Source of the DNA: Shinella sp. CPCC 101442
GTDB lineage: Bacteria > Pseudomonadota > Alphaproteobacteria > Rhizobiales > Rhizobiaceae
DNA length: 64,000 nt
NCBI RefSeq assembly: GCF_024704725.1
Contig: NZ_JALIQS010000012.1
Location: 1 to 64,000, forward strand
Direction: 5' to 3'
The translations under genes and the position numbers were made by a program. Within the stretch, counting starts at the first letter, position 1; every line of letters starts with the position of its first letter. Shown piece by piece: positions 1 to 64,000 of this stretch. Under the pieces are notes generated by a model. The model did not search any database, was not told where the DNA came from, and was given only the letters and a program-made list of their open reading frames with translations.

Positions 1-60
1 GACTACGGCCTCGTCGCCGATCTCTTCGAAGCTCTGCCCGAGTTGCAGAAGGCGCTCTGA
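1..60 (+). CDS. etfA: Electron transfer flavoprotein alpha subunit, C-terminal end (partial)
   Basis: Frame 1 is open from the window edge to a TGA at 58-60 and encodes 19 residues ending in LFEALPELQKAL. EtfA proteins typically end in a similar leucine-rich helix after a D-Y/A-x-x-V-A-D-L-F element. The next gene is a 3-hydroxybutyryl-CoA dehydrogenase, and etfBA followed by that gene is a usual arrangement in alphaproteobacteria. EtfA with EtfB carries electrons from acyl-CoA dehydrogenases to ETF-ubiquinone oxidoreductase in the cytoplasm. Only the tail is visible, so the call rests on this short match and the neighbour. Confidence 0.6.
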   Translation, partial: DYGLVADLFEALPELQKAL

Positions 61-127
61 GCCGACCAAGGTCTCGTTTTGCGACGATGATTTCACTGGA
101 AAAATGCGTCGCGGCGCTTTATCACTT

Positions 128-161
128 CACCGGGCCGGCTTGACCGGCCCGGTGTTTTTTT
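128..161 (+). terminator. Rho-independent terminator after etfA
   Basis: A perfect 11-bp GC-rich stem (128-138 with 144-154) closes a 5-nt loop and is followed directly by seven T residues. It lies between the etfA stop and hbd and should end most etf transcription, leaving hbd to read-through or to a promoter in the remaining 40 bp. Confidence 0.85.
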
Positions 162-200
162 GCCTGCGCTGCGGGCGCAAATGACGGGGCGATAGCCGCT

Positions 201-1073
201 ATGATCAAGAACGTCGGTATTGTGGGTGCAGGCCAGATGGGATGCGGCATCGCGCATGTCGCGGCCGTTGCCGGGTACAAGGTCCATATCTACGACCTGT
301 CGCCCGAGCGCATCGAAACCGGCCTCGCGACGCTGAACGGCAATTTCGCCCGCCAGGTGTCCTCCGGCAAGATGACCGAGGATGAGCGCAAGAAGGCGAT
401 GGCGCTGATCAAGGGTTCGTCCGACATCAACGATCTCTCCGACGCCGATCTCGTCATCGAGGCCGCCACTGAAGACGAGACCGTCAAGCGCAAGATCTAC
501 GGTCAGGTCTGTTCCGTGCTGAAGCCGGAGGCGATTCTCGCCACCAACACGTCGTCGCTTTCGATCACCCGTCTCGCATCCGCCACCGACCGGCCGGAGC
601 GTTTCATGGGCATTCACTTCATGAACCCGGTCCCGGTCATGAAGTTGGTCGAGCTCGTGCGCGGCATCGCCACCGAGGAAAAGACTTTCTCGGCCGCCAA
701 GGAATTCGTCGCCACGCTCGACAAGACGATTACGGTTGCCGAAGATTTTCCGGCCTTCATCGTCAACCGTATCCTGCTGCCGATGATCAACGAGGCGATC
801 TACACGCTTTATGAAGGCGTCGGTTCGGTGGACGCCATCGACACGGCGATGCGGCTCGGCGCAAACCATCCGATGGGCCCGCTCCAGCTTGCCGATTTCA
901 TCGGCCTCGACACCTGCCTTTCGATCATGCAGGTGCTGCATGACGGGCTCGCCGATTCCAAGTATCGCCCGTGCCCGCTCTTGGTAAAATATGTCGAAGC
1001 CGGCTGGCTCGGCCGCAAGTCCGGCCGCGGCTTCTACGACTACCGCGGCGAGGTCCCGGTTCCCACCCGCTGA
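201..1073 (+). CDS. hbd: 3-hydroxybutyryl-CoA dehydrogenase
   Basis: A 290-residue protein, the usual length of this family. It interconverts acetoacetyl-CoA and 3-hydroxybutyryl-CoA with NAD(P)(H) in the cytoplasm. The N-terminal Rossmann motif GAGQMGCGIAHV (about residues 8-19), the central ATNTSSLSIT segment and HFMNPVPVMKLVE with the catalytic histidine are all present. The C-terminal helical domain contains NHPMGPLQLADFIGLD and ends in GRKSGRGFYDY, the family's hallmark. The start is the first ATG after an in-frame stop; no strong Shine-Dalgarno sequence is visible. It follows etfA, which suggests shared use in acyl-CoA or butyrate/PHB-related metabolism. Confidence 0.95.
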   Translation: MIKNVGIVGAGQMGCGIAHVAAVAGYKVHIYDLSPERIETGLATLNGNFARQVSSGKMTEDERKKAMALIKGSSDINDLSDADLVIEAATEDETVKRKIYGQVCSVLKPEAILATNTSSLSITRLASATDRPERFMGIHFMNPVPVMKLVELVRGIATEEKTFSAAKEFVATLDKTITVAEDFPAFIVNRILLPMINEAIYTLYEGVGSVDAIDTAMRLGANHPMGPLQLADFIGLDTCLSIMQVLHDGLADSKYRPCPLLVKYVEAGWLGRKSGRGFYDYRGEVPVPTR

Positions 1074-1120
1074 TCGGCGGAAGAATCCCCGAGCTGTCCG
1101 TTTCAGGGAAAATTGTTTCG

Positions 1121-1143
1121 CCTGCCGCCGGAGTGGCGGCAGG
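1121..1143. other. Intergenic hairpin between hbd and sbp
   Basis: A 9-bp perfect GC-rich inverted repeat (1121-1129 with 1135-1143) with a 5-nt spacer. No T-tract follows on either strand, so it is not a classical intrinsic terminator. It could lie in the 5' leader of sbp or protect the 3' end of the hbd mRNA. Confidence 0.4.
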
Positions 1144-1214
1144 CCATGCCTCGGATGGCGTCGCTCCCGTCGCTATTGTCTGCCCGAATTCAATTTCCAT
1201 TCGGGGTTTTTCAG

Positions 1215-2198
1215 ATGAAACGTTTGCTCCTTCTCGGCGTGGCCCTTCTCGGCCTTGCCGCTCCGTTCTCCGCGCATGCCGCCGACAAGCTGCTCAACGC
1301 CTCCTATGACGTGGCGCGCGAGCTTTTCGCCGCCGAGAACGAAGCCTTCGTGAAGGCGCATCCGGGCGTCACCATCGACCAGTCGCATGGCGGCACCTCC
1401 AAGCAGGCGCGCGCCATCGTTGAAGGCCTTGAAGCCGATGTCGTGACCTTCAACCAGGTGACGGACATCGACTTCCTCGTGAAGAACGGTTTTGTCGCCG
1501 AAGGCTGGCAGCAGAAATTCCCGAACAATGCTTCGCCCTTTTACTCCTTCCCGTCCTTCCTGGTGCGCGCCGGCAACCCGAAGAACATCAAGGACTGGGC
1601 GGACCTTGCCCGTGACGACGTGAAGGTCATCTTCCCGAACCCGAAGACCTCGGGCAATGCGCGCTACACCTACCTGGCGGCCACCGCTTACGCCAAGGAA
1701 GCGTTCAAGGACGATCCGGCCAAGGTCGAGGAATTCATCACCAAGATCTTTGACAATGTGCCGGTCTTCGACACGGGCGGCCGCGCAGCGACGACGACCT
1801 TCGTCGAGCGCGAAATCGGCGACGTGATCATCACCTTCGAAGCCGAGACCAAGTCGATCGCCAAGCAGTATGGCGAAGACAAGTTCCAGAGCGTCGTACC
1901 GTCGGTCTCGCTTCTCTCCGAATTCCCTGTCGCCATTGTCGACAAGGTGGCAGACAGCCATGGCAGCCGGGATCTCGCAAAATCCTATCTCGACTTCCTC
2001 TATGCGCCGGAAGGCCAGAAGATCGCCGCTGAATTCGGCCACCGCGTCCATGACGAAAAGGTTGCCGCCGAGTTCAAGGACCAGTTCCCGGAAATCCGCC
2101 TCGTGAACGTCGATGACGTCTTCGGCGGCTGGAAGAAGATTTCCGAAGAACACTTCGCTGAAGGCGGCATGCTGGACAAGATCTACGGCAGCCGCTGA
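1215..2198 (+). CDS. sbp: Sulfate ABC transporter periplasmic substrate-binding protein
   Basis: A 327-residue protein that binds sulfate (possibly thiosulfate) in the periplasm and delivers it to the CysT/CysW/CysA importer encoded next. ATG at 1215 is chosen because it begins a clear signal peptide (KR, then a Leu/Ala-rich core, cleavage near AHA-AD); the reading frame stays open upstream but that part has no signal. The family signature NPKTSGNARYTY is present around residue 150, and Q-S-H-G-G-T-S-KQAR near the N-terminus fits the anion-binding loop. A strong hairpin and a dispersed-type hairpin separate it from cysT, which may allow more binding protein than permease to be made. Confidence 0.93.
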   Translation: MKRLLLLGVALLGLAAPFSAHAADKLLNASYDVARELFAAENEAFVKAHPGVTIDQSHGGTSKQARAIVEGLEADVVTFNQVTDIDFLVKNGFVAEGWQQKFPNNASPFYSFPSFLVRAGNPKNIKDWADLARDDVKVIFPNPKTSGNARYTYLAATAYAKEAFKDDPAKVEEFITKIFDNVPVFDTGGRAATTTFVEREIGDVIITFEAETKSIAKQYGEDKFQSVVPSVSLLSEFPVAIVDKVADSHGSRDLAKSYLDFLYAPEGQKIAAEFGHRVHDEKVAAEFKDQFPEIRLVNVDDVFGGWKKISEEHFAEGGMLDKIYGSR

Positions 2199-2223
2199 TC
2201 GCCCAAAGCCATTGTTTTTCCGG

Positions 2224-2252
2224 CAACCGGCGGGCATGGAGCCCGCCGGTTG
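2224..2252. other. Strong hairpin between sbp and cysT, without U-tract
   Basis: A perfect 12-bp stem (2224-2235 with 2241-2252) with a 5-nt loop lies 25 bases after the sbp stop. No T-run follows. In ABC-importer operons such a structure often stabilises the upstream binding-protein message or partly attenuates transcription into the permease genes. That role is inferred here from position and stem strength. Confidence 0.6.
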
Positions 2253-2273
2253 TTGGCATGAAAAGCGCGACGT

Positions 2274-2309
2274 ATTCCGGTCGGAAACGCCACGCCCTTT
2301 TCCTGGAAT
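2274..2309 (+). repeat. Dispersed start-proximal hairpin, copy A (before cysT)
   Basis: Two nested inverted arms: ATTCC (2274-2278) with GGAAT (2305-2309), and GGAAA (2283-2287) with TTTCC (2299-2303), enclosing an 11-nt loop. The surrounding sequence matches copies B (7645-7688) and C (13743-13784) in layout and in the terminal ...GGAATTGCT. The inner stem is GG/CC here but GC/GC in the other copies, a compensatory change. The element ends about 19 nt before the TTG start of cysT, just upstream of its AAGGA ribosome-binding site. Confidence 0.7.
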
Positions 2310-2331
2310 TGCTTGAGAAAGGACGCGCGCT

Positions 2332-3153
2332 TTGAGACGGCGTGTACTGCCCGGATTGCCGCTCGCGCTCGGCATCACCCTTGTCTATGTGGCCATCATC
2401 GTGGTGCTGCCGCTGGCTGCGCTCGTCTTCAAGGCGGCAAGCCTCGGGCCGGCGGATTACTGGCGCATCATTTCGTCGGATCGCGCCTTCGCCAGCTACC
2501 GCGTGACGGTGCTCTGTGCGCTCGCCGCAACGGTCTTCAACCTCGTCTTCGGCATGGCGCTCGCCTGGGTGCTGGTGCGTTATCGTTTTCCAGGCCGCCG
2601 GCTGGTCGATGCGCTGGTCGACCTGCCCTTTGCGCTGCCGACGGCGGTTGCGGGCATTGCACTCACCACACTGTTTGCCACCAACGGCTGGTTCGGCGCG
2701 CCGCTGTCGCTTCTCGGCATCAAAGTCGCCTATACGCCGCTCGGCATCATCGTCGCGATGAGCTTTACCAGCATTCCCTTCATCGTGCGCACCGTGCAGC
2801 CGGTGCTGGAAGAACTGGATCCGGCGCTGGAGGAGGCCGGGCAGACGCTGGGAGCCAGTGACCTCTCGATCTTCGTCGGCGTCATCCTGCCGCTTCTGAC
2901 GCCGGCGCTGCTCGCCGGCGTGTCGCTCTCCTTCGCGCGCAGCCTCGGCGAGTTCGGCGCCATCATCTTCATCGCCGGCAACCAGCCGTTCTCGACGGAA
3001 ATTACCGCACTGCTCGCTTTCATCCGGCTCGAGGAATATGACTATCCGGCCTCCGCCGCGATCGCCTCCGTCATGCTGCTGACGGCCTTCGTGATGCTCG
3101 CCATCACCAACCTGATGCAGGCGCGCGCCCTGCGCTACACGGTGCGGGGCTGA
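2332..3153 (+). CDS. cysT: Sulfate ABC transporter permease CysT
   Basis: A 273-residue inner-membrane permease with about six hydrophobic segments. The BPD-type cytoplasmic EAA loop is seen as EEAGQTLGAS followed by a hydrophobic stretch (about residues 165-185). With CysW it forms the channel of the sulfate importer. Translation most likely starts at TTG 2332, preceded by AAGGA at a suitable distance; no closer ATG exists in frame. The stop is 2 nt before the cysW start, so the two are translationally linked. A covarying hairpin sits just upstream of the ribosome-binding site. Confidence 0.93.
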   Translation: MRRRVLPGLPLALGITLVYVAIIVVLPLAALVFKAASLGPADYWRIISSDRAFASYRVTVLCALAATVFNLVFGMALAWVLVRYRFPGRRLVDALVDLPFALPTAVAGIALTTLFATNGWFGAPLSLLGIKVAYTPLGIIVAMSFTSIPFIVRTVQPVLEELDPALEEAGQTLGASDLSIFVGVILPLLTPALLAGVSLSFARSLGEFGAIIFIAGNQPFSTEITALLAFIRLEEYDYPASAAIASVMLLTAFVMLAITNLMQARALRYTVRG

Positions 3154-3155
3154 CC

Positions 3156-4052
3156 ATGGTGCACAACAGAAAAGGCAAGCCGCCGCGGGTGGGCGACAAC
3201 ACGGTCTTCCGTCGTTCGCTGCTCGGCATCGTGCTCGTGTTCGTCGGGTTGATGATCGTCGCGCCGCTGGTCGTCATCGCGGTCGAGGCGTTTTCGCGCG
3301 GTGTAGTCTATTTCGCCGAGTCGATCGCCGATCCGGATACGCGCCACGCCATTCTGCTGACGGTCATCGCCGCGCTTATCGCCGTGCCGATCAACACGGC
3401 CTTCGGTGTGGCGGCCGCCTGGGCGATCACCAAACACGATTTCCGCGGCAAGCGGCTGCTCACCGTCATTATCGAGCTGCCCTTCTCGGTTTCGCCGATT
3501 GTCGCGGGCGTGGCCTATCTCTTCGTCTACGGCTTGCAGGGCCTGTTCGGTCCGGTTCTGCAATCGATGGAGATCAAGATCCTCTTTGCGCTGCCTGGCA
3601 TCGTGCTCGCCAGCATGTTCGTGACGGCACCCTTCGTGGCGCGCGAGCTGATTCCACTGATGCAGGCGCAGGGGCGTGATCTCGAAGAGGCGGCGACATC
3701 GCTCGGGGCGAGCGGCTGGCGGACCTTCTTCTCCGTGACATTGCCGAACATCAAATGGGCGCTGCTCTATGGCGTCGTGCTCTGCAATTCGCGCGTCATG
3801 GGCGAGTTCGGCGCGGTCTCCGTCGTCTCGGGCAATATCCGCGGCCAGACCAACACGCTGCCGCTGCATATCGAGCTGCTGTATCACGACTACAACGCGG
3901 CCGGCTCCTTCGCCGCCGCATCCATTCTCGCCTGCCTCGCCATCGTGACGCTCGTCGTCAAAGTGGCGCTGGAGCGGCAGGGCGCAGGGCGCGTCCAGCG
4001 TCCCGCAGCACTTGCCGGCGCCGACAGCATCATTCCGGAGGTCAAACCTTGA
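3156..4052 (+). CDS. cysW: Sulfate ABC transporter permease CysW
   Basis: A 298-residue membrane protein, the second permease of the sulfate importer. It has a cytoplasmic N-terminus of about 20 residues, about six membrane segments, the EAA-type loop EEAATSLGASGWRTFF, and the CysW-typical NSRVMGEFGAVSVVSG segment near residue 215. It begins 2 nt after cysT. Its TGA stop overlaps the TTG start of cysA (TTGA), a sign of translational coupling through the operon. Confidence 0.94.
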   Translation: MVHNRKGKPPRVGDNTVFRRSLLGIVLVFVGLMIVAPLVVIAVEAFSRGVVYFAESIADPDTRHAILLTVIAALIAVPINTAFGVAAAWAITKHDFRGKRLLTVIIELPFSVSPIVAGVAYLFVYGLQGLFGPVLQSMEIKILFALPGIVLASMFVTAPFVARELIPLMQAQGRDLEEAATSLGASGWRTFFSVTLPNIKWALLYGVVLCNSRVMGEFGAVSVVSGNIRGQTNTLPLHIELLYHDYNAAGSFAAASILACLAIVTLVVKVALERQGAGRVQRPAALAGADSIIPEVKP

Positions 4053-5071
4053 AGATCCGCCTCGACAATGTGGTCAAGGAGTTCGAGACGTTTCGTGCCG
4101 TGCACGGCGTCTCGCTCGATATCGGCAGCGGCGAGCTGGTAGCGTTGCTCGGTCCGTCCGGCTCCGGCAAGACGACGATCCTGCGCATGGTCGCCGGCCT
4201 CGAATATGCCGATGCTGGCGCAATCTATTTCGGCGACGAGAACGCCACCGACATTCCCGTGCGCGAGCGCGGCGTCGGCTTCGTCTTCCAGCATTATGCG
4301 CTGTTTCCGCATATGACGGTGGGCGAGAACATCGCCTTCGGCATGAAGGTCTCCAAGGTGAAGCGCTCGCCGCAGGCGATTGCCGATCGCGTCAAGGAAC
4401 TGCTCGACCTCGTACAGCTGAGTGGTCTCAAGGATCGTTTCCCCGCCCAGATTTCCGGCGGCCAGCGCCAGCGCGTGGCGCTTGCCCGCGCACTTGCCGT
4501 CGATCCGCGCGTGTTGCTGCTCGACGAGCCTTTTGGCGCACTCGATGCGAATGTCCGGCGGGACCTGCGCCGCTGGCTTCGAAAAATCCATGACGAACTC
4601 GGCATCACCACGCTTTTCGTCACGCATGACCAGGAAGAGGCGCTCGACCTCGCCGATCGCGTCGTCATTCTCAACAAGGGCAAGATCGTTCAGGAGGGCA
4701 CGCCGGAAGCGGTCTGCCGCAACCCCGCCGATGCCTTCGTGATGAATTTTCTCGGCGATGCCAACAAGCTCGATGCGGATATCCGCGGCGGCAAGGCCTA
4801 TGTCGATGCAGTCGCCTTCGATGCCGAAGGCGTCGCCGATGGCAGCGGGCAGATCCTCTTCCGCCCGGCGGATGTCAGCTGGCGCGAGCACGGCCACGGC
4901 ATTGCCGCGCGTATCCTGCGCGTCATCGACCGGCCGGATTCGCGCCGCGTGCTGGCGATGACCGGCAGCGGCCAAGCCGTCGAGTTCGATACCGCGCCGG
5001 AATTCCCGCACCGCAAGGGCGAGGAAGGCTTCATCGACATCCGCCGGCCGCGCGTCTACGCGGCGGCTTGA
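4049..5071 (+). CDS. cysA: Sulfate ABC transporter ATP-binding protein CysA
   Basis: A 340-residue ATPase that powers sulfate import. Walker A is GPSGSGKTT, the Q-loop region VFQHYALFPHMTVGEN, the signature ISGGQRQRVALARAL, Walker B LLLDEPFGALD, and the switch histidine is in FVTHDQEEAL. The C-terminal 100 residues form the TOBE-like regulatory domain found in CysA. The TTG start at 4049 overlaps the cysW stop by 4 nt; the frame is open far upstream but that part has no homology-like features. The operon ends here and is followed by a RIME-like repeat. Confidence 0.95.
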   Translation: MKIRLDNVVKEFETFRAVHGVSLDIGSGELVALLGPSGSGKTTILRMVAGLEYADAGAIYFGDENATDIPVRERGVGFVFQHYALFPHMTVGENIAFGMKVSKVKRSPQAIADRVKELLDLVQLSGLKDRFPAQISGGQRQRVALARALAVDPRVLLLDEPFGALDANVRRDLRRWLRKIHDELGITTLFVTHDQEEALDLADRVVILNKGKIVQEGTPEAVCRNPADAFVMNFLGDANKLDADIRGGKAYVDAVAFDAEGVADGSGQILFRPADVSWREHGHGIAARILRVIDRPDSRRVLAMTGSGQAVEFDTAPEFPHRKGEEGFIDIRRPRVYAAA

Positions 5072-5090
5072 CGGCATCGCAGGAAACAAG

Positions 5091-5213
5091 CCCCCTCATC
5101 CGCCTGCCGGCACCTTCTCCCCGTGAGGGAGAAGGGATATGCCGCAACATCTCTGTTCCCCTCTCCCCCGCGGGGAGAGGTCCGCCGAGCGAAGCGGAGG
5201 CGGGGTGAGGGGG
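5091..5213. repeat. RIME-like intergenic palindromic repeat
   Basis: About 123 bp between convergent cysA and tlpA. The outer ends are inverted (CCCCCTCA at 5091-5098, TGAGGGGG at 5206-5213, with CGCCT and AGGCG just inside). Inside are two large palindromes: 5113-5135 (CCTTCTCCCC...GGGAGAAGG) and 5160-5180 (CCTCTCCCC...GGGGAGAGG). This matches the layout I recall for the Rhizobium-specific intergenic mosaic element (RIME): two palindromic domains in roughly 100-130 bp. It could also serve as a bidirectional transcription end for the two flanking genes. Confidence 0.75.
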
Positions 5214-5239
5214 AACCCCGCCCATCGTGCGTGCTGCGT

Positions 5240-5914
5240 TCAGCTCTTTGGCGTTGCCAGCGCGGCGTTGATCAAGGCCTTGGCGTCCTCGCTGTCCCAG
5301 GCGGCGGGGCCGTTCATGGCGGAGATCAGGCAGCCCTTGTCGTCCATCAGCAGCGTAACAGGCAGGCCGAAGGCAAGGCCTTCCTTCTTCAGCGTATTGA
5401 AGACACCCATCGAGGCATCGCGGTAGTAGCCGAGTTCGTTGACGCCCGTTTCATTGAGGAAGGCTTTTGGCTTCTCGTCGTCACCGGTGTCGATATTGAT
5501 CGCCACGACCTCGAACCTGTCGCTGCCGAGCTCCCTTTCGAGCGCGTTGAGTGCGGGCATTTCTTCGCGGCAGGGGCCGCACCAGGTGGCCCAGAGATTG
5601 ACGAGCAGGGTCTTGCCGGCGAAGTCGGCGATCGTTTTCTTCTTGCCGTCCGGTCCGTCGAAGATGAGGTCGGGCAGCGGGCGATGTTCGTCGACGGTGC
5701 GCATGGCGGCGACCTGGCCCTTCGAGAAGGGCGTGATGGCTGCTGCTTTTTCGGCAGCGGCGGCGCAGGCGGCGGGATCGGCGGAGGCCACCGCGCCATT
5801 GCCAGACAGGCTTTCCTTCACGTATATCGCTGCACCACCGGCGAGAAGTCCGGCCAGTCCCGCGATGGCGATGAGCTTCGTGGCGGGCAGGCCGAGTTTC
5901 TTCTTCACTGTCAT
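5240..5914 (-). CDS. tlpA: TlpA-type membrane-anchored thiol:disulfide oxidoreductase
   Basis: A 224-residue thioredoxin-fold protein. A membrane anchor (about residues 12-32) is followed by a periplasmic domain with the redox motif [13 protein letters not shown] and the cis-proline region GLPVTLLMD. TlpA proteins keep periplasmic thiols reduced, for example in copper delivery to cytochrome oxidase. The start at 5914 (MTVKKK) is preferred over an upstream in-frame ATG at 5935 because GGAGAAAG lies 6 nt before it. Its start codon is only 24 bp from that of the divergent argH. Confidence 0.9.
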
Positions 5915-5938
5915 TTCTTTCTCCAGGATAGGCATCCC

Positions 5939-7342
5939 ATGGCTGACGGCAATTCCGAGACGAAATCCTCGAACCAGATGTGGGGCGGCCGTTTCGCCTC
6001 GGGACCGGATGCGATCATGGAGGAGATAAATGCCTCCATCGGCTTCGACAAGAAGCTTTACGCCCAGGACATCCGCGGCTCAAAGGCGCATGCCGAAATG
6101 CTCGCCCATCAGGGCATTATTTCGGCGGACGATAAGGAAAAGATCGTTCACGGTCTCGACACGATCCTGTCAGAGATCGAAAGCGGCCAGTTCGAGTTCT
6201 CGCGCCGTCTCGAAGACATCCATATGAACGTCGAGGCACGCCTTGCGACGCTGATCGGCCCGGCCGCCGGCCGCCTGCACACCGCCCGTTCGCGCAACGA
6301 CCAGGTGGCGCTCGATTTCCGCCTCTGGGTGAAGGAAGAGCTGCAGAAGACGGAAAAGGCGCTGACCGGCCTGATCGCCGCCTTCCTTGATCGCGCGGAA
6401 GAGCATACCGACACCGTCATGCCCGGCTTTACCCATCTCCAGACGGCGCAGCCGGTGACCTTTGGGCACCATTGCATGGCCTATGTGGAAATGTTCGGCC
6501 GCGACCGCCAGCGCGTGCGCCACGCCATCGAACATCTCGACGAGAGCCCGATCGGCGCCGCAGCACTCGCCGGCACCGGCTATGCCATCGACCGGCACAT
6601 GACGGCCAAGGCGCTCGGTTTCCGCGAGCCGACGCGCAACTCGATCGACACCGTGTCGGACCGCGATTTTGCGCTGGAATTTCTGTCGATCGCGGCGATC
6701 GCCGCTGTCCACCTGTCGCGCCTTGCCGAAGAGATCGTCATCTGGTCGACGCCGCAGTTCGGTTTCATCCGTCTGTCGGATGCCTTCTCCACCGGCTCCT
6801 CGATCATGCCGCAGAAGAAGAACCCGGACGCCGCCGAGCTGGTGCGCGCCAAGACCGGCCGCATCAACGGCTCGCTGATCGCGCTGCTCACTGTCATGAA
6901 GGGCCTGCCGCTCGCCTATTCCAAGGATATGCAGGAAGACAAGGAACAGGTTTTCGACGCCGCCGAAAGCATCGAACTGGCGATTGCCGCGATGACCGGC
7001 ATGGTGCGCGACATGACGATCCGCACGGACAAGATGAAGGCGGCGGCCGGCTCCGGCTATTCCACCGCCACCGACCTTGCCGACTGGCTGGTGCGCGAGG
7101 CCGGGCTTCCCTTCCGCGACGCCCACCATGTGACGGGCCGCGCCGTGGCGCTTGCCGAGAGCAAGGGTTGCGACCTCGCCGAACTGTCGCTGGAGGACCT
7201 GCAGGCGATCCATGCCTCGATCACCGCCGACATCTTCAACGTGCTGACGGTCGAGGCCTCGGTCGCCAGCCGCAAGAGTTTTGGTGGCACGGCGCCCTCC
7301 GAGGTCAGGAAGCAGATCGCCTGGTGGCGGCAGCGGAACTGA
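5939..7342 (+). CDS. argH: Argininosuccinate lyase
   Basis: A 467-residue cytoplasmic enzyme that splits argininosuccinate into arginine and fumarate, the last step of arginine synthesis. Characteristic segments are MWGGRF near the N-terminus, [27 protein letters not shown] and the fumarase/ASL signature [12 protein letters not shown]. The length is normal. ATG 5939 is preceded by AGGATAGG. The gene is divergent from tlpA with almost no room between them, so its promoter must lie within the tlpA coding region. Confidence 0.96.
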
Positions 7343-7447
7343 TCAGGTTGCTTGCAGGACTCATCAGCAGATTAAGGGTGCACAAGGGCGGGCGAATTCG
7401 CTAAGGATGATGCCCACCCGACCACCCGAGTTTCCAGGGAACGCTTC

Positions 7448-7633
7448 ATGACACGCATCGATATCGGCAGGCTGGCTCTTGTGCTCTGCCTTTCCGCAGC
7501 GGTTCTCACTGCCTGCGGCCGCAAGGGCGATCTCGACCTGCCGGGCGGCGCAAAACCGGTCTTCAAGACGATCGACGGCAAGAAGGTCGAGCAGGTCGAG
7601 GACAGGCCCTTCATTCTCGATCCCCTTCTCTAA
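7448..7633 (+). CDS. Small LptM (YifL)-like lipoprotein
   Basis: A 61-residue protein with a short signal peptide and a lipobox (LTAC, Cys at about residue 21) followed by GRKGDLDLP. That arrangement is the hallmark of the LptM/YifL family, which in Escherichia coli helps LptD fold and form disulfides in the LPS translocon. It lies between argH and lysA; yifL is also beside a lysA-type/dapF region in enterobacteria, so the context fits. The function here is by family similarity only. Confidence 0.8.
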   Translation: MTRIDIGRLALVLCLSAAVLTACGRKGDLDLPGGAKPVFKTIDGKKVEQVEDRPFILDPLL

Positions 7634-7644
7634 TGTTTCTTAAC

Positions 7645-7688
7645 GCAATTCCGGACGCAAAACCGCTTCGCACTTTTGCTGGAATTGC
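7645..7688 (+). repeat. Dispersed start-proximal hairpin, copy B (before lysA)
   Basis: The most complete copy. Outer arms GCAATTCC (7645-7652) and GGAATTGC (7681-7688) pair perfectly, inner arms GCAAAA (7657-7662) and TTTTGC (7674-7679) pair perfectly, and the loop CCGCTTCGCAC is 11 nt. It starts 12 nt after the stop of the lipoprotein gene and ends 18 nt before the GTG start of lysA. Confidence 0.8.
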
Positions 7689-7706
7689 TTGCAACGGACA
7701 GCAACC

Positions 7707-8975
7707 GTGAACCATTTCGAGCATCGCGACGGCATTCTTCATGCAGAGGACGTGCCGGTTCCTGAAATCGCCAAGGCGGTCGGCACGCCCTTCTACGTCT
7801 ATTCGACGGCCACGCTGGAGCGCCACTACAAGGTCTTTTCGAAGGCCTTCGATGGCGTCGATGCCATGGTGTGCTACGCGATGAAGGCGAATTCGAACCA
7901 GGCGGTGCTGAAGACGCTCGCCAGGCTCGGCGCCGGCATCGACGTGGTTTCGGAGGGGGAACTGCGTCGTGCGCTTGCCGCGGGCGTGCCCGCCTCGCGC
8001 ATCATGTTCTCCGGCGTCGGCAAGACGCCGCGCGAGATGGATCTGGCGCTTGAGGCCGGAATCTATTGCTTCAACGTGGAATCCGAGCCGGAACTCGACG
8101 TGCTGAATGCCCGCGCCGTCAAGGCCGGCAAGGTCGCGCATGTCTCCTTCCGCATCAATCCGGATGTCGACGCCCGCACCCATGCCAAGATTTCGACCGG
8201 CAAGAAGGAAAACAAGTTCGGTATTTCCTGGGAGCGCGCCCGCGCCGTCTATGCCCGTGCGGCCAGCCTGCCGGGCATCCAGGTCACCGGTATCGACATG
8301 CATATCGGCAGCCAGATCACCGAGCTGCAACCCTTCGAAGACGCTTTCCGGCTGCTGCGCGAACTCGTCGATACATTGCGCGCCGATGGCCATACGATCG
8401 ATCATGTCGATGTCGGCGGCGGTCTGGGCATTCCCTACAAGACCGACAACGCGCCGCCGCCGCTGCCGGATGCCTATGCGGAGATCGTCAAGAACGAACT
8501 CAAGGGTCTGAACTGCAAGATCGTCACCGAGCCCGGCCGCCTGATCGTCGGCAATGCCGGCATCCTCGTTACCGAGGTGATCTATGTGAAGGACGGCGGC
8601 GAAAAGACCTTCGTCATCGTCGATGCCGCCATGAACGATCTCATCCGTCCGACGCTTTACGAAGCCTGGCACGAGGTGCAGCCCGTCGTCATTTCCGCCG
8701 CCAACGCGCCGCGCATTCGCGCCGATGTCGTCGGTCCCGTCTGCGAGACGGGCGACTATCTGGCGCAGGACCGTGAAATGGCGCAGCCGAAGCCCGGCGA
8801 TCTCATCGCCGTCGGTTCGGCGGGTGCCTATGGCGCGGTGCAGGCCGGCACCTACAACAGCCGCCTGCTGATCCCCGAGGTGCTGGTCAATGGCGCGGAA
8901 TTCCACGTCATCCGCCCGCGTCTCACCTATGACGACCTGATCGGCCTCGATTCCGTCCCGGCCTGGCTCGCCTGA
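7707..8975 (+). CDS. lysA: Diaminopimelate decarboxylase
   Basis: A 422-residue PLP enzyme that converts meso-diaminopimelate to lysine. The PLP lysine lies in CYAMKANSN, the glycine-rich phosphate loop is GGGLGIPY, MHIGSQI is conserved, and PVCETGD holds the catalytic cysteine of the dimer partner. Start GTG 7707 (VNHFEHRDG) is chosen because this matches the normal N-terminus; a TTG at 7689 would extend translation into the upstream hairpin. A weak ACGGA precedes it. Confidence 0.95.
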   Translation: MNHFEHRDGILHAEDVPVPEIAKAVGTPFYVYSTATLERHYKVFSKAFDGVDAMVCYAMKANSNQAVLKTLARLGAGIDVVSEGELRRALAAGVPASRIMFSGVGKTPREMDLALEAGIYCFNVESEPELDVLNARAVKAGKVAHVSFRINPDVDARTHAKISTGKKENKFGISWERARAVYARAASLPGIQVTGIDMHIGSQITELQPFEDAFRLLRELVDTLRADGHTIDHVDVGGGLGIPYKTDNAPPPLPDAYAEIVKNELKGLNCKIVTEPGRLIVGNAGILVTEVIYVKDGGEKTFVIVDAAMNDLIRPTLYEAWHEVQPVVISAANAPRIRADVVGPVCETGDYLAQDREMAQPKPGDLIAVGSAGAYGAVQAGTYNSRLLIPEVLVNGAEFHVIRPRLTYDDLIGLDSVPAWLA

Positions 8976-9077
8976 CAAAAGCTTGAGGCGCGTGATCACG
9001 ATTTTGCGCGCGCCCTCGTCTTCGCCACAAAGCGTGTTATCTTTTAGCCTGTGAAATCATGCGGAGAGCGGCGAACG

Positions 9078-11687
9078 ATGGCGATTGAAAAGCAGCGCAA
9101 GGCGGGGGCGAGCGACAATCCGCTGGCGCGCCGGCTTGCGGGCAAACGCCTCGCCGCCCAGACCATCCTCTATATCGAAGCGCTGGCGCCACGATTGCTG
9201 CCGGTTCTCCTTCTCGTCGCGGCCTTTTTCGCGCTGACGTGGTTCGGCTATTTCCGCCATGCGCCGGCCTGGCTGCATATTGCCACGCTCGTCGCCTTCG
9301 CGGGTGGCTTCGTTGCGCTTCTGCTGCGTCTTCGCGGTCTCGCCTGGCCCTCGACCGATGATGCCTATCGCATGCTGGAAGCGCGCAATGCGCTCGCCCA
9401 CCAGGCGATCCGCGTACAGGACGACCGACCGGCGGGCGGCGATGCCTTTGCGGAGGTGCTCTGGCGCGAGCATCAGGCCCGCATGGCGCGGCTTGTCGGC
9501 TCGCTGCACACCGGCGCGCCTGAACCCGATATAGCGCGTCACGACCGCCATGCGCTGCGCGCCATTCCGGTGCTGCTCGTCGTGATTGCCTTTGCCTTTT
9601 CCTACTCCAACCGCGGCGGCCTGCTTGCCGATACGATTTCCTTCCGGGCTCCGCTCGAATCGGCACCGGATGTGCGTATCGATGCCTGGGTGACGCCGCC
9701 GGCACATACGTCGCGCGCACCTGTCTTCCTCACCGGCAACGGGCAGGGCGGCGAGGCGGAGGCAGGCAAGGGCGGAATCCGCATCCCCCAGTTCAGCGAG
9801 CTGACCGTCCGCGTGACCGGGGGCAGCGGCGATGAACCCGTGAGCTATCAGGTTGCGGGCGACAGTACCGCCACGACGATCCGCCCCGAGGAAGAGAAAC
9901 CGAAGGACGAAAAGACCGGGAGCGCCGCGAGTGGCGCCAAGGTGCCGGTTGTCGCCGGCGCCAAGACCATGCACTACGAGATCCTGAAGGATGGCACGCT
10001 GACGGTCGATGGCCGCACCTGGACCTTCTCGGTCATACCGGATCGCGTGCCGGATATCGCCTTCAACGGCATTCCCAAGAAGACGGTCGCCTCGGCGCTC
10101 GAAATCAGCTTTATCGCCAAGGATGACTACGGGCTTCAGGAGGCTCGTGCGGAAATCGTGCCGGTCGAGGAGGCGAAGGATGCCCGTCCGCTCTACCCGC
10201 TGCCGGAATACCGCCTCGATCTGCCGCGCCGCAGTGCGCGTGAGGCCAAGGGCACGACCAGCCGCAATCTTTCCGAACACCCGCTCTCTGGCAAGCGCGT
10301 GAAGATCACGCTGGTCGCGAAGGATGCGGCCGGGCAGGAGGGCCGCAGCCAGCCGGTCGAGATGATCCTGCCTGAAAAGACCTTTTTCGAACCGCTCGCC
10401 GCCGCCGTCGCCGAACAGCGGCAGGTTTTCGCGCTCGATGCCAACCGGCTTCCTTTCGCCATTGCGCTCAACGAGGCGCTGACGATCCGCCCGGAGGAGA
10501 CGATCCCGAACCTGACGCACTATCTGCTGCTGCAATCGGCAGCCGCGCGCATGAAGCTTTCGCGCACGGACGACCAGATGCGCGAGACCGCCGATTATCT
10601 CTGGGAGATCGCGCTCGGCATCGAGGACGGCAATCTTTCGCTCGCCGACCGGCGCCTGCGCGAAGCGCAGAAGGCGCTGTCCGAAGCGCTGGAGCGCAAT
10701 GCCTCCGATGAGGAGATCGCCGGGCTGATGAAGGAACTGCGCGAGGCGATGCAGGCCTATATGCAGGAGCTTGCCAAGCAGGCGGCCAAGAACGGCCAGA
10801 TGCGGGAGAGCGCCCAGCAGCAGGGTCAGGTGCTGCGCCAGCAGGATCTGCAGCGTATGATGGACCAGATCGAAAATCTGGCCCGCTCCGGCGCCAAGGA
10901 TCAGGCGCAGCAGATGCTTTCCGAGCTCCAGCGCATGATGAACAATCTTCAGGCCGGCCGCCCGCAGCAGGGCCAGGGCCAGCAGAACGACGCCATGCGC
11001 CAGCAGATGGACAAGCTCGGCCAGCTGATGCAGCAGCAGCAGAAGCTGATGGAAGAGACGTTCAAGCTCGATCAGGCGCTCCGTGACCGCCAGCAGCGCG
11101 GCGATCCGATGCCGGGCGAAGAGGGCGAGCAGCAGCAGCCCGGCGACAACGGCGCGGGCCAGCAACCGACGGACCAGATGACGGCCGAACAGCTGCGTCA
11201 GGCGCTGAAAGACCTCAAGGCGCAGCAGGACGGCCTGGGCAAGCAGCTTGGCGAGGTGCAGAAGGGCCTGAAGGACATGGGCCTCGATCCGGGTGAGGGT
11301 TTCGGCAAGGCCGGCCGCGAGATGAAGGGCGCCTCCGAAGCGCTCGGGGATGGTCAGGGCGAGCCGGCCGTCGGCAGCCAGGGGCGTGCGCTGGAAGCGT
11401 TGCGCCAGGGCGCGCAGAGCATGATGAGCCAGATGCAGGCGATGGGCGAGGGCCAGGGACCGGGCGAAGGCATGCCGCAGGCCGGGCGCAATGGCCGCGA
11501 TCCGCTTGGCCGCGAGCGCAACACCAACGGTCAGGGGCCTGATTTCGGCGGCCCGACGAAAATCCCGGAGGAAATCGACATCCAGCGGGCGCGCGAGATT
11601 CTCGACGAAATCCGCCGCCGGCTCGGCGCCGGTACGTCGCCGGGCTTCGAGCGGGACTATCTGGAGCGGCTGCTCGGCATTCGCTGA
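9078..11687 (+). CDS. TIGR02302/DUF4175 family membrane protein with Gln-rich C-terminus
   Basis: An 869-residue protein. Two or three membrane segments lie in the first 180 residues (near 35-55, 60-80 and 155-170), followed by a periplasmic-like region and a long, low-complexity, Gln/Met/Gly-rich half (about residues 560-800) predicted to be coiled coil and disordered. This is the architecture described for TIGR02302, long alphaproteobacterial proteins of unknown function. ATG 9078 has GGAGAGCG upstream; an earlier GTG at 9051 has no such site. It stands alone between lysA and cpdR. A role at the envelope is likely from topology, but the function is unknown. Confidence 0.85.
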   Translation: MAIEKQRKAGASDNPLARRLAGKRLAAQTILYIEALAPRLLPVLLLVAAFFALTWFGYFRHAPAWLHIATLVAFAGGFVALLLRLRGLAWPSTDDAYRMLEARNALAHQAIRVQDDRPAGGDAFAEVLWREHQARMARLVGSLHTGAPEPDIARHDRHALRAIPVLLVVIAFAFSYSNRGGLLADTISFRAPLESAPDVRIDAWVTPPAHTSRAPVFLTGNGQGGEAEAGKGGIRIPQFSELTVRVTGGSGDEPVSYQVAGDSTATTIRPEEEKPKDEKTGSAASGAKVPVVAGAKTMHYEILKDGTLTVDGRTWTFSVIPDRVPDIAFNGIPKKTVASALEISFIAKDDYGLQEARAEIVPVEEAKDARPLYPLPEYRLDLPRRSAREAKGTTSRNLSEHPLSGKRVKITLVAKDAAGQEGRSQPVEMILPEKTFFEPLAAAVAEQRQVFALDANRLPFAIALNEALTIRPEETIPNLTHYLLLQSAAARMKLSRTDDQMRETADYLWEIALGIEDGNLSLADRRLREAQKALSEALERNASDEEIAGLMKELREAMQAYMQELAKQAAKNGQMRESAQQQGQVLRQQDLQRMMDQIENLARSGAKDQAQQMLSELQRMMNNLQAGRPQQGQGQQNDAMRQQMDKLGQLMQQQQKLMEETFKLDQALRDRQQRGDPMPGEEGEQQQPGDNGAGQQPTDQMTAEQLRQALKDLKAQQDGLGKQLGEVQKGLKDMGLDPGEGFGKAGREMKGASEALGDGQGEPAVGSQGRALEALRQGAQSMMSQMQAMGEGQGPGEGMPQAGRNGRDPLGRERNTNGQGPDFGGPTKIPEEIDIQRAREILDEIRRRLGAGTSPGFERDYLERLLGIR

Positions 11688-11718
11688 GCAAGCCGGAATT
11701 CAGAATTTTAGCGAAAGA

Positions 11719-12078
11719 TCAGGCGGCGAGGGCCTGTGCTACGGCGCGGCGGATATCCGGCAGGCTGAAGGGTTTGCTGACGACGTCGACGATTTTCTGC
11801 GAGAGGTCGTCGGCGCGTTCGCGCTGGTCGGCATAGCCGGTCATCAGCAGGATCTTCAACGCCGGATGCGCGGCGGATGCCTTGTGGGCAAGCTCGATGC
11901 CATCCATGACGGGCATGCGGATATCGGAAAGCAGAAGGTCGAAGCCGCCGTCGGTGAGCGCGTCGAGACCGGCTGCGCCATCCGGCGCCTCGACGGTCTC
12001 ATGACCATCCAGTCGCAGCGCACGCGCCACGAAGATGCGCAGCGAATCCTCGTCTTCGGTGATCAGAATCTTCGCCAT
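11719..12078 (-). CDS. cpdR: Single-domain response regulator CpdR
   Basis: A 119-residue stand-alone receiver domain. The acidic pocket is E8/D9/E10, the phospho-acceptor is Asp52 in LLLSDIRMP, the Thr is in LLMTGYADQRERA, and the conserved Lys is in SKPFSLPDI. The MTGYADQRER segment and the length match Caulobacter CpdR, which in its unphosphorylated form localises ClpXP to the pole and primes degradation of cell-cycle proteins; rhizobial CpdR1 is required for normal bacteroid development. It is transcribed towards the TIGR02302 gene and lies 179 bp downstream of hpt. Confidence 0.9.
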   Translation of the reverse strand: MAKILITEDEDSLRIFVARALRLDGHETVEAPDGAAGLDALTDGGFDLLLSDIRMPVMDGIELAHKASAAHPALKILLMTGYADQRERADDLSQKIVDVVSKPFSLPDIRRAVAQALAA

Positions 12079-12257
12079 CGGTTCCCCTTCGGCCGCTCAT
12101 CCGGCCGTGTCCCGTGCGCATCGTGAGAGGCGCGACATCAAAAGCGCAACACTGCGAACCGGTTCATTCCGACGCAGCGGCTTGCCTGAAAAGATCAGAC
12201 TTTCCTTGTCGATCGGTAAACGACCGATGGGGGGAATTCGAGGGGGTCGGCGATGGC

Positions 12258-12803
12258 CTATTCGGCGTCGCCCGTCACGATGCCGACGAAGGGCAGTTCG
12301 CGGAAGGCGTAGGCGACGTCCATGCCGTAGCCGACGACGAAATGATCGGGGCATTCGAAGCCGACATAATCGGCTTCGAGATCGGTCTTGCGCTTTTCGC
12401 GCTTGTCGAGCAGCACGGCGATCGTGACGTTGCGCGCGCCGCGCTCGTACATCAGTTCCTTGGCGTAGCTCAGCGTGCGGCCGGATTCCAGGATATCGTC
12501 GATCAGCAGGATATCGCGACCATGCACGTCGCTATCGATGTCCTTGGTGATCTTCACACCCTGGGAGACCGTGCCGGTGCCGTAGCTGGAAAGCGTGATG
12601 AACTCCACCTCCGGAGCGAGGCCGGCGGCATGCAGGGCGCGCGTCAGGTCGGCGGCGAAGATGAAGGAACCCTTGAGGACGGCGATGACGAGCAGGTCGC
12701 TCGTCGGGCCGGCGGCGATCTGCGCGGCAAGCTCTTCGTTGCGCTTGGCGATCTGGCCGGCGTCGTAGAGCGTTTCGATCTTCTTTCCGCGGACAATCTG
12801 CAT
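12258..12803 (-). CDS. hpt: Hypoxanthine phosphoribosyltransferase
   Basis: A 181-residue purine-salvage enzyme that makes IMP or GMP from hypoxanthine or guanine and PRPP. The PRPP-binding motif is ILLIDDILESGRTL, and VLKGSFIFAADL and DYVGFECPDHFVVGYGMD (substrate pocket) are family features. Start ATG 12803 has AAGGAG about 12 nt upstream; the frame is open further but encodes no family sequence. It follows the membrane-protein gene at 12886-13560 by 82 bp on the same strand. Confidence 0.93.
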   Translation of the reverse strand: MQIVRGKKIETLYDAGQIAKRNEELAAQIAAGPTSDLLVIAVLKGSFIFAADLTRALHAAGLAPEVEFITLSSYGTGTVSQGVKITKDIDSDVHGRDILLIDDILESGRTLSYAKELMYERGARNVTIAVLLDKREKRKTDLEADYVGFECPDHFVVGYGMDVAYAFRELPFVGIVTGDAE

Positions 12804-12885
12804 CGCGAGGCGGCTCCTTGGGTGGCGCAGGCTCCGGCTGGTGCGGCGCGGATCTGCGCAGAAACAAAGGTGCCGCTTAGCACAG

Positions 12886-13560
12886 TCAGTTGGCGGGTGC
12901 ACCCTCGGCGGCAAGCGAAACCGAGACTTTCGGCACTTTTCCGCCGCCATACGGGACGCGAAGCGCGAAGTGTTCGCTGGCGCCGGGGGCAAGCGTGGCG
13001 GTTTCCAGAGCCACGCGGCGGTGCAGCGGCTTGTCGGTGCCTTCAACGACAATGTCGATCACAGGCACCGCTTGCACCGTATCAGCGTCATTGTGAAGGC
13101 GGCCATAGACGGCCAGCACCTTCATGCCGTTGCGGTCGTCGATCGTGGTGATGACATCGGCGATACGCAGCGACGTTCCGGTGCCGGTTGCGGGGAGGGC
13201 TGCCCTGAGCGCCGTCAGGCCGCCCGCATAGGCGAAGACGAAAACGAAGATCGCGGCGACGAGGCCGGCGAAGGCGCGGCCGGAAAGAAGCTGCAGGCCG
13301 GCTTCACAGAACCGGGCGATGGCGGCCGCGACCTGGACGAGAGCGTGCCGGACGCCATCGGGCGCTTGCGCCGTGCGTTGCGGGCGGACATTGTCGTTGG
13401 AGGTGCGGGTGGTGCCGGCGCGGATCACGACAAAATCGGCGTCGACCACTTCGAGCCGGGCGGGCGCGCGCCTCTTGTGTGTTTCCGCCGGCCTCCTCGG
13501 CTCGGGCGGCAGCAGGTCGATCCGGCCTTTCGCCTCGCGCCTTGCTTTGAAAGCGTTCAT
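12886..13560 (-). CDS. Conserved single-pass membrane protein of unknown function
   Basis: A 224-residue protein that I cannot assign. Residues 1-90 are basic, proline-rich and probably cytoplasmic. One membrane segment spans about 95-118 (ends in VFAYAGGLTALRAAL). The C-terminal 100 residues look like an extracytoplasmic beta domain with a DRNGMKVLAVYGRLHND strand pattern, similar in style to FxLYD/DUF3426 domains. It lies between hpt and ftsE, divergent from ftsE. The cytoplasmic tail plus external beta domain next to ftsEX hints at an envelope role, which is inference only. Confidence 0.65.
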   Translation of the reverse strand: MNAFKARREAKGRIDLLPPEPRRPAETHKRRAPARLEVVDADFVVIRAGTTRTSNDNVRPQRTAQAPDGVRHALVQVAAAIARFCEAGLQLLSGRAFAGLVAAIFVFVFAYAGGLTALRAALPATGTGTSLRIADVITTIDDRNGMKVLAVYGRLHNDADTVQAVPVIDIVVEGTDKPLHRRVALETATLAPGASEHFALRVPYGGGKVPKVSVSLAAEGAPAN

Positions 13561-13742
13561 CGCGAACTCCGCTTCCCCCTTCTCACACGCAAATCATCCG
13601 CGAAAAGTCGGGCATTGAATGAAATCCTTACGAAACGTAAACCATACTGGTTAATGCTTCGGAAACCTGACCGTGAAAGAGCCGCTTTCCTGTGCGACGT
13701 CGGCCACGATACGGCTGGGTGACCGTGCATCTCTTTGATTAT

Positions 13743-13784
13743 GCAACTCCGAACGCAAACCGTTTCGCACTTTGCCGGAATTGC
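13743..13784 (+). repeat. Dispersed start-proximal hairpin, copy C (before ftsE)
   Basis: Outer arms GCAACTCC (13743-13750) and GGAATTGC (13777-13784) pair with one mismatch; inner arms GCAAA (13755-13759) and TTTGC (13771-13775) pair perfectly around the 11-nt loop CCGTTTCGCAC. It ends 19 nt before the probable TTG start of ftsE. The element lies in an open frame continuous with ftsE, so automatic annotation may wrongly include it in the protein. Confidence 0.75.
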
Positions 13785-13803
13785 TCATGAACCGGATTGG
13801 CCA

Positions 13804-14463
13804 TTGATTCACTTCGAGAATGTCGGACTGCGCTACGGGATGGGGCCGGAGATCCTGCGTGATCTGACCTTCGATATTCCGCGCCGGTCGTTCCAGTTCC
13901 TGACAGGCCCCTCGGGTGCAGGCAAGACGACGCTGCTGCGCCTGCTTTTCCTGTCTCTACAGCCGACGCGCGGCATCATCAGAAGCTTCGACCGGGAGGT
14001 ATCGAGCATCCCGCGCGACGAGCTGCCCATGCTGCGCCGGCGCATCGGCATCGTCTTCCAGGATTTTCGCCTGCTCGATCATCTGACGACCTACGAGAAC
14101 GTCGCTCTGCCGCTGCGCGTGCGCGGCAAGGACGAATCGAGCTACAAGGCGGATGTGCTGGAGCTTCTGAAATGGGTCGGACTGGGGGAGCGGATCAACG
14201 TTCTGCCGCCGGTGCTGTCGGGTGGGGAAAAGCAGCGTGCGGCAATCGCCCGCGCGCTTATCGACCGTCCGGAGCTGCTGCTCGCCGACGAACCGACCGG
14301 CAATGTCGATCCGCCGATGGCGCAACGCCTGCTCAGCCTCTTTCTCGAGCTCAACCGTCTCGGTACGGCCGTCGTCATCGCCACGCACGACCTGTCGCTG
14401 ATGGATCAGGTCGAGGCGCGCCGCATGATCCTCTCGCAGGGACGGCTCGACATCTATGACTGA
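13804..14463 (+). CDS. ftsE: Cell-division ATP-binding protein FtsE
   Basis: A 219-residue ABC ATPase that works with FtsX at the septum to activate peptidoglycan hydrolases. Walker A is GPSGAGKTT, the signature is LSGGEKQRAAIARAL, Walker B LLADEPTGNVD, and the H-loop ATHDLSL. The start is taken as TTG 13804 (then IHFENVGLRYG), the normal FtsE N-terminus; ATG codons at 13735 and 13741 are in frame but would add 21-23 residues encoded by hairpin copy C. Its end overlaps ftsX by 8 nt. Confidence 0.93.
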   Translation: MIHFENVGLRYGMGPEILRDLTFDIPRRSFQFLTGPSGAGKTTLLRLLFLSLQPTRGIIRSFDREVSSIPRDELPMLRRRIGIVFQDFRLLDHLTTYENVALPLRVRGKDESSYKADVLELLKWVGLGERINVLPPVLSGGEKQRAAIARALIDRPELLLADEPTGNVDPPMAQRLLSLFLELNRLGTAVVIATHDLSLMDQVEARRMILSQGRLDIYD

Positions 14464-15463
14464 GGCCCCCCGCGAGACCGCTCAGGAAGCGCAAGGCGCC
14501 CGCCGCCCGGAAATGAAGGTGCGCCCGACGGCGCCCATCGTGCCGCCGTCCAACGTGTCGGGCAATGCGCTGATGGCCGTCATCGCCATCATGGCCTTCC
14601 TCGCCTGCCTCACCTTCGGGGCGGTCAACATGGTGCGGGCAACGGCGTCGAGCTGGCAGAGCCAGATTTCCCGCGAGATCACCATCCAGATCAAGCCCGA
14701 CGACGCCATCGACATGGAGCAGGCGCTGAAGGATGCGCGCGATCTCGCGCTCACATTTTCCGGTACACGCGACGGCACGATCGTCGATCGCGAGGCGACC
14801 GCACGCCTGCTCGAACCCTGGCTCGGCGAAGGGTTGAACCTCGACGAACTGCCGGTGCCGCGCCTTGTCATCGTTACCATCGACGAACAAAGCCCGCCGG
14901 ATTTCACCGCCATGCGCAAGGCGCTGTCGGCGAAGATCCCGCAGGCCTTCCTCGATGATCACCGCACCTGGGTCGACCGCCTCGTGGCGATGGCGCGCAC
15001 CACGGCCTTCATCGGTACGGGTGTTCTGGTCCTCGTCTTCTCGGCCATGGTCCTGACGGTCGTCTTCGCGACGCGCGGCGCGCTTTCGGGCAACCGCCAT
15101 ATCGTCGAAGTGCTGCATTTCGTCGGCGCGGAGGCGGGTTTCGTCGCATCGGAGTTCCAGAAGCATTTTCTGAAGATCAGTCTCAAGGGTTCCATCGCCG
15201 GTGGAGCGCTCGCGGCTCTGTTCTTTGCGGTTGCCGGCTTCTGGCAGGGGCGCTCCATCGCGACCCCGCAGAGCGACCAGGCGACGGCGTTGTTCGGCTC
15301 CTTCTCCATGGGGCTGACCGGTTACCTCGGCATTGCCGCGACCATTGCGGTGATCGCGCTTTTGACCACGCTGACGGCCCGCTTCACCGTGATGCGGACG
15401 ATCCACGAAATCGACCAGATCCGCTCCGATCCGTCGCGCACCGATCAGCTGCCCGACACATGA
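14456..15463 (+). CDS. ftsX: Cell-division protein FtsX
   Basis: A 335-residue permease-like protein with four membrane segments (about 40-60, 180-200, 235-255, 285-305). A cytoplasmic N-terminus of about 35 residues is followed by the periplasmic loop between the first two segments, which is the part that contacts hydrolase regulators. It overlaps ftsE and is certainly co-transcribed. FtsX transmits ATP hydrolysis by FtsE across the membrane to cell-wall amidases. The sequence is divergent, as usual for this family, but length, topology and partner gene agree. Confidence 0.92.
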   Translation: MTEAPRETAQEAQGARRPEMKVRPTAPIVPPSNVSGNALMAVIAIMAFLACLTFGAVNMVRATASSWQSQISREITIQIKPDDAIDMEQALKDARDLALTFSGTRDGTIVDREATARLLEPWLGEGLNLDELPVPRLVIVTIDEQSPPDFTAMRKALSAKIPQAFLDDHRTWVDRLVAMARTTAFIGTGVLVLVFSAMVLTVVFATRGALSGNRHIVEVLHFVGAEAGFVASEFQKHFLKISLKGSIAGGALAALFFAVAGFWQGRSIATPQSDQATALFGSFSMGLTGYLGIAATIAVIALLTTLTARFTVMRTIHEIDQIRSDPSRTDQLPDT

Positions 15464-15532
15464 TCGTCGTCGCCGAACCATCGCCGCGAAACGGGCTAGC
15501 CGTTGCCGCAATCGGGTTCTATGGACGGAATC

Positions 15533-16237
15533 ATGAGCGGGTTTGAACGGGCAAAAGCGGGGCTGTCTGACGGCACCCGGCCGGAGACGGAAGGGCGGCG
15601 GCGCAAGGGCCCCGTCCGTATCGCCGTGCGCGTTCTGCTCGCCGTCCTCATCCTCGCCGCCGCCGCCGGCCTTGCCGGCTTCCTGCATTTTGCCGAGACC
15701 GTCGCAACGCTCGAAGCGCCGCGCGATCCGAAGGCGGACGCCATCGTGGTGCTGACCGGCGGTTACCAGCGCATCGACCATGCGATCGGGCTGTTGAAGC
15801 GCGGTGCTGGCGAGCGGCTGTTGATCTCGGGCGTGAACCCCACGACGAGCGGCAACCAGCTGCGCAAGCTCACGCAAAGCTCCTCGATCCTTTTCGAATG
15901 CTGCGTGGATATCGGCTATGACGCCGTGGACACCATCGGCAATGCCAACGAGACGGCGCGCTGGATCAACGATCATCGCTTCCGCCGGGTGCTGGTCGTC
16001 ACCAACAACTACCACATGCCGCGCAGTCTTCTGGAGCTGGAGGTCAGCGATCCCCAGACGGAATTCATCGCCTATCCCGTCATCAATACGGATCTGCGGA
16101 ACGGCAATTGGCTGCGCCAGCCCGGCGTTGTGAAAGTCATGCTGTCGGAATATCTGAAATACACGCTGGCCCGTGTGCGCGCCATGGCGGGCGCCCGCAG
16201 CTGGTCTGGCCTCCGGGGCGATCTGGCGGGCGATTGA
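15533..16237 (+). CDS. YdcF (DUF218) family membrane protein
   Basis: A 234-residue protein with an N-terminal membrane anchor (about residues 28-50) and a DUF218 domain. Signature segments are DAIVVLTGGYQRIDHAIGLLKRG, LLISGVNP, NANETARWI and VVTNNYHMPRSLLEL. The family includes SanA/YdcF-type proteins linked to envelope metabolism; the exact reaction is unknown. ATG 15533 (MSGFERAK) is favoured because GGA lies 7-9 nt upstream; ATG 15521 is an alternative. It lies between ftsX and plsC on the same strand and may share their transcript. Confidence 0.85.
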   Translation: MSGFERAKAGLSDGTRPETEGRRRKGPVRIAVRVLLAVLILAAAAGLAGFLHFAETVATLEAPRDPKADAIVVLTGGYQRIDHAIGLLKRGAGERLLISGVNPTTSGNQLRKLTQSSSILFECCVDIGYDAVDTIGNANETARWINDHRFRRVLVVTNNYHMPRSLLELEVSDPQTEFIAYPVINTDLRNGNWLRQPGVVKVMLSEYLKYTLARVRAMAGARSWSGLRGDLAGD

Positions 16238-16312
16238 GTTCGGCGGACAGGAGTTCCCCCGCTCGCCAATATCGTGTAGGGCGAAAAGACCGTTTCGCAC
16301 ACAGGCTGCCCG

Positions 16313-17101
16313 ATGATCGCTCTCCGCTCCGTGCTCTTCAATACCGTCTTCTACATGAATCTCATCGCGCAGATGATCGTCATGACGCCCCCTTATTTTC
16401 TTTTGCCGCGCAAGAAATCCTACGCCATCGCCAAGAACTGGGCGCGCAGCAACCATTGGCTCTTCGCCAAGATCGTCGGCACGACCTTCGAAGTCGAAGG
16501 ATTGGAGAATATTCCGAAGGGCGGTTACATCTTCGCGCCGAAGCATCAGTCCTTCTGGGACGCCTATGCACCGCTGCCCTGGCTTGAGGATCCCCTCTAT
16601 ATCCTGAAGCGGGAACTGACATGGATCCCTTTGTTCGGCTGGTATCTGAAGAAGCAACGCATGGTGGCGGTCGATCGCTCGGCCCGCGGCAAGGCGATGG
16701 CTGCCGTGATGGAACGCACCAAGACTGAAATGAATGCCGGCCGCCAGCTCATCATCTATCCCGAGGGTACGCGCCGTCCGCCGGGTGCAGCGCCGGAATA
16801 CAAATACGGCATCGCCCGCCTCTACCGGGACCTGCAGGTCCCGGTCGTGCCGGTCGTTATGCATCCGGGGCTTTTCTGGCCGCGCCGTAAGTTCATCCGC
16901 TATCCCGGGCATTTCAAGGTGCAGATCCTGCCGGCGATCCAGCCCGGCATGGATCCCGATGCCTTCCTCGCCCATCTCATCGATGTCATGGAAACGGCAA
17001 GCGACCGCCTGCTGGTCGAGACCGCCGAGGCGAACCCGTCGCTGCCCCTGCCGCCGATCGCGGCGGCGCGCGTGGCGGAGTTGAAGGGGCGCGTCGCCTG
17101 A
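16313..17101 (+). CDS. plsC: 1-acyl-sn-glycerol-3-phosphate acyltransferase
   Basis: A 262-residue membrane-associated acyltransferase. The catalytic H(X)4D motif is HQSFWD (about residue 79), the substrate-binding motif is YPEGTRRPPG, and an N-terminal hydrophobic segment anchors it. It makes phosphatidic acid from lysophosphatidic acid; members of this family can also act on lyso-ornithine lipid (OlsA), which cannot be excluded from sequence alone. Its TGA stop abuts the stop of the convergent ChaC-type gene with no spacer. A fragment resembling the loop of the dispersed hairpin (16288-16300) lies just before the start. Confidence 0.9.
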   Translation: MIALRSVLFNTVFYMNLIAQMIVMTPPYFLLPRKKSYAIAKNWARSNHWLFAKIVGTTFEVEGLENIPKGGYIFAPKHQSFWDAYAPLPWLEDPLYILKRELTWIPLFGWYLKKQRMVAVDRSARGKAMAAVMERTKTEMNAGRQLIIYPEGTRRPPGAAPEYKYGIARLYRDLQVPVVPVVMHPGLFWPRRKFIRYPGHFKVQILPAIQPGMDPDAFLAHLIDVMETASDRLLVETAEANPSLPLPPIAAARVAELKGRVA

Positions 17102-17659
17102 TCAGGCCGGCGTGCGGCCGTGGAGCGTGTCCGCCTTCCGGCCGACATCCTCCAGCCAATGGTCGCGGATGCCCATTTCGCGCAGATGCGACAGGGTATT
17201 GCGCACATAATCGATATTGTGCCCGGACTTGCCGACGGCGGAGCTGACGGTCGCCGCCGCCTCCTCGACCGTGAGAGAGCCGGCAAACTGGTGGTGCGCG
17301 CGATCGCAGATATAAGCGAGCGTGGTGATGCGCCGCCCGTCGCCGAGTGTCGCCGACAGAGTACGCTCCTTGTAGACATGGGTCACGAGTTCGCGCTCGC
17401 GCAGATAGTCGGTAACGGGCTCACGGCTTTCGGGTGCGACACGAAAGGCGACGCCGCGGCAGGAGCCGCCGCGATCGAGGCCGAGCACAAGGCCGGGCTT
17501 CTCCTCGGTGCCGCGGTGAACCCAAGAGCGTACGCAAAGCGACCGGCGGAAGCCGAAGAGGTGGGCAGGCTGCCGTTCCTCGAATTCGAAGCCCGGATTC
17601 CACATCAGCGATCCATAGCCGAACACCCAGAATTCGTTCATATCCACCGTCACGGTCAT
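17102..17659 (-). CDS. ChaC-type gamma-glutamylcyclotransferase
   Basis: A 185-residue enzyme of the ChaC family, expected to cleave glutathione to 5-oxoproline and Cys-Gly. The fold's hallmark WVFGYGSLMWNPGF is near the N-terminus, and the general acid/base glutamate is expected in the central REREL-containing region. ATG 17659 is chosen partly because it lies 18 nt from hairpin copy D, as in copies A-C; ATG 17662 and ATG 17641 (MNEFWVFG, with GGTGG upstream) are alternatives. It converges on plsC without any gap. Confidence 0.88.
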   Translation of the reverse strand: MTVTVDMNEFWVFGYGSLMWNPGFEFEERQPAHLFGFRRSLCVRSWVHRGTEEKPGLVLGLDRGGSCRGVAFRVAPESREPVTDYLRERELVTHVYKERTLSATLGDGRRITTLAYICDRAHHQFAGSLTVEEAAATVSSAVGKSGHNIDYVRNTLSHLREMGIRDHWLEDVGRKADTLHGRTPA

Positions 17660-17677
17660 CATCTCTTCGTTGTCGCG

Positions 17678-17716
17678 GTTGCGAGTGCAAAACCGCTTCC
17701 ACACTTTTGCTGCAAC
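17678..17716. repeat. Dispersed start-proximal hairpin, copy D (between chaC-like and DUF2125 genes)
   Basis: Inner arms GCAAAA (17687-17692) and TTTTGC (17705-17710) around a 12-nt loop CCGCTTCCACAC, and outer arms GTTGC (17678-17682) and GCAAC (17712-17716). The outer arms have changed together relative to copies A-C while still pairing. It is 18 nt from the ATG at 17659 of the minus-strand gene and 76 nt before the plus-strand DUF2125 gene. Confidence 0.7.
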
Positions 17717-17792
17717 AGCTCTAAAAGCCGCCGCAATTGCCGGCTTTGTCGCGCTTGCGGGCAAATCACGTCCGCCACCATTGGAGAACAAC

Positions 17793-18800
17793 ATGGCATC
17801 GTCAAGCCGCACGGACGCTTCCGGCGTCACGCGCAAACTGATCCGGCTCGGTGTTGCCGTGGTAGTCGTCATCGCGCTCTATACGGGCGGGTGGTTCTAT
17901 GTCGCAAGCCGGGTGAAGGAAACGGTCGACCGGGAGCTTGCCGCCTCCGAACAGGGCATGCATTCTGCCTCCTGCAGCAATCTCTCCGTGCGCGGCTTCC
18001 CTTTCCGCATCGGACTCTTCTGCGATTCGGTCGCGCTCGACGACCGTCCGACGGGTCTTTCGGCGACATTCGGCGCGCTGCGTTCGGCCGCCCAGGTCTA
18101 TCGGCCAGGGCATGCGGTGCTTGAACTCGATGGCCCAGCGCAGCTGCGCATCACGCCCGATCTGGTCTTCGATGCGGACTGGGATCTTCTGCGTGCCAGC
18201 GCCACGGCCTGGACAAATGGGCTCGACCGCGCCTCGCTTGCCTATGACGGGCTGAAGGGCAGGCTCAACGTGCCCTCGGAAGGCATTTCGATCGGCGTGG
18301 CCGCCACCCATGGCGAAAAGCATATCCGCCAGTCCGGCGCGGCGCTCGATCTTGCGGCCTCGTTTAGCGCGCTTTCGCTCGATCTCGGCGACCGTGCCCT
18401 GCCGCCGCTCGATGTGGCGGTGGACATGACGATCTCCGATGCCGCCAAGTGGATTTCGACGGAGGGGCCACCGGCCGACGCGCCGCTCGGCGCGAGCGTG
18501 GAACTGCGTCGGCTCTCGCTTGATCTGGGTGACGGCAAGGTGGCGGCTCTGTCCGGCCCGCTGAAGGTCGGTGACGACGGGTATCTCTCCGGCTCGCTGG
18601 ATCTCGACATATCCGGCATCGTGGTCTGGCGCGACCGGATTTCCGAAGCGTTTCCGGAAATCGCGGATACGGCGGCGCAGGTTGCGCAAGCCATCGAGGG
18701 CCTGTCGAAAGGCAACGATCGGGCCGTGGTGAAGCTCAAGGTCGAGGACGGCACGGTCTATCTCGGGCTCTTCCCGATCGCCTTCATCCCACCCTTCTGA
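17793..18800 (+). CDS. DUF2125 domain protein
   Basis: A 335-residue protein of the DUF2125 family, common in Rhizobiales and of unknown function. A membrane anchor or signal segment spans about residues 17-37; the rest looks extracytoplasmic, with CSNLSVRGFPFRIGLFCDSV and repeated beta-strand stretches suggestive of an elongated lipid-binding-like fold. ATG 17793 has GGAG upstream at about 8 nt. It ends 2 bp before the stop of the convergent tyrC. Confidence 0.85.
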   Translation: MASSSRTDASGVTRKLIRLGVAVVVVIALYTGGWFYVASRVKETVDRELAASEQGMHSASCSNLSVRGFPFRIGLFCDSVALDDRPTGLSATFGALRSAAQVYRPGHAVLELDGPAQLRITPDLVFDADWDLLRASATAWTNGLDRASLAYDGLKGRLNVPSEGISIGVAATHGEKHIRQSGAALDLAASFSALSLDLGDRALPPLDVAVDMTISDAAKWISTEGPPADAPLGASVELRRLSLDLGDGKVAALSGPLKVGDDGYLSGSLDLDISGIVVWRDRISEAFPEIADTAAQVAQAIEGLSKGNDRAVVKLKVEDGTVYLGLFPIAFIPPF

Positions 18801-18802
18801 TC

Positions 18803-19732
18803 TCAGCCTTTTTTGTCGGCGACCGGACGGCCGAAGTTCGGCGCCGACGTATCCTGGCCGGCATCGATGATCGAGCGGCGGATGGCGCGGGTGCGGGTGA
18901 AGAGGTCGAAGAGCTTTTCACCGTCGCCCCAGCGGATCGCGCGCTGCAGATAGGCGAGGTCCTCGGAAAAGCGCGAGAGCATTTCGAGGATCGCGTCTTT
19001 GTTGTGCAGGCACACGTCGCGCCACATGGTCGGGTCCGAGGCGGCAAGACGCGTGAAATCGCGAAAACCGGATGCCGAATATTTGATGACTTCCGATTCC
19101 GTCACGGTCTCGAGATCGTCGGCGGTGCCGACGATGTTGTAGGCGATGATATGCGGCAGGTGGGAGACGATGGCGAGCACCTTGTCGTGATGTTCGGTAT
19201 CCATCTCGTCGACCTTCGACCCGAGCGCCTCCCAGAAGGCGGCGAGCTTGCGCTTGGCGTCCTTGTCGGTGCCATGTACGGGGGTGAGGATGCACCAGCG
19301 GCCCTGAAAGAGTTCAGCGAAACCGGCGTCGGGGCCGGAATGTTCCGTGCCCGCCAGCGGGTGGCCGGGGATGAAATGCACGCCCTTCGGGATGTGCGGC
19401 AACATCTGCGCAACCACCGAGGCCTTGGTGGAGCCGACATCGGTGACGATGGCGCCGGGTTTCAGATGCGGGGCGATTTCCTCCGCCACCTTGCCCGAAG
19501 CACCGACGGGCACCGAGACGATGACGAGGTCCGCGCCCTCGACGGCCTCGCCGGCATCGTGCACGTAGTCGGTACCGAGTTCCAATTCCCGGGCGCGATC
19601 CAGCGTCTCCTGGCTGCGGCTGGAGATCGTAACGGTCTTGGCAAGACCCTTCGCCTTGACGGCGCGGGCAATGGACGAGCCGATGAGGCCGATGCCGATC
19701 AGCGTGATCTTGTCGAAATGTCCGTCCGTCAT
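18803..19732 (-). CDS. tyrC: Prephenate/arogenate (cyclohexadienyl) dehydrogenase
   Basis: A 309-residue NAD(P)-dependent enzyme that oxidises and decarboxylates prephenate or arogenate on the way to tyrosine. The Rossmann motif is GIGLIGSSIARA, and the active-site segments are GHPLAGTEHSG and SHLPHIIAYN. There is no fused chorismate mutase or C-terminal ACT domain, so it is the compact TyrC type. As I recall, rhizobia often place a hisC-type aminotransferase beside it; none is present here, where a methyltransferase gene lies 64 bp upstream. Confidence 0.92.
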   Translation of the reverse strand: MTDGHFDKITLIGIGLIGSSIARAVKAKGLAKTVTISSRSQETLDRARELELGTDYVHDAGEAVEGADLVIVSVPVGASGKVAEEIAPHLKPGAIVTDVGSTKASVVAQMLPHIPKGVHFIPGHPLAGTEHSGPDAGFAELFQGRWCILTPVHGTDKDAKRKLAAFWEALGSKVDEMDTEHHDKVLAIVSHLPHIIAYNIVGTADDLETVTESEVIKYSASGFRDFTRLAASDPTMWRDVCLHNKDAILEMLSRFSEDLAYLQRAIRWGDGEKLFDLFTRTRAIRRSIIDAGQDTSAPNFGRPVADKKG

Positions 19733-19796
19733 GCCCGTCGTTCCCTTGCCGTGGTCCTGTTGGCTCTAGCGGGCAGGCCCGGTTTTGTCGAGGGGA

Positions 19797-20546
19797 TCAG
19801 CGTCCGGCACGGTCGCGTGTGGTGGGTACACCCTGCGGCGCCATCACGGGCACGAAGACGCGGCGCGAGGCACGGGCGGCGACGGGCAGGCCCTGATAGA
19901 GCCGTTTCTGCGCCTCCACGACGATGACGCCTGAAAACATCGGCCAGAGCATACGTCCCATCTTCTCGAAGACACCGCGCAGCTTCAGCACGCTGCGCAG
20001 TTTCGAAGGCGGGAAGAACAGCGCCTCGGCGCTGGCCCCGGGGGTGAAGTTGGTTTCGCGCAGCAGCGCGGTCAGCTGGCCGCGCGAATAGGGCCGGCCG
20101 GAGCCGAATGGCGTGTGCTCCATGCGCGCCCACACGCCGCGCCGGTTCGGTACGACGATGACGAGACGTCCGCCCGGCGCCAGCACGCGCCAAAGCTCCT
20201 TCATCGTCTCACGCGGGTTTTCGGCGAATTCCAGCGAATGCACCATCAGCACGCGATCGACGGAAGCGTCCGGCAGCGGCAGTTCCTCGTCGAAGACCAG
20301 CGCCGTCGAGGACAGTTCCGACGGCGGCCAGTTCACCGCACCCTGGCCGGCCGGCATGAAGGCGAAGGTGCGTTCCGTATCGGCGCGGAAGCGTTCGAGA
20401 TAGGGCACGGCATAGCCGAGCCCGACCAGCCGCTCGTCCGGCAGGCGCGCCCAGAGCGACGCCAGCGCCATGGAGATCGAATGATCGGCGAGGCGCCCGA
20501 GCGGCGAATGGTAGAATTCACGGAGGTCGACGATGTCTGCATGCAT
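19797..20546 (-). CDS. Class I SAM-dependent methyltransferase
   Basis: A 249-residue protein of the methyltransferase type 11 fold. The N-terminal [17 protein letters not shown] is typical of a rhizobial group next to gloB. Motif I is degenerate ([15 protein letters not shown]), motif II is [16 protein letters not shown] and motif III is [18 protein letters not shown]. The substrate is unknown. ATG 20546 has GGAG 3 nt upstream of the codon before; ATG 20555 is an alternative. It is divergent from gloB, with about 90 bp between starts. Confidence 0.85.
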
Positions 20547-20636
20547 GGCCTCCATGTTAGTGGGCGGCCGGTGGACTTCAAGGCCGATTGCCTTACATTC
20601 GCCCGCGAAACCGAACGCCGTGCCAAGGACCCTGCC

Positions 20637-21407
20637 ATGAACCCGTTGGAAATCGACCTCTTTGCCTGCCGCAGCGACAATTTCGGCGTTCTGCTGCACG
20701 ATCCGGTTTCCGGTGCGACCGCGAGCATCGATGCGCCGGAAGAGCAGGCGATCCTCGATGCGCTCGCCCGTCGCGGCTGGACGCTCAGCCATATCCTCAC
20801 GACCCATCACCACAATGATCATGTCGAGGCCAATCTAGCGCTGAAGGCACGTTTTGGCGTCGAGATCATCGGTCCGGCGCGCGAGGCGCCTCGCATTCCC
20901 GGCATCGACCGAACGGTGGACGGCGGCGACACGTTCGATTTTGCCGGCCGGCGGGTCGAGGTCATTCTGACGCCGGGTCACACGCTCGGCCATATCTGCT
21001 TTTACCTGCCGGAGGAGAAGCTGCTCTTTGCCGCCGATACGCTTTTCGCGCTCGGCTGCGGCCGCCTCTTCGAGGGCACGTCGGCGCAGATGTGGGATGC
21101 GCTCAGCCGCCTCGCCGTGCTGCCGGACGAGACGACGGTCTATTTCGGGCACGAATATACGCTGTCCAACGGCCGTTTTGCCCTGACCGTCGATCCTGAA
21201 AACACGCTCCTCGCAAGCCGGGTCGCCGGGATCGAGAAGCTTCGCGCCGCCGGCGCCTTCACCGCGCCGACGACGATCGGCCTCGAAAAGGCGACGAACC
21301 CTTTTCTGCGCGCCGCCGATCCGGCTGTCCGCCGCCACCTCGGCATGGAGACGGCAAGCGATGCCGACGTCTTTGCGGAGATTCGCGCGCGAAAAGACCG
21401 CTTCTGA
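20637..21407 (+). CDS. gloB: Hydroxyacylglutathione hydrolase (glyoxalase II)
   Basis: A 256-residue metallo-beta-lactamase-fold enzyme that hydrolyses S-lactoylglutathione, the second step of methylglyoxal detoxification. The metal-binding motif is THHHNDH (about residue 55), further ligands are in [11 protein letters not shown] and [18 protein letters not shown], and [10 protein letters not shown] is typical of GloB. ATG 20637 is preceded by AAGGA. It ends 3 bp before the stop of the convergent EamA gene. Confidence 0.95.
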
Positions 21408-21410
21408 GGC

Positions 21411-22289
21411 TCAGGCCGCCGCGGGGCTCTTGCGAAGAACCATGTCCTTGGCGGCAAGTATTGCACCGCCCGTGACAAGCAGGCAGGCAAGGCCGATGCT
21501 CCAGGACGGCTCGGCAAAGCCGCTGAGGATCAGGACGAGCGTCGAGAGCAGCGGGGCAGCATAGCTCGCGGCCCCCAGAATCTGGATGTCGCCGTTCTTT
21601 ACGCCGAAATCCCAGACGTAGAAGGCGGCTCCGACAGGCAGGAGGCCGAGACCGGCGACGGCGAGCCATTCGAAACTTGTTTGCGGCCAGACGGTGGTTT
21701 CCAGCATCAGGTGGCAGACGAGAGAGAGGATGGATGTGGCGAGACAGAAGCCGGTCACGACATCGGTCGAAACGGCCTCGAAGCGGCGCGTGGCGAGCGA
21801 GTAACCGGCCCAGGTGAAGGCGCAGAGGAAGGCCGCGCCATAGCCGATGAGATAGGCGCTGTCGAAATCGAAGCCGTTGCGGCCGACGATGAGCGCGGTT
21901 CCGCCGAGACCGAGCAGCGTGCCGAACACGTGGTTCCATTTGAGTGTTTCGCCGGGCAGCAAGGCCGAGCCGGTGACGATGAGCAGCGGCCACAGATAGG
22001 CGATCAGGCTCGCCTCGACGGCTGGCGCGTTGCGCAGGGCCGTGAAGTAGAGGAAATGGTAGCCGAACAGGCCGAGAATGCCGGTGAGCCAGACCTTCGC
22101 CGGCTGCCTGAGCTTCGCGATACGCTCAGGCCGCATTGCCAGCACGACAAGGCCGGGCAGGCTGCCGATCAGGAAGCAGACGGCCGAGAGCTGGAAGGGC
22201 GGCATCTTGCCCGAAGCGGCGGTGAAGAGGGCGAGCAACGCCCACATGAGGATCGCCGTAAAGCCGATCAGGGTTGCACGCGTCTTCAA
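21411..22289 (-). CDS. EamA (DMT superfamily) transporter, YddG-like
   Basis: A 292-residue integral membrane protein with ten hydrophobic segments arranged as two EamA repeats of five. The N-terminus MWALLALFTAASGKMPPFQL and the segment EASLIAYLWPLLIV resemble the YddG subgroup, which exports aromatic amino acids. The substrate is not proven by sequence. The gene lies alone between gloB (convergent) and the DUF3108 gene, with 40 bp separating it from the latter. Confidence 0.85.
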   Translation of the reverse strand: MKTRATLIGFTAILMWALLALFTAASGKMPPFQLSAVCFLIGSLPGLVVLAMRPERIAKLRQPAKVWLTGILGLFGYHFLYFTALRNAPAVEASLIAYLWPLLIVTGSALLPGETLKWNHVFGTLLGLGGTALIVGRNGFDFDSAYLIGYGAAFLCAFTWAGYSLATRRFEAVSTDVVTGFCLATSILSLVCHLMLETTVWPQTSFEWLAVAGLGLLPVGAAFYVWDFGVKNGDIQILGAASYAAPLLSTLVLILSGFAEPSWSIGLACLLVTGGAILAAKDMVLRKSPAAA

Positions 22290-22329
22290 GGCCGGTCACT
22301 CCACGGGTCTCGACCCGCAGGGGCTGATG

Positions 22330-23121
22330 TCATTCGCCGAAGCGCGTGGCCGAGACGGTGACAGGGCCGAGCGAGGTCGGAATCTTCACATAAACAGGAG
22401 CATATACATTCGCCGCTTCGGCCTTGGCAAACCAGATTTCCATCGTGCTCAGCTTGCGCAGATATTCCACGTCATGGCGGCCTTTCCTGAAGCCGGATTT
22501 GGGGACGAAGCGGATGCCGCAGACGATGGCGTCGCCTTCGAAGCCCTTGGTGGAATAGGGCCGGGTGCCCTTGGAACTCAGCTTCAGGTCCATGCGGGAT
22601 TCGCCGTCGAAGATCGGCAGCGTCTTGGGGCAGACGCGGCCGCTGGCGGGAATGATAAGGCCGGAAATCGGGTCGAGCACCGCGCGCATGTCAGCCTTGG
22701 ATACGGACACCCAGTTCTTCGGTTTCTTGCGCGGCGGCGTCATGCTGGCGGTGATGACATTGCCGTTGCGGAACGTGACATCGATGGCGCGGCTGCGCTT
22801 GCCGCTCCGGTAGTCGACGCTGTAGCTGGTGGCGTGCAGCCGACCATGGCTGACGACGCCGGAAACCGACGTCGATCCGTGGGTGCTCGAAAAGATATCG
22901 GCAAGGCCTGCCGACTGCATGCTGCCGGAAATCTTGTAGCGGTCGCCATTGAACTGCGAACGGAAGGTGGCGGTCGCGACCGGCAGGCCGGAGAGACGGA
23001 TGCTGTAATCGGTCCGGTGCTCGATTTCGGCCGAGGACACGGGCGTGGCACTCACCCCGCAGAGAAGCGACAGGGCCGCGCCAGCAATCCAACTCTTCCC
23101 GCTCATCCCGACGACTCCCAT
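22330..23121 (-). CDS. DUF3108 domain exported protein
   Basis: A 263-residue protein with an N-terminal signal peptide (hydrophobic core WIAGAALSLLCGVSA, cleavage near SSA-E) and a DUF3108 domain of unknown function. Features are YSIRLSGLPVATATFRS, a central PPRKKP stretch and STMEIWFAKAE near the C-terminus. ATG 23121 has GGAG 7 nt upstream; ATG 23106 (MSGKSW), also with GGAG, is nearly as good. A periplasmic or outer-membrane location is expected. It is divergent from rpmB. Confidence 0.82.
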   Translation of the reverse strand: MGVVGMSGKSWIAGAALSLLCGVSATPVSSAEIEHRTDYSIRLSGLPVATATFRSQFNGDRYKISGSMQSAGLADIFSSTHGSTSVSGVVSHGRLHATSYSVDYRSGKRSRAIDVTFRNGNVITASMTPPRKKPKNWVSVSKADMRAVLDPISGLIIPASGRVCPKTLPIFDGESRMDLKLSSKGTRPYSTKGFEGDAIVCGIRFVPKSGFRKGRHDVEYLRKLSTMEIWFAKAEAANVYAPVYVKIPTSLGPVTVSATRFGE

Positions 23122-23245
23122 TGAGACGCTCCGCCTAATCGGCCAATGCGGCGATTCTACGCCGCGGCCCAATCACGATCTCGTTGCTATTGCCTGCAAA
23201 TCATGGCTTTTGGCAACTGAATTCAGGCTGAACGGCAGGTTTGGC

Positions 23246-23274
23246 TTGACGTCGCTGGCGACTGTGACTATAGA
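23246..23274 (+). promoter_or_regulatory. Sigma-70-type promoter of rpmB
   Basis: TTGACG (23246-23251) and TATAGA (23269-23274) are separated by exactly 17 nt, close to the housekeeping consensus in rhizobia (CTTGAC-N17-CTATAT). Transcription would begin near 23281, leaving an 80-nt leader before rpmB. This is the best promoter match I found in the window. Confidence 0.75.
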
Positions 23275-23363
23275 ACCGCGACTTCTCAAAAAGGCCAGAT
23301 GGACTGCGGCCGGTTTCGGTGCCGGAAACGTATTGTCCAGAACCAAGAAAAAATAGGTGTACC

Positions 23364-23660
23364 ATGTCCCGTAGTTGCGAATTGACCGGCAAGGGCGTCC
23401 AGTCGGGCAACAATGTGAGCCACGCAAACAACAAGACGAAGCGCCGGTTCCTGCCGAACCTGTGCAGTGTCACGCTGATTTCCGATGCCCTCGGCCAGCG
23501 TTTCCGTCTTCGCGTTTCCGCTGCTGCTCTGCGTTCCGTCGAGCACCGCGGTGGTCTCGATGCCTTCCTGCTGAAGGCTGAAGAAAACGAACTGTCGATG
23601 CGCGCTCGTCTGCTGCGCCGCCAGATCGCCAAGAAGACCGCTGCTGCTGTCGCTGCCTGA
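23364..23660 (+). CDS. rpmB: 50S ribosomal protein L28
   Basis: A 98-residue basic protein of the large ribosomal subunit. The N-terminus [20 protein letters not shown] and [12 protein letters not shown] are the L28 signature; the C-terminal 25 residues are Arg/Lys/Ala-rich. Length is as usual in alphaproteobacteria. It has its own strong promoter 90 bp upstream and a hairpin 25 bp downstream. The cysteine near residue 5 is a single remnant and does not form a zinc-binding set. Confidence 0.96.
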
Positions 23661-23684
23661 TTTCAGGCGCAGCCAGATCGTTTT

Positions 23685-23721
23685 CATTGAGGCTTGACCG
23701 GGTTCCGGGCAGGCCTCAATG
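23685..23721 (+). terminator. Hairpin after rpmB, probable transcript end
   Basis: A perfect 9-bp stem (CATTGAGGC at 23685-23693, GCCTCAATG at 23713-23721) encloses a 19-nt GC-rich loop. Only CTTTGC follows, so termination would be inefficient and some transcripts may continue into the riboswitch and yhhQ. Confidence 0.45.
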
Positions 23722-23784
23722 CTTTGCGTATAGATCACGCAATGCCGGGCGCAAGTCGCTCTGACATTGCCCATAGCACTCCAA

Positions 23785-23815
23785 CTGGTGGCATCACCCA
23801 GGATAAAAAAATGCT
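23785..23815 (+). promoter_or_regulatory. Candidate preQ1-I riboswitch overlapping the yhhQ start codon
   Basis: An H-type pseudoknot can be drawn: P1 CTGG (23785-23788) with CCAG (23798-23801); P2 GGCAT (23790-23794) with ATGCT (23811-23815); an A-rich joining strand GATAAAAAA (23802-23810); and a cytosine at 23797 just before the 3' strand of P1, where preQ1-I aptamers place the ligand-pairing C. The CACCC segment also matches the family. P2 contains the AUG and P1 borders the AGGA ribosome-binding site, so ligand binding would block translation. The downstream gene is a queuosine-precursor transporter, the expected target. Loop 1 and loop 2 are shorter than in the best-known aptamers. Confidence 0.55.
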
Positions 23816-24449
23816 AGCGAACCGCATTACCCTTCTTTACGTCCTCCTGATGACGGCCGTTGTCGTCGCCTCCAACGTGCTCGTGCAGTACCCGCTTTCG
23901 GGTGAGCTCCTGGGTATCAATCTCGGCGACCTCCTGACCTATGGTGCCTTCACCTATCCGGTCGCCTTCCTCATCACCGACCTCACCAACCGCCAGTTCG
24001 GCCCGCGCATCGCGCGCCGTGTCGTGGCCGCCGGTTTCCTGGTTGCCGTGGTTTTCTCGTTTGCCGTCGCATCGCCGCGCATCGCCATAGCTTCCGGCTC
24101 GGCGTTCCTGCTTGGCCAGCTGCTCGATATCTCGGTGTTCAACCAGCTGCGCCGACAGACCTGGTGGCGCGCGCCGCTGTTTGCCTCGCTGTTCGGATCG
24201 GTGCTGGACACGGTAATCTTCTTCTCCTTCGCTTTCGCGCCGGTCTTTTCGGTCTTCGGTCCGAACGACGCCTTCGCCATCGAATGGGCGCCTGTTCTGG
24301 GTGTGCTGACGGCGGAAGCCCCGCGCTGGATCTCCTGGGCGCTCGGCGATTTCAGCGTGAAGGTGCTGGTCGGTTTCGTCATGCTGCTGCCCTACGGCGC
24401 GCTCATGAGCAAGCTGAAGCCGATGCCGGACGTTGAAAAACTGGCCTGA
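23811..24449 (+). CDS. yhhQ: Queuosine precursor (preQ0/preQ1) transporter, YhhQ/COG1738 family
   Basis: A 212-residue inner-membrane protein with six hydrophobic segments. Family features are ASNVLVQYPL (segment 1-2), TYPVAFLITDLTNRQFG, LGQLLDISVFNQLR and GSVLDTVIFFSFAF. It takes up 7-deazaguanine precursors used to make queuosine at the tRNA wobble position. ATG 23811 has AGGA 7 nt upstream, and both sit inside the candidate preQ1 pseudoknot. An earlier in-frame ATG at 23694 falls in the rpmB hairpin and is unlikely. Confidence 0.9.
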   Translation: MLANRITLLYVLLMTAVVVASNVLVQYPLSGELLGINLGDLLTYGAFTYPVAFLITDLTNRQFGPRIARRVVAAGFLVAVVFSFAVASPRIAIASGSAFLLGQLLDISVFNQLRRQTWWRAPLFASLFGSVLDTVIFFSFAFAPVFSVFGPNDAFAIEWAPVLGVLTAEAPRWISWALGDFSVKVLVGFVMLLPYGALMSKLKPMPDVEKLA

Positions 24450-24473
24450 GAGGTCTGAGACGACGGAAGTCTG

Positions 24474-24507
24474 AAGCCGCCTGCCTCGCGCCGGCGGCTT
24501 TTATTTT
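24474..24507 (+). terminator. Rho-independent terminator after yhhQ
   Basis: Stem AAGCCGCC (24474-24481) with GGCGGCTT (24493-24500), followed by TTATTTT. The T-tract includes the reverse-complement stop codon of the convergent gene ending at 24501. Confidence 0.75.
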
Positions 24508-25544
24508 GCCTGCGGCAGGCGGAATTCCAGCATCAGGTTGCGCTGGAGAATGGAATGGTTGTCGTCGGAGACGACGAGGATACGGATGTCGTCCTCCGCC
24601 ATCGCCACCACGTCGAGGCCTTCCATATTGTCGATCTGGTGACTGAGATCGACATCGATCAACACCTCGCCATCGACGACGGCGCCGGGGCTGATTTTCG
24701 TACCGTCGATGCGGCGGATGCGCATGCCGACACCGTCGGACAGGCGGAAACGGCGCTCCAGCAGCAGCAGGTCGCCATTGGGCAAAAAGGCGCCGTCCGT
24801 GATGTCCCACGGGTCATTGCGAACAACGGCAAAGGGGCCGGCCAGCGGACCGTCGAGAACAGCGGCAAGCACATTGCCGTCGGCGTCGAGGCTGCGTTCG
24901 GTGACGGCCACCAGCGTTGCGCCGAGCGGCCCCGTCTCCGGCGACAGGGCAAGCGTTTCCATGCCCTGATTGTTGCGCATCTCCTTGCGCGGGAATGGCA
25001 GCGGAAGCGAGCGGGTGGGGCGGGCTTCCATGAAGCCGGGATCCGGGTAGGCGTCGATGCGGTGGAAGACCTCGTAGCTGACGAAGACTTCGCCCCTGCC
25101 GATGGCGAGCCCTTCGGCATCCATCTGGTACTTGACGTTCTCGTCCTGCCCCGCGCTGTTGAACATCGAGCGGACCTTCAGATCCGCCAGCCCGCTCAGC
25201 CGGCCTTCATCGTCCCGTTCGATGCGGCCGGTCAGCCAGTGGCCGGTATCGAGCACGGCGACGAACGTCTGGTGGTCTTCGCGAAAACGGATGGCCGACA
25301 GGGCGCCGAGCAGCGGGTTGCTTGAGGAATAGCTGATGCCGCCGAGGAATTCGAGCTTGCCGAAGACGCGCTTGTCCGAGCCGACGGCGAATTGCGAGAA
25401 GGCGCGATTGACGACAGGAAGGTCGATGGCCTCCGCCGCGGCGATATAGGGCAGCGGCAGGGAAAGCGCAGCGGTGAGAGCGAGAAAGGAGAGGCCTCGC
25501 AAGAGGCCTCCGCCTTGGTGCCGTGGCACGCGTTCAGCCCGCAC
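24501..25544 (-). CDS. Esterase-like activity of phytase family protein (exported)
   Basis: A protein of about 347 residues with a signal peptide ([19 protein letters not shown], cleavage near AAA-EA) and a phytase-like beta-propeller domain. Typical segments are [38 protein letters not shown] and [10 protein letters not shown], the repeated acidic glycine strands seen in this Pfam family. Catalysis is not established. The start is uncertain: GTG 25544 overlaps the cobT end by 11 nt; GTG 25529 and TTG 25595 are alternatives. It is likely co-transcribed with cobST. Confidence 0.78.
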
Positions 25545-27432
25545 GGCGCCGGCCGGCGGGGCGGCTGGTGCTTTCGTCGGCAAAGAGCGAGGCAAGCTGC
25601 TCGGTCATGGCGCCAGCCAGTTCATCCGCATCGACGATGGTGACGGCGCGGCGATAGTAGCGTGTCACGTCATGGCCGATGCCGATGGCGAGAAGCTCGA
25701 CCGGCGAACGCGTCTCGATCTGCTCGATCACGGCGCGCAGGTGCCGTTCCAGATAGTTGCCGGGATTCACCGAGAGTGTCGAATCGTCGACCGGCGCACC
25801 GTCCGAGATCATCATCAGGATGCGGCGCTGCTCGGGGCGGGCCAAAAGACGGTCATGCGCCCAGATCAGCGCCTCGCCGTCGATGTTTTCCTTGAGCAGG
25901 CCTTCACGCATCATCAGGCCGAGATTGCGGCGCGCGCGGCGCCACGGCGCATCAGCGCTCTTGTAGATGATGTGGCGCAGGTCGTTGAGACGGCCGGGGG
26001 ACTGCGGCTTGCCGCTGCCCAGCCATTTTTCGCGCGACTGGCCGCCCTTCCAAGCCTTGGTGGTGAAGCCGAGGATTTCGACCTTCACGCCGCAGCGTTC
26101 CAGCGTGCGCGCGAGAATATCGGCGCAGGTGGCGGCAACGGTGATCGGTCGTCCGCGCATGGAGCCGGAATTGTCGATCAGCAGCGTCACGACCGTATCG
26201 CGGAACGTCGTGTCCTTCTCGCGCTTGAACGAGAGCGGCTGCATTGGATCGATGATGATGCGCTGCAGGCGCGCGCTGTCGAGATAGCCCTCTTCGAGGT
26301 CGAACTCCCAGGCGCGGTTCTGCTGCGCCATCAGGCGGCGCTGCAGGCGGTTTGCCAGGCGGCCGACGGCGCCTTGCAGATGGGCGAGCTGCTTGTCGAG
26401 GAAGGCGCGCAGACGGTCGAGTTCCGCCTCGTCGCAAAGCTCTTCCGCCGTGATCGTCTCGTCGAATTCCTGCGTGAAGACGCCGTAATCGACCTTCTCG
26501 TTGAAATCGGAGAAGGGCTGGTTCGGGCGGCGGACCTCGCCGGGCTTTTCCGTCTCGTCGCCGTCGTCGTCGACGAGGTCGTCGTCGGAAATCTCCGCGC
26601 CGTCCATCTCGCCTTCTTCCATCTGCTCGTCGGACGTTTCGTTCTCGTCGGCGGGTGCGCTGTCGTCGCCGGCCTCTTCCTGGCTGTTATTGTCTTCCTG
26701 CTCGTCGCTACGCGGCTGGTTTTCGTCCTCGGGGGTCTCGGAATCGTCCGGCTCGTTTTCATCCTCGCCATACTGTTCGGCGACGTTCATCGAGGCGAGC
26801 ATGTTGCGCACGACGCGCGAAAAGGCCTGCTGGTCGTTGATGGAGGCAAACAGGCCTTCCATGTCCTTGCCGGCTTTTTCCGTGATGAAATCGCGCCAGA
26901 GATCGAGAACCTGGCCGGCTGAGGCGGGCGGGACCTGGCCCGTCAGCTTTTCACGCACGATCAGCGCGACGGCCTCTTCCAGAGGCGCATCCGCCTGACG
27001 GGTGATCGCGCCGAAATTGGCCTTGGCATATTTCTCCGTCAACATGACGTTGAGGTTCTGCGCCATGCCCTGCATGCGGTTGGAGCCAATGGCTTCCACG
27101 CGCGCCTGTTCGACGGCGTCGAAGATCGCACGGGCATCCGCACCCTGCGGCGACATGGTCGCGTGGATGCGGGCATCGTGGCAAGCCTTGCGCAATGCCA
27201 TCGAATCGCCGAGGCCGCGGGTGATCGCGACTTCGGTCGGGGAGGGGCGTTTGGAGAGTTCCGGCAGGCGGATGCGCTCGCCGGTCATGCCGGGTCGCTC
27301 GTTGGCGAAGGAAACCTCCACCTCCGCATCGCCGGCGACGGCGCGCACGCAGCCGCTCACGGCGCGGCGGAATGGCTCCATGTCGACCACGCCGCCCGGT
27401 CTCGGCTTCGAATTGTCACCGCGAGCTGCCAT
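25534..27432 (-). CDS. cobT: Cobaltochelatase subunit CobT
   Basis: A 632-residue protein. With CobS (AAA+ ring) and CobN it inserts cobalt into hydrogenobyrinic acid a,c-diamide in aerobic vitamin B12 synthesis. After a helical N-terminal domain there is a long acidic, Glu/Asp-rich stretch (about residues 225-300), then a VWA domain with the metal-ion-dependent adhesion motif [12 protein letters not shown]. The length is normal for pCobT. It begins 15 bp after cobS on the same strand; cobN is not in this window. Confidence 0.96.
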
Positions 27433-27447
27433 GCGCTTTACCGGGCC

Positions 27448-28446
27448 TCAGGCCGTCGCCTCCAGGACGATATTGGCGGCACTTTCCTTAAGCTCGACGC
27501 CGAAGGCGCGCTGGTAGAGTTCGGCGACCAGCGTGCGCTCCAGTTCGTCGCACTTGTTGAGGAAGGTGACGCGGAAGGCGAAGGCGATATCGCCGAAGAT
27601 CTCGGTATTTTCCGCCCAGGTGATGACCGTGCGCGGGCTCATGACCGTCGACAGGTCGCCGTTGATGAAGGCGGCGCGGGTTAGATCGGCAACGCGAACC
27701 ATGCGCGAGATCGTGTCGCGGCCGTCCTTGCCGCCGGACAGGCGCTTGACCTTCGCGGCGACGATGCTGACTTCGTGGTCGTGCGGCAGATAGTTCAGCG
27801 TCGTGACGATCGACCAGCGGTCCATCTGCGCCTGGTTGATCTGCTGCGTGCCGTGATAGAGGCCCGTCGTGTCGCCAAGCCCGACCGTGTTGGCGGTGGC
27901 GAACAGGCGGAAGGCGGGGTGCGGGCGGATGACGCGGCTCTGGTCGAGCAGCGTCAGGCGGCCGGCGGATTCCAGCACGCGCTGGATGACGAACATCACG
28001 TCCGGGCGGCCGGCGTCGTATTCGTCGAAGACGAGCGCGACATTGTGCTGGTAGGCCCAGGGCAGGATGCCGTCTTTGAATTCGGTGACCTGCAGGCCGT
28101 CCTTGACGACGATGGCGTCCTTGCCGACGAGGTCGATACGGCTGACATGGCTGTCGAGGTTGACGCGTACGCAGGGCCAGTTGAGGCGGGCGGCGACCTG
28201 TTCGATATGGGTCGACTTGCCGGTGCCGTGATAGCCGGAGACCATGACGCGGCGGTTATGGGCAAAACCGGCGAGAATGGCCAGGGTGGTTTCCCGGTCG
28301 AACAGGTAGTCCGGGTCGAGGTCCGGCACATAGGCGTCCGCCTTGGAATAGGCCGGGACCCTGATGTCCGTATCAATGCCGAAAACCTCCCGGACAGATA
28401 CAGTCGTATCGGGGAGGTTGGAAATATCGAGATCCATCTTGCTCAT
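27448..28446 (-). CDS. cobS: Cobaltochelatase AAA+ subunit CobS
   Basis: A 332-residue AAA+ ATPase forming the hexameric ring that, with CobT, drives cobalt chelation by CobN. Walker A is [13 protein letters not shown], Walker [11 protein letters not shown], and [19 protein letters not shown] is the sensor-1 region. ATG 28446 is chosen because GGAG lies 5 nt upstream; the preceding GTG at 28449 is in frame but not needed. It is the first gene of cobS-cobT and is preceded by a 118-bp gap from the J-domain gene. Confidence 0.96.
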
Positions 28447-28564
28447 CACGTCTCCGCGGGCGGCGGGTTCTCCTCCACCCCAATACCTTAGTGCTCGCCG
28501 ACAATGCCTTTTGCTTGACCGCAGAAGGACGATACCGGGCGATTCCGCCCGGCCGCCGAATGCT

Positions 28565-29188
28565 CTAGCAGAAGCCGGCCTGCTTTAACAATTGATATGC
28601 TTGGATGACCGCGCGAAAACGCTCCTCCGAGCCTCTATCTCCGCCATTTGCATCCGGGTGATGCTTTTTGACAAGTGTTTTGTAAGCGGTCTTGATGTCG
28701 TCGGTCGTCGCATTGGCCGAAAGGCCGAGCGTATCGAAGGCTTTCGCCTCCAGCGTCTTCAGTTTCCTGGCGCGCGGCTCCATCTGCGGCCGGCGCCCCT
28801 TGCTCTCGTTGAACAGGCCGAAGGGATCGCGGATGCGCTGATTTGCCCCGGCGGTGCCGGAGCGTGCCGAACCCTGCGCCGGGCCGTTCTTCGAGGCCTT
28901 GTTGACGCCGATCGTCCAGGTCGGGCGATGGCCGGTGATCGCCTCCTTCTGATAGCGGGCGATCTCGCCGTCGGAGAGGCCGGAAAAGTAGTTGTAGCCC
29001 TTGTTGTACTCCTTGACGTGCTCGAAGCAGAACATGAAATACTGCCCCTCGGCGTTGCGGCCGACGGGTGCGCGGTGCTTTGCACTTTCCTCGCAGCCAT
29101 CCCACTGACAGGTCGGCGCAGAGCGTTCGGGACGCTCCACGCGCCGCTTCGTGCGGATGCGGTCGAAGTATTTAGAATCGAGTTTCAT
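28565..29188 (-). CDS. J-domain (DnaJ-like) protein
   Basis: A 207-residue protein with a C-terminal J domain (about residues 150-205) containing the HPD tripeptide in [13 protein letters not shown], so it should stimulate an Hsp70. The N-terminal part has paired cysteines (CQWDGCEE and MFCFEHV) that could bind a metal. It lacks the G/F region and zinc-finger domain of true DnaJ. In rhizobia this gene commonly sits upstream of cobS and opposite bolA. ATG 29188 begins [12 protein letters not shown], the usual N-terminus; client proteins are unknown. Confidence 0.88.
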
Positions 29189-29311
29189 GGGCCACATTAT
29201 GGGGGTGCGCAGGGGTCGCAACAAGAATTGACAAAGCGGATTGTTGCTGGCTTTGTGAAACTATTTTGTTGCGTTGCGGCGCGTGATTTCCCGGCCGCCG
29301 AAAGTTCGTTC

Positions 29312-29593
29312 ATGTCCATGAAATCCAGCATAGCCGAGAAACTCGAAGCGGCCTTTTCGCCCGAGCGGCTCGAGGTCATCAACGAGAGCCATCTGCATGC
29401 AGGCCACAAGCCGGAGTTCGATGGGGAGGGCGAGACGCATATGCGTGTGCGCATCGTCGCCGCGACCTTTGCCGGTATGGGCCGCGTGGCGCGCCATCGG
29501 GCGATCAACGATCTCGTGAAGGCGGAATTCGATGCCGGGCTGCATGCACTCGCCGTCGAAGTGGCGGCGCCCGGAGAGCCGACCCGCTGGTAG
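29312..29593 (+). CDS. bolA: BolA family protein
   Basis: A 93-residue protein of the BolA/IbaG fold. The conserved segment is VINESHLHAGHKPEFDGEGETHMRV with the loop histidine used in Fe-S cluster sharing with monothiol glutaredoxins, and the C-terminal helix contains HRAINDLVKAEF. It probably takes part in iron-sulfur handling or regulation. ATG 29312 lacks a strong ribosome-binding site; ATG 29318 is an alternative. Its TAG stop abuts the TAA of the convergent CorC-type gene. Confidence 0.92.
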   Translation: MSMKSSIAEKLEAAFSPERLEVINESHLHAGHKPEFDGEGETHMRVRIVAATFAGMGRVARHRAINDLVKAEFDAGLHALAVEVAAPGEPTRW

Positions 29594-30502
29594 TTAGCTG
29601 TTGAACTGAACAGGTTCGACCGGACGGATGCGCAGCTTGGTGATGCGGTTCTTCACGCGTGTCATGACGATGAAGCGCTTGCCATAGAAGGTGAAGGCCT
29701 GCCGCTCCTCGGGGATCGATTTCGCTTCGTGGATGACCAGGCCGGCGATGGTCGTCGCTTCCCCGTCCGGCAGGGCCCAGCTGAAGGCGCGGTTGAGATC
29801 GCGGATCGTCACGCCGCCGTCGACAACGAGCGAACCGTCCGCCTCGCGGCGCACACCCTGCAGGTCGATGGCCGCTTCGTCCGAGGTGTCGCCGACGATT
29901 TCTTTCAATATGTCCTGGAGCGTCACGACACCCTGCACCTCGCCATATTCGTCCACCACGGTGGCAAAATGCTCCTGGCGACGCAGGAAGGCGGCGAGCT
30001 GCTCCTTCAGCGTCGTCGTATCCGGCACGAACCAGGGTTTTTGCGCGACCTTGGTGATATCGAGGTTCTTCGGCTCGACACCCGGTTCCGCGAGCGCGCG
30101 CAAAAGATCCTTGGCGTGCACGACACCGACGATATTGTCGACGGAGCCGGCCCAGAGCGGCATGCGCGTATAGGGACTTTCCAGTACCGCCTTGACGATT
30201 TCCTCCGGTGGGTCTCCGGCATTGAGCACCCGCATGGTCGTGCGGTGGATCATGATGTCGGAGACTTCCAGCGCGTCGAGGTCGAGCATGCCGAGCAGTT
30301 TTTCGCGGTCGGGTTTCGCCGAGGTGCTCTCGGCCTGCCGGCGCTCCCCCTCCGCCTCGCGCGCTTCCTGATGCGTGCGCCACAGCGTGGCGAGCGGTGC
30401 CCGAAAGCGCAGGAGCAGGATCGCTAGCGGGATCAGGCCGAGAACGACCGATATCAGCAGCCAGGGAAAGGGAGCGAGTGCCACGGGCGTGTCGCTGGTC
30501 AT
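29594..30502 (-). CDS. CorC/HlyC-family CBS-domain protein lacking the DUF21 membrane domain
   Basis: A 302-residue protein. One N-terminal membrane segment (about residues 12-31) is followed by a charged linker, a CBS pair (about 78-205, with MIHRTTMRV, SPYTRMPLW, VHAKDLLRAL and VVDEYGEVQGVVTLQDILKEIVG) and a C-terminal CorC_HlyC domain (to about 297). Related rhizobial proteins are about 430 residues with a multi-pass DUF21 (CNNM) domain; that domain is missing, and the upstream DNA is aroB, so there is no room for it. The start ATG overlaps the aroB stop (ATGA). The family is linked to magnesium/cobalt export, but transport is doubtful here. Confidence 0.85.
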   Translation of the reverse strand: MTSDTPVALAPFPWLLISVVLGLIPLAILLLRFRAPLATLWRTHQEAREAEGERRQAESTSAKPDREKLLGMLDLDALEVSDIMIHRTTMRVLNAGDPPEEIVKAVLESPYTRMPLWAGSVDNIVGVVHAKDLLRALAEPGVEPKNLDITKVAQKPWFVPDTTTLKEQLAAFLRRQEHFATVVDEYGEVQGVVTLQDILKEIVGDTSDEAAIDLQGVRREADGSLVVDGGVTIRDLNRAFSWALPDGEATTIAGLVIHEAKSIPEERQAFTFYGKRFIVMTRVKNRITKLRIRPVEPVQFNS

Positions 30503-31632
30503 TTCGGCAGCTTTTCCGTGAGGAATGCGACGACTTCGGATTGCGGCACGTCATCGGCGACGAAGGACTGGCCGACGCCGCGCGTCAGGATGAAGGTGAG
30601 TTTTCCACCTTTGACCTTCTTGTCTTGCGCGATGGCGTCCATCAGCTTTTCGGCCGGCGGCAGGCCGCCCGGGATCTGGCCCATCGACGTCGGCAGGCCG
30701 ACGTCGCGAAGATGCGTCTCGACGCGCTTGCCGTCGTCGGGGCTGCACAGGTTCATGCGGGCGGAAAACTGGTGGGCGAGCACCATGCCGATCGAAACGC
30801 CCTCGCCATGCACGAGGCGCGCGCTGTCGTACTGGGTGGCGGCCTCCAGGGCATGGCCGAAGGTGTGGCCGAGATTGAGGAGGGCGCGCTGGCCGTTCTC
30901 ACGCTCGTCCGCGGCAACGACGTCGGCCTTGGCCTGGCAGCTCGTGGCGATGGCCTCGATGCGGGCCTCGCCGCCGGCAAAGACCGCGCGCCAGTTGTTT
31001 TCGAGCCAGGCGAAAAAGTCCGGCTTGTCGATCAGGCCGTATTTGGCGACTTCGGCATAGCCCGCGCGAAACTCGCGCGGCGAGAGCGTATCGAGCACGT
31101 CGGTGTCGGCAAGCACGAGGTCCGGCTGGTGGAAGACGCCGATGAGGTTCTTGCCGTGCGGCGAATTGATGCCCGTCTTGCCGCCGACGGAGGAATCGAC
31201 CTGTGCCAGAAGCGAGGTCGGCACCTGGATGAAACGCGAGCCGCGGCGTGCGATGCCGGCGGCAAAGCCTGTGAGGTCGCCGATGACGCCGCCGCCGAGC
31301 GCTACGACCGCGTCGTTGCGCTCGATACGGGCGGCCAGCACGCTGTCGCAGACGCTGATCAGGTGTTCGAAGCTCTTGGTTTTCTCGCCGGCCGGCAGCA
31401 CGAGCGAGACGGCGTCGATGCTCTCGGCCCTCAGCGCGGCCATGAAGCCGTCGAGATAGATCGGCGCGACGTTCTCGTCGGTGATGACGGCGATCTTGCG
31501 GCCCTTGAGACGGCCTGCGATCTCGCGGCCGGCGTCGGCGATGAGGCCGGGGCCGATCAGGATATCGTAGGAGCGGTCGCCGAGGTCGACCCGCACGGTG
31601 CGGCGGGCGGTGGCAGAAGCGGTCATGGTCAT
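30499..31632 (-). CDS. aroB: 3-dehydroquinate synthase
   Basis: A 377-residue NAD- and metal-dependent enzyme of the shikimate pathway that converts DAHP to 3-dehydroquinate. Signatures are [34 protein letters not shown] and [13 protein letters not shown] (metal-binding histidines). Start ATG 31632; ATG 31626 is also possible. It lies 4 bp after aroK and overlaps the CorC-type gene, making an aroK-aroB-corC-like operon. Confidence 0.96.
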
Positions 31633-31636
31633 CTCG

Positions 31637-32227
31637 TCACGGTTTGCGGGTGGCGGTGATGGCGGTCAGCACCTCCTCCACCATGGTTTCCTTCTTCACG
31701 TCACGCGACATCACGGTGAGATCGGCTTGCGCGTAGATCGGGTAGCGAGCGTTCATCAGGTTTTCGAGTGTCTGGCGCGGGTTTTCGGTTTTCAGCAGCG
31801 GACGAGTATCGCGCTTGTTGACGCGTTCCCACAGCACGTCGAGATCGGCCTTCAGCCAGACGGTGAGCCCGCCGCGCCTGATGTGCTTACGCGTGTTCTC
31901 GTTGATATAGGCGCCGCCGCCGGTGGAGACGACGCGCGGGCCCGAGCGCAGCAGACGCTTGATGACGCGGGTTTCCAGCGCCCGGAATTCGGCTTCGCCA
32001 TAAGCGGCGAAAAGATCCGTGATCGACATGCGCGAGACGCGCTCGATCTCGTGGTCGGAATCGACGAAGGGAATGCCGAGCGTCTGGGCGGTCATGCGGC
32101 CGATTGCCGATTTCCCCGCGCCCATCAGGCCGATCAGGACGAGGTTGCGCTTGCCGAGCGCGGCACGGGCCTCATTGGCGAGCGTGGGGGCAAGCAAAAC
32201 AGGGGCCTGGTCGGTCGGCTCGGTCAT
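31637..32227 (-). CDS. aroK: Shikimate kinase
   Basis: A 196-residue kinase that phosphorylates shikimate with ATP. Walker A is [21 protein letters not shown] contains the magnesium/shikimate aspartates; FRALE and STGGGAY bind shikimate; DTRPLL is the lid arginine region. It has a 25-residue N-terminal extension, common in alphaproteobacteria. A promoter match lies about 20 nt upstream of its mRNA start, and the gene heads the aroK-aroB-corC-like operon. Confidence 0.95.
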
Positions 32228-32253
32228 TGGTGTTTCCGGGGTTTCGTTCCTTC

Positions 32254-32282
32254 CGTATCGACAAAACCACCGGAAGCGTCAA
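32254..32282 (-). promoter_or_regulatory. Sigma-70-type promoter of the aroK-aroB operon
   Basis: On the minus strand TTGACG (32282-32277) and GATACG (32259-32254) are 17 nt apart. Transcription would start near 32247, about 20 nt before the aroK ATG. The -35 is strong, the -10 moderate. Confidence 0.55.
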
Positions 32283-32303
32283 GTCTGCCCAGCATTCCAA
32301 ACC

Positions 32304-32332
32304 TTGCGCTCGGCCGATCGCAGGGCGATATA
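32304..32332 (+). promoter_or_regulatory. Possible promoter of the small membrane gene-xerD unit
   Basis: TTGCGC (32304-32309) and GATATA (32327-32332) with a 17-nt spacer, ending 25 nt before the ATG at 32358. Both boxes are imperfect. Confidence 0.3.
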
Positions 32333-32357
32333 GTGGGCGTTCGCCCCGGAGAGTGCC

Positions 32358-32507
32358 ATGCCCAGCCTGTTTCGCTTCCTGTTCTTCTGTGCCGTGATCG
32401 TGGGAACGGTCTATGGCGTGATGGTGGCGCTGGTGACCTTTGTCGAGCCGACGGAGCGGGAGGTGACGATCCGCATTCCTTCCGAGCGGGTGAACCCGCA
32501 GCCATGA
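32358..32507 (+). CDS. Small conserved membrane protein (49 aa) ahead of xerD
   Basis: A 49-residue protein beginning [10 protein letters not shown] and ending RVNPQP. Residues 5-30 form one hydrophobic membrane segment; the C-terminal 18 residues are charged and end in Asn-Pro-Gln-Pro. Its TGA overlaps the xerD ATG (ATGA), so translation of the two is coupled. I recall similar short proteins at this position in other rhizobia, but no function is known to me. It is easily missed by annotation because of its size. Confidence 0.75.
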
Positions 32508-33451
32508 GGGACCCGTCCGCGCTCCAGGTGGAGTCCTTCCTCGAGATGATGAGCGCCGAGCGGGGTGCGGCGACGAACACGCTGCAATCCTACGAGCGTG
32601 ACCTGGAGGACGCCAAGTCCTTTCTCAACGAACGCAATGTGCGCCTTACCGAGGCGATGCCGGACGACCTGCGCGCGTATCTCGGTCATCTCGCCAAACA
32701 GGGCTTTGCCGCCTCCTCCCAGGCGCGCCGGCTGTCGGCGCTCCGGCAGTTCTTCAAGTTCCTCTATGGCGAGGGCCTGCGCGGCGACGATCCGACCGGC
32801 ATTCTCGATGCGCCGAAAAAGGGCCGCTCGCTGCCGAAGACCTTGAGCGTCGACGATGTGACGCGCCTCATCCTGCGGGCGGAGATGGAGGCCGCGGAGC
32901 CGGGCGGCAATCTTCTGATGAAGCGGCGCATGCATCTGCTCGTCGAGTTGCTTTATGCGACGGGCATGCGCGTCAGCGAGCTCGTATCGTTGCCGGCCAG
33001 CGCGCTGGCGCAGACCGGGCGTTTCCTTGTCGTGAAGGGCAAGGGCAACAAGGAACGGCTTGTGCCGCTCTCTCGTGCGGCCGTCTCCGCCATGGAGGCC
33101 TATGGCGAGGTGCTGGCGGCCGAGATCGGCGACGATCCGGCGGCGGGCGCCTTCCTTTTTCCGGCGCAGAGCAAGGAAGGGTTCCTGGCGCGGCAGGTGT
33201 TTGCCCGCGACCTGAAGGCACTGGCGGGCCGGGCGGGAATTCGGGCCGCGACGCTGTCGCCGCATGTCCTTCGCCATGCTTTTGCCAGTCATCTGCTCCA
33301 GAACGGCGCGGACCTGCGCGCCGTGCAGGAACTGCTGGGGCATTCAGACATTTCGACGACACAAATCTATACACATGTGCTGGAAGAACGGCTCCACACG
33401 CTCGTTCAAACCCATCACCCTCTTGCCAAACAGGCAAAAAAACCGGATTAG
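32504..33451 (+). CDS. xerD: Site-specific tyrosine recombinase XerD
   Basis: A 315-residue recombinase that with XerC resolves chromosome dimers at dif during division. The N-terminal SAM-like domain contains [13 protein letters not shown]; the catalytic residues are Arg in [12 protein letters not shown], Lys in KGKGNKE, His-x-x-Arg in [15 protein letters not shown], His in LLGHSDIS and the nucleophile Tyr in TQIYTHV. Length and C-terminus fit XerD better than a phage integrase, and no phage genes are nearby. It is coupled to the upstream 49-residue protein. Confidence 0.94.
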
Positions 33452-33531
33452 GACCCTTCGCCCGCGACTGGCCCCAAACTTGGCCGACACCCGCCCGGCG
33501 CGGTTTGAGCAAACGATCGGAAACGCATCTC

Positions 33532-34485
33532 ATGCACAACTATCTCGATTTCGAAAAGCCCATCTCGGATCTCGAAGGCAAGATCCACGAGCTCAGGAAG
33601 CTCACCGAAGAAGATGAGAGCATCGACACGTCGGATGAGGTCGGCCGCCTTGAGGTGCGCGCCCGCGAGGCGATGGCCGACATCTATTCCAAGCTGACGC
33701 CCTGGCAGAAGACGCAGGTCGCGCGCCATCCGCAGCGCCCGCACTTCCTCGACTACGCCCGCCAGCTCTTTGAAGAATTCACCCCGCTTGCCGGCGACCG
33801 CAAGTTTGCCGAAGACGAGGCGATCCAGGCCGGCCTCGGCCGCTTCCGCGGCGAAGCCGTCGCCATCATCGGCCAGGAAAAGGGCAATGACACCAAGTCG
33901 CGCCTCAAGCACAATTTCGGCAGCGCCCGGCCGGAAGGCTACCGCAAGGCGATCCGCGTCATGGAAATGGCCGACCGCTTCGGCCTGCCCGTCATAACGC
34001 TGATCGACACCGCAGGCGCCTATCCGGGTATCGGCGCGGAAGAGCGCGGCCAGGCGGAGGCCATCGCCCGCTCGACGGAAATGTGCCTCAACGTCCGCGT
34101 GCCGATCGTCTCGGTCGTGATCGGCGAAGGCGGTTCGGGCGGCGCCATCGCCATCGCCACCGGCGACCGCGTCTACATGCTGGAACATGCGATCTACAGC
34201 GTGATTTCGCCGGAAGGGGCTGCCTCCATTCTCTGGCGCGATTCCACGCGCGCCAAGGAAGCGGCGAGCAACATGAAGATCACGTCCGAGGATCTGAAGA
34301 CCTTCGGCATCATCGACGGCATCATCCAGGAACCGGTCGGTGGCGCGCATCGCGATCCCGCCGGCGTGATCGGCCGCACCGGCGACGTGATCGCCGCCGC
34401 GCTGAAGGAACTGTCGGTCAAGCCGGGTGACCAGCTGCGCAAAGACCGCCGCCAGCGTTACCTCAATATCGGGCGCCAGCTTTAA
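33532..34485 (+). CDS. accA: Acetyl-CoA carboxylase carboxyltransferase subunit alpha
   Basis: A 317-residue protein. With AccD it transfers the carboxyl group from carboxybiotin to acetyl-CoA to make malonyl-CoA, the first step of fatty-acid synthesis. Signatures are YLDFEKPISDLEGKI at the N-terminus, GQEKGNDTK, TLIDTAGAYPGIGAEERGQ and VIGEGGSGGAIAI. The length is normal. accD is not in this window. It follows xerD by 80 bp on the same strand. Confidence 0.96.
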   Translation: MHNYLDFEKPISDLEGKIHELRKLTEEDESIDTSDEVGRLEVRAREAMADIYSKLTPWQKTQVARHPQRPHFLDYARQLFEEFTPLAGDRKFAEDEAIQAGLGRFRGEAVAIIGQEKGNDTKSRLKHNFGSARPEGYRKAIRVMEMADRFGLPVITLIDTAGAYPGIGAEERGQAEAIARSTEMCLNVRVPIVSVVIGEGGSGGAIAIATGDRVYMLEHAIYSVISPEGAASILWRDSTRAKEAASNMKITSEDLKTFGIIDGIIQEPVGGAHRDPAGVIGRTGDVIAAALKELSVKPGDQLRKDRRQRYLNIGRQL

Positions 34486-34499
34486 GGCGATTTCTTTCG

Positions 34500-34523
34500 A
34501 AGGGCGGCCGCGGTGCCGCCCTT
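34500..34523. other. Hairpin downstream of accA
   Basis: A 9-bp perfect stem AAGGGCGGC (34500-34508) with GCCGCCCTT (34515-34523), but the following bases (GCCAAATC) are not a T-tract. It is a weak terminator or mRNA 3'-end protector at best. Confidence 0.4.
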
Positions 34524-34588
34524 GCCAAATCTCGGCCACATTCCCCGTGTTGAGACGAGTGCGGGCTTCCGGCAGCCTCGCGAAAGAA

Positions 34589-34617
34589 TTTCCGGTTAAG
34601 AATTTATGAAGTATAAG
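34589..34617 (+). promoter_or_regulatory. Possible promoter of the L,D-transpeptidase-tusA unit
   Basis: TATAAG (34612-34617) is a good -10 match; TTTCCG (34589-34594), 17 nt upstream, is a poor -35. The AT-rich patch 34585-34615 stands out in this GC-rich region and lies 73 nt before the ATG. Confidence 0.35.
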
Positions 34618-34689
34618 CCGGTTACGACTGCGCGTCCGCCCGCCCGGCGTGATGGCATGCGATCTGACGATTGTTGACGGACCTTTTGA

Positions 34690-36198
34690 ATGCGCCTGAC
34701 TGTTCTTGCCGCTGTATCGCTCCTTGCCGTTGCCGCCGCCGGCTGCACGAATGAGACCCTCGACACGTTCGACAAGGTCGATGTCGATCTCAAGCGGGTA
34801 TCCAGCAAGACCAGCTATCAGCTGTCGTCTGCGGTGCTGTCCAAGATGTCGTCGATGAACATCGACCGTGCCTCGCCGATCATGCTGCGCATCTTCAAGG
34901 AAGAGGGACGGCTGGAAGTCTGGAAGGCGGACCGCTCCAACCGGTTCCAGCAGGTGCGCAACTACAAGATCTGCGCCTGGTCTGGCAAACTCGGCCCGAA
35001 GACGAAGGAAGGCGACCGTCAGGCGCCGGAAGGGTTCTATCCGCTTTCCAAGGCGAACATGAACCCGAATTCGAGCTATTTCCTAGCGATCAACACCGGT
35101 TATCCGAATGCCTATGACCGCGCCAACAAGGCGAGCGGCACGCATCTGATGATCCATGGCGCCTGCTCGTCGTCGGGCTGCTATTCGATGACCGACGAGC
35201 AGATGGTCGAAATCTTCGCGCTTGCCCGTGACGCTTTCGGCGGTGGCCAGTCCACCATCCAGCTCCAGGCCTTCCCCTTCCGCATGACGGCGGAAAACAT
35301 GGCGCGCCACCGCGACAATCCGCATATCGAATTCTGGAAGATGCTGAAGGTCGGCTACGACCATTTCGAGGTGACCAAGCGGCCGCCGGAGGTCAATGTC
35401 TGCGAGAAGAAGTACGTCTTCAACCAGCAGTCCGACAAGCCGTTCTCGGCCGGCGGCGCCTGCCCCGCCATGACGACGCCCGGCGCGCTGGAATCCGCGC
35501 TCGGCAGCTACAACAAGACCTATGCGGCGTCCTATGCCACCGCGATGCGGAAGTATGACGGCACGGTCTGGATCGAGCCGTCGGAGGCCCAGCGCAAGGC
35601 GATCGTCGCCGATCAGCGCAAGGGCCGCGAGCTTGCCTATGCGCCGACGGGCAATTCGCTCGATGCCGGCAAGCTGATGACCGAGCGCGAAATCGCCGAG
35701 CAGAAGCGCAAGGCCGAAGAGGCCGAGCAGCGCAAGATCGACGCCGCCGAACGTTCGGTGCGGGAAGCCGCGGAAGCCAAGGCCAAGGCCGAGGCGGACT
35801 TTGCTGCCGATGTGGCCGCCGAGAAGGCGGAAAAGCAGGCCAAGGGCGAAGGCGCCCTGCCGGTGCCCGAGCACAATCCCGGCATCGCATCGACCATTGA
35901 AAAGAAGGAAAAGAAGCCCTTCTGGAAGGTCTGGACGGAAGGCAGTGAGCCGGCCACGGCTGAGCAGGTCCAGCCGACCCAGACCGAAAATACCGAACAG
36001 GGTGTTCTTCAGGGCAGCCAACAGCAGGTGAAGTCTGTCGAGACAGCCACGTCTGCCAATCAGGCCGTTGCGACGAATACCGGTGCCGGGCCACAGACCG
36101 ACGCCGTCGCCACACTTCCTGTTCCTGGCGGCGATGCGGGCCAGCAGGTCGTTGAAGAGGCCGCGAAGAAGCCGTTCTGGAAGTTCTGGCAGAAATGA
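34690..36198 (+). CDS. L,D-transpeptidase (YkuD) family lipoprotein
   Basis: A 502-residue protein with a lipobox (AAAGC, Cys at residue 19). The YkuD-type catalytic motif HGACSSSGCYSMTD is at about residues 151-164, with the nucleophile cysteine. It probably forms 3-3 peptidoglycan crosslinks or attaches proteins in the periplasm. Residues 330-395 are a charged Ala/Glu/Lys coiled-coil stretch. The motif KKPFWK-x-W occurs twice, near residue 410 and at the extreme C-terminus (ending WKFWQK). Its TGA overlaps the next gene's ATG. Confidence 0.88.
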   Translation: MRLTVLAAVSLLAVAAAGCTNETLDTFDKVDVDLKRVSSKTSYQLSSAVLSKMSSMNIDRASPIMLRIFKEEGRLEVWKADRSNRFQQVRNYKICAWSGKLGPKTKEGDRQAPEGFYPLSKANMNPNSSYFLAINTGYPNAYDRANKASGTHLMIHGACSSSGCYSMTDEQMVEIFALARDAFGGGQSTIQLQAFPFRMTAENMARHRDNPHIEFWKMLKVGYDHFEVTKRPPEVNVCEKKYVFNQQSDKPFSAGGACPAMTTPGALESALGSYNKTYAASYATAMRKYDGTVWIEPSEAQRKAIVADQRKGRELAYAPTGNSLDAGKLMTEREIAEQKRKAEEAEQRKIDAAERSVREAAEAKAKAEADFAADVAAEKAEKQAKGEGALPVPEHNPGIASTIEKKEKKPFWKVWTEGSEPATAEQVQPTQTENTEQGVLQGSQQQVKSVETATSANQAVATNTGAGPQTDAVATLPVPGGDAGQQVVEEAAKKPFWKFWQK

Positions 36199-36443
36199 CC
36201 GCGACGGCGGCGCGTGAGGAAACCGAGGTCTATGACCTGCGCGGATTGAAATGTCCGCTACCGGTGATGAAGACGCGCAAGCGCCTTTCGACGATGCAAG
36301 CCGGCGCCAGCCTCTGGGTTGAGACGACCGACCCCCTCGCCGTTATCGACATTCCCCATTTCTGCCATGAGGACGGCCACGTGCTCGAAACCAGCGAGCG
36401 TGTCGATGCCGGGCACCGCTTCCTGATTCGCAAGAAAGCCTAG
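36195..36443 (+). CDS. TusA/SirA-like sulfur carrier protein
   Basis: An 82-residue protein with the TusA signature LRGLKCPLPVMKTRKRL, in which the cysteine of CPLP accepts sulfur, and an IPHFCHEDGH segment typical of rhizobial members. It may pass sulfur to tRNA thiolation or other sulfur-transfer routes. It overlaps the L,D-transpeptidase gene by 4 nt (ATGA), an unexpected functional pairing. It ends 3 bp before the stop of the convergent GTPase gene. Confidence 0.88.
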   Translation: MTATAAREETEVYDLRGLKCPLPVMKTRKRLSTMQAGASLWVETTDPLAVIDIPHFCHEDGHVLETSERVDAGHRFLIRKKA

Positions 36444-36446
36444 TTT

Positions 36447-37607
36447 TTAAAACCGGAAGCCCGGAACGGCGAGCGGATTGTCGGCCAGTGCCGCGCGGTC
36501 CGGGCGGTCGATCTTCGGCGTGCCGGTGAAGGCATCGAAGAGGTCACGCACGAAGGCTTCCGGCAGATCCTTGGTGATCAGCACCAGTCGCGTGCGGCGG
36601 TCGGACGTATCCGGCCAGGCAGCCAGCCGCTCCGGCGGATGGAAGACGCTTTGCACGCCGTGCAGGACGACCGGGCGATCCGGATTGGTCGAGAGCTGGA
36701 CGATACCCTTCATGCGCAGGAGCTTTTCGCCGTGGGCGGAGCGCAGCAGGTCGATGAACATGTCGAGCGCCATCGGATCGATGGCGCGGTCATGCACGAT
36801 GCTGAAGGAGCGGATCGTCGCGTCATGGCGCGTCACGTCATGAGCGTGCTGATGACCGTGATCATGGTGATGATCATGCCCATGATGGTGGTGGTGCCCG
36901 TGATCGTGATGGTGCTCATGGCCGTGATCATGTGCCTCCTCGCGCAGCCAGCGGGCGACATCCGCGATCTTGCTGCCGGGGTCGTAGAGCCCGTTGGCGA
37001 GCAGATCGGGGCCGGCGAGGCCGGGCGTGTCGATGTCCGAGACGACGGCGCGCGGATTGAGAGCGGCGATCTCGCGCTTCACGGCGTCCAGTGTCGCGGC
37101 ATCGGCAAGCGTCGTCTTGCTGATCAGCACGCGGTCGGCCACCGCAATCTGCTTTACCGCTTCCGGATGATTGGCGAGCGTCGAGAGGCCGTTTGCGGCA
37201 TCGACCACGGTGATGACGCCATCGAGGCTGAAGGAATGAGCGAGCACCGGATTGCCCATGACGGCCTGCAGGACCGGCGCGGGGTCGGCAAGGCCGGTCG
37301 TCTCGATCACCACGCGCTTCAGCGGCTGGATCTTGCCGGTCTGCATACGATCCATCAGGTCTGCGAGCGTATCGACCAGTTCGCCGCGGATGGTGCAGCA
37401 CAGGCAGCCGTCCGACAGTTCGATGATGCCGTCACCGGATTGCTCGACGAGCAGGTGATCGATGCCGACTTCGCCGAATTCGTTGATGATGACGGCCGTA
37501 TCGGTGAGGGTCGGATCCTTCAGGAGGCGGTTGAGCAGGGTCGTCTTGCCTGCGCCCAGAAAGCCGGTCAGCACGGAGACCGGCACGCGCCGCTCGAGCA
37601 GGGTCAT
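36447..37607 (-). CDS. COG0523 (CobW/P47K) family metal-chaperone GTPase
   Basis: A 386-residue GTPase. Walker A is GFLGAGKTTLLN, the metal-binding CxCC motif is GCLCC (about residue 70), the guanine motif region is SKTTLAD, and a His-rich loop (about 226-262, more than 20 His) follows. The CobW C-terminal domain ends the protein. Such proteins deliver zinc or cobalt to client enzymes. Because CobW proper is usually within the cob cluster and this gene sits behind a D,D-carboxypeptidase, a zinc role (ZNG1/YeiR-like) is equally likely. It begins 11 bp after the carboxypeptidase gene. Confidence 0.88.
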   Translation of the reverse strand: MTLLERRVPVSVLTGFLGAGKTTLLNRLLKDPTLTDTAVIINEFGEVGIDHLLVEQSGDGIIELSDGCLCCTIRGELVDTLADLMDRMQTGKIQPLKRVVIETTGLADPAPVLQAVMGNPVLAHSFSLDGVITVVDAANGLSTLANHPEAVKQIAVADRVLISKTTLADAATLDAVKREIAALNPRAVVSDIDTPGLAGPDLLANGLYDPGSKIADVARWLREEAHDHGHEHHHDHGHHHHHGHDHHHDHGHQHAHDVTRHDATIRSFSIVHDRAIDPMALDMFIDLLRSAHGEKLLRMKGIVQLSTNPDRPVVLHGVQSVFHPPERLAAWPDTSDRRTRLVLITKDLPEAFVRDLFDAFTGTPKIDRPDRAALADNPLAVPGFRF

Positions 37608-37618
37608 GTCTTGTCCAA

Positions 37619-38734
37619 TCAGAAGGTCGGCCGCGGGATCGGGATCGGGATGTTGATGGCGTCGCCGATATCGCCGGCAGCGACCTCGTCATTGCCGACG
37701 GATTTCGCTGTATCGCCGCCCAGCAGGCCGGCAAAGACAAGCTTCAGCGGCCGGTTCACCTCATGGATATAGGGTGACAGGAGCTTCTGCCGGCCGGCCT
37801 CGTCGCGGCCTTCGCTGCGTATCTTGGCGGCGTGCTTCGAGCAGATTTCCTGCGAGATATCGGCGACCACGTCGCGCGTTTCGCCATAGGCGCGAAGCTG
37901 GCCGAGCGTCGGCACCTTGGCCGTCCGCATGGTCAGGCCCTTCTCCAGCATGCCCGCCGAAATATCGGCGCGCGCGCCAAGGCTGTCGGAGCCGAGCACG
38001 ACGGACACGACCGAACGGCCGTTGCGGGTGGCCGACGACACCTGGTTGAAGCCGGAGGCGCAGATGAAGCCGGTCTTCATGCCGTCGGCGCCGTCGAAGC
38101 GGCCGATCAGCATGTTGTAGTTCGGATACTGCTTCTTGCCGGTCGTGAACCCTTCCAGCGCGAAATAGGAGGAGTATTGCGGGAATTCGCGCTTCAGCGT
38201 CACGGCGAGCACGGCAAGATCGCGCGCCGTCGTGTACTGGCCCTTGCCGGGCAGGCCATGCGGATTGATGAAATGCGAAGAGCTCATGCCGATGCGCGCG
38301 GCTTCCGCATTCATGCGGTCGATGAAGCCCTGCTCGGAGCCGCTGACCGATTCGGCGATGGCGACGGCCACGTCATTGGCCGATTTGACGAGAATGATCT
38401 TCAGGGCGCTGTCGAGCGTCATCTTCTGCCCGGGCTTGAAATACATCTTGCTCGGCGGTTCGGCGGCGGCGTTCTTCGTCATGATGACCGGGCTTTCCAG
38501 CGTCATCTCGCCGGACTTGATGGCGCGGAACACCGTATAGGCTGTCATCAGCTTGGTGAGCGAGGCGGGATACCAGCGCTGGAACGCGTCCTCATGCTCG
38601 ATGACCTGCAGCGTGTTGACGTCCACCAGCATGCGTGGATTGGCGTTGGCGGCGGGTGTCAGGGAGGCTGTGAGCAGCAGGGCCGCGCCCGCAAGCGCAG
38701 CAGCCCGACGCATCGATCGTCCGTTCGTCTGCAA
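37619..38734 (-). CDS. D-alanyl-D-alanine carboxypeptidase (penicillin-binding, S11)
   Basis: A 371-residue exported enzyme that removes the terminal D-Ala from peptidoglycan peptides. A signal peptide ends near ANA-NP; the serine motif is SLTK (about residue 58), the second motif SAN in KSANDVAVA, and the third KTG in DGMKTGF. The C-terminal part is a PBP5-like stalk followed by a rhizobial Pro/Ile tail. It is followed closely by the COG0523 GTPase gene on the same strand. Confidence 0.92.
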   Translation of the reverse strand: MQTNGRSMRRAAALAGAALLLTASLTPAANANPRMLVDVNTLQVIEHEDAFQRWYPASLTKLMTAYTVFRAIKSGEMTLESPVIMTKNAAAEPPSKMYFKPGQKMTLDSALKIILVKSANDVAVAIAESVSGSEQGFIDRMNAEAARIGMSSSHFINPHGLPGKGQYTTARDLAVLAVTLKREFPQYSSYFALEGFTTGKKQYPNYNMLIGRFDGADGMKTGFICASGFNQVSSATRNGRSVVSVVLGSDSLGARADISAGMLEKGLTMRTAKVPTLGQLRAYGETRDVVADISQEICSKHAAKIRSEGRDEAGRQKLLSPYIHEVNRPLKLVFAGLLGGDTAKSVGNDEVAAGDIGDAINIPIPIPRPTF

Positions 38735-38859
38735 AGGTCTGTCCTCGAAATCGGGAGTTGTCTCGAACCGTTGCCCTATTTAACCTATATGGCACCGTGA
38801 TGGCAAAGCCATCCGAGCGAGATGGCCAAAATTCCGGCCGAACATGACAGGAAGCCCGC

Positions 38860-40032
38860 ATGCCCGTTCTCAACCGCGCCGCCGAAATGCAGGACGAAAT
38901 CGCCGAATGGCGCCGCCAGATCCACCGGGAGCCCGAATTGCTCTTCGCCGTGGAAAAGACGGCTGCATTCGTGGCGGAAAAGCTCAGGGAATTCGGCGTC
39001 GACGAGATTGTCACCGGCATCGGCCGCACCGGCGTCGTCGGCATCATCCGCGGCAATGAAGATCGTGGAGGCAAAGGGCGCACCATCGGCCTTCGCGCCG
39101 ACATGGATGCACTGCCGATAGACGAGACGAGCGGCAAACCCTGGTCGTCGACCGTCAAGGGCAAGATGCACGCCTGCGGGCACGACGGCCACACGGCCAT
39201 GCTGCTGGGGGCTGCGAAATATCTTGCCGAAACGCGCAATTTCTCCGGCAACGTCGCGGTTATCTTCCAGCCGGCCGAAGAGGGCGGCGGCGGCGGCAAC
39301 GAGATGGTCAAGGACGGCATGATGGAACGTTTCGGCATTGCCGAAGTCTATGGTATGCACAATCTGCCCGGCATGCCGGTCGGTTCTTTCGGCACGCGTT
39401 CGGGGCCGATCATGGCGGCGACCGACGAGTTCGGCATTACCGTCGAGGGACGCGGCGGCCATGCGGCGCTGCCGCACAAGACGATCGATCCGATCGTCAT
39501 CGGGTCGTATGTCGTCACTGCGCTCCAGACCATCGTTTCGCGTGTCGCCGATCCCATCGCTTCGCTCGTCGTCTCCGTCACCAAGTTCAATGCCGGCTTC
39601 GCGCACAATGTCATCCCCGAGACGGCCAAGCTTGCCGGCACGGTGCGCACGCTGGACCCCGCCATGCGCGACGAGGCCGAGGCCCGCATCCGCCAGATCT
39701 GCGGCGGCCTTGCGGCTGCGCATGGTGCGGAAATCACCGTCAGCTATCACCGCAACTACCCCGTCACCGTCAACCATGCGGACGAGACCGGCCATGCCGT
39801 CTCCGTGGCCGAGGATATTGCGGGTGTAGCCGCGGTCGATCCGTCGCTCGATCCGATGATGGGCGGCGAGGATTTTTCCTACATGCTGCTTGCGCGCCCC
39901 GGCGCCTTCATCTTCATCGGCAATGGCGACACGGCAGGCCTGCACCACCCGGCCTACGATTTCAACGACGACGCCATTCCCCATGGCGTGACCTATTGGG
40001 TGAAGCTCGCCGAGAGCCGGCTCGCCCCGTGA
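38860..40032 (+). CDS. M20 family amidohydrolase (hippurate hydrolase/N-acyl-amino acid amidohydrolase type)
   Basis: A 390-residue metallo-amidohydrolase. Metal ligands lie in MHACGHDGHTAMLLGAA, QPAEEGGGGG and LHHPAYDFND; RADMDALPI is the catalytic aspartate region. The dimerisation domain (about 190-300) contains GRGGHAALPH. Related enzymes hydrolyse N-acyl amino acids or hippurate; the substrate is not fixed by sequence. It is divergent from the carboxypeptidase gene and followed by a hairpin that terminates the next minus-strand gene. Confidence 0.9.
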   Translation: MPVLNRAAEMQDEIAEWRRQIHREPELLFAVEKTAAFVAEKLREFGVDEIVTGIGRTGVVGIIRGNEDRGGKGRTIGLRADMDALPIDETSGKPWSSTVKGKMHACGHDGHTAMLLGAAKYLAETRNFSGNVAVIFQPAEEGGGGGNEMVKDGMMERFGIAEVYGMHNLPGMPVGSFGTRSGPIMAATDEFGITVEGRGGHAALPHKTIDPIVIGSYVVTALQTIVSRVADPIASLVVSVTKFNAGFAHNVIPETAKLAGTVRTLDPAMRDEAEARIRQICGGLAAAHGAEITVSYHRNYPVTVNHADETGHAVSVAEDIAGVAAVDPSLDPMMGGEDFSYMLLARPGAFIFIGNGDTAGLHHPAYDFNDDAIPHGVTYWVKLAESRLAP

Positions 40033-40034
40033 CG

Positions 40035-40070
40035 AAAAAGTGCCCGGCTGCAGGGACGAACAGCCGGGCA
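40035..40070 (-). terminator. Rho-independent terminator of the small exported protein gene
   Basis: A perfect 10-bp stem (40041-40050 with 40061-40070). On the minus strand it is followed by CTTTTT (40040-40035), so it ends the gene at 40111-40377. It may also slow plus-strand transcription from the amidohydrolase gene. Confidence 0.75.
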
Positions 40071-40110
40071 AGTGTGGGGAGATCGGTGGTATCGATCGTG
40101 CGCTGCGGGT

Positions 40111-40377
40111 TTATTCGCAGACGCGGATTTTCTTGATCTTCAGGTTGCCCCACTTGTCGTAGCGCTTCACCTTCTTCCAGAAGCAGTCGTAGCCGTAGTC
40201 ATCATCGTAGAAAGTGACCTGGGCGCCATTACCCCAGCCGTGGCCATGGCCGTGACCCCAGCCATGATGGCCGCCGCCGAAGCCGAAACCGATGGAAAGT
40301 CCGCCGGCCTGTGACGGGGCGGCAAAGGAAAGTGCTGCGACGGCGGCGACGACAGCGGAAAGCATGATCTTGCGCAT
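40111..40377 (-). CDS. Small exported Gly/His-rich protein
   Basis: An 88-residue protein with a clean signal peptide (cleavage near SQA-G). A Gly/His-rich stretch (FGFGGGHHGWGHGHGHGWG) is followed by a compact part with two cysteines (YDCFW and RVCE) and several aromatic residues and lysines. I do not recognise a family function; the His-Gly run could bind metal. ATG 40377 has GAGGAG 7 nt upstream; ATG 40383 overlaps that site. It is a single-gene unit with its own terminator. Confidence 0.75.
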   Translation of the reverse strand: MRKIMLSAVVAAVAALSFAAPSQAGGLSIGFGFGGGHHGWGHGHGHGWGNGAQVTFYDDDYGYDCFWKKVKRYDKWGNLKIKKIRVCE

Positions 40378-40536
40378 GGACATTCTCCTCTAATGTTTGT
40401 GGATGGAGCCATCTCCATCCCATGAACCGAATGTCTCATGTGCCGGCCTTTCGCGCTGTTCCATATGGAACCCGACGAGCGACGGCCCGAAAATCGCTTG
40501 GCTTCGGGCCGCGGCTTTTGTATGGGTTCACTCAGT

Positions 40537-40613
40537 GGTCCCGTAGCTCAGCAGGATAGAGCACCAGATTCCTAATCTGGGGGTCCCGCGTTCGAATCGC
40601 GGCGGGATCACCA
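40537..40613 (+). tRNA. tRNA-Arg (anticodon CCT)
   Basis: A 77-nt cloverleaf with encoded CCA. The acceptor arms GGTCCCG and CGGGATC pair (one G-T), the anticodon stem CCAGA/TCTGG holds the loop TTCCTAA with anticodon CCT at 40571-40573, and the T-arm loop is TTCGAAT. It reads AGG codons. No truncated 3' copy of the tRNA is visible nearby, so there is no sign of an integrated element. Confidence 0.95.
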
Positions 40614-40667
40614 TTTCCGGCGAAGGAGACTTTTAAGTCTTTCCGCATAAAACTGACCGCTGATGGA

Positions 40668-42665
40668 ATGGCGGAGGTCGCTGGATTGCCCAAGAAGTTT
40701 GTTGTCGGGAGGAGCGTGGGACTGAACGTCTTCCTTCTGGCGCTCGCCCTTGCCTGTCTGACGCCGGTTGTTGCCATATCCGGCTTTGCGATGTGGCGGG
40801 CAGGCGAGGCCTATCGGCAGACGGCGACGACCCGGCTCAGCGATACGGCAGCAACGCTCGCCCGCGCTATCGAGTCGGATATTGAAGGACGTTTCACGGC
40901 GCTCAGCGCCTTCGCGACACTGCGTACCTTCTCCGGCGATGTCGTTTCCACGACGCTGACCTCCAGCCGGTTCAAGGGCATCGGCCTTGACGGGCAGATC
41001 ACCCTTGTCGCCTTTGACGGTGACATGCCGATCGGCGGCGTGGCGCGGCGCATTGCCGACGTCGCGCGCGATGCCGTCGGCGCGCAGGCGCCGGCTCTCT
41101 CCAATCTTTACCTTGGACGCACGCGGGCGGACTACAAGATCGACCTGGCGCTGCCCTTGCCGCCGGATGGCGGGCACAGCCGTGCGCTCGTGCTGTCTGT
41201 CGCGCCGGAGCAGCTTGTCCGCGCCCTGCAGCAGAGAAACGAGGCGCTGAGCGGTATCCTTGTCGCCGTTACCGACGGCAATGGACGCATCATCGCCCGG
41301 TCGCGCGATCACGAGCGGACCATCGGTCTGCGTGCACCCGATTGGCACAAGCTCGAGGCACTCAATGCCCGCAGCGGCTGGTTCGAGGCCGTGACGACCG
41401 AGGGCATGACGACGATCCTTGCGTTCGAAAAGCTGGATTCGACGCCTGGCTGGGCGCTGGTGGTCGGCGAACCGACCGCGATCTTCAATGCGCGCTGGAA
41501 GGATCCGCTGATCGGCCTTTCCATCGGCGCACTGCTGGCGCTAGGGCTTGCGACGGTGGCTGCGGTGTGGATCGGGCGGTTGATCCTGCGGCCGGTGGAG
41601 GCGCTGGCGGCGCATAGCGCGGCCGTCGCGTCCAACAAGCCTGCGGACGCACTCCCGCCCATTCCCCGCTCGCTGGTACGGGAGTTCGAGACACTGCGGG
41701 TCAGTGTCGAGGTGGCCGAGGCGACGCGGCGCAGCAACGAGCGGCGGCTGGAAACGGTGGCGCAGGCGGGCTCCCTAGCGCTGTGGCGCTGGTCCGCGCG
41801 AGGAGATCTCAGCTGGATCGAAGGTTGGCCCGCTTTGACGGGCACTTCCGAAACCGAGGCGCTCGGCGCGGCGTGGCTCGACTACGTGCACCCGGACGAC
41901 CGCGTGCTGCTCGTCGAAAATCTGGAGGAGACGCGCAACGCCTGTCGCATGGTCGATGCCGAGTTCCGTCTTCTCGTTACAGACGGGCGCTGGCTCTGGG
42001 TGCGCAAGCGCGGCGGGCCGGTATACGATGACGACGGCTCCGTCCTGCAATGGGCCGGCGTCATCGAGGACATCGACGCGCGCAAGCAGAGCGAAACCCG
42101 CGTGGCGCATCTTGCCCATCATGATGCGCTCACCGACCTCGCCAATCGCGTGACGCTGCACCGGCAGCTGGAATATGCCATCGCCGATACGCTGAACGGC
42201 AAACTGCGGGCGCTGCTCTATCTCGATCTCGACCGCTTCAAACAGGTCAACGATACGCTGGGCCACGCGGCTGGCGATACGCTTCTTCGGGAAGTCGCCG
42301 GCCGGCTGCGTGCCACGGTGGGCGAAAGCGGCCCTGTCGCCCGGCTTGGCGGCGACGAATTCGCCGTGTTGCAGGACGATGCCGCCTGTCCCGAAGATGG
42401 TCTTGCCCTTGCCGGACGGATCATCGAGATCGTCAGCATGCCCTATATGATCGATGGCTCATCCGCCGTTGTCGGGGTCAGTGTCGGCATCACCTTCATC
42501 GCAGACAGCGCCGGCGACGCGGATGCCTGTCTCAAGCGTGCCGACCAGGCGCTTTACTGGGCCAAGCAGGCTGGCCGAGGACGGGCTGTTGTCTACGAGC
42601 AGGAAGAAAGCCTGGCGCGGCTGACATCTTTTGCAGGCTTGCCGCCGAAACGGCTTCAGGCCTGA
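40668..42665 (+). CDS. Membrane-bound diguanylate cyclase with periplasmic sensor and PAS domains
   Basis: A 665-residue protein. Membrane segments at about 18-42 and 282-305 flank a periplasmic dCache-like sensor; a HAMP-like linker, a PAS domain (about 365-485) and a GGDEF domain (about 490-650) follow. The active-site motif is LGGDEFAVL, so cyclic di-GMP synthesis is expected; there is no EAL domain and no clear RxxD inhibitory site. ATG 40668 is taken as start; TTG 40686, with GGAGG 9 nt upstream, is a good alternative. It starts 54 bp after the tRNA. Confidence 0.9.
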   Translation: MAEVAGLPKKFVVGRSVGLNVFLLALALACLTPVVAISGFAMWRAGEAYRQTATTRLSDTAATLARAIESDIEGRFTALSAFATLRTFSGDVVSTTLTSSRFKGIGLDGQITLVAFDGDMPIGGVARRIADVARDAVGAQAPALSNLYLGRTRADYKIDLALPLPPDGGHSRALVLSVAPEQLVRALQQRNEALSGILVAVTDGNGRIIARSRDHERTIGLRAPDWHKLEALNARSGWFEAVTTEGMTTILAFEKLDSTPGWALVVGEPTAIFNARWKDPLIGLSIGALLALGLATVAAVWIGRLILRPVEALAAHSAAVASNKPADALPPIPRSLVREFETLRVSVEVAEATRRSNERRLETVAQAGSLALWRWSARGDLSWIEGWPALTGTSETEALGAAWLDYVHPDDRVLLVENLEETRNACRMVDAEFRLLVTDGRWLWVRKRGGPVYDDDGSVLQWAGVIEDIDARKQSETRVAHLAHHDALTDLANRVTLHRQLEYAIADTLNGKLRALLYLDLDRFKQVNDTLGHAAGDTLLREVAGRLRATVGESGPVARLGGDEFAVLQDDAACPEDGLALAGRIIEIVSMPYMIDGSSAVVGVSVGITFIADSAGDADACLKRADQALYWAKQAGRGRAVVYEQEESLARLTSFAGLPPKRLQA

Positions 42666-42671
42666 GCTGGC

Positions 42672-43055
42672 TTAGACGTCTTCCTTCTCGCGCTCCGGCG
42701 TGACGACACGCGGCTTGGGGCGCACGGACGGCACGATCGAGGGTTGGGTGACGACCTTCTTCGGCTGTGGCGCCTTGATGCCAAGCATGTTGCGGATGCG
42801 ATCGGAAACCAGCGGCCGGAAGCGGCTGGCGCGGAAGGGCATGTCGACCGCGCCGTAGCCTTCCGGGCCATCGTCGTTGCCGCGGTAGAGTTCCATCAGC
42901 TTGATGCCGTAGAAATCGCCGTCGATATAGTGGCGGTACTGGCCGACCCAACGGACCGTATAGATCTGCCCCTTGCGGATGCCCTGGTCGATCGAGACGT
43001 TCTTGAAACGGTCGTTGACGCAGACGACTTTCTGGCCGACTTGGAATGTGGGCAT
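42672..43055 (-). CDS. Small basic protein with SH3/KOW-like N-terminus, unknown function
   Basis: A 127-residue protein. Residues 1-55 (FQVGQKVVCVND, then KGQIYTVRWVG and YGIKLMEL) look like a small SH3/KOW-type barrel similar to short proteins found in alphaproteobacteria and their phages. The remainder is basic and Pro/Val-rich, probably disordered. ATG 43055 has a GGGGAGAAAG upstream. I cannot name a function. It is convergent with the diguanylate cyclase (6 bp gap) and 52 bp after the META-MliC gene on the same strand. Confidence 0.65.
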   Translation of the reverse strand: MPTFQVGQKVVCVNDRFKNVSIDQGIRKGQIYTVRWVGQYRHYIDGDFYGIKLMELYRGNDDGPEGYGAVDMPFRASRFRPLVSDRIRNMLGIKAPQPKKVVTQPSIVPSVRPKPRVVTPEREKEDV

Positions 43056-43107
43056 GCCGCTTTCTCCCCCATCAGGGTCCCTGTGCAAAGGCCGGAAGCC
43101 TGTGGGC

Positions 43108-43824
43108 TCAACCGGTCTTGCGGCAGTTGACGCCCGGCGCGTTTTCGCCCTTCGTCAGGTCGTAGAGCGTCGCCTCGTCGCCCTTGGTCCACCATTCGAA
43201 ACGGCCGCCGGCATATTTGGCGCCCGAGGCAGCCAGGACATTGGCCGCGATGACGGTCTCTTCGCCGATCTTCAATACGGCGAGCGAATTGGCGCCGGCA
43301 TTGATATATTCGGCAACGACGCGCTGGTCGGCGTCGCACTGGTAGCTGATCGTCTCGCGCGCCACGCTCTGTTCCGGCCCGGGCAGGCGGATGACGATAT
43401 CCGTGCTGTTCTTCAGCCCGGCAAGGCGGATCGCCGGGGCGCCTTCCTTGCCGGTGAGATGCAGGATGCCGTTTTCGAGCTTCCAGGAGGTCACGGTGCC
43501 GAGCGCATCGAAGAATTTTTGCTCCTGGTCCATGATGGCGGGAGCGCACATCTTGCGCGTTGCGGCGGCGGGCGCGAAAGCGATGTTGCCGTTCTGGACC
43601 TTCAGCTTGCCGCGATAGGTGTTGCAGCCGCCATTGCCGCCATAGCTGCCGTCGGGCTTGATCTCCAGCGTTGTCTGCAGGTCGTCGATGACGCCGTTGC
43701 CGCCGATATCCTCGGCAAGCCAGGCGCCGCCGAGACCACCCGGGACCGGCTCGTCGGCATAGGCCGGAGCTGCTGCCGCAAGCACGAGGCAGGCGAGGGT
43801 CCAAACTCTCAGGCGTCGATGCAC
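43108..43824 (-). CDS. Exported META domain - MliC-like lysozyme-inhibitor domain protein
   Basis: A 238-residue exported protein (signal peptide ending near AYA-DE). The first domain (about 28-135) is META/HslJ-like with GGNGGCNTYRG and RKMCAPAIMDQEQ. The second (about 150-235) has the MliC pattern: YQCDADQRVVAEY, then an alternating strand, GGRFEWWTKGDEATLYD and a final NCRK. MliC proteins inhibit C-type lysozyme. GTG 43824 is preferred because its GGAG lies 6 nt upstream; an in-frame TTG at 43836 would overlap that site. Confidence 0.82.
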   Translation of the reverse strand: MHRRLRVWTLACLVLAAAAPAYADEPVPGGLGGAWLAEDIGGNGVIDDLQTTLEIKPDGSYGGNGGCNTYRGKLKVQNGNIAFAPAAATRKMCAPAIMDQEQKFFDALGTVTSWKLENGILHLTGKEGAPAIRLAGLKNSTDIVIRLPGPEQSVARETISYQCDADQRVVAEYINAGANSLAVLKIGEETVIAANVLAASGAKYAGGRFEWWTKGDEATLYDLTKGENAPGVNCRKTG

Positions 43825-44014
43825 AGATTTCTCCAATCGCGTCGGGGCGGAAAGCCGCTTTTCGGGGACGTTATGGCCGACCGGGCGAAAAGGTCAAGCC
43901 ACGGGTTCGAGAAGACCCGTGCAACGGCGGTTTTCCGCCGCTTCGACGGCTTGTTGCTGGCGTCTTTCGCCTGTAGAGCCAATAGCAGAACACAAGAAAA
44001 TTGCGGAAACCATC

Positions 44015-45187
44015 ATGGCTCTCGATGCGCGGCAGATGCGCCGCATCACCATTTTAGGCTCGACAGGCTCTATCGGCACCAGCACGCTCGACGTGGTGCG
44101 CCAGCTTGGCGGGCGCGAGCGCTACGAGGTCGTGGCGCTGACCGGCAATGGCAATGTAGAGCTTCTCGCAGCGCAGGCCAGGGAATGCGGCGCGAAGCTG
44201 GTGGTGACGGCCGACGAGAGCCGTTACGGCGCGCTGAAGGATGCGCTTGCCGGCAGCGGTATCGCAGCGGCGGCGGGGCGCACGGCGCTTCTGGAGGCGG
44301 CTTCCGGCGACGCGGACTGGGTGATGGCGGCCATCGTCGGCACGGCCGGCCTTGCGCCGACGCTGGCGGCTGCGAAGAAGGGCGCGGATATCGCGCTGGC
44401 CAACAAGGAATGCCTGGTGTCCGCCGGCGATCTCTTCGTGCAGGCCGTCGCGGCGGGCGGCGGGCGTCTCATTCCCGTCGACAGCGAGCACAGCGCGATC
44501 TTCCAGGCGCTGGAGGACGACCAGCGCCATGCCGTCGAGCGTATCGTGCTGACGGCTTCGGGCGGTCCCTTCCGCACCTGGAGCCGCGAGCAGATGGCGG
44601 GCGTAACGGCAGATATCGCCCGCGCCCATCCCAACTGGTCGATGGGCCTGAAAATCTCGATCGGCAGCGCCTCCATGTTCAATAAGGCGCTGGAGATGAT
44701 CGAGGCGAAACATCTCTTCGATGTCAGGCCCGACCAGATCGAGGTGGTCGTGCATCCTCAGTCGATCATCCATTCCATGGTCGGTTATGTCGATGGATCC
44801 GTGCTGGCGCAGCTCGGTGCGCCGGATATGCGCACGGCGATCGGCTATGCGCTGACCTATCCCACACGTTCAGCGCTCAATGTCGACCGGCTGGATTTCG
44901 CAAAACTGTCGCGTCTCGATTTCGAGGCGCCGGACGAGGCGCGCTTCCCGGCGCTGCGGCTTGCCCGCACGGCATTGGAGCGCGGTGGTCTTCAGGGCGC
45001 GATCATGAATGCGGCGGAGGAAGTGGCTTTTCACGCGTTCGTCGGCGGGCGCATCGGCTTCCTGTCTATGGCCGATATTGCCGAGCAGGTGATGGACACG
45101 CTTACCCATCTGCCGCCGGCATCCTCGATGGACGATGTCTTTGCCGCAGACGAAGAAGCCCGGCGGGTGGCCGCCGGGCTCATCTGA
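44015..45187 (+). CDS. dxr: 1-deoxy-D-xylulose 5-phosphate reductoisomerase
   Basis: A 390-residue NADPH-dependent enzyme that commits the methylerythritol phosphate pathway to isoprenoids. The NADPH motif is GSTGSIGTSTLDV, the metal and substrate segments are ANKECLVSAG and PVDSEHSAIFQ, and TASGGPFR is conserved. The C-terminal alpha domain ends normally. ATG 44015 is used; the ribosome-binding site is weak. A 7-bp hairpin lies about 95 nt upstream (43900-43921). Confidence 0.95.
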   Translation: MALDARQMRRITILGSTGSIGTSTLDVVRQLGGRERYEVVALTGNGNVELLAAQARECGAKLVVTADESRYGALKDALAGSGIAAAAGRTALLEAASGDADWVMAAIVGTAGLAPTLAAAKKGADIALANKECLVSAGDLFVQAVAAGGGRLIPVDSEHSAIFQALEDDQRHAVERIVLTASGGPFRTWSREQMAGVTADIARAHPNWSMGLKISIGSASMFNKALEMIEAKHLFDVRPDQIEVVVHPQSIIHSMVGYVDGSVLAQLGAPDMRTAIGYALTYPTRSALNVDRLDFAKLSRLDFEAPDEARFPALRLARTALERGGLQGAIMNAAEEVAFHAFVGGRIGFLSMADIAEQVMDTLTHLPPASSMDDVFAADEEARRVAAGLI

Positions 45188-45208
45188 TCGGTTGCGTTTT
45201 TCGCCGTC

Positions 45209-46423
45209 TCAGGCGACGGCGCGGGCCAGCGCACAGCGTGACCACAGCGAATGCAGCGCGCCGACGAGATGTTCGATATCGGCATCGGTGTGCAGCGGCG
45301 TCGGCGTGATGCGCAGGCGCTCGGTCTTGCGCGGCACCGTCGGGTAGTTGATCGGCTGGACATAGATGCCGAAATTGTCGAGCAGCAGGTCCGAGATCCA
45401 TTTGCACTTGGCGGCATCGCCGACCATGACCGGCACGATGTGGCTCGGGTTCGGCATATGCGGGATACCGTTGCGGTCGAGGGCTGCGCGGAGCTTGCGC
45501 ACACGCTCCTGATGGGCGAAGCGCTCGATCTGGCTGTCCTTGAGGTGGCGGATCGAGGCAAGCGCACCGGCGGCGAGCGACGGCGGCAGCGACGTCGTGA
45601 AGATAAAGCCGGATGCGAAGGAGCGCACGAAATCGCAAAGCGCGGTGGAGGCCGCGATATAGCCGCCCATCACGCCGAACGCCTTGGCGAGCGTGCCTTC
45701 GATGACCGTCAGGCGGTGCATCAGGCCTTCGCGTTCGGCAATGCCGCCACCGCGCGGGCCGTACATGCCCACGGCATGGACTTCGTCGAGATAGGTCATC
45801 GCGCCATACTTGTCGGCGAGATCGCAGATTTCCTTGATGGGGGCGATGTCGCCGTCCATCGAATAGACCGATTCGAAGGCGATCAGCTTCGGCGCCTTCG
45901 GGTCGGCGGCGGCGAGCTTGGCTTCGAGGTCGCGGAGATCATTGTGCTTCCAGATCACGCGCTCGCACTTGGAGTGGCGGATGCCCTCGATCATCGAAGC
46001 GTGGTTGCCGGCATCGGAAAAACAGATGAGGCCCGGGATCTTCGAACAGAGCGTGCCAAGCGCCGCCCAGTTGGACACGTAGCCCGAGGTGAAGAGCAGG
46101 GCGGATTCCTTGCCGTGCAGATCGGCCAGTTCCTGCTCGAGCAGGACATGGTAGTGGTTGGTGCCGGAAATGTTGCGGGTGCCGCCGGCGCCGGCGCCAC
46201 ACTGGTCGATGGCAAGCTTCATCGCCTCGGTAACCTTGGGGTTCTGGCCCATGCCGAGATAGTCGTTGGAACACCAGACGGTGACGTCCTTCGGGCCTTC
46301 GGCCGTATAGCGGGTCGCCTTGGGGAAGTTGCCCTTCTGGCGCTCCAGGTCGGCGAACACGCGATAGCGGCCTTCCTGATGCAGGCCATCCAGCTCGTTC
46401 TTGAAGAAAGTTTCGAAGTCCAT
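45209..46423 (-). CDS. hemA: 5-aminolevulinate synthase
   Basis: A 404-residue PLP enzyme that condenses glycine and succinyl-CoA to 5-aminolevulinate (Shemin route), the first step of haem synthesis and a marker of alphaproteobacteria. Typical segments are [39 protein letters not shown] and [13 protein letters not shown] with the PLP lysine. ATG 46423 has AGGAGAC 7 nt upstream. It stands alone, convergent with dxr; a 240-bp spacer separates it from the terminator of the cox-type operon. Confidence 0.96.
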
Positions 46424-46608
46424 CCGGAGTCTCCTGTCCGGCGAAAACCCGGACATCATCATCGTTGGCGGTCGTTCAATCGGCTACACCTGAGGCCGTT
46501 CCGCTGCAACGATATCCGCTGCGGCAAATCGGCGCCACCTTTGAACCATTCCAATGTATCCTAAGCCCCCAAAGGCCATTTCCTGTTGATGCATGTCAAG
46601 TCTGCACG

Positions 46609-46636
46609 AAAAAAGGACGGCCTCAACCGCCCTTTT
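46609..46636 (-). terminator. Rho-independent terminator of the coxSLM operon
   Basis: On the minus strand the stem 46636-46627 pairs with 46620-46611 (10 bp, one G-U in RNA) around a 6-nt loop and is followed by a run of six T residues (46614-46609 region). It lies 32 bp after the coxM stop. Confidence 0.75.
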
Positions 46637-46667
46637 AATCGAACCAGTTTCAGCTTTTTCGTAGAAG

Positions 46668-47465
46668 TCAGGCGGCCGCGACCGCCCGCTTGGCCATGAC
46701 TTTTACGAGATTTGCCCGGTATTCCGCGCTGCCGTGGAGATCGGAGAGCAGATCCGTGGCATCGATATCGACGCCTGCGGCCGCATCCGCCGACCAGTTG
46801 GCGGCAAGTGCTGCCTCCAGGCCCGCATGGCGGAAGACGCCGTTGGAGCCCGCACCGGTCACCGCCACCCGCACGCTGCCATCCCCTGCCTTTGTCACGA
46901 AGACGCCGGCCATGGCATAGCGCGAAGCCGGGTTGGGGAACTTGGAGTAACCCGCCTTGGCGGGCGCGTCGAAGGTCACGGCGACAACGATCTCGCCTTC
47001 TTCAAGGGCGGTTTCGAAAAGGCCGGTGAAGAAGTCCCCGGCGGAGATTTCCCTGGTATTGGTGATGATCGTCGCCCCCAGGGCCAGCATGGCGGAGGGA
47101 TAGTCGGCGGCGGGGTCGTTGTTGGCGATGGAACCGCCGATCGTGCCCATGTGGCGGACATGCGGGTCGCCGATATGGGCGGCGAGGTGAGAGATCGCCG
47201 GGCACGCGGCCTTCAGCTCGGCGGAGCTCGAGACCTCGTAATGCGTGGTGGCCGCGCCGATGCGCACGCGGCTGCCGTTGACCGAGATGCCCTTCATCTC
47301 GGCGACGTGTCTGAGATCCACGAGGTCGGAAGGGGCGGCGAGCCGCTGCTTCATCGTCGGGATCAGCGTCATGCCGCCGGAGACGTATTTGGCCTCGTCG
47401 GAAGCGGACTGCAGCTTGACCGCATCGGCAACCGAGGATGCACGGTGATAACTCGTTGCGTACAT
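46668..47465 (-). CDS. coxM: FAD-binding subunit of form II CO dehydrogenase-like molybdenum hydroxylase
   Basis: A 265-residue flavoprotein. FAD-binding segments are AKYVSGGMTLIP and HIGDPHVRHMGTIGGSIANNDPAAD, the latter the TIGGS motif of the xanthine-oxidase family; the CO_deh_flav_C domain follows. It passes electrons from the CoxS iron-sulfur clusters to an acceptor. It is the last gene of a coxS-coxL-coxM operon, 12 bp after coxL. Confidence 0.9.
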   Translation of the reverse strand: MYATSYHRASSVADAVKLQSASDEAKYVSGGMTLIPTMKQRLAAPSDLVDLRHVAEMKGISVNGSRVRIGAATTHYEVSSSAELKAACPAISHLAAHIGDPHVRHMGTIGGSIANNDPAADYPSAMLALGATIITNTREISAGDFFTGLFETALEEGEIVVAVTFDAPAKAGYSKFPNPASRYAMAGVFVTKAGDGSVRVAVTGAGSNGVFRHAGLEAALAANWSADAAAGVDIDATDLLSDLHGSAEYRANLVKVMAKRAVAAA

Positions 47466-47477
47466 GGCGTCCTCCCG

Positions 47478-49829
47478 TCAGTTCGTTGCTGCCCGTGCCG
47501 CCGCCCAGACTTTCTGGGGCGTTGCCGGCATGGTGAGGTCGTTGTTGCCGATGGCATCGGTGATGGCGTTCATCAGTGCCGGCGGCGAGCCGATGGCGCC
47601 CGCCTCGCCGCAGCCCTTGATGCCGAGCGGATTGTTCGGGCAGGGGGTTACCTGGTGCGAGACCTGGAAGGAGGGCAGGTCGTCGGCGCGCGGCATGGTG
47701 TAGTCCATGTAGCTCGCCGTCAGAAGCTGGCCGGTTTCCGGATCGTAATGCACGCCTTCCAGCAGCGCCTGGCCGATACCCTGCGCGATGCCGCCATGCA
47801 CCTGGCCCTCGACGATCATCGGATTGATGATGTTGCCGAAGTCGTCGGCGGCGACGAACTGGACGATCTTGGTCTTGCCGGTTTCCGGGTCGATCTCGAC
47901 CTCCGCGATGTAGCAGCCGGCCGGGAAGGTGAAGTTGGCCGGATCGTAGAAGGCGCCTTCCTTGAGGCCCGGCTCCATGCCGGAGGGCAGATTGTGCGCG
48001 GTATAGGCGGCAAGCGCCATCTGGAACCACGGAACCGACTTGTCGGTGCCGGCGACCTTCAGGGCGCCGTTCTCGATGACGATGTCGCTCTCGTCGGCCT
48101 CCATCAGGTGGGCGGCGATCTTCTTGGCCTTGGCCTCCACCTTGTCGAGCGCCTTCACCACCGCGGACATGCCGACGGCGCCGGAGCGCGAGCCGTAGGT
48201 GCCCATGCCCATCTGCACCTTGTCCGTATCGCCATGCACGATGGAGACGCTGTCGAGCGGCACGCCGAAGCGGTCGGCGACGAGCTGGGCGAAGGTCGTC
48301 TCATGGCCCTGGCCGTGGCTGTGCGAGCCGGTCAGCACCTCGACGGTGCCGACGGCATTGACGCGCACCTCCGCCGATTCCCAGAGACCGACACCGGCAC
48401 CGAGCGAGCCGACCGCCGCCGACGGCGCGATGCCGCAGGCCTCGATATAGCAGCTCATGCCGATGCCGCGCTTCATGCCGCGGCCGGCGGCTTCCGCCTT
48501 GCGAGCCGGGAAACCGGCCCAGTCGGCGGCGGCCATGGCGGCTTCCAGCGAGGCTTCGTAGTCGCCGGCATCGTAGTTCATGATGACGGGCGTCTGGTGC
48601 GGGAAGCTTCGGATGAAGTTGATGCGGCGAAGCTCGGCCGGCGAGACGCCGAGTTCGCGTGCCGCCGTCTCCATGGTGCGTTCGAGCAGGTAGGTCGCTT
48701 CCGGCCGGCCGGCGCCGCGATAGGCGTCGACGGCGACGGTGTTGGTATAGACCGCACGCACATTGGCGTGGATCGCCGGGAAATTATACTGGCCGGAGAG
48801 CAGCGTCGCATAGAGATAGGTCGGCACGGCCGAGGAAAAGAGCGACATGTAGGCGCCGAAATTGGCGATCGTGTCGACCTTCAGCGCCGTGACGCGGTTA
48901 TTGGCGTCGAAGGCCATTTTCACGGTCGAGACATGGTCGCGGCCATGCGCATCCGTCAGGAAGGCCTCGGTGCGGTCGCTTGTCCATTTGACCGGCACGC
49001 CGGTGCGCTTGGAAGCCCAGAGACAGACGATTTCCTCCGGGTAGATATAGATCTTCGAACCGAAGCCGCCACCGACATCGGGCGCGATGACGCGCAGCTT
49101 GTTTTCCGGTGCGACATTGTAGAAGGCGCTCATGACGAGGCGCGCGACATGCGGGTTCTGGCTCGTCGTGTAGCAGGTGTAGTGGTCCTCGGCGGAATCG
49201 TAGATGCCGAGGGCGGCGCGCGGTTCCATCGGGTTCGGCGCCAGGCGGTTGTTGACGATCTTCATCTCGGTGACATGGGCGGCGGCGGCGATCGCCGCAT
49301 CCGTCGCGGCGCCATCGCCGATCTCCCAGTCGTAGATTAGGTTGCCGGGGGCTTCCGGATGCAGTTGCGGCTGGCCGGTTCCGAGCGCCTTTACGGCATC
49401 GGTAACGGCTGGCAGCACGTCATAATCGACGACGACGGCTTCGGCGCCATCGCGGGCCTCGCCCATCGTATCGGCAACGACGACGGCGACGGCATCGCCG
49501 ACATAGCGCACGGTGTCATGTGCGAGTGGCCGCCAGGCGCCCATCTTCATAGGCGAGCCGTCCTTGGAATGGATCATCCAGCCGCAGATCAGGTTGCCGA
49601 TGCCGTCGTCCAGCATCTGCTTGCCGTTGAGCACGCCAATGACCCCGGGCATTTCCTCTGCCGCCGACGTATCGATGCTTCTGATCTTCGCATGCGCGTG
49701 CGGCGAGCGCACGAAAGCGGCATAACGCATGCCGGGCACGAACATGTCGTCCGTATACTTGCCCTGGCCCATGAGGAACCGCTTGTCTTCCTTTCGCGCA
49801 ACGCGCGCGCCGATGCCTTCGACACCCAT
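47478..49829 (-). CDS. coxL: Molybdopterin-binding large subunit, form II CoxL-like
   Basis: A 783-residue catalytic subunit of the xanthine oxidase family. The active-site motif is AYRGAGR (about residue 370), which defines form II; form I enzymes that oxidise trace CO carry AYRCSFR. Other features are [17 protein letters not shown] and the C-terminal [16 protein letters not shown] with the catalytic glutamate. ATG 49829 is chosen because GGAGGAG lies 6 nt upstream; ATG 49835 overlaps that site. CO may not be the true substrate. Confidence 0.92.
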
Positions 49830-49927
49830 CTTCATCTCCTCCAGAGATATCGTTCGCGTGACATGCTGAAGGCGGTCAGCCGGCGGGCGGATACGTGTCG
49901 CAGCCGTCGGGGAGACCGCCGTCGGCG

Positions 49928-50419
49928 TTATTCCGCAGCCTGCCGGCCTGCCGCGCCCATTTCCTCGGCGGCGGCCAGAATGGCTTTCACGATGTTATGG
50001 TAGCCGGTGCATCGACAGATATTGCCTTCCAGGTTTTCCCGGACGGTCTGCTCGTCGAGCTTGGCGCCATAGCGGTTGATCATGTCGACGGCGGTCATCA
50101 CCATGCCGGGCGTGCAGAAACCGCATTGCAGGCCGTGATTGGCCTTGAAGGCCGCCTGCACGGGGTGCAGCTCGCCGTTCGCGGCAAGGCCCTCGATGGT
50201 GAGGATGTCGGAGCCCGCGGCCTGGGCCGCGAGCATGGAACAGCTCTTCACAGCCTTGCCGTCCATATGCACGACGCAAGCGCCGCACTGGGACGTATCG
50301 CAGCCGACATGGGTTCCGGTGAGGCTGAGGGTGTCGCGCAGGAAGTGCACGAGCAGGGTGCGGTCCTCGCATTCCTTGCTCACCTTCCGGCCATTGACGG
50401 TCATTGCCACTTTCGCCAT
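49928..50419 (-). CDS. coxS: Small [2Fe-2S] subunit of the form II CoxL-like enzyme
   Basis: A 163-residue protein with two [2Fe-2S] clusters: a plant-ferredoxin type (CDTSQCGAC and a later CSM cysteine) and the second type (CGFCTPGM and [11 protein letters not shown]). It carries electrons from the molybdenum site to the flavin. ATG 50419 has GGGAGGA 5 nt upstream. It is the first gene of the operon, 98 bp before coxL. The S-L-M order is typical of form II clusters. No accessory maturation genes (coxDEF, xdhC) are in this window. Confidence 0.92.
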
Positions 50420-50876
50420 TCGTTCCTCCCTGGCGGTTGCAGAGCCGCTGGGCCGATCGATCCTGTGGTGCATGCAGCGGGCGCCTCGCGACGCGGGCCT
50501 GGGATCAAACGAAACCAGCATTCAATTCGCGTGCATTTCATTCCGGCAAAGATGGCGCGTGGGGTTCTCCTCCAGCCGACACGACATCAACAGTCATATC
50601 ATTTGACTTTTCGCGGCCGGGATCAACCGGTACTTTCAGGCAATATCGAAATTTCTCGTGACCGGAACATATTGAGAGGCGAAACAAACGAAACGGAAAC
50701 GCTGTTTATTCGCGGAACAAAAAAATAGTTTAGTCCCATGGACTTCCCGGAATCCGGCTATATTTTGAACCTCGGACAGACCTGACCGTCCAAGACGGCG
50801 CGTATGTTGCGTAACGTAAGAAGGGGATAGTGCGGATCCGAAAACGGGGCGCATCTCAACTTTGGAGAACATCTTC
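50420..50876. other. 457-bp intergenic region between coxS and the glycine-zipper gene
   Basis: No gene is visible. It holds the likely coxSLM promoter on the minus strand (see 50598-50626) and, on the plus strand, an AT-rich patch around 50680-50775 that probably carries the promoter of the lipoprotein gene. A TATATT (50759-50764) is present but I found no convincing -35 at the right spacing. Confidence 0.5.
50598..50626 (-). promoter_or_regulatory. Possible promoter of coxSLM
   Basis: On the minus strand TTGATC (50626-50621) and AATGAT (50603-50598) have a 17-nt spacer. The -10 is imperfect. It would leave a leader of about 170 nt before coxS. Confidence 0.35.
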
Positions 50877-51140
50877 ATGAAAAAAGTCATTGCGCTCGTC
50901 CTAGTCGGTCTGGCGGTTGCCAGCTGCACGCAGACGGAAAAGGGTGCGGGTATCGGCGCCGTCTCCGGCGCGATTATCGGTGGCGCGATCACCGGTGACG
51001 TCCGTGGGGCTGCCGTCGGTGCTGCCATCGGCGGCGTTTCCGGTGCTGTCATCGGCTCCGTCTCCGAGCAGCCCGGCCAGTGCTACTACCGCGACCGCCA
51101 CGGCCGCCGCTACATCGATCGTTGCCCGCAGGGTTACTGA
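50877..51140 (+). CDS. Small glycine-zipper lipoprotein
   Basis: An 87-residue protein with a lipobox (VASC, Cys at about residue 18) and a glycine-zipper core (GAGIGAVSGAIIGGAITGD repeated as AAVGAAIGGVSGAVIG), followed by a tail with two cysteines (QCYYRDRHGRRY and DRCPQGY). Such proteins sit in the outer membrane or periplasm, often induced by stress. ATG 50877 has GGAG 11 nt upstream. A terminator follows directly. Confidence 0.82.
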   Translation: MKKVIALVLVGLAVASCTQTEKGAGIGAVSGAIIGGAITGDVRGAAVGAAIGGVSGAVIGSVSEQPGQCYYRDRHGRRYIDRCPQGY

Positions 51141-51164
51141 TCCCTCGCGCATGCAGCCCATGCG

Positions 51165-51197
51165 AAGCCCCGGATCGTATCCGGGGCTTTTGCTTTT
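51165..51197 (+). terminator. Rho-independent terminator after the glycine-zipper gene
   Basis: An 11-bp perfect stem (51165-51175 with 51179-51189), 3-nt loop, then TTGCTTTT. Confidence 0.8.
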
Positions 51198-51277
51198 CCG
51201 CTTCCGGGATAAAATGCCCTTCGGCGCTTCAAATCCTGTTCGTCAGCGTGTAAAACCGCCGTTAACATTACGGAAAA

Positions 51278-51291
51278 CCTAACGCGTTAGG
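51278..51291. promoter_or_regulatory. 14-bp perfect palindrome upstream of tamA
   Basis: CCTAACGCGTTAGG is a complete dyad in the 215-bp spacer before tamA, about 115 bp from its start, next to GTTAAC (51261-51266). It may be an operator; the cognate regulator is unknown. Confidence 0.4.
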
Positions 51292-51405
51292 GTCTTTTCT
51301 GCCTGAAAGCTCTGGATGAACCAGGGCGCCTGAAGTCTGTGACGGAAGCATGTCGGTCTACCGCGCGCACCGCACCTTACGGAGAAAGGCGACGGATAGC
51401 TGCGG

Positions 51406-53328
51406 ATGCGGGATAAAGTGAACCGGCCGGAAAAGAGTTTTGCGTTTCTGAAAGCTGGCACCGCCCTCGCGGTCGCTGCGGCGTTGGCCGTTGCGCCTCT
51501 CTCAGCTTCCCCCGCCTTCGCCTTCGAAATTTTCGGCATGAAGTTCTTCGAGGACGAGGAAGACACGACCGCCGTCATCGATCCCGTCAACTACACGCTG
51601 ACGCTCAATCCCGGCACCGATGACGATGACCTGAAAGAGGCGATCGAGAACACCGCGCTTCTCAAGCAGGATGAGGGCAAGCCGGTCTCGGGCGATCTCG
51701 GCCTCGTCATCAAGGCGCGCGATGACCGCGATCGCATTCTGGCCGCGCTTTATGAACAGGCCCGCTATGGCGGCGTGGTGAAGGTCACGGTCGACGGCCA
51801 GGACCTCGATCAATTGCCGCCCAACCCGGAATTTTCCGATCGCGGTGCCATTCCCGTCACGATCACCGTCGAGCCCGGCCCGGTCTTCACCTTTGGCGAT
51901 ATCGCCTTTTCCGGCGATGCGGAGGGCCGCAATCCGGCCGATTATGGCCTTGTGCCGGGTGCTCGCGCCGACTCCACGATCATCCTGAAGGCCGGCGAGA
52001 AGATGGTCGTCGATCTCAGGGCCGAGGGGCGGCCGCTTGCGAAGCTGACCGAGCGCAACGCCACGGCCGACCACAAGACCGTGACCGTGGACGTGGTGAT
52101 CGCCGCCGAGGGCGGGCCGGTCGCTCCCATCGGCGAGGTCGGTGTTTCCGGCACCAAGGCGGTCGATGCAGGCTTCGTTCAGCGCTATTCGCGCATCAAT
52201 GCCGGCCAGCCCTATTCGCCGGAGGCGCTCGCCAAGGCAGCTGAGCGGCTGCGCACGCTCGGCGTTTTTTCGAGCGTGACGATCCGTGAGGCTGACAAGC
52301 TGGCGCCGGACGGTTCGCTGCCGATGACCATCGAGGTCTCCGAGGGCAAACACCGCTATTTCGGCGTCGGCGCGCAGGTTTCCAATACCGACGGGCTTGG
52401 CCTGCAGGGCTATTGGGGCCACCGCAATCTCTTCGGCCAGGCCGAATCCCTGCGCATCGAAGGCGCAGTCAGCCGTATCGGCGAATCCGCGCTCGGCGAC
52501 ATGGACTATTCGACGGCGATCCTCTTTTCCAAGCCCGGAGCCTTTGGCCCGACCTCGACCTTCAATGCTAGCCTCAAGGCGTCGATCGTCGATCCCGACG
52601 CCTACAAGGCGTTCACCACGACGGCTGCGGCTGGCGTCAGTGTCGAGCTTTCCGATCAGGATACAGTGAGCGCCGGCGGCGAGGTCATGTGGAGCGACGT
52701 CGAGGACGCCTTCGGCAAGAACAAGTATCTCACGGCCGCCATCCCGATCGAATATGTCCGCGATACGCGCGATGACAGGCTGAACCCGACCGAGGGCTAT
52801 CGCGCGATGATCAACGCGAAGCCGACCTATGAAATCAAGCGCGGCACGTTCTTCTCGAGCTTCGAAGGCGCTATGACCGGCTACCAGGCGCTCGGCGAGG
52901 AAAAGCGTTTCGTCCTCGCCGGCAAGGTCGCTGCCGGCACGATCATTGGCGGCGATCAGTTGTCCGACATTCCGGCGACGCGCCGTTTCTTCCTCGGCGG
53001 CGGCGGCACGGTGCGCGGTTACGGCTACCAGGAAATCTCGCCGCGCAACGGCAAGGGCAAGATCCTCGGGGGCCGCTCCTATGTGGCGGCGACCGCGGAG
53101 GTGCGAATCGGCGTGACGGAGACGATCGGCATCGTGCCTTTCATCGACGTCGGCACGGTTTCCACCGACGAAGTGCCCGATTTCAAGGATATCAGGGCCG
53201 GTGCCGGTATCGGTCTTCGCTATGCGACGCCCTTCGGGCCGCTCCGCCTCGATGTGGCGGTGCCGCTCAAGAAATATGACGGCGGCACCTCCTTCGGGGT
53301 CTATGCCGGTATTGGCCAGTCGTTCTGA
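51406..53328 (+). CDS. tamA: TamA-type outer-membrane translocation/assembly protein (Omp85 family)
   Basis: A 640-residue protein with a signal peptide (cleavage near AFA-FE), POTRA-like domains (about 60-320; e.g. YGGVVKVTVDGQDL and VEPGPVFTFGDIAFSG) and a C-terminal BamA/TamA-like beta-barrel ending in Phe. The barrel has the family loop LGGGGTVRGYGY and PFGPLRLDVAVPL. With TamB it helps insert outer-membrane proteins or move phospholipids to the outer membrane. It precedes tamB by 104 bp. Confidence 0.93.
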   Translation: MRDKVNRPEKSFAFLKAGTALAVAAALAVAPLSASPAFAFEIFGMKFFEDEEDTTAVIDPVNYTLTLNPGTDDDDLKEAIENTALLKQDEGKPVSGDLGLVIKARDDRDRILAALYEQARYGGVVKVTVDGQDLDQLPPNPEFSDRGAIPVTITVEPGPVFTFGDIAFSGDAEGRNPADYGLVPGARADSTIILKAGEKMVVDLRAEGRPLAKLTERNATADHKTVTVDVVIAAEGGPVAPIGEVGVSGTKAVDAGFVQRYSRINAGQPYSPEALAKAAERLRTLGVFSSVTIREADKLAPDGSLPMTIEVSEGKHRYFGVGAQVSNTDGLGLQGYWGHRNLFGQAESLRIEGAVSRIGESALGDMDYSTAILFSKPGAFGPTSTFNASLKASIVDPDAYKAFTTTAAAGVSVELSDQDTVSAGGEVMWSDVEDAFGKNKYLTAAIPIEYVRDTRDDRLNPTEGYRAMINAKPTYEIKRGTFFSSFEGAMTGYQALGEEKRFVLAGKVAAGTIIGGDQLSDIPATRRFFLGGGGTVRGYGYQEISPRNGKGKILGGRSYVAATAEVRIGVTETIGIVPFIDVGTVSTDEVPDFKDIRAGAGIGLRYATPFGPLRLDVAVPLKKYDGGTSFGVYAGIGQSF

Positions 53329-53432
53329 CGGCCGCCCGAATTTCCGTTTAGACTCTTGATCGGCCGGGCGATTCGGATTCAAGACGGACATGAGCGATAT
53401 CGAGCGCTCCCCGCACGCGAAATGGATGAAGC

Positions 53433-56400
53433 ATGAACAGGCTGTCCCGAATTCTCCGCGCCACGCTCCGTTATTTCGGCTACGGCATCGTCATTCTTCT
53501 GCTCGTTCTGGTCGGCCTTGTCGGCTTTGTCGGCTTTACCGATGCGGGCGCGCGTTTCGCCGTCGCCTATGTGGAGAAGATCGCTGCGGCGAGCGGACAG
53601 GTGATCTCGATCAGCGAACCCTCCGGCCTGCTCACGGGTCGGCTCAGGGCAAAGATGATCACCGTCGGGGACGAGAAGGGCACCTATGCGGAGGTCAAGG
53701 ATCTCTCGGTCGACTGGTCACCGCTGAGCCTGCTCGGTTTCCGGTTCGACGCACAGCGCATTTCCGCCTCTTCCATTTCGCTTCTGCGTCTTCCCGAGTC
53801 CAAGGCGGACGCGGAAAAATCCGACGCGCCCTTTTCCCTGCCGGTCGAGGTGCATGTCGGCGCGCTGCAGGTGCCGGAGCTGTTCGTTTCGGGCACCGTC
53901 GCCGGTCGCGACCAGCGCATCGTGCTTTCGGGCAGTGGCAATGCGACGGCCGAAAGCGTGGCCGTCAAACTCTCCGCCTCGGAAAAGGCGCGCCCGGATG
54001 CGCGCGTCGTGGCCGATATCGTCTTCAACCCCGCCGACAACCAGCTTCGCCTCGAAGCCGATGTCGCCGAGCCCAAGGGCGGCATTCTGGCCGCCTTGCT
54101 CAAATTGCCCGACGATCCGGCGGTCTCGATCCGCCTGACCGGCGACGGTCCGCTGTCGCAGTGGAAGGGCCGCCTTTCCGCCGCGCTCGACGGCACGGAG
54201 ATGCTACACGTCGACGGGCGGCATGATCTGGCGGCCAACGGGCTGCATACGATCGCGCTCAATGGCGGCGGCACGTTCGACGCATTGATGCCGCCGCAAT
54301 TGCGCCCGCTCTTCGCCGGCGAAACGGGTATCGACGTGATTGCCGCCTTCGACGGCTCGGACATGCTGCGCATCGAAAAGGGCGCGATCTCGACGGGTGC
54401 GATGACGCTTGCCGCTTCGGGCACGGTCAGTGCCAAGGGCGCAAACGACCTCGACGTCAAACTCTCCGGCCGCGACGGTCCCATCGATTTTCGCTGGCCG
54501 CTTGCCGAAGGCGATGCACGTGTGCTGATCGCCGGTGCCGATGTGTCCCTCACCGGAGAAGCGAGCGCTGCGGCGCTCGACGCCAATGCCTCTATTGTCT
54601 CCGCCGAAATGCCGGCCGGGCGTATCGAGAACATCCGCCTCACGGCAAAAAGCGATGCCTTCAACGTGGCAAGCCAGTCGGGCCGCATCGATGCGACGGT
54701 GGAAACCGGCGTAACGGCCTTCGCCAATCCCGATCTCGACCGTACGGTGAAAGGGCCGGCCAAGCTCGTCGCGACGCTGAACGTGTCGCCGACGGAGATC
54801 GCCTTCGATCCGGCAATGCTCGAAAGCGCCAGTATCGGCGGCACCCTGTCCGGCCGCTACGGGCTCGAAAGCCGCGAGGCCGACGTCAGTTTCCGCCTCT
54901 TTGCGCTACCCGCCGTGCTGCCGCCGGCCCTTGCCGGCAAAATCGATACGACGATTGCGATGGAGGGACGCGTCCAGCTTGGCAGCGATGGCGCAATCGA
55001 TCTTTCCGGCCTCACCGTGAAGTCCGGCACGCTGGAGACGACGGGTACCGTCTCGCTCGGCAACGGCAATCTCCAGGCGGCGCTGACCGGCAAGGTGCTG
55101 AACCTCGGCAAGCTGCTTGCCGATGCCAAGGGCGAGGCCGTCTTCGACCTTTCCGCGACCGGCCCTCTCGACGGGCTCGACGTTTCGGCCAAGGTGACGT
55201 CCAGCGGCGCGACGCTGTCCGGCCGCACGTTGAGCGATCTCGTGGTGACGCTCAAGGGCAAGGCCGTTGCCGACAGTCCCTCGGGCGAGTTGACGGCGAC
55301 GGGCGCGCTCGACGGCCAGGCGATCAATGTGCGGTCCAGCATTACCTCGGAAGGCGGGCGCATTTCGGTGCCGGTGCTGGAGGCGGAGATCGGGCCGAAC
55401 ACGTTGAAGGGCTCTCTCGCGCTCGCGCCGAACTTCATGCCGGATGGCACCATCCGCTTCGATTTCCCCGATCTCGGTCTGCTCGCCGCCATGGCCGGGC
55501 AGAAGGCGGCCGGCGATCTTTCGGGCCAGGTCGAAATCGCAACGAGCAATGGCAAGACCTCGGCCACGGTGCAGGCATCCGGCTCGGCCATCAGCCGGGA
55601 CGCCGTCAGCATCACCAGGCCGGCCGTCGATCTCGATATCGCTGACCTTGCGACCGCTGCGATCTCGGGCACGGTTCGCGCCGAACGCGTCGCCTCGGGC
55701 GAAAACCGGCTGGACGCTCTGAAACTTGAATTCTCCCGCGCAGGGCAGGCGACCAATTTCGATGTCACCGGTCGTCTCGACGGCGCGCCGCTCATCACCA
55801 GGGGTAAGGTCCTTCAGCGTGAGGGCGGGCTGGATGTGGCATTACAGGCCTTCGAGGCAGCCCCCCGGCGTATCGCATTGACACTTGCCAGGCCGACGAC
55901 GATCGGCGTGGCCGGGGGCGTGGCGACGCTCGACGGGCTCACCATCCAGGCCGGACGCGGTTCGGTTGCGGTCTCCGGCCGGGCGGGCGAAACCCTCGAC
56001 CTGTCGCTGCGGCTCAATGCGCTGCCGGCGGCGCTGGTCAACAATTTCGCTGCCGGTCTCGGTGCCGAAGGCGCGATCGGCGGTACAGTAACGGTCAGGG
56101 GCCAGGCGGCCGCGCCGGTAGTCAACTATGCGCTCGACTGGAGCGGCGCCGTGACGAGCCAGACACGCAGCGCCGGCATCGGCGCGCTGACCATCAGTGC
56201 CAACGGCGCCTTCGCGAACAACAGGGTAACGCTCGATACCGTGCTTTCGGGCGGCGGCGGGCTCTCCTTCCGGGGCGGCGGCACGGTCGGTATCGGCGGG
56301 GCGACGCCGCTCGGGCTCAACTTCCGCGGCACGGTGCCGTTCGGGCTCCTGCAGGGCCAGCTGTCTGCCCAGGGCTTCGTGCTGACGGGCAATGCCAATG

Positions 56401-57602
56401 TGGATCTTGCCATCGGCGGTACGGCGGCCGCGCCCTCCGTCACCGGCAGCATCACGGCCGGCGGCGCGCGCCTCGTCGATGTGCGCCGCAATCTCGCGGT
56501 GGAGAACCTGACGATCCGCGTGACGATGGACGGGCGGCAGGCCGTCATCGAGACGGTGTCCGGCCGGGTATCGACCGGCGGGCAGCTTTCGGCGAGCGGC
56601 CGTGTCGGCATCGCGCCGGCGAGCGGCTTTCCGGTCGACGTGACGATGCAGCTCCGCGACGTCACCTATGTGGACGGTACGCTGGTCACGGCGAATGTCA
56701 GCGGTGACATCACCCTGCGCGGGCCGGTGGCCGGCCTGGCGCTCGGTGGCAAGGTGCATATCAACAGGGCCAACGTCACCATTCCGCAGCGGTTGCCGGC
56801 GACGCTTTCCGAAATCAACATCAAGCATCGCAACGCGCCCGCCGAGGTCAAACGCATGAAGGCGGATGTCAATCGCGATCAGGGAAGCAGCGGTGCGACG
56901 CGCGGCATCGCGCTCGATCTCACCATCGAGGCACCCGGCCAGCTTTTCGTGCGCGGACGTGGCATCAATGCGGAGCTCGGCGGCAGCCTGAGGGTGACGG
57001 GCACCTCCACCGCGCCTGTCGTCTCCGGCGGCTTCGAGCTCGAGCGCGGGCGCATGGAAATCCTGACGCGCCGGCTTGATTTCACCTCCGCGCATATTGG
57101 TTTTGCCGGCGGGCTGGTGCCGACGGTCAATCTCGTCGCAGGCAGTTCGGCTGGCACGACGGAAATCACCGTCACGGTGGCCGGCGTTGCCAGCAACCCG
57201 ACCGTCACCTTTGCGTCGTCGCCCTCGCTGCCGCAGGATGAAATCCTCGCTCAGCTCATCTTCAATCGCTCGATGTCGAATCTTTCAGCGGTGCAGATCG
57301 CCCAGCTCGCCTCGGCGGCAAGCCAGCTTGCGGGCGGCCGCTCGACTGGCCTGCTCGACAGCCTGCGCAGCAAGCTCGGCGTCGACGATCTCGATATCAC
57401 GACGGACGCCCAGGGCCGTGCCGCGGTGTCGGCCGGCAAATACCTGAACGAGCGCACCTATATCGAGCTGAAGCAGGACCCGGAGACGAATGGCGCCAAG
57501 GCCGTGATCAACCTCGATGTCGGCCGCGGCCTGAAACTGCGCGGCGAGGCGGGCAGCGGCGGCAGCGCCGGTGCGGGTATCTTTTACGAGAAGGAATATT
57601 GA
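53433..57602 (+). CDS. tamB: TamB-type translocation and assembly protein (DUF490)
   Basis: A 1389-residue protein anchored in the inner membrane by an N-terminal segment (about 14-34). The rest is a long series of beta-rich repeats forming the lipid-carrying groove of AsmA-like proteins, ending in the conserved DUF490/TamB_C domain (about 1030-1389) with DEILAQLIFNRSMSNLS and IELKQDPETN. It bridges the two membranes and partners TamA. The length is normal for alphaproteobacteria. Confidence 0.94.
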   Translation: MNRLSRILRATLRYFGYGIVILLLVLVGLVGFVGFTDAGARFAVAYVEKIAAASGQVISISEPSGLLTGRLRAKMITVGDEKGTYAEVKDLSVDWSPLSLLGFRFDAQRISASSISLLRLPESKADAEKSDAPFSLPVEVHVGALQVPELFVSGTVAGRDQRIVLSGSGNATAESVAVKLSASEKARPDARVVADIVFNPADNQLRLEADVAEPKGGILAALLKLPDDPAVSIRLTGDGPLSQWKGRLSAALDGTEMLHVDGRHDLAANGLHTIALNGGGTFDALMPPQLRPLFAGETGIDVIAAFDGSDMLRIEKGAISTGAMTLAASGTVSAKGANDLDVKLSGRDGPIDFRWPLAEGDARVLIAGADVSLTGEASAAALDANASIVSAEMPAGRIENIRLTAKSDAFNVASQSGRIDATVETGVTAFANPDLDRTVKGPAKLVATLNVSPTEIAFDPAMLESASIGGTLSGRYGLESREADVSFRLFALPAVLPPALAGKIDTTIAMEGRVQLGSDGAIDLSGLTVKSGTLETTGTVSLGNGNLQAALTGKVLNLGKLLADAKGEAVFDLSATGPLDGLDVSAKVTSSGATLSGRTLSDLVVTLKGKAVADSPSGELTATGALDGQAINVRSSITSEGGRISVPVLEAEIGPNTLKGSLALAPNFMPDGTIRFDFPDLGLLAAMAGQKAAGDLSGQVEIATSNGKTSATVQASGSAISRDAVSITRPAVDLDIADLATAAISGTVRAERVASGENRLDALKLEFSRAGQATNFDVTGRLDGAPLITRGKVLQREGGLDVALQAFEAAPRRIALTLARPTTIGVAGGVATLDGLTIQAGRGSVAVSGRAGETLDLSLRLNALPAALVNNFAAGLGAEGAIGGTVTVRGQAAAPVVNYALDWSGAVTSQTRSAGIGALTISANGAFANNRVTLDTVLSGGGGLSFRGGGTVGIGGATPLGLNFRGTVPFGLLQGQLSAQGFVLTGNANVDLAIGGTAAAPSVTGSITAGGARLVDVRRNLAVENLTIRVTMDGRQAVIETVSGRVSTGGQLSASGRVGIAPASGFPVDVTMQLRDVTYVDGTLVTANVSGDITLRGPVAGLALGGKVHINRANVTIPQRLPATLSEINIKHRNAPAEVKRMKADVNRDQGSSGATRGIALDLTIEAPGQLFVRGRGINAELGGSLRVTGTSTAPVVSGGFELERGRMEILTRRLDFTSAHIGFAGGLVPTVNLVAGSSAGTTEITVTVAGVASNPTVTFASSPSLPQDEILAQLIFNRSMSNLSAVQIAQLASAASQLAGGRSTGLLDSLRSKLGVDDLDITTDAQGRAAVSAGKYLNERTYIELKQDPETNGAKAVINLDVGRGLKLRGEAGSGGSAGAGIFYEKEY

Positions 57603-57629
57603 GGCGGTTTGCCCGCTCTCGATATTCCT

Positions 57630-58070
57630 TCACGCCAGCGCGTTTTTCGTCGTTTTCAAGAGAATATTGGTTTCTGTCACCGTGATGCCGTCGATGAGGC
57701 GGATGCGGCGCAGTGTTTCGTCGAAGGCGCCGAGATCGCGGTCCTCGAGTTCGGCGATGAAATCCCAGCGGCCATTGGTGGAGTGAAGGGCGCGAACCTG
57801 CGGTAGGCCGCGCAACTGGGCACTGACGCGGTCGGCCATCTTGCCGTGCACCTCAATCAACACGATGGCGCGCACGCCGCTGCCGGTCAGTTCCACCCCG
57901 GTCTTGATGGTGAAGGCGGCAATCGTGCCGGACGAGACGAGCCGGTCGATGCGCGCGGAGACCGTGGCGCGCGAGGCACCGGTCATGGCGGCGAGCGAGG
58001 AGACGGGCGTTCTGGCATTGTGGCGCAGCGCACCGATCAATGCATGGTCAAGATCATCAAGACTTACCAA
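57630..58070 (-). CDS. Lrp/AsnC family transcriptional regulator
   Basis: A 146-residue regulator: an N-terminal helix-turn-helix (LDHALIGALRHNARTPVSSLA, recognition helix about 33-45) and a C-terminal RAM ligand-binding domain (about 65-140). TTG 58070 is the apparent start with GGATG upstream. It is divergent from the arginase gene, separated by a 135-bp region with phased repeats; related Lrp proteins activate arginine/ornithine catabolic genes. The ligand is likely arginine or ornithine by context only. Confidence 0.88.
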   Translation of the reverse strand: MVSLDDLDHALIGALRHNARTPVSSLAAMTGASRATVSARIDRLVSSGTIAAFTIKTGVELTGSGVRAIVLIEVHGKMADRVSAQLRGLPQVRALHSTNGRWDFIAELEDRDLGAFDETLRRIRLIDGITVTETNILLKTTKNALA

Positions 58071-58113
58071 TTTGTCATCCAGCGCTGCGCAAAATGCTAA
58101 AATCGCCCATCTA

Positions 58114-58177
58114 TTTGCCAGTTTTTCCTCTTTTTGCCAACAGAGCGAACGGCAATAATCGCGTAAAACCGGGCAAA
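58114..58177. promoter_or_regulatory. Phased TTTGCC/GGCAAA elements, candidate Lrp-type operator
   Basis: TTTGCC starts at 58114 and 58133, and its inverse GGCAA(A/T) at 58151 and 58172. Spacings are 19, 18 and 21 bp, close to two helical turns, placing all copies on one DNA face between the divergent lrp and arginase starts. Confidence 0.5.
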
Positions 58178-58205
58178 CCGGCTCTCACGCACCCGCGGGG
58201 AAATC

Positions 58206-59141
58206 ATGGCGGAAAATGACAAGCATATCGCGCTGATCGGCGCACCCTTGGAAGAAGGTTCGGGCCGCCGCGGCGCGGCCATGGGACCGACGGCGCTGCG
58301 CATCGCCGGCGTCGATACGACGCTGACGGATCTCGGGCATATGGTGACGGACGAGGGGGATCTGCATCCCCTGCCGGCCCGCGACCTTGCCAATCATCCG
58401 AAGGCGAACAACCTACAGATCGTCGCGGCCTTCACGCGGGCCCTTGATACCGCCGTCTATGACGCGGCGCGCAGCGGAAAATTCCCGCTCATCCTTGGCG
58501 GCGACCATGCGCTCTCCATGGGGTCCGTCTCCGGCATGGCGCGCCATGCCGCCGATCAGGGCCGTCCGCTCTTCGTGCTCTGGCTCGATGCGCATGCCGA
58601 CTTCAATTCGCCGGCAACGTCGCCCTCGGGCAACATGCACGGCATGCCCGTGGCCTTCTTCTGCGGCAAGGCCGAATTCACGCCGATCCTCGAAGCCGGT
58701 CGCCCGCTGGTCGACCCCAAGAATGTCTTCCAGGTCGGCATCCGTTCGGTCGATGCACGCGAGCGCGAGGAAATCGCCGAGCATGGTGTCAATGTCTATG
58801 ACATGCGCGCGGTCGACGAGATCGGCATGGCGCATATCATGCACGACATCATCGCCCGCATCAAAGCGGCGAACGGTCTCCTGCATGTCAGCCTCGATGT
58901 CGATTTCCTCGATCCGGAGCTTGCGCCGGGCGTCGGCACCACGGTGCCCGGCGGCGCGACCTTCCGCGAGGCGCATCTCATCATGGAGATGCTTTGCGAC
59001 AGTGGCCTCGTCTCGTCGCTCGACCTCGTCGAGCTGAACCCGTTCCTCGATGACCGCGGCAAGAGCGCGCGCATCCTCGTCGAACTCACCGCCAGCCTTT
59101 TCGGGCGCCGTATTCTCGATCGGCCAACCCGCAGCGCCTGA
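58206..59141 (+). CDS. rocF: Arginase
   Basis: A 311-residue manganese enzyme that splits arginine into ornithine and urea. Metal ligands are in LGGDHALSMG, WLDAHADFNSP and SLDVDFLDPELAPGVGT; SGNMHGMPVAF is the substrate loop. Its product is the substrate of the next gene, so the pair forms an arginine-to-glutamate-semialdehyde route. ATG 58206 follows a GGGG-A-A leader. It is regulated presumably by the divergent Lrp protein. Confidence 0.95.
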   Translation: MAENDKHIALIGAPLEEGSGRRGAAMGPTALRIAGVDTTLTDLGHMVTDEGDLHPLPARDLANHPKANNLQIVAAFTRALDTAVYDAARSGKFPLILGGDHALSMGSVSGMARHAADQGRPLFVLWLDAHADFNSPATSPSGNMHGMPVAFFCGKAEFTPILEAGRPLVDPKNVFQVGIRSVDAREREEIAEHGVNVYDMRAVDEIGMAHIMHDIIARIKAANGLLHVSLDVDFLDPELAPGVGTTVPGGATFREAHLIMEMLCDSGLVSSLDLVELNPFLDDRGKSARILVELTASLFGRRILDRPTRSA

Positions 59142-59159
59142 AAACAACCGGAGGACCCC

Positions 59160-60365
59160 ATGACGCCGTCGACTGCCAGCCTGATCGAAACCGAGTATCG
59201 CCTCGGCGCCCATAACTACAAGCCGCTCGACGTCGTGCTGTCGCGGGGGGAGGGCGTGTTCGTCTGGGATATCGACGGCAACCGCTATCTCGACTGCCTC
59301 TCGGCCTATTCGGCGGTCAACCAGGGGCATTGCCACCCGAAGATCCTGGCCGCGATGATGGAGCAGGCGCAGAAGCTGACGCTCACTTCGCGTGCCTTCC
59401 GCAACGACCAGCTGGCGCATTTCTACGAAGAAATTGCTGCGCTCACCGGTTCGCACAAGGTGCTGCCGATGAATTCGGGTGCCGAAGCCGTCGAAACGGC
59501 CGTCAAGGCCGTGCGCAAGTGGGGCTACGAGGTCAAGGGCGTACCGGAAGGCCAGGCGGAGATCATCGTCTGCTCCAACAACTTCCATGGCCGAACCATG
59601 GGCATCGTCGGTTTCTCGACGGATCCGGATGCGCGCAGCGGCTTCGGTCCCTTCGCGCCGGGCTTCCGCCATGTGCCCTTCGGCGATCTTGAAGCGTTTC
59701 GCGCGGCGATCAATGAAAATACGGTCGCCTTCCTGATCGAACCGATCCAGGGCGAGGCCGGCGTGCTGATCCCGCCGACGGGCTATTTCACGGCGGTGCG
59801 CGAACTCTGCACCAAGCACGGTATCACGCTGATCCTCGATGAAATTCAGACGGGCCTTGGCCGCACGGGCAAGCTCCTGGCTGAAGAGCACGAGGGCATC
59901 GAGGCGGATATGACGCTGGTCGGCAAGGCGCTTTCGGGTGGTTTTTATCCGGTTTCGGCGGTGCTTTCGAACAGCGAAGTGCTTGGCGTGCTGAAGCCCG
60001 GCCAGCATGGTTCGACTTTCGGCGGCAACCCGCTTGCCTGCGCCATCGCGCGGGCCGCTCTGAAGGTGCTCGTCGAAGAGGATATGATCGGCAATTCGGA
60101 GCGCATGGGCGAGCGTTTCCAGGCAGGCCTCAAGGGCATCCGGTCGAACCTCATCAAGGAAGTACGCGGTCGCGGACTGATGCTCGCCGTGGAACTCGAC
60201 CCGGCCGCCGGCGGCGCGCGCAAATATTGCGAAGCACTGAAGGAGCGCGGCATCCTCGCCAAGGATACCCATGGCGATACGATCCGCATCGCCCCGCCGC
60301 TCGTCATCACCGGCGATCAGGTGGATTGGGCGCTGGAGCAGTTCGAGGCGGTTCTGCGCACCTGA
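59160..60365 (+). CDS. rocD: Ornithine aminotransferase
   Basis: A 401-residue PLP aminotransferase that converts ornithine and 2-oxoglutarate to glutamate-5-semialdehyde and glutamate. [20 protein letters not shown] binds PLP phosphate, NNFHGRT and EPIQGEAGV are typical, the cofactor aspartate is in [16 protein letters not shown], and the PLP lysine in [15 protein letters not shown]. It begins 18 bp after arginase and is followed by a strong terminator. Confidence 0.94.
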
Positions 60366-60389
60366 CCGGGCGCGACGGAGCCAGGAGAC

Positions 60390-60424
60390 AAGGCCTCGCG
60401 GCGACGCGGGGCCTTTGCTTTTTT
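60390..60424 (+). terminator. Rho-independent terminator of the arginase-OAT operon
   Basis: An 11-bp stem (60390-60400 with 60405-60415, one U-G) closed by a GCGA tetraloop and followed by TTTGCTTTTTT-like sequence. Confidence 0.85.
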
Positions 60425-60507
60425 CGGATGCGGCAAAAGTTTGAAAGATTTTAACCAGAGCGTGCATAGGATCGAAGCACGACGCAGATCAACCTGGAAA
60501 GATCCCG

Positions 60508-60984
60508 ATGACCTCCATCACTACGGCCACCTTTGCCGGCGACACGCTCGAAATCATCGCATTCCGTCTGCATGAGCAGGAGTTCTGCGTGAAGACGACG
60601 ACGATCCGTGAGATTCGCGGCTGGGCCCCATCCACGCCGATCCCGCATTCCCCGCCCGACGTCATCGGCGTGATGAACCTGCGCGGCACGGTCATCCCGA
60701 TCATCGATCTCGCCCACAAGCTGGGCATGAAGAGCACGGAAGCCAACGAGCGCAGCGCCATCGTGGTCGCCGAAGTGCACAGCATGGTCGTCGGCCTCGT
60801 CGTCGATCGTGTCTCGGACATCCTCACCATCCGCAGCGAGCAGATCCAGCCGGTGCCCGAGGTGACGACCTCCTTCGACAAAGTCTATGCCGAGGGTATC
60901 ATCGCCCATGAGAACGGCATGATCTGCTTCCTCAACCTTGCGCGCATGTTCAAGGAACGCGACGTGGAAGAAATGGCGGCCTGA
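60508..60984 (+). CDS. cheW: Chemotaxis coupling protein CheW
   Basis: A 158-residue protein with a single CheW domain (FRLHEQEFCVKTTTIREIRG, VIGVMNLRGTVIPIIDLAHKLG, VVGLVVDRVSDIL). It links chemoreceptors to the CheA kinase. It is flanked by terminators on both sides, so it is a one-gene unit outside a main che operon; a chemoreceptor gene follows 400 bp downstream. Confidence 0.93.
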   Translation: MTSITTATFAGDTLEIIAFRLHEQEFCVKTTTIREIRGWAPSTPIPHSPPDVIGVMNLRGTVIPIIDLAHKLGMKSTEANERSAIVVAEVHSMVVGLVVDRVSDILTIRSEQIQPVPEVTTSFDKVYAEGIIAHENGMICFLNLARMFKERDVEEMAA

Positions 60985-61012
60985 TTCCCCGTCCCATCCT
61001 TCTGGAAAATCG

Positions 61013-61044
61013 AAAACCGTCGTGCTGCCGCACGGCGGTTTTTT
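61013..61044 (+). terminator. Rho-independent terminator after cheW
   Basis: A 13-bp stem (61013-61025 with 61030-61042, one U-G), 4-nt loop, then further T residues. Confidence 0.85.
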
Positions 61045-61386
61045 GTTGCCTGTAAAATAATGCAACCTTTGGAAGAAATTGCAGTTACGCAAGGAAAGCG
61101 GCGCCTAACGTTACGTCAGCAACACAAAGCTGACTGCATTTGTAAGCTATTGTTATATAACAGAACTTAAAAATGATATCTTGTTTTTCATCAATTGTTA
61201 AAGCTGTCGCTCCATCTTTGATTGCAGATATGCGTTCTGGGGAGGCGTGATCGTCTCCCGCAAAGATTGAGAACTGAGCAGGTCTATCGTGGGCCGCGTC
61301 GCGACCCATGCGCAACACCGCAAACTGACGATCGCCACGCTGGCCATCAGCTTAGAAGCAGTGGTCGTCACACAAGGGGACAGGTC
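61045..61386. other. 342-bp AT-rich intergenic region upstream of the chemoreceptor gene
   Basis: No gene is visible. Positions 61130-61205 are markedly AT-rich and contain a 12-bp perfect palindrome TGTTATATAACA (61151-61162). TAACGTTA (61107-61114) is another dyad. The region probably holds the promoter and regulatory sites of the chemoreceptor gene. Confidence 0.5.
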
Positions 61387-63168
61387 ATGCTTTCATTTGC
61401 AAAGTCCATGGATGCAGGCCACATCATCGACGCGCTGTCGCGCTCGCAGGCCGTGATCCAATTCGACCTTAACGGCAATATCCTCACCGCCAACGAAAAC
61501 TTCTGCAAGGCGCTCGGCTACGATCTGAAGGAGATCGTCGGCAAGCATCACCGCATCTTCTGCGAAGCCGCCTATACGGCGACGGAAGAATACCGCCAGT
61601 TCTGGGCGCGCCTCGGACGTGGGGAACACGACTCCTCCAGCTACAAGCGCCTGCGCAAGGACGGCAAGGAGATCTGGATCCAGGCGAGCTACAACCCGGT
61701 CTTCCGTGGCGGCAAAGCTTACAAGGTCGTCAAATTCGCGAGCGATATCACCGAAGCGAAGATGCGGGCGACGGAAGACGCTGCAAAGCTCGACGCCATT
61801 TCCCGCTCGCAGGCGGTGATCGAGTTCACGCCATCGGGCGAAATCCTCAATGCCAACGAAAATTTCTGCGCGGGGCTCGGCTACGATCTCTCCGAAATTC
61901 GCGGCAGGCATCACCGCATGTTCTGCGATCCAGCCTATGTGCAGACGCAGGCCTATGCGGATTTCTGGAAGAACCTTGCCGACGGGCAATTCATCTCCAA
62001 CGAATTCGTGCGCTATGGCAAGGGCGGCAAGGAAATCTGGATCCAGGCGGCCTACAATCCGATCCGCGACCTGAATGGCCGGGTCTTCAAGGTCGTCAAG
62101 TTCGCGACCGATGTCACCCAGCGCATGTCAGCGATCAATGCGCTCGGCGGCGCGCTGAAGGCGTTGTCGGAAGGCGACCTCACGCAGAACCTGAAAGTTC
62201 CCTTCGTGCCCTCCATGGAGGCGGTCCGCAAGGACTTCAACGAGGCTGTCGCCGGTCTGCACGAGACCATGCGGACAGTCGAAACCAATGCGAATGCCAT
62301 CGCGTCCGGCGCACAGGAAATCCGCTCGGCGGCGGACGATCTTGCCAGGCGTACCGAGCAGCAGGCGGCCTCCGTGGAGGAAACCGCGGCCGCCCTCGAC
62401 GAAATCACCACGACGGTCGCCGATTCGAGCCGCCGCGCCGACGAGGCCGGTACACTGGTCGGCAAGACCAGGATGGGCGCGGAAAAATCCGGTGAAGTCG
62501 TCAAGAAGGCGATCGGCGCCATGGGACAGATCGAGCAGTCGTCACGCGAGATTTCCAATATCATCGGCGTGATCGACGACATCGCTTTCCAGACCAACCT
62601 CCTGGCGCTGAATGCCGGTGTCGAAGCTGCGCGAGCGGGGGAGGCCGGCAAGGGCTTTGCGGTCGTGGCGCAGGAGGTACGCGAGCTTGCCCAGCGTTCG
62701 GCAAGTGCGGCCAAGGACATCAAGGCGCTGATCACCACGTCAGGCGAGCAGGTTAGGAGCGGCGTCGCCCTCGTCGACGAGACCGGGCGCGCCCTGCAGG
62801 AAATCCTGGCGCAGGTGCACGAGGTTCACACCAACGTCGCCGCCATCGTCGAGGCTTCGCGCGAACAATCGACGGGCCTTCGCGAGATCAACACCTCCGT
62901 CAACTCGATGGACCAGGCCACGCAGCAGAATGCGGCGATGGTCGAGGAAAGCACGGCGGCGAGCCATGCCATGGCGCGTGAGGCCGATGCATTGCATGCG
63001 CTTATCCGTCGGTTCCGGCTCGCCGGAAACGGCGCGGCTGGCGGGCAGGGGGCGGCCCGAGCTCCAAGGGCTGTCGCTCCTGCCCCCACCGCGCAGCTGC
63101 ATGCCGTTGCCCGCACGATGCGATCCTCCGGCGGTGCCGCGGCGGCGGAAAACTGGGAAGAATTCTGA
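61387..63168 (+). CDS. Soluble methyl-accepting chemotaxis protein with two PAS domains
   Basis: A 593-residue chemoreceptor without membrane segments. Two similar PAS domains (about 12-125 and 134-247) share S-R-S-Q-A-V-I, ANENFC, LGYDL and HHR-FC. A HAMP-like segment and the MCP signalling domain follow, with the hairpin tip [23 protein letters not shown]. The C-terminus ends NWEEF, a CheR-tethering pentapeptide. It likely senses redox, oxygen or a cytosolic ligand. ATG 61387 has AAGGGGA upstream. Confidence 0.93.
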
Positions 63169-63186
63169 TCCCGGCGCATCAATGCA

Positions 63187-63219
63187 AAAACGGCCGGCGT
63201 AAAGCCGGCCGTTTTGTTT
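63187..63219. terminator. Bidirectional terminator between the chemoreceptor gene and fdsD
   Basis: A 12-bp perfect stem (63187-63198 with 63204-63215), 5-nt loop, then GTTT on the plus strand and an A-run on the other side that gives T residues for the minus strand. Confidence 0.8.
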
Positions 63220-63236
63220 GAGGGCAAGAGCCGGCT

Positions 63237-63494
63237 TCAGGCCGGTGCGGCCGCCGCGGGCGGGACTTCCGCCGGCTTGGGGCGATGGATCAGCGGGACC
63301 GCCTGCAGGACGAGGCTGTCGAGACCTTCGCCATTGTGGTTGTCGACGAGATCGAAAAGCTGGCGGCGCATGCGCGGCTCCCAGAACTTGTTGATATGGG
63401 TGGCGACGCCCCCCGGGCCTTCGCTTGCCGGCTGCGAGTGGAAAAAGGTGGCGATCTGGTTTGCCATCCGGATGATCTTGTTGTTGTCGGACAT
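63237..63494 (-). CDS. fdsD: NAD-dependent formate dehydrogenase delta subunit
   Basis: An 85-residue protein of the FdsD family: IIRMANQIATFFHSQP, HINKFWEPRMRRQLF (family hallmark) and an Ala/Pro-rich tail. It is the small subunit of the soluble molybdenum-dependent formate dehydrogenase. It is 9 bp downstream of fdhD on the same strand; the catalytic genes fdsGBA are presumably beyond the window edge. Confidence 0.92.
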   Translation of the reverse strand: MSDNNKIIRMANQIATFFHSQPASEGPGGVATHINKFWEPRMRRQLFDLVDNHNGEGLDSLVLQAVPLIHRPKPAEVPPAAAAPA

Positions 63495-63503
63495 GCGCGT
63501 CTC

Positions 63504-64000
63504 CTAACCATTTCCCAGGCGCCGCTCGGCGCCGGGCACGATGCGTTCCGCACCGGTGAAAATCTCGAAGTCCTCGCCGCGCACCAGCGCGATCAGCGTC
63601 ATGCCGGCATCCTCCGCCGTTCGGATGGCGAGCGCGGTCGGTGCCGAAATGGCGATGATGAACGGGCTGCCGATGATCGCCGTCTTCTGCACCATCTCGA
63701 CCGAGACGCGGCTGGTGACGACCACGGCGCCCGCGCCACCGGCATGGCCGGCGCGTCGCGCGGCACCAACGAGCTTGTCCAGCGCGTTGTGCCGGCCGAC
63801 ATCCTCGCGCACCGCGATGAGGCCTTGGCCCGGCACATAGAAGCCCGCGCCATGCACGGCGCGCGTCACCATGTGCAGCGGCTGCTGACCGTTCAGAAGG
63901 CGAACCGCTTCGACGACCTGGTCCTCCAGAAGGGTAAGCGGTGATGAACGCACCGAAGGCGTGACGCGAACCGCCTGTTCGATCGATTCGATGCCGCAGA
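63504..64000 (-). CDS. fdhD: Formate dehydrogenase accessory sulfurtransferase FdhD (5' end outside window)
   Basis: The minus-strand frame is open from the window edge (residues CGIESIEQAVRVTP) to a stop at 63504, covering about 165 C-terminal residues of FdhD. Features are GAGFYVPGQGLIAVREDVGRHNALDK, VTSRVSVEMVQK and SAPTALAI. FdhD passes sulfur from IscS to the molybdenum cofactor of formate dehydrogenase. The CGxE segment at the edge follows the family's central cysteine region. The reading frame has no break, so only the start is missing. Confidence 0.92.
   Translation of the reverse strand, partial: CGIESIEQAVRVTPSVRSSPLTLLEDQVVEAVRLLNGQQPLHMVTRAVHGAGFYVPGQGLIAVREDVGRHNALDKLVGAARRAGHAGGAGAVVVTSRVSVEMVQKTAIIGSPFIIAISAPTALAIRTAEDAGMTLIALVRGEDFEIFTGAERIVPGAERRLGNG

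Follow-up and report, generated by a model that had tools for sequence, protein, structure and literature searches.

The closest described system is the yhhQ riboswitch of Escherichia coli, which belongs to type III of the preQ1 class I riboswitches. Its preQ1-bound crystal structure has been published along with mutants (PMC10622847), and the structure is PDB 8FZA (PMC11625349). In this RNA, U6 is reported to touch the ligand and C14 to confer specificity (PMC10622847). Type III riboswitches are described as almost exclusive to Pseudomonadota or to gamma-proteobacteria (PMC11625349, PMC10622847). The E. coli leader reads UUGGG, UUCCCUCA, C, CCCAA, a linker, and AAAAAGG, and its second stem (P2) captures the AGG of the Shine-Dalgarno sequence. 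The type II riboswitches (Tte and Bsu) share with the element described here an AC before the return strand of P1, an A-rich L3, and the knot layout (PMC11625349). They differ in having a larger loop (PMC10622847) and purine contacts in P2, and their P2 holds only the first bases of the Shine-Dalgarno sequence. SAM-II and other alpha-proteobacterial leader RNAs (PMC1273637) come from the same bacterial class as our element, and we liken them to it by class alone.

We analysed the first 64,000 nucleotides of a contig of Shinella sp. CPCC 101442 (the window). A first-pass annotation had proposed that a preQ1-I riboswitch lies at the start of yhhQ in this window, with the start codon in its second stem. 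YhhQ imports a building block for a tRNA modification. We examined a sample of 199 genomes of the GTDB family Rhizobiaceae, 188 of which bear yhhQ, with one leader for each yhhQ genome. By covariance model and direct reading of leaders, the element is present at yhhQ in 178 of these 188 genomes. In the window, it is a 30-nt block, CTGGTGGCATCACCCAGGATAAAAAAATGC, at 23785-23814, with the AUG of yhhQ inside the block. The features of the locus are as follows, with counts from the 178 genomes that have the element:

23364-23660, forward strand: rpmB (L28), the upstream neighbour, outside the switch
23685-23721, forward strand: strong hairpin 3' of rpmB, probably its terminator, outside the switch
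23785-23788, forward strand: 5' strand of P1, CUGG, which pairs with CCAG at 23798-23801
23789, forward strand: invariant U at the position of E. coli U6 (U in 178/178)
23790, forward strand: loop position 7, G in the window (G in 87/178, U in 91/178; the UUC subtype and E. coli have U)
23791-23794, forward strand: 5' strand of P2, GCAU, comprising the anti-start-codon CAU and a G that pairs with codon 2 (CAU in 178/178; position 8 covaries with +4)
23795-23797, forward strand: L2, including C23797, the specificity cytosine (E. coli C14; C in 178/178)
23798-23801, forward strand: 3' strand of P1, CCAG
23800-23803, forward strand: Shine-Dalgarno-like AGGA, overlapping P1 (exact AGGA in 147/178, AGG in 172/178)
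23802-23810, forward strand: L3, the A-rich strand GAUAAAAAA (six A before the AUG in 172/178, five or seven in the other six)
23811-23814, forward strand: 3' strand of P2, formed by the start codon (AUG) and the base after it, in codon 2
23811-24449, forward strand: yhhQ, queuosine precursor transporter (TIGR00697, 88.5 bits with a cut-off of 50.95; Pfam Vut_1, 75.4 bits)

The transporter is 94-96% identical to those of two genomes of the same genus and 84-96% identical to those of named Shinella records. Of 75 public leaders, 53 carry at least four consecutive T in the 60 nt upstream of the motif, and in 24 of the 75, such a T run is only one base away from the P1 stem. In one leader (L086), the T run follows a hairpin that resembles the rpmB terminator, so yhhQ transcripts would begin inside the hairpin or read through it.

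The bases of P1, of the cytosine directly 5' of its return strand, of the AUG in P2, and of the AGGA that P1 overlaps are as the first-pass annotation described them. It had also described the loops as 1-2 nt shorter than in textbook examples. They are not abnormally short: eight nucleotides plus the specificity C between the strands of P1 is the length reported for E. coli type III (PMC10622847). This is the length in 173 of the 178 genomes, including the window, and the other five are one nucleotide longer. The base before the specificity C is A in 157 genomes, C in 13, and T in 8; the window reads AC.

We think it very probable that the element controls translation as a preQ1 class I riboswitch with type III architecture, whose P2 knot hides the start codon of yhhQ. 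We base this on sequence comparison: the layout is conserved, P2 covaries as far as codon 2, the element is linked to yhhQ, and its positions match those of the E. coli riboswitch. In the predicted mechanism, P1 and the A-rich strand would frame the pocket, and C23797 would read the ligand. With preQ1 bound, the loop's GCAU would pair with AUG-C and hide the start codon, while P1 would hold part of the AGGA in the knot. Closing the knot would keep out the 30S subunit and stop translation of the importer. The ligand would thus repress yhhQ, giving feedback on preQ1 import.

A covariance model of the 30-nt block matched 177 of the 199 family genomes at E<=1e-6, with one match per listed genome. 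One of these matches (L178, in G122) is weak and lies in a genome without yhhQ, and we counted it as chance. Direct reading of the leaders added two genomes (G102 and G174) for the total of 178, among which we kept the leaders of other lengths. The genome that contains the window has one exact match to the pattern; under laxer settings, another genome (G039) had two extra weak matches beyond the one at yhhQ. Orthologous leaders keep P1, the anti-start-codon CAU, and the cytosine in 178 of the 188 genomes, and P2 covaries at its fourth pair. This conservation and covariation support the candidate preQ1-I riboswitch of the first-pass annotation. Ten of the 188 yhhQ genomes lack the motif (L182-L187 and L189-L192), which counts against our explanation. 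Several of these ten genomes are small, and L189 looks like a decayed copy. The genomes of L183 and L189 are reduced (1.1 and 1.5 Mb); the motif is decayed or missing in them, and yhhQ is kept.

The first-pass annotation had also raised the possibility of a chance fold. The lack of a match to RF00522 would fit with this, but the family-wide matches to the model and the consistent covariation in P2 rule it out, and we give it practically no weight. Above the gathering threshold, RF00522 (PreQ1) matched nothing in the window or the leaders (0 of 101 family genomes). We also compared the type III leader of E. coli yhhQ to Rfam, and no family matches it. Because this control fails too, the silence of Rfam is not evidence, and the Rfam check that had been proposed is uninformative. 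(The sole above-threshold match to Rfam in the window is a tRNA gene at 40537-40610.)

Clear copies of the element appear to be confined to the family, as the model searches found no clear copy outside it. In the class-wide search (385 genomes, including the window's own), the best match outside the family had 24.6 bits, and in the order-wide search (249 genomes, including nine matching family members), the best had 24.4 bits; these searches used stricter filters, so weak matches can be lost. We took all the matches outside the family, at 24.6 bits or below, as noise. A script found no UUC pattern in the order-level matches L151 and L152. A pattern search of the phylum for the UUC/AUG form found it in 20 of 398 genomes: 10 from the family and 10 others. 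We inspected the 10 non-family matches by eye and rejected them: no P1 among them has four pairs, and the best (L327) combines a three-pair P1 with a three-base L3. Three records that are titled as other organisms (L102, Bacillus subtilis SK6B4; L106, Comamonas; and L051, Arenimonas) contain yhhQ loci of the Rhizobiales type with the motif. These are probably mislabelled or contaminated assemblies.

To describe covariation, we number the loop as in E. coli and name the subtypes by loop letters 6-8. Position 8 pairs with the first base of codon 2 (+4) wherever the loop has G at position 7: G8 with C+4 in 72 of 72 UGG genomes, C8 with G+4 in 15 of 15 UGC genomes, and A8 with U+4 in one UGA loop from a named record (L092). 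Among the 91 UUC genomes, +4 is A in 45, C in 29, T in 17, and G in none. On a tree built from 185 transporter sequences, we count at least 12 changes of loop type. Across the 88 UGG rows of this tree, +4 changes 0 times, versus 22-29 times at each of +5 to +9; across the 15 UGC rows, it changes 0 times, versus 3-6 times at +5 to +9. In the 76 UUC rows, +4 changes 19 times and is never G. Tests with independent pairs on strongly supported branches had 2-3 contrasts, none of them against the pairing (p 0.25-0.5), which is too few for significance.

We also considered the 29 distinct 30-nt rows, without L175 and without rows of other lengths. The named structure pairs 93.5% of cells, and sliding the partner strand reduces this to 47% or less. 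What remains unpaired is the fourth P2 pair in the 15 rows of the UUC subtype. Overall, the covariation indicates that P2 is genuine and extends one base into codon 2. The first-pass annotation gave P2 five pairs. Four of these (23791-23794 with 23811-23814) are conserved, and the fifth, G23790 with U23815, is not: in the 88 tree rows with G8, +5 changes 26 times, and we rejected this pair. Two features of P2 count against our preferred explanation. First, P2 pairs 9-11 are invariant within the family; they never vary because the AUG is fixed by coding. Second, the fourth P2 pair is missing from the UUC subtype.

P1 is CUGG/CCAG in 177 of the 178 genomes and CCGG/CCGG in the other (L175/L340, from G005). 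This compensatory change from U-A to C-G is the sole variation in P1. The same genome has an in-frame N-terminal extension of YhhQ of about 60 residues that begins at the riboswitch AUG (we determined the frame by hand). That P1 hardly varies counts against the riboswitch: the support for this stem is one compensatory event and the identity with E. coli. Ordinary folding finds no unusual stability (z -0.64), and pseudoknots are outside the model of such folding. P1 can also be read as DNA. As CTGG-N9-CCAG, it is a perfect dyad in all 178 genomes, and the P1 change in L175 keeps the palindrome, as expected if it were an operator for a repressor protein that binds over the ribosome-binding site. 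But an operator would not explain why position 8 covaries with a coding base 23 nt away, nor the nearly fixed A tract, the register of the AUG, or the resemblance to the RNA of E. coli. We consider an operator to be very unlikely.

Among public relatives, the block is found in the leaders of 75 of 80. It is nearly identical in its letters, and the flanks diverge at its edge. If the conserved block were instead coding and in frame with yhhQ (GGITQDKKM in Shinella), it could be a conserved N-terminal peptide. In the window, this frame is open upstream, and in 83 of 180 rows an in-frame start codon lies upstream within the 150 nt that we examined. But the other 97 have none there, the distance from P1 to the AUG has frame-shifting lengths in 14 of the 180 rows, and the flanks diverge where the block ends. 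This explanation is more far-fetched still than an operator.

How closely does the candidate riboswitch resemble type III? It shares with the E. coli riboswitch the yhhQ gene, an H-type knot, the invariant U after P1, an 8-nt loop followed by the specificity C, and an A-rich strand that enters P2. The pocket bases are all kept: U6, C14, the G-C pair below the ligand, and the A before P2. The UUC subtype also shares the UUCC-UCAC loop: its leader reads CUGG, UUCCAUCA, C, CCAG, a linker, and AAAAAAAUG. Its loop is identical in length to that of E. coli, and the sole difference within the loop is C10 to A10, which is the compensation needed for a P2 strand that changes from AGG to AUG.

There are also clear differences. 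P2 captures the AUG (and one base of codon 2 in 87 of 178 genomes) instead of the Shine-Dalgarno AGG, P1 has four pairs instead of five, the short L3 hardly varies in length, and the element is alphaproteobacterial, whereas type III is almost only found in Gammaproteobacteria. In the window's subtype, U7 and C8 are replaced; position 7 is G, and the conserved U7 of type III contacts A27 in E. coli, which counts against our assignment. As to the other hallmarks of type III, the AC before the 3' strand of P1, the short loop, the A-rich L3 by P2, and the linkage to yhhQ are all present in the window. The UU that follows the 5' strand of P1 in type III is UG in the window; across the 178 genomes, the first U is universal and the second is found in 91, so only the UUC subtype has both. 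Similarly, the loop of the UUC subtype (91 of 178 genomes) is pyrimidine-rich, and the window's loop, UGGCAUCA, has pyrimidines at 4 of 8 positions. Where type III pairs with the Shine-Dalgarno sequence AAGG, the window's P2 strand is AAUG, the start codon. Because of this pairing, as well as the window's UG and its loop composition, the element is not an ordinary member of type III. We propose that it is a real, family-wide element that works like a type III preQ1 riboswitch and has been re-aimed at the start codon.

A minor group of genomes departs from this arrangement. AGG follows the CC of the P1 strand in 172 of the 178 genomes, and in the translations that we inspected, often truncated to 23-34 residues, yhhQ begins at the AUG bound by P2. 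The other six genomes, all of the UGC type, have no AGG behind P1; their linkers are CCT, CCC, or CGACACC, and their P2 strand, AUGGA, sits at the position of a Shine-Dalgarno sequence. In five of the six (L174, L176, L179, L188/L330, and L193/L331), the AUG of P2 is out of frame, an in-frame ATG lies 7-13 nt further on, and UGGA is placed as the Shine-Dalgarno sequence of this downstream ATG. (The frame of L176 was worked out by hand from coordinates.) The sixth (L177) reads through from the AUG of P2, and a GTG also lies downstream. In all genomes, we infer the start from frame and homology only. In the minor group, the switch seems to be flipped to hiding the downstream Shine-Dalgarno sequence, which has the look of a natural interconversion with the mode seen in E. 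coli.

To consider the ligand, we searched for the queuosine pathway. A match to QueF with E<=1e-15 is absent from 79 of the 178 genomes with the motif, which counts against preQ1: these genomes would have to take up their preQ1 or sense a different ligand. QueF is found in 99 of 178 genomes with the motif versus 2 of 10 without it (Fisher p 0.046, ignoring kinship). A simple link between the motif and de novo synthesis of preQ1 is weak, and we do not propose one. The Shinella genome that contains the window (G000; contigs C3, C5, and C6) has a clear QueF and no match to QueC above the family cut-off. Imported preQ0 may thus be its source of preQ1, by reduction, and feedback by preQ1 would then be sensible. 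Within Shinella, the pathway is patchy: G075 has QueF and QueC, G157 has neither, and G000 has QueF alone.

The same RNA architecture could have another 7-deazaguanine, such as preQ0 or queuine, as its natural ligand. The 79 genomes without QueF, the window genome's lack of QueC (so that preQ0 may be the main import), and the departure from type III at position 7 in 87 of the 178 genomes are all consistent with this. But the element retains the cytosine for specificity, the invariant U, the A that precedes P2, and the G-C pair beneath the ligand, and the type III riboswitch of E. coli is reported to strongly prefer preQ1 over preQ0 (PMC10622847). We consider another ligand to be unlikely, and we favor preQ1.

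More speculatively, the element might be a preQ1-I type of its own. Its knot would clamp the AUG together with the next base, in codon 2, so that the RNA would partly dictate the second amino acid. In the window's UG subtype, the contacts of E. coli U7 and C8 would be replaced by the fourth Watson-Crick pair, and the rebuilt ceiling of the pocket might shift the preference for the ligand. Lineages would switch between the start codon and the Shine-Dalgarno sequence as the hidden site. We put this forward only tentatively.

We searched the literature by title and abstract, and among the papers listed, none describes this element in Rhizobiaceae; single members may figure in the original list of type III sequences. 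Neither "start codon" nor "AUG" occurs in the main texts of PMC11625349 and PMC10622847. With our findings, the range of type III-like preQ1 riboswitches would include a large family of alpha-proteobacteria that the Rfam model misses. The covariation between loop and coding sequence offers a clean compensatory-mutation test of start-codon sequestration in an RNA of about 30 nt. More broadly, the element suggests that evolution has switched which part of the initiation site is hidden by a ligand-bound knot.
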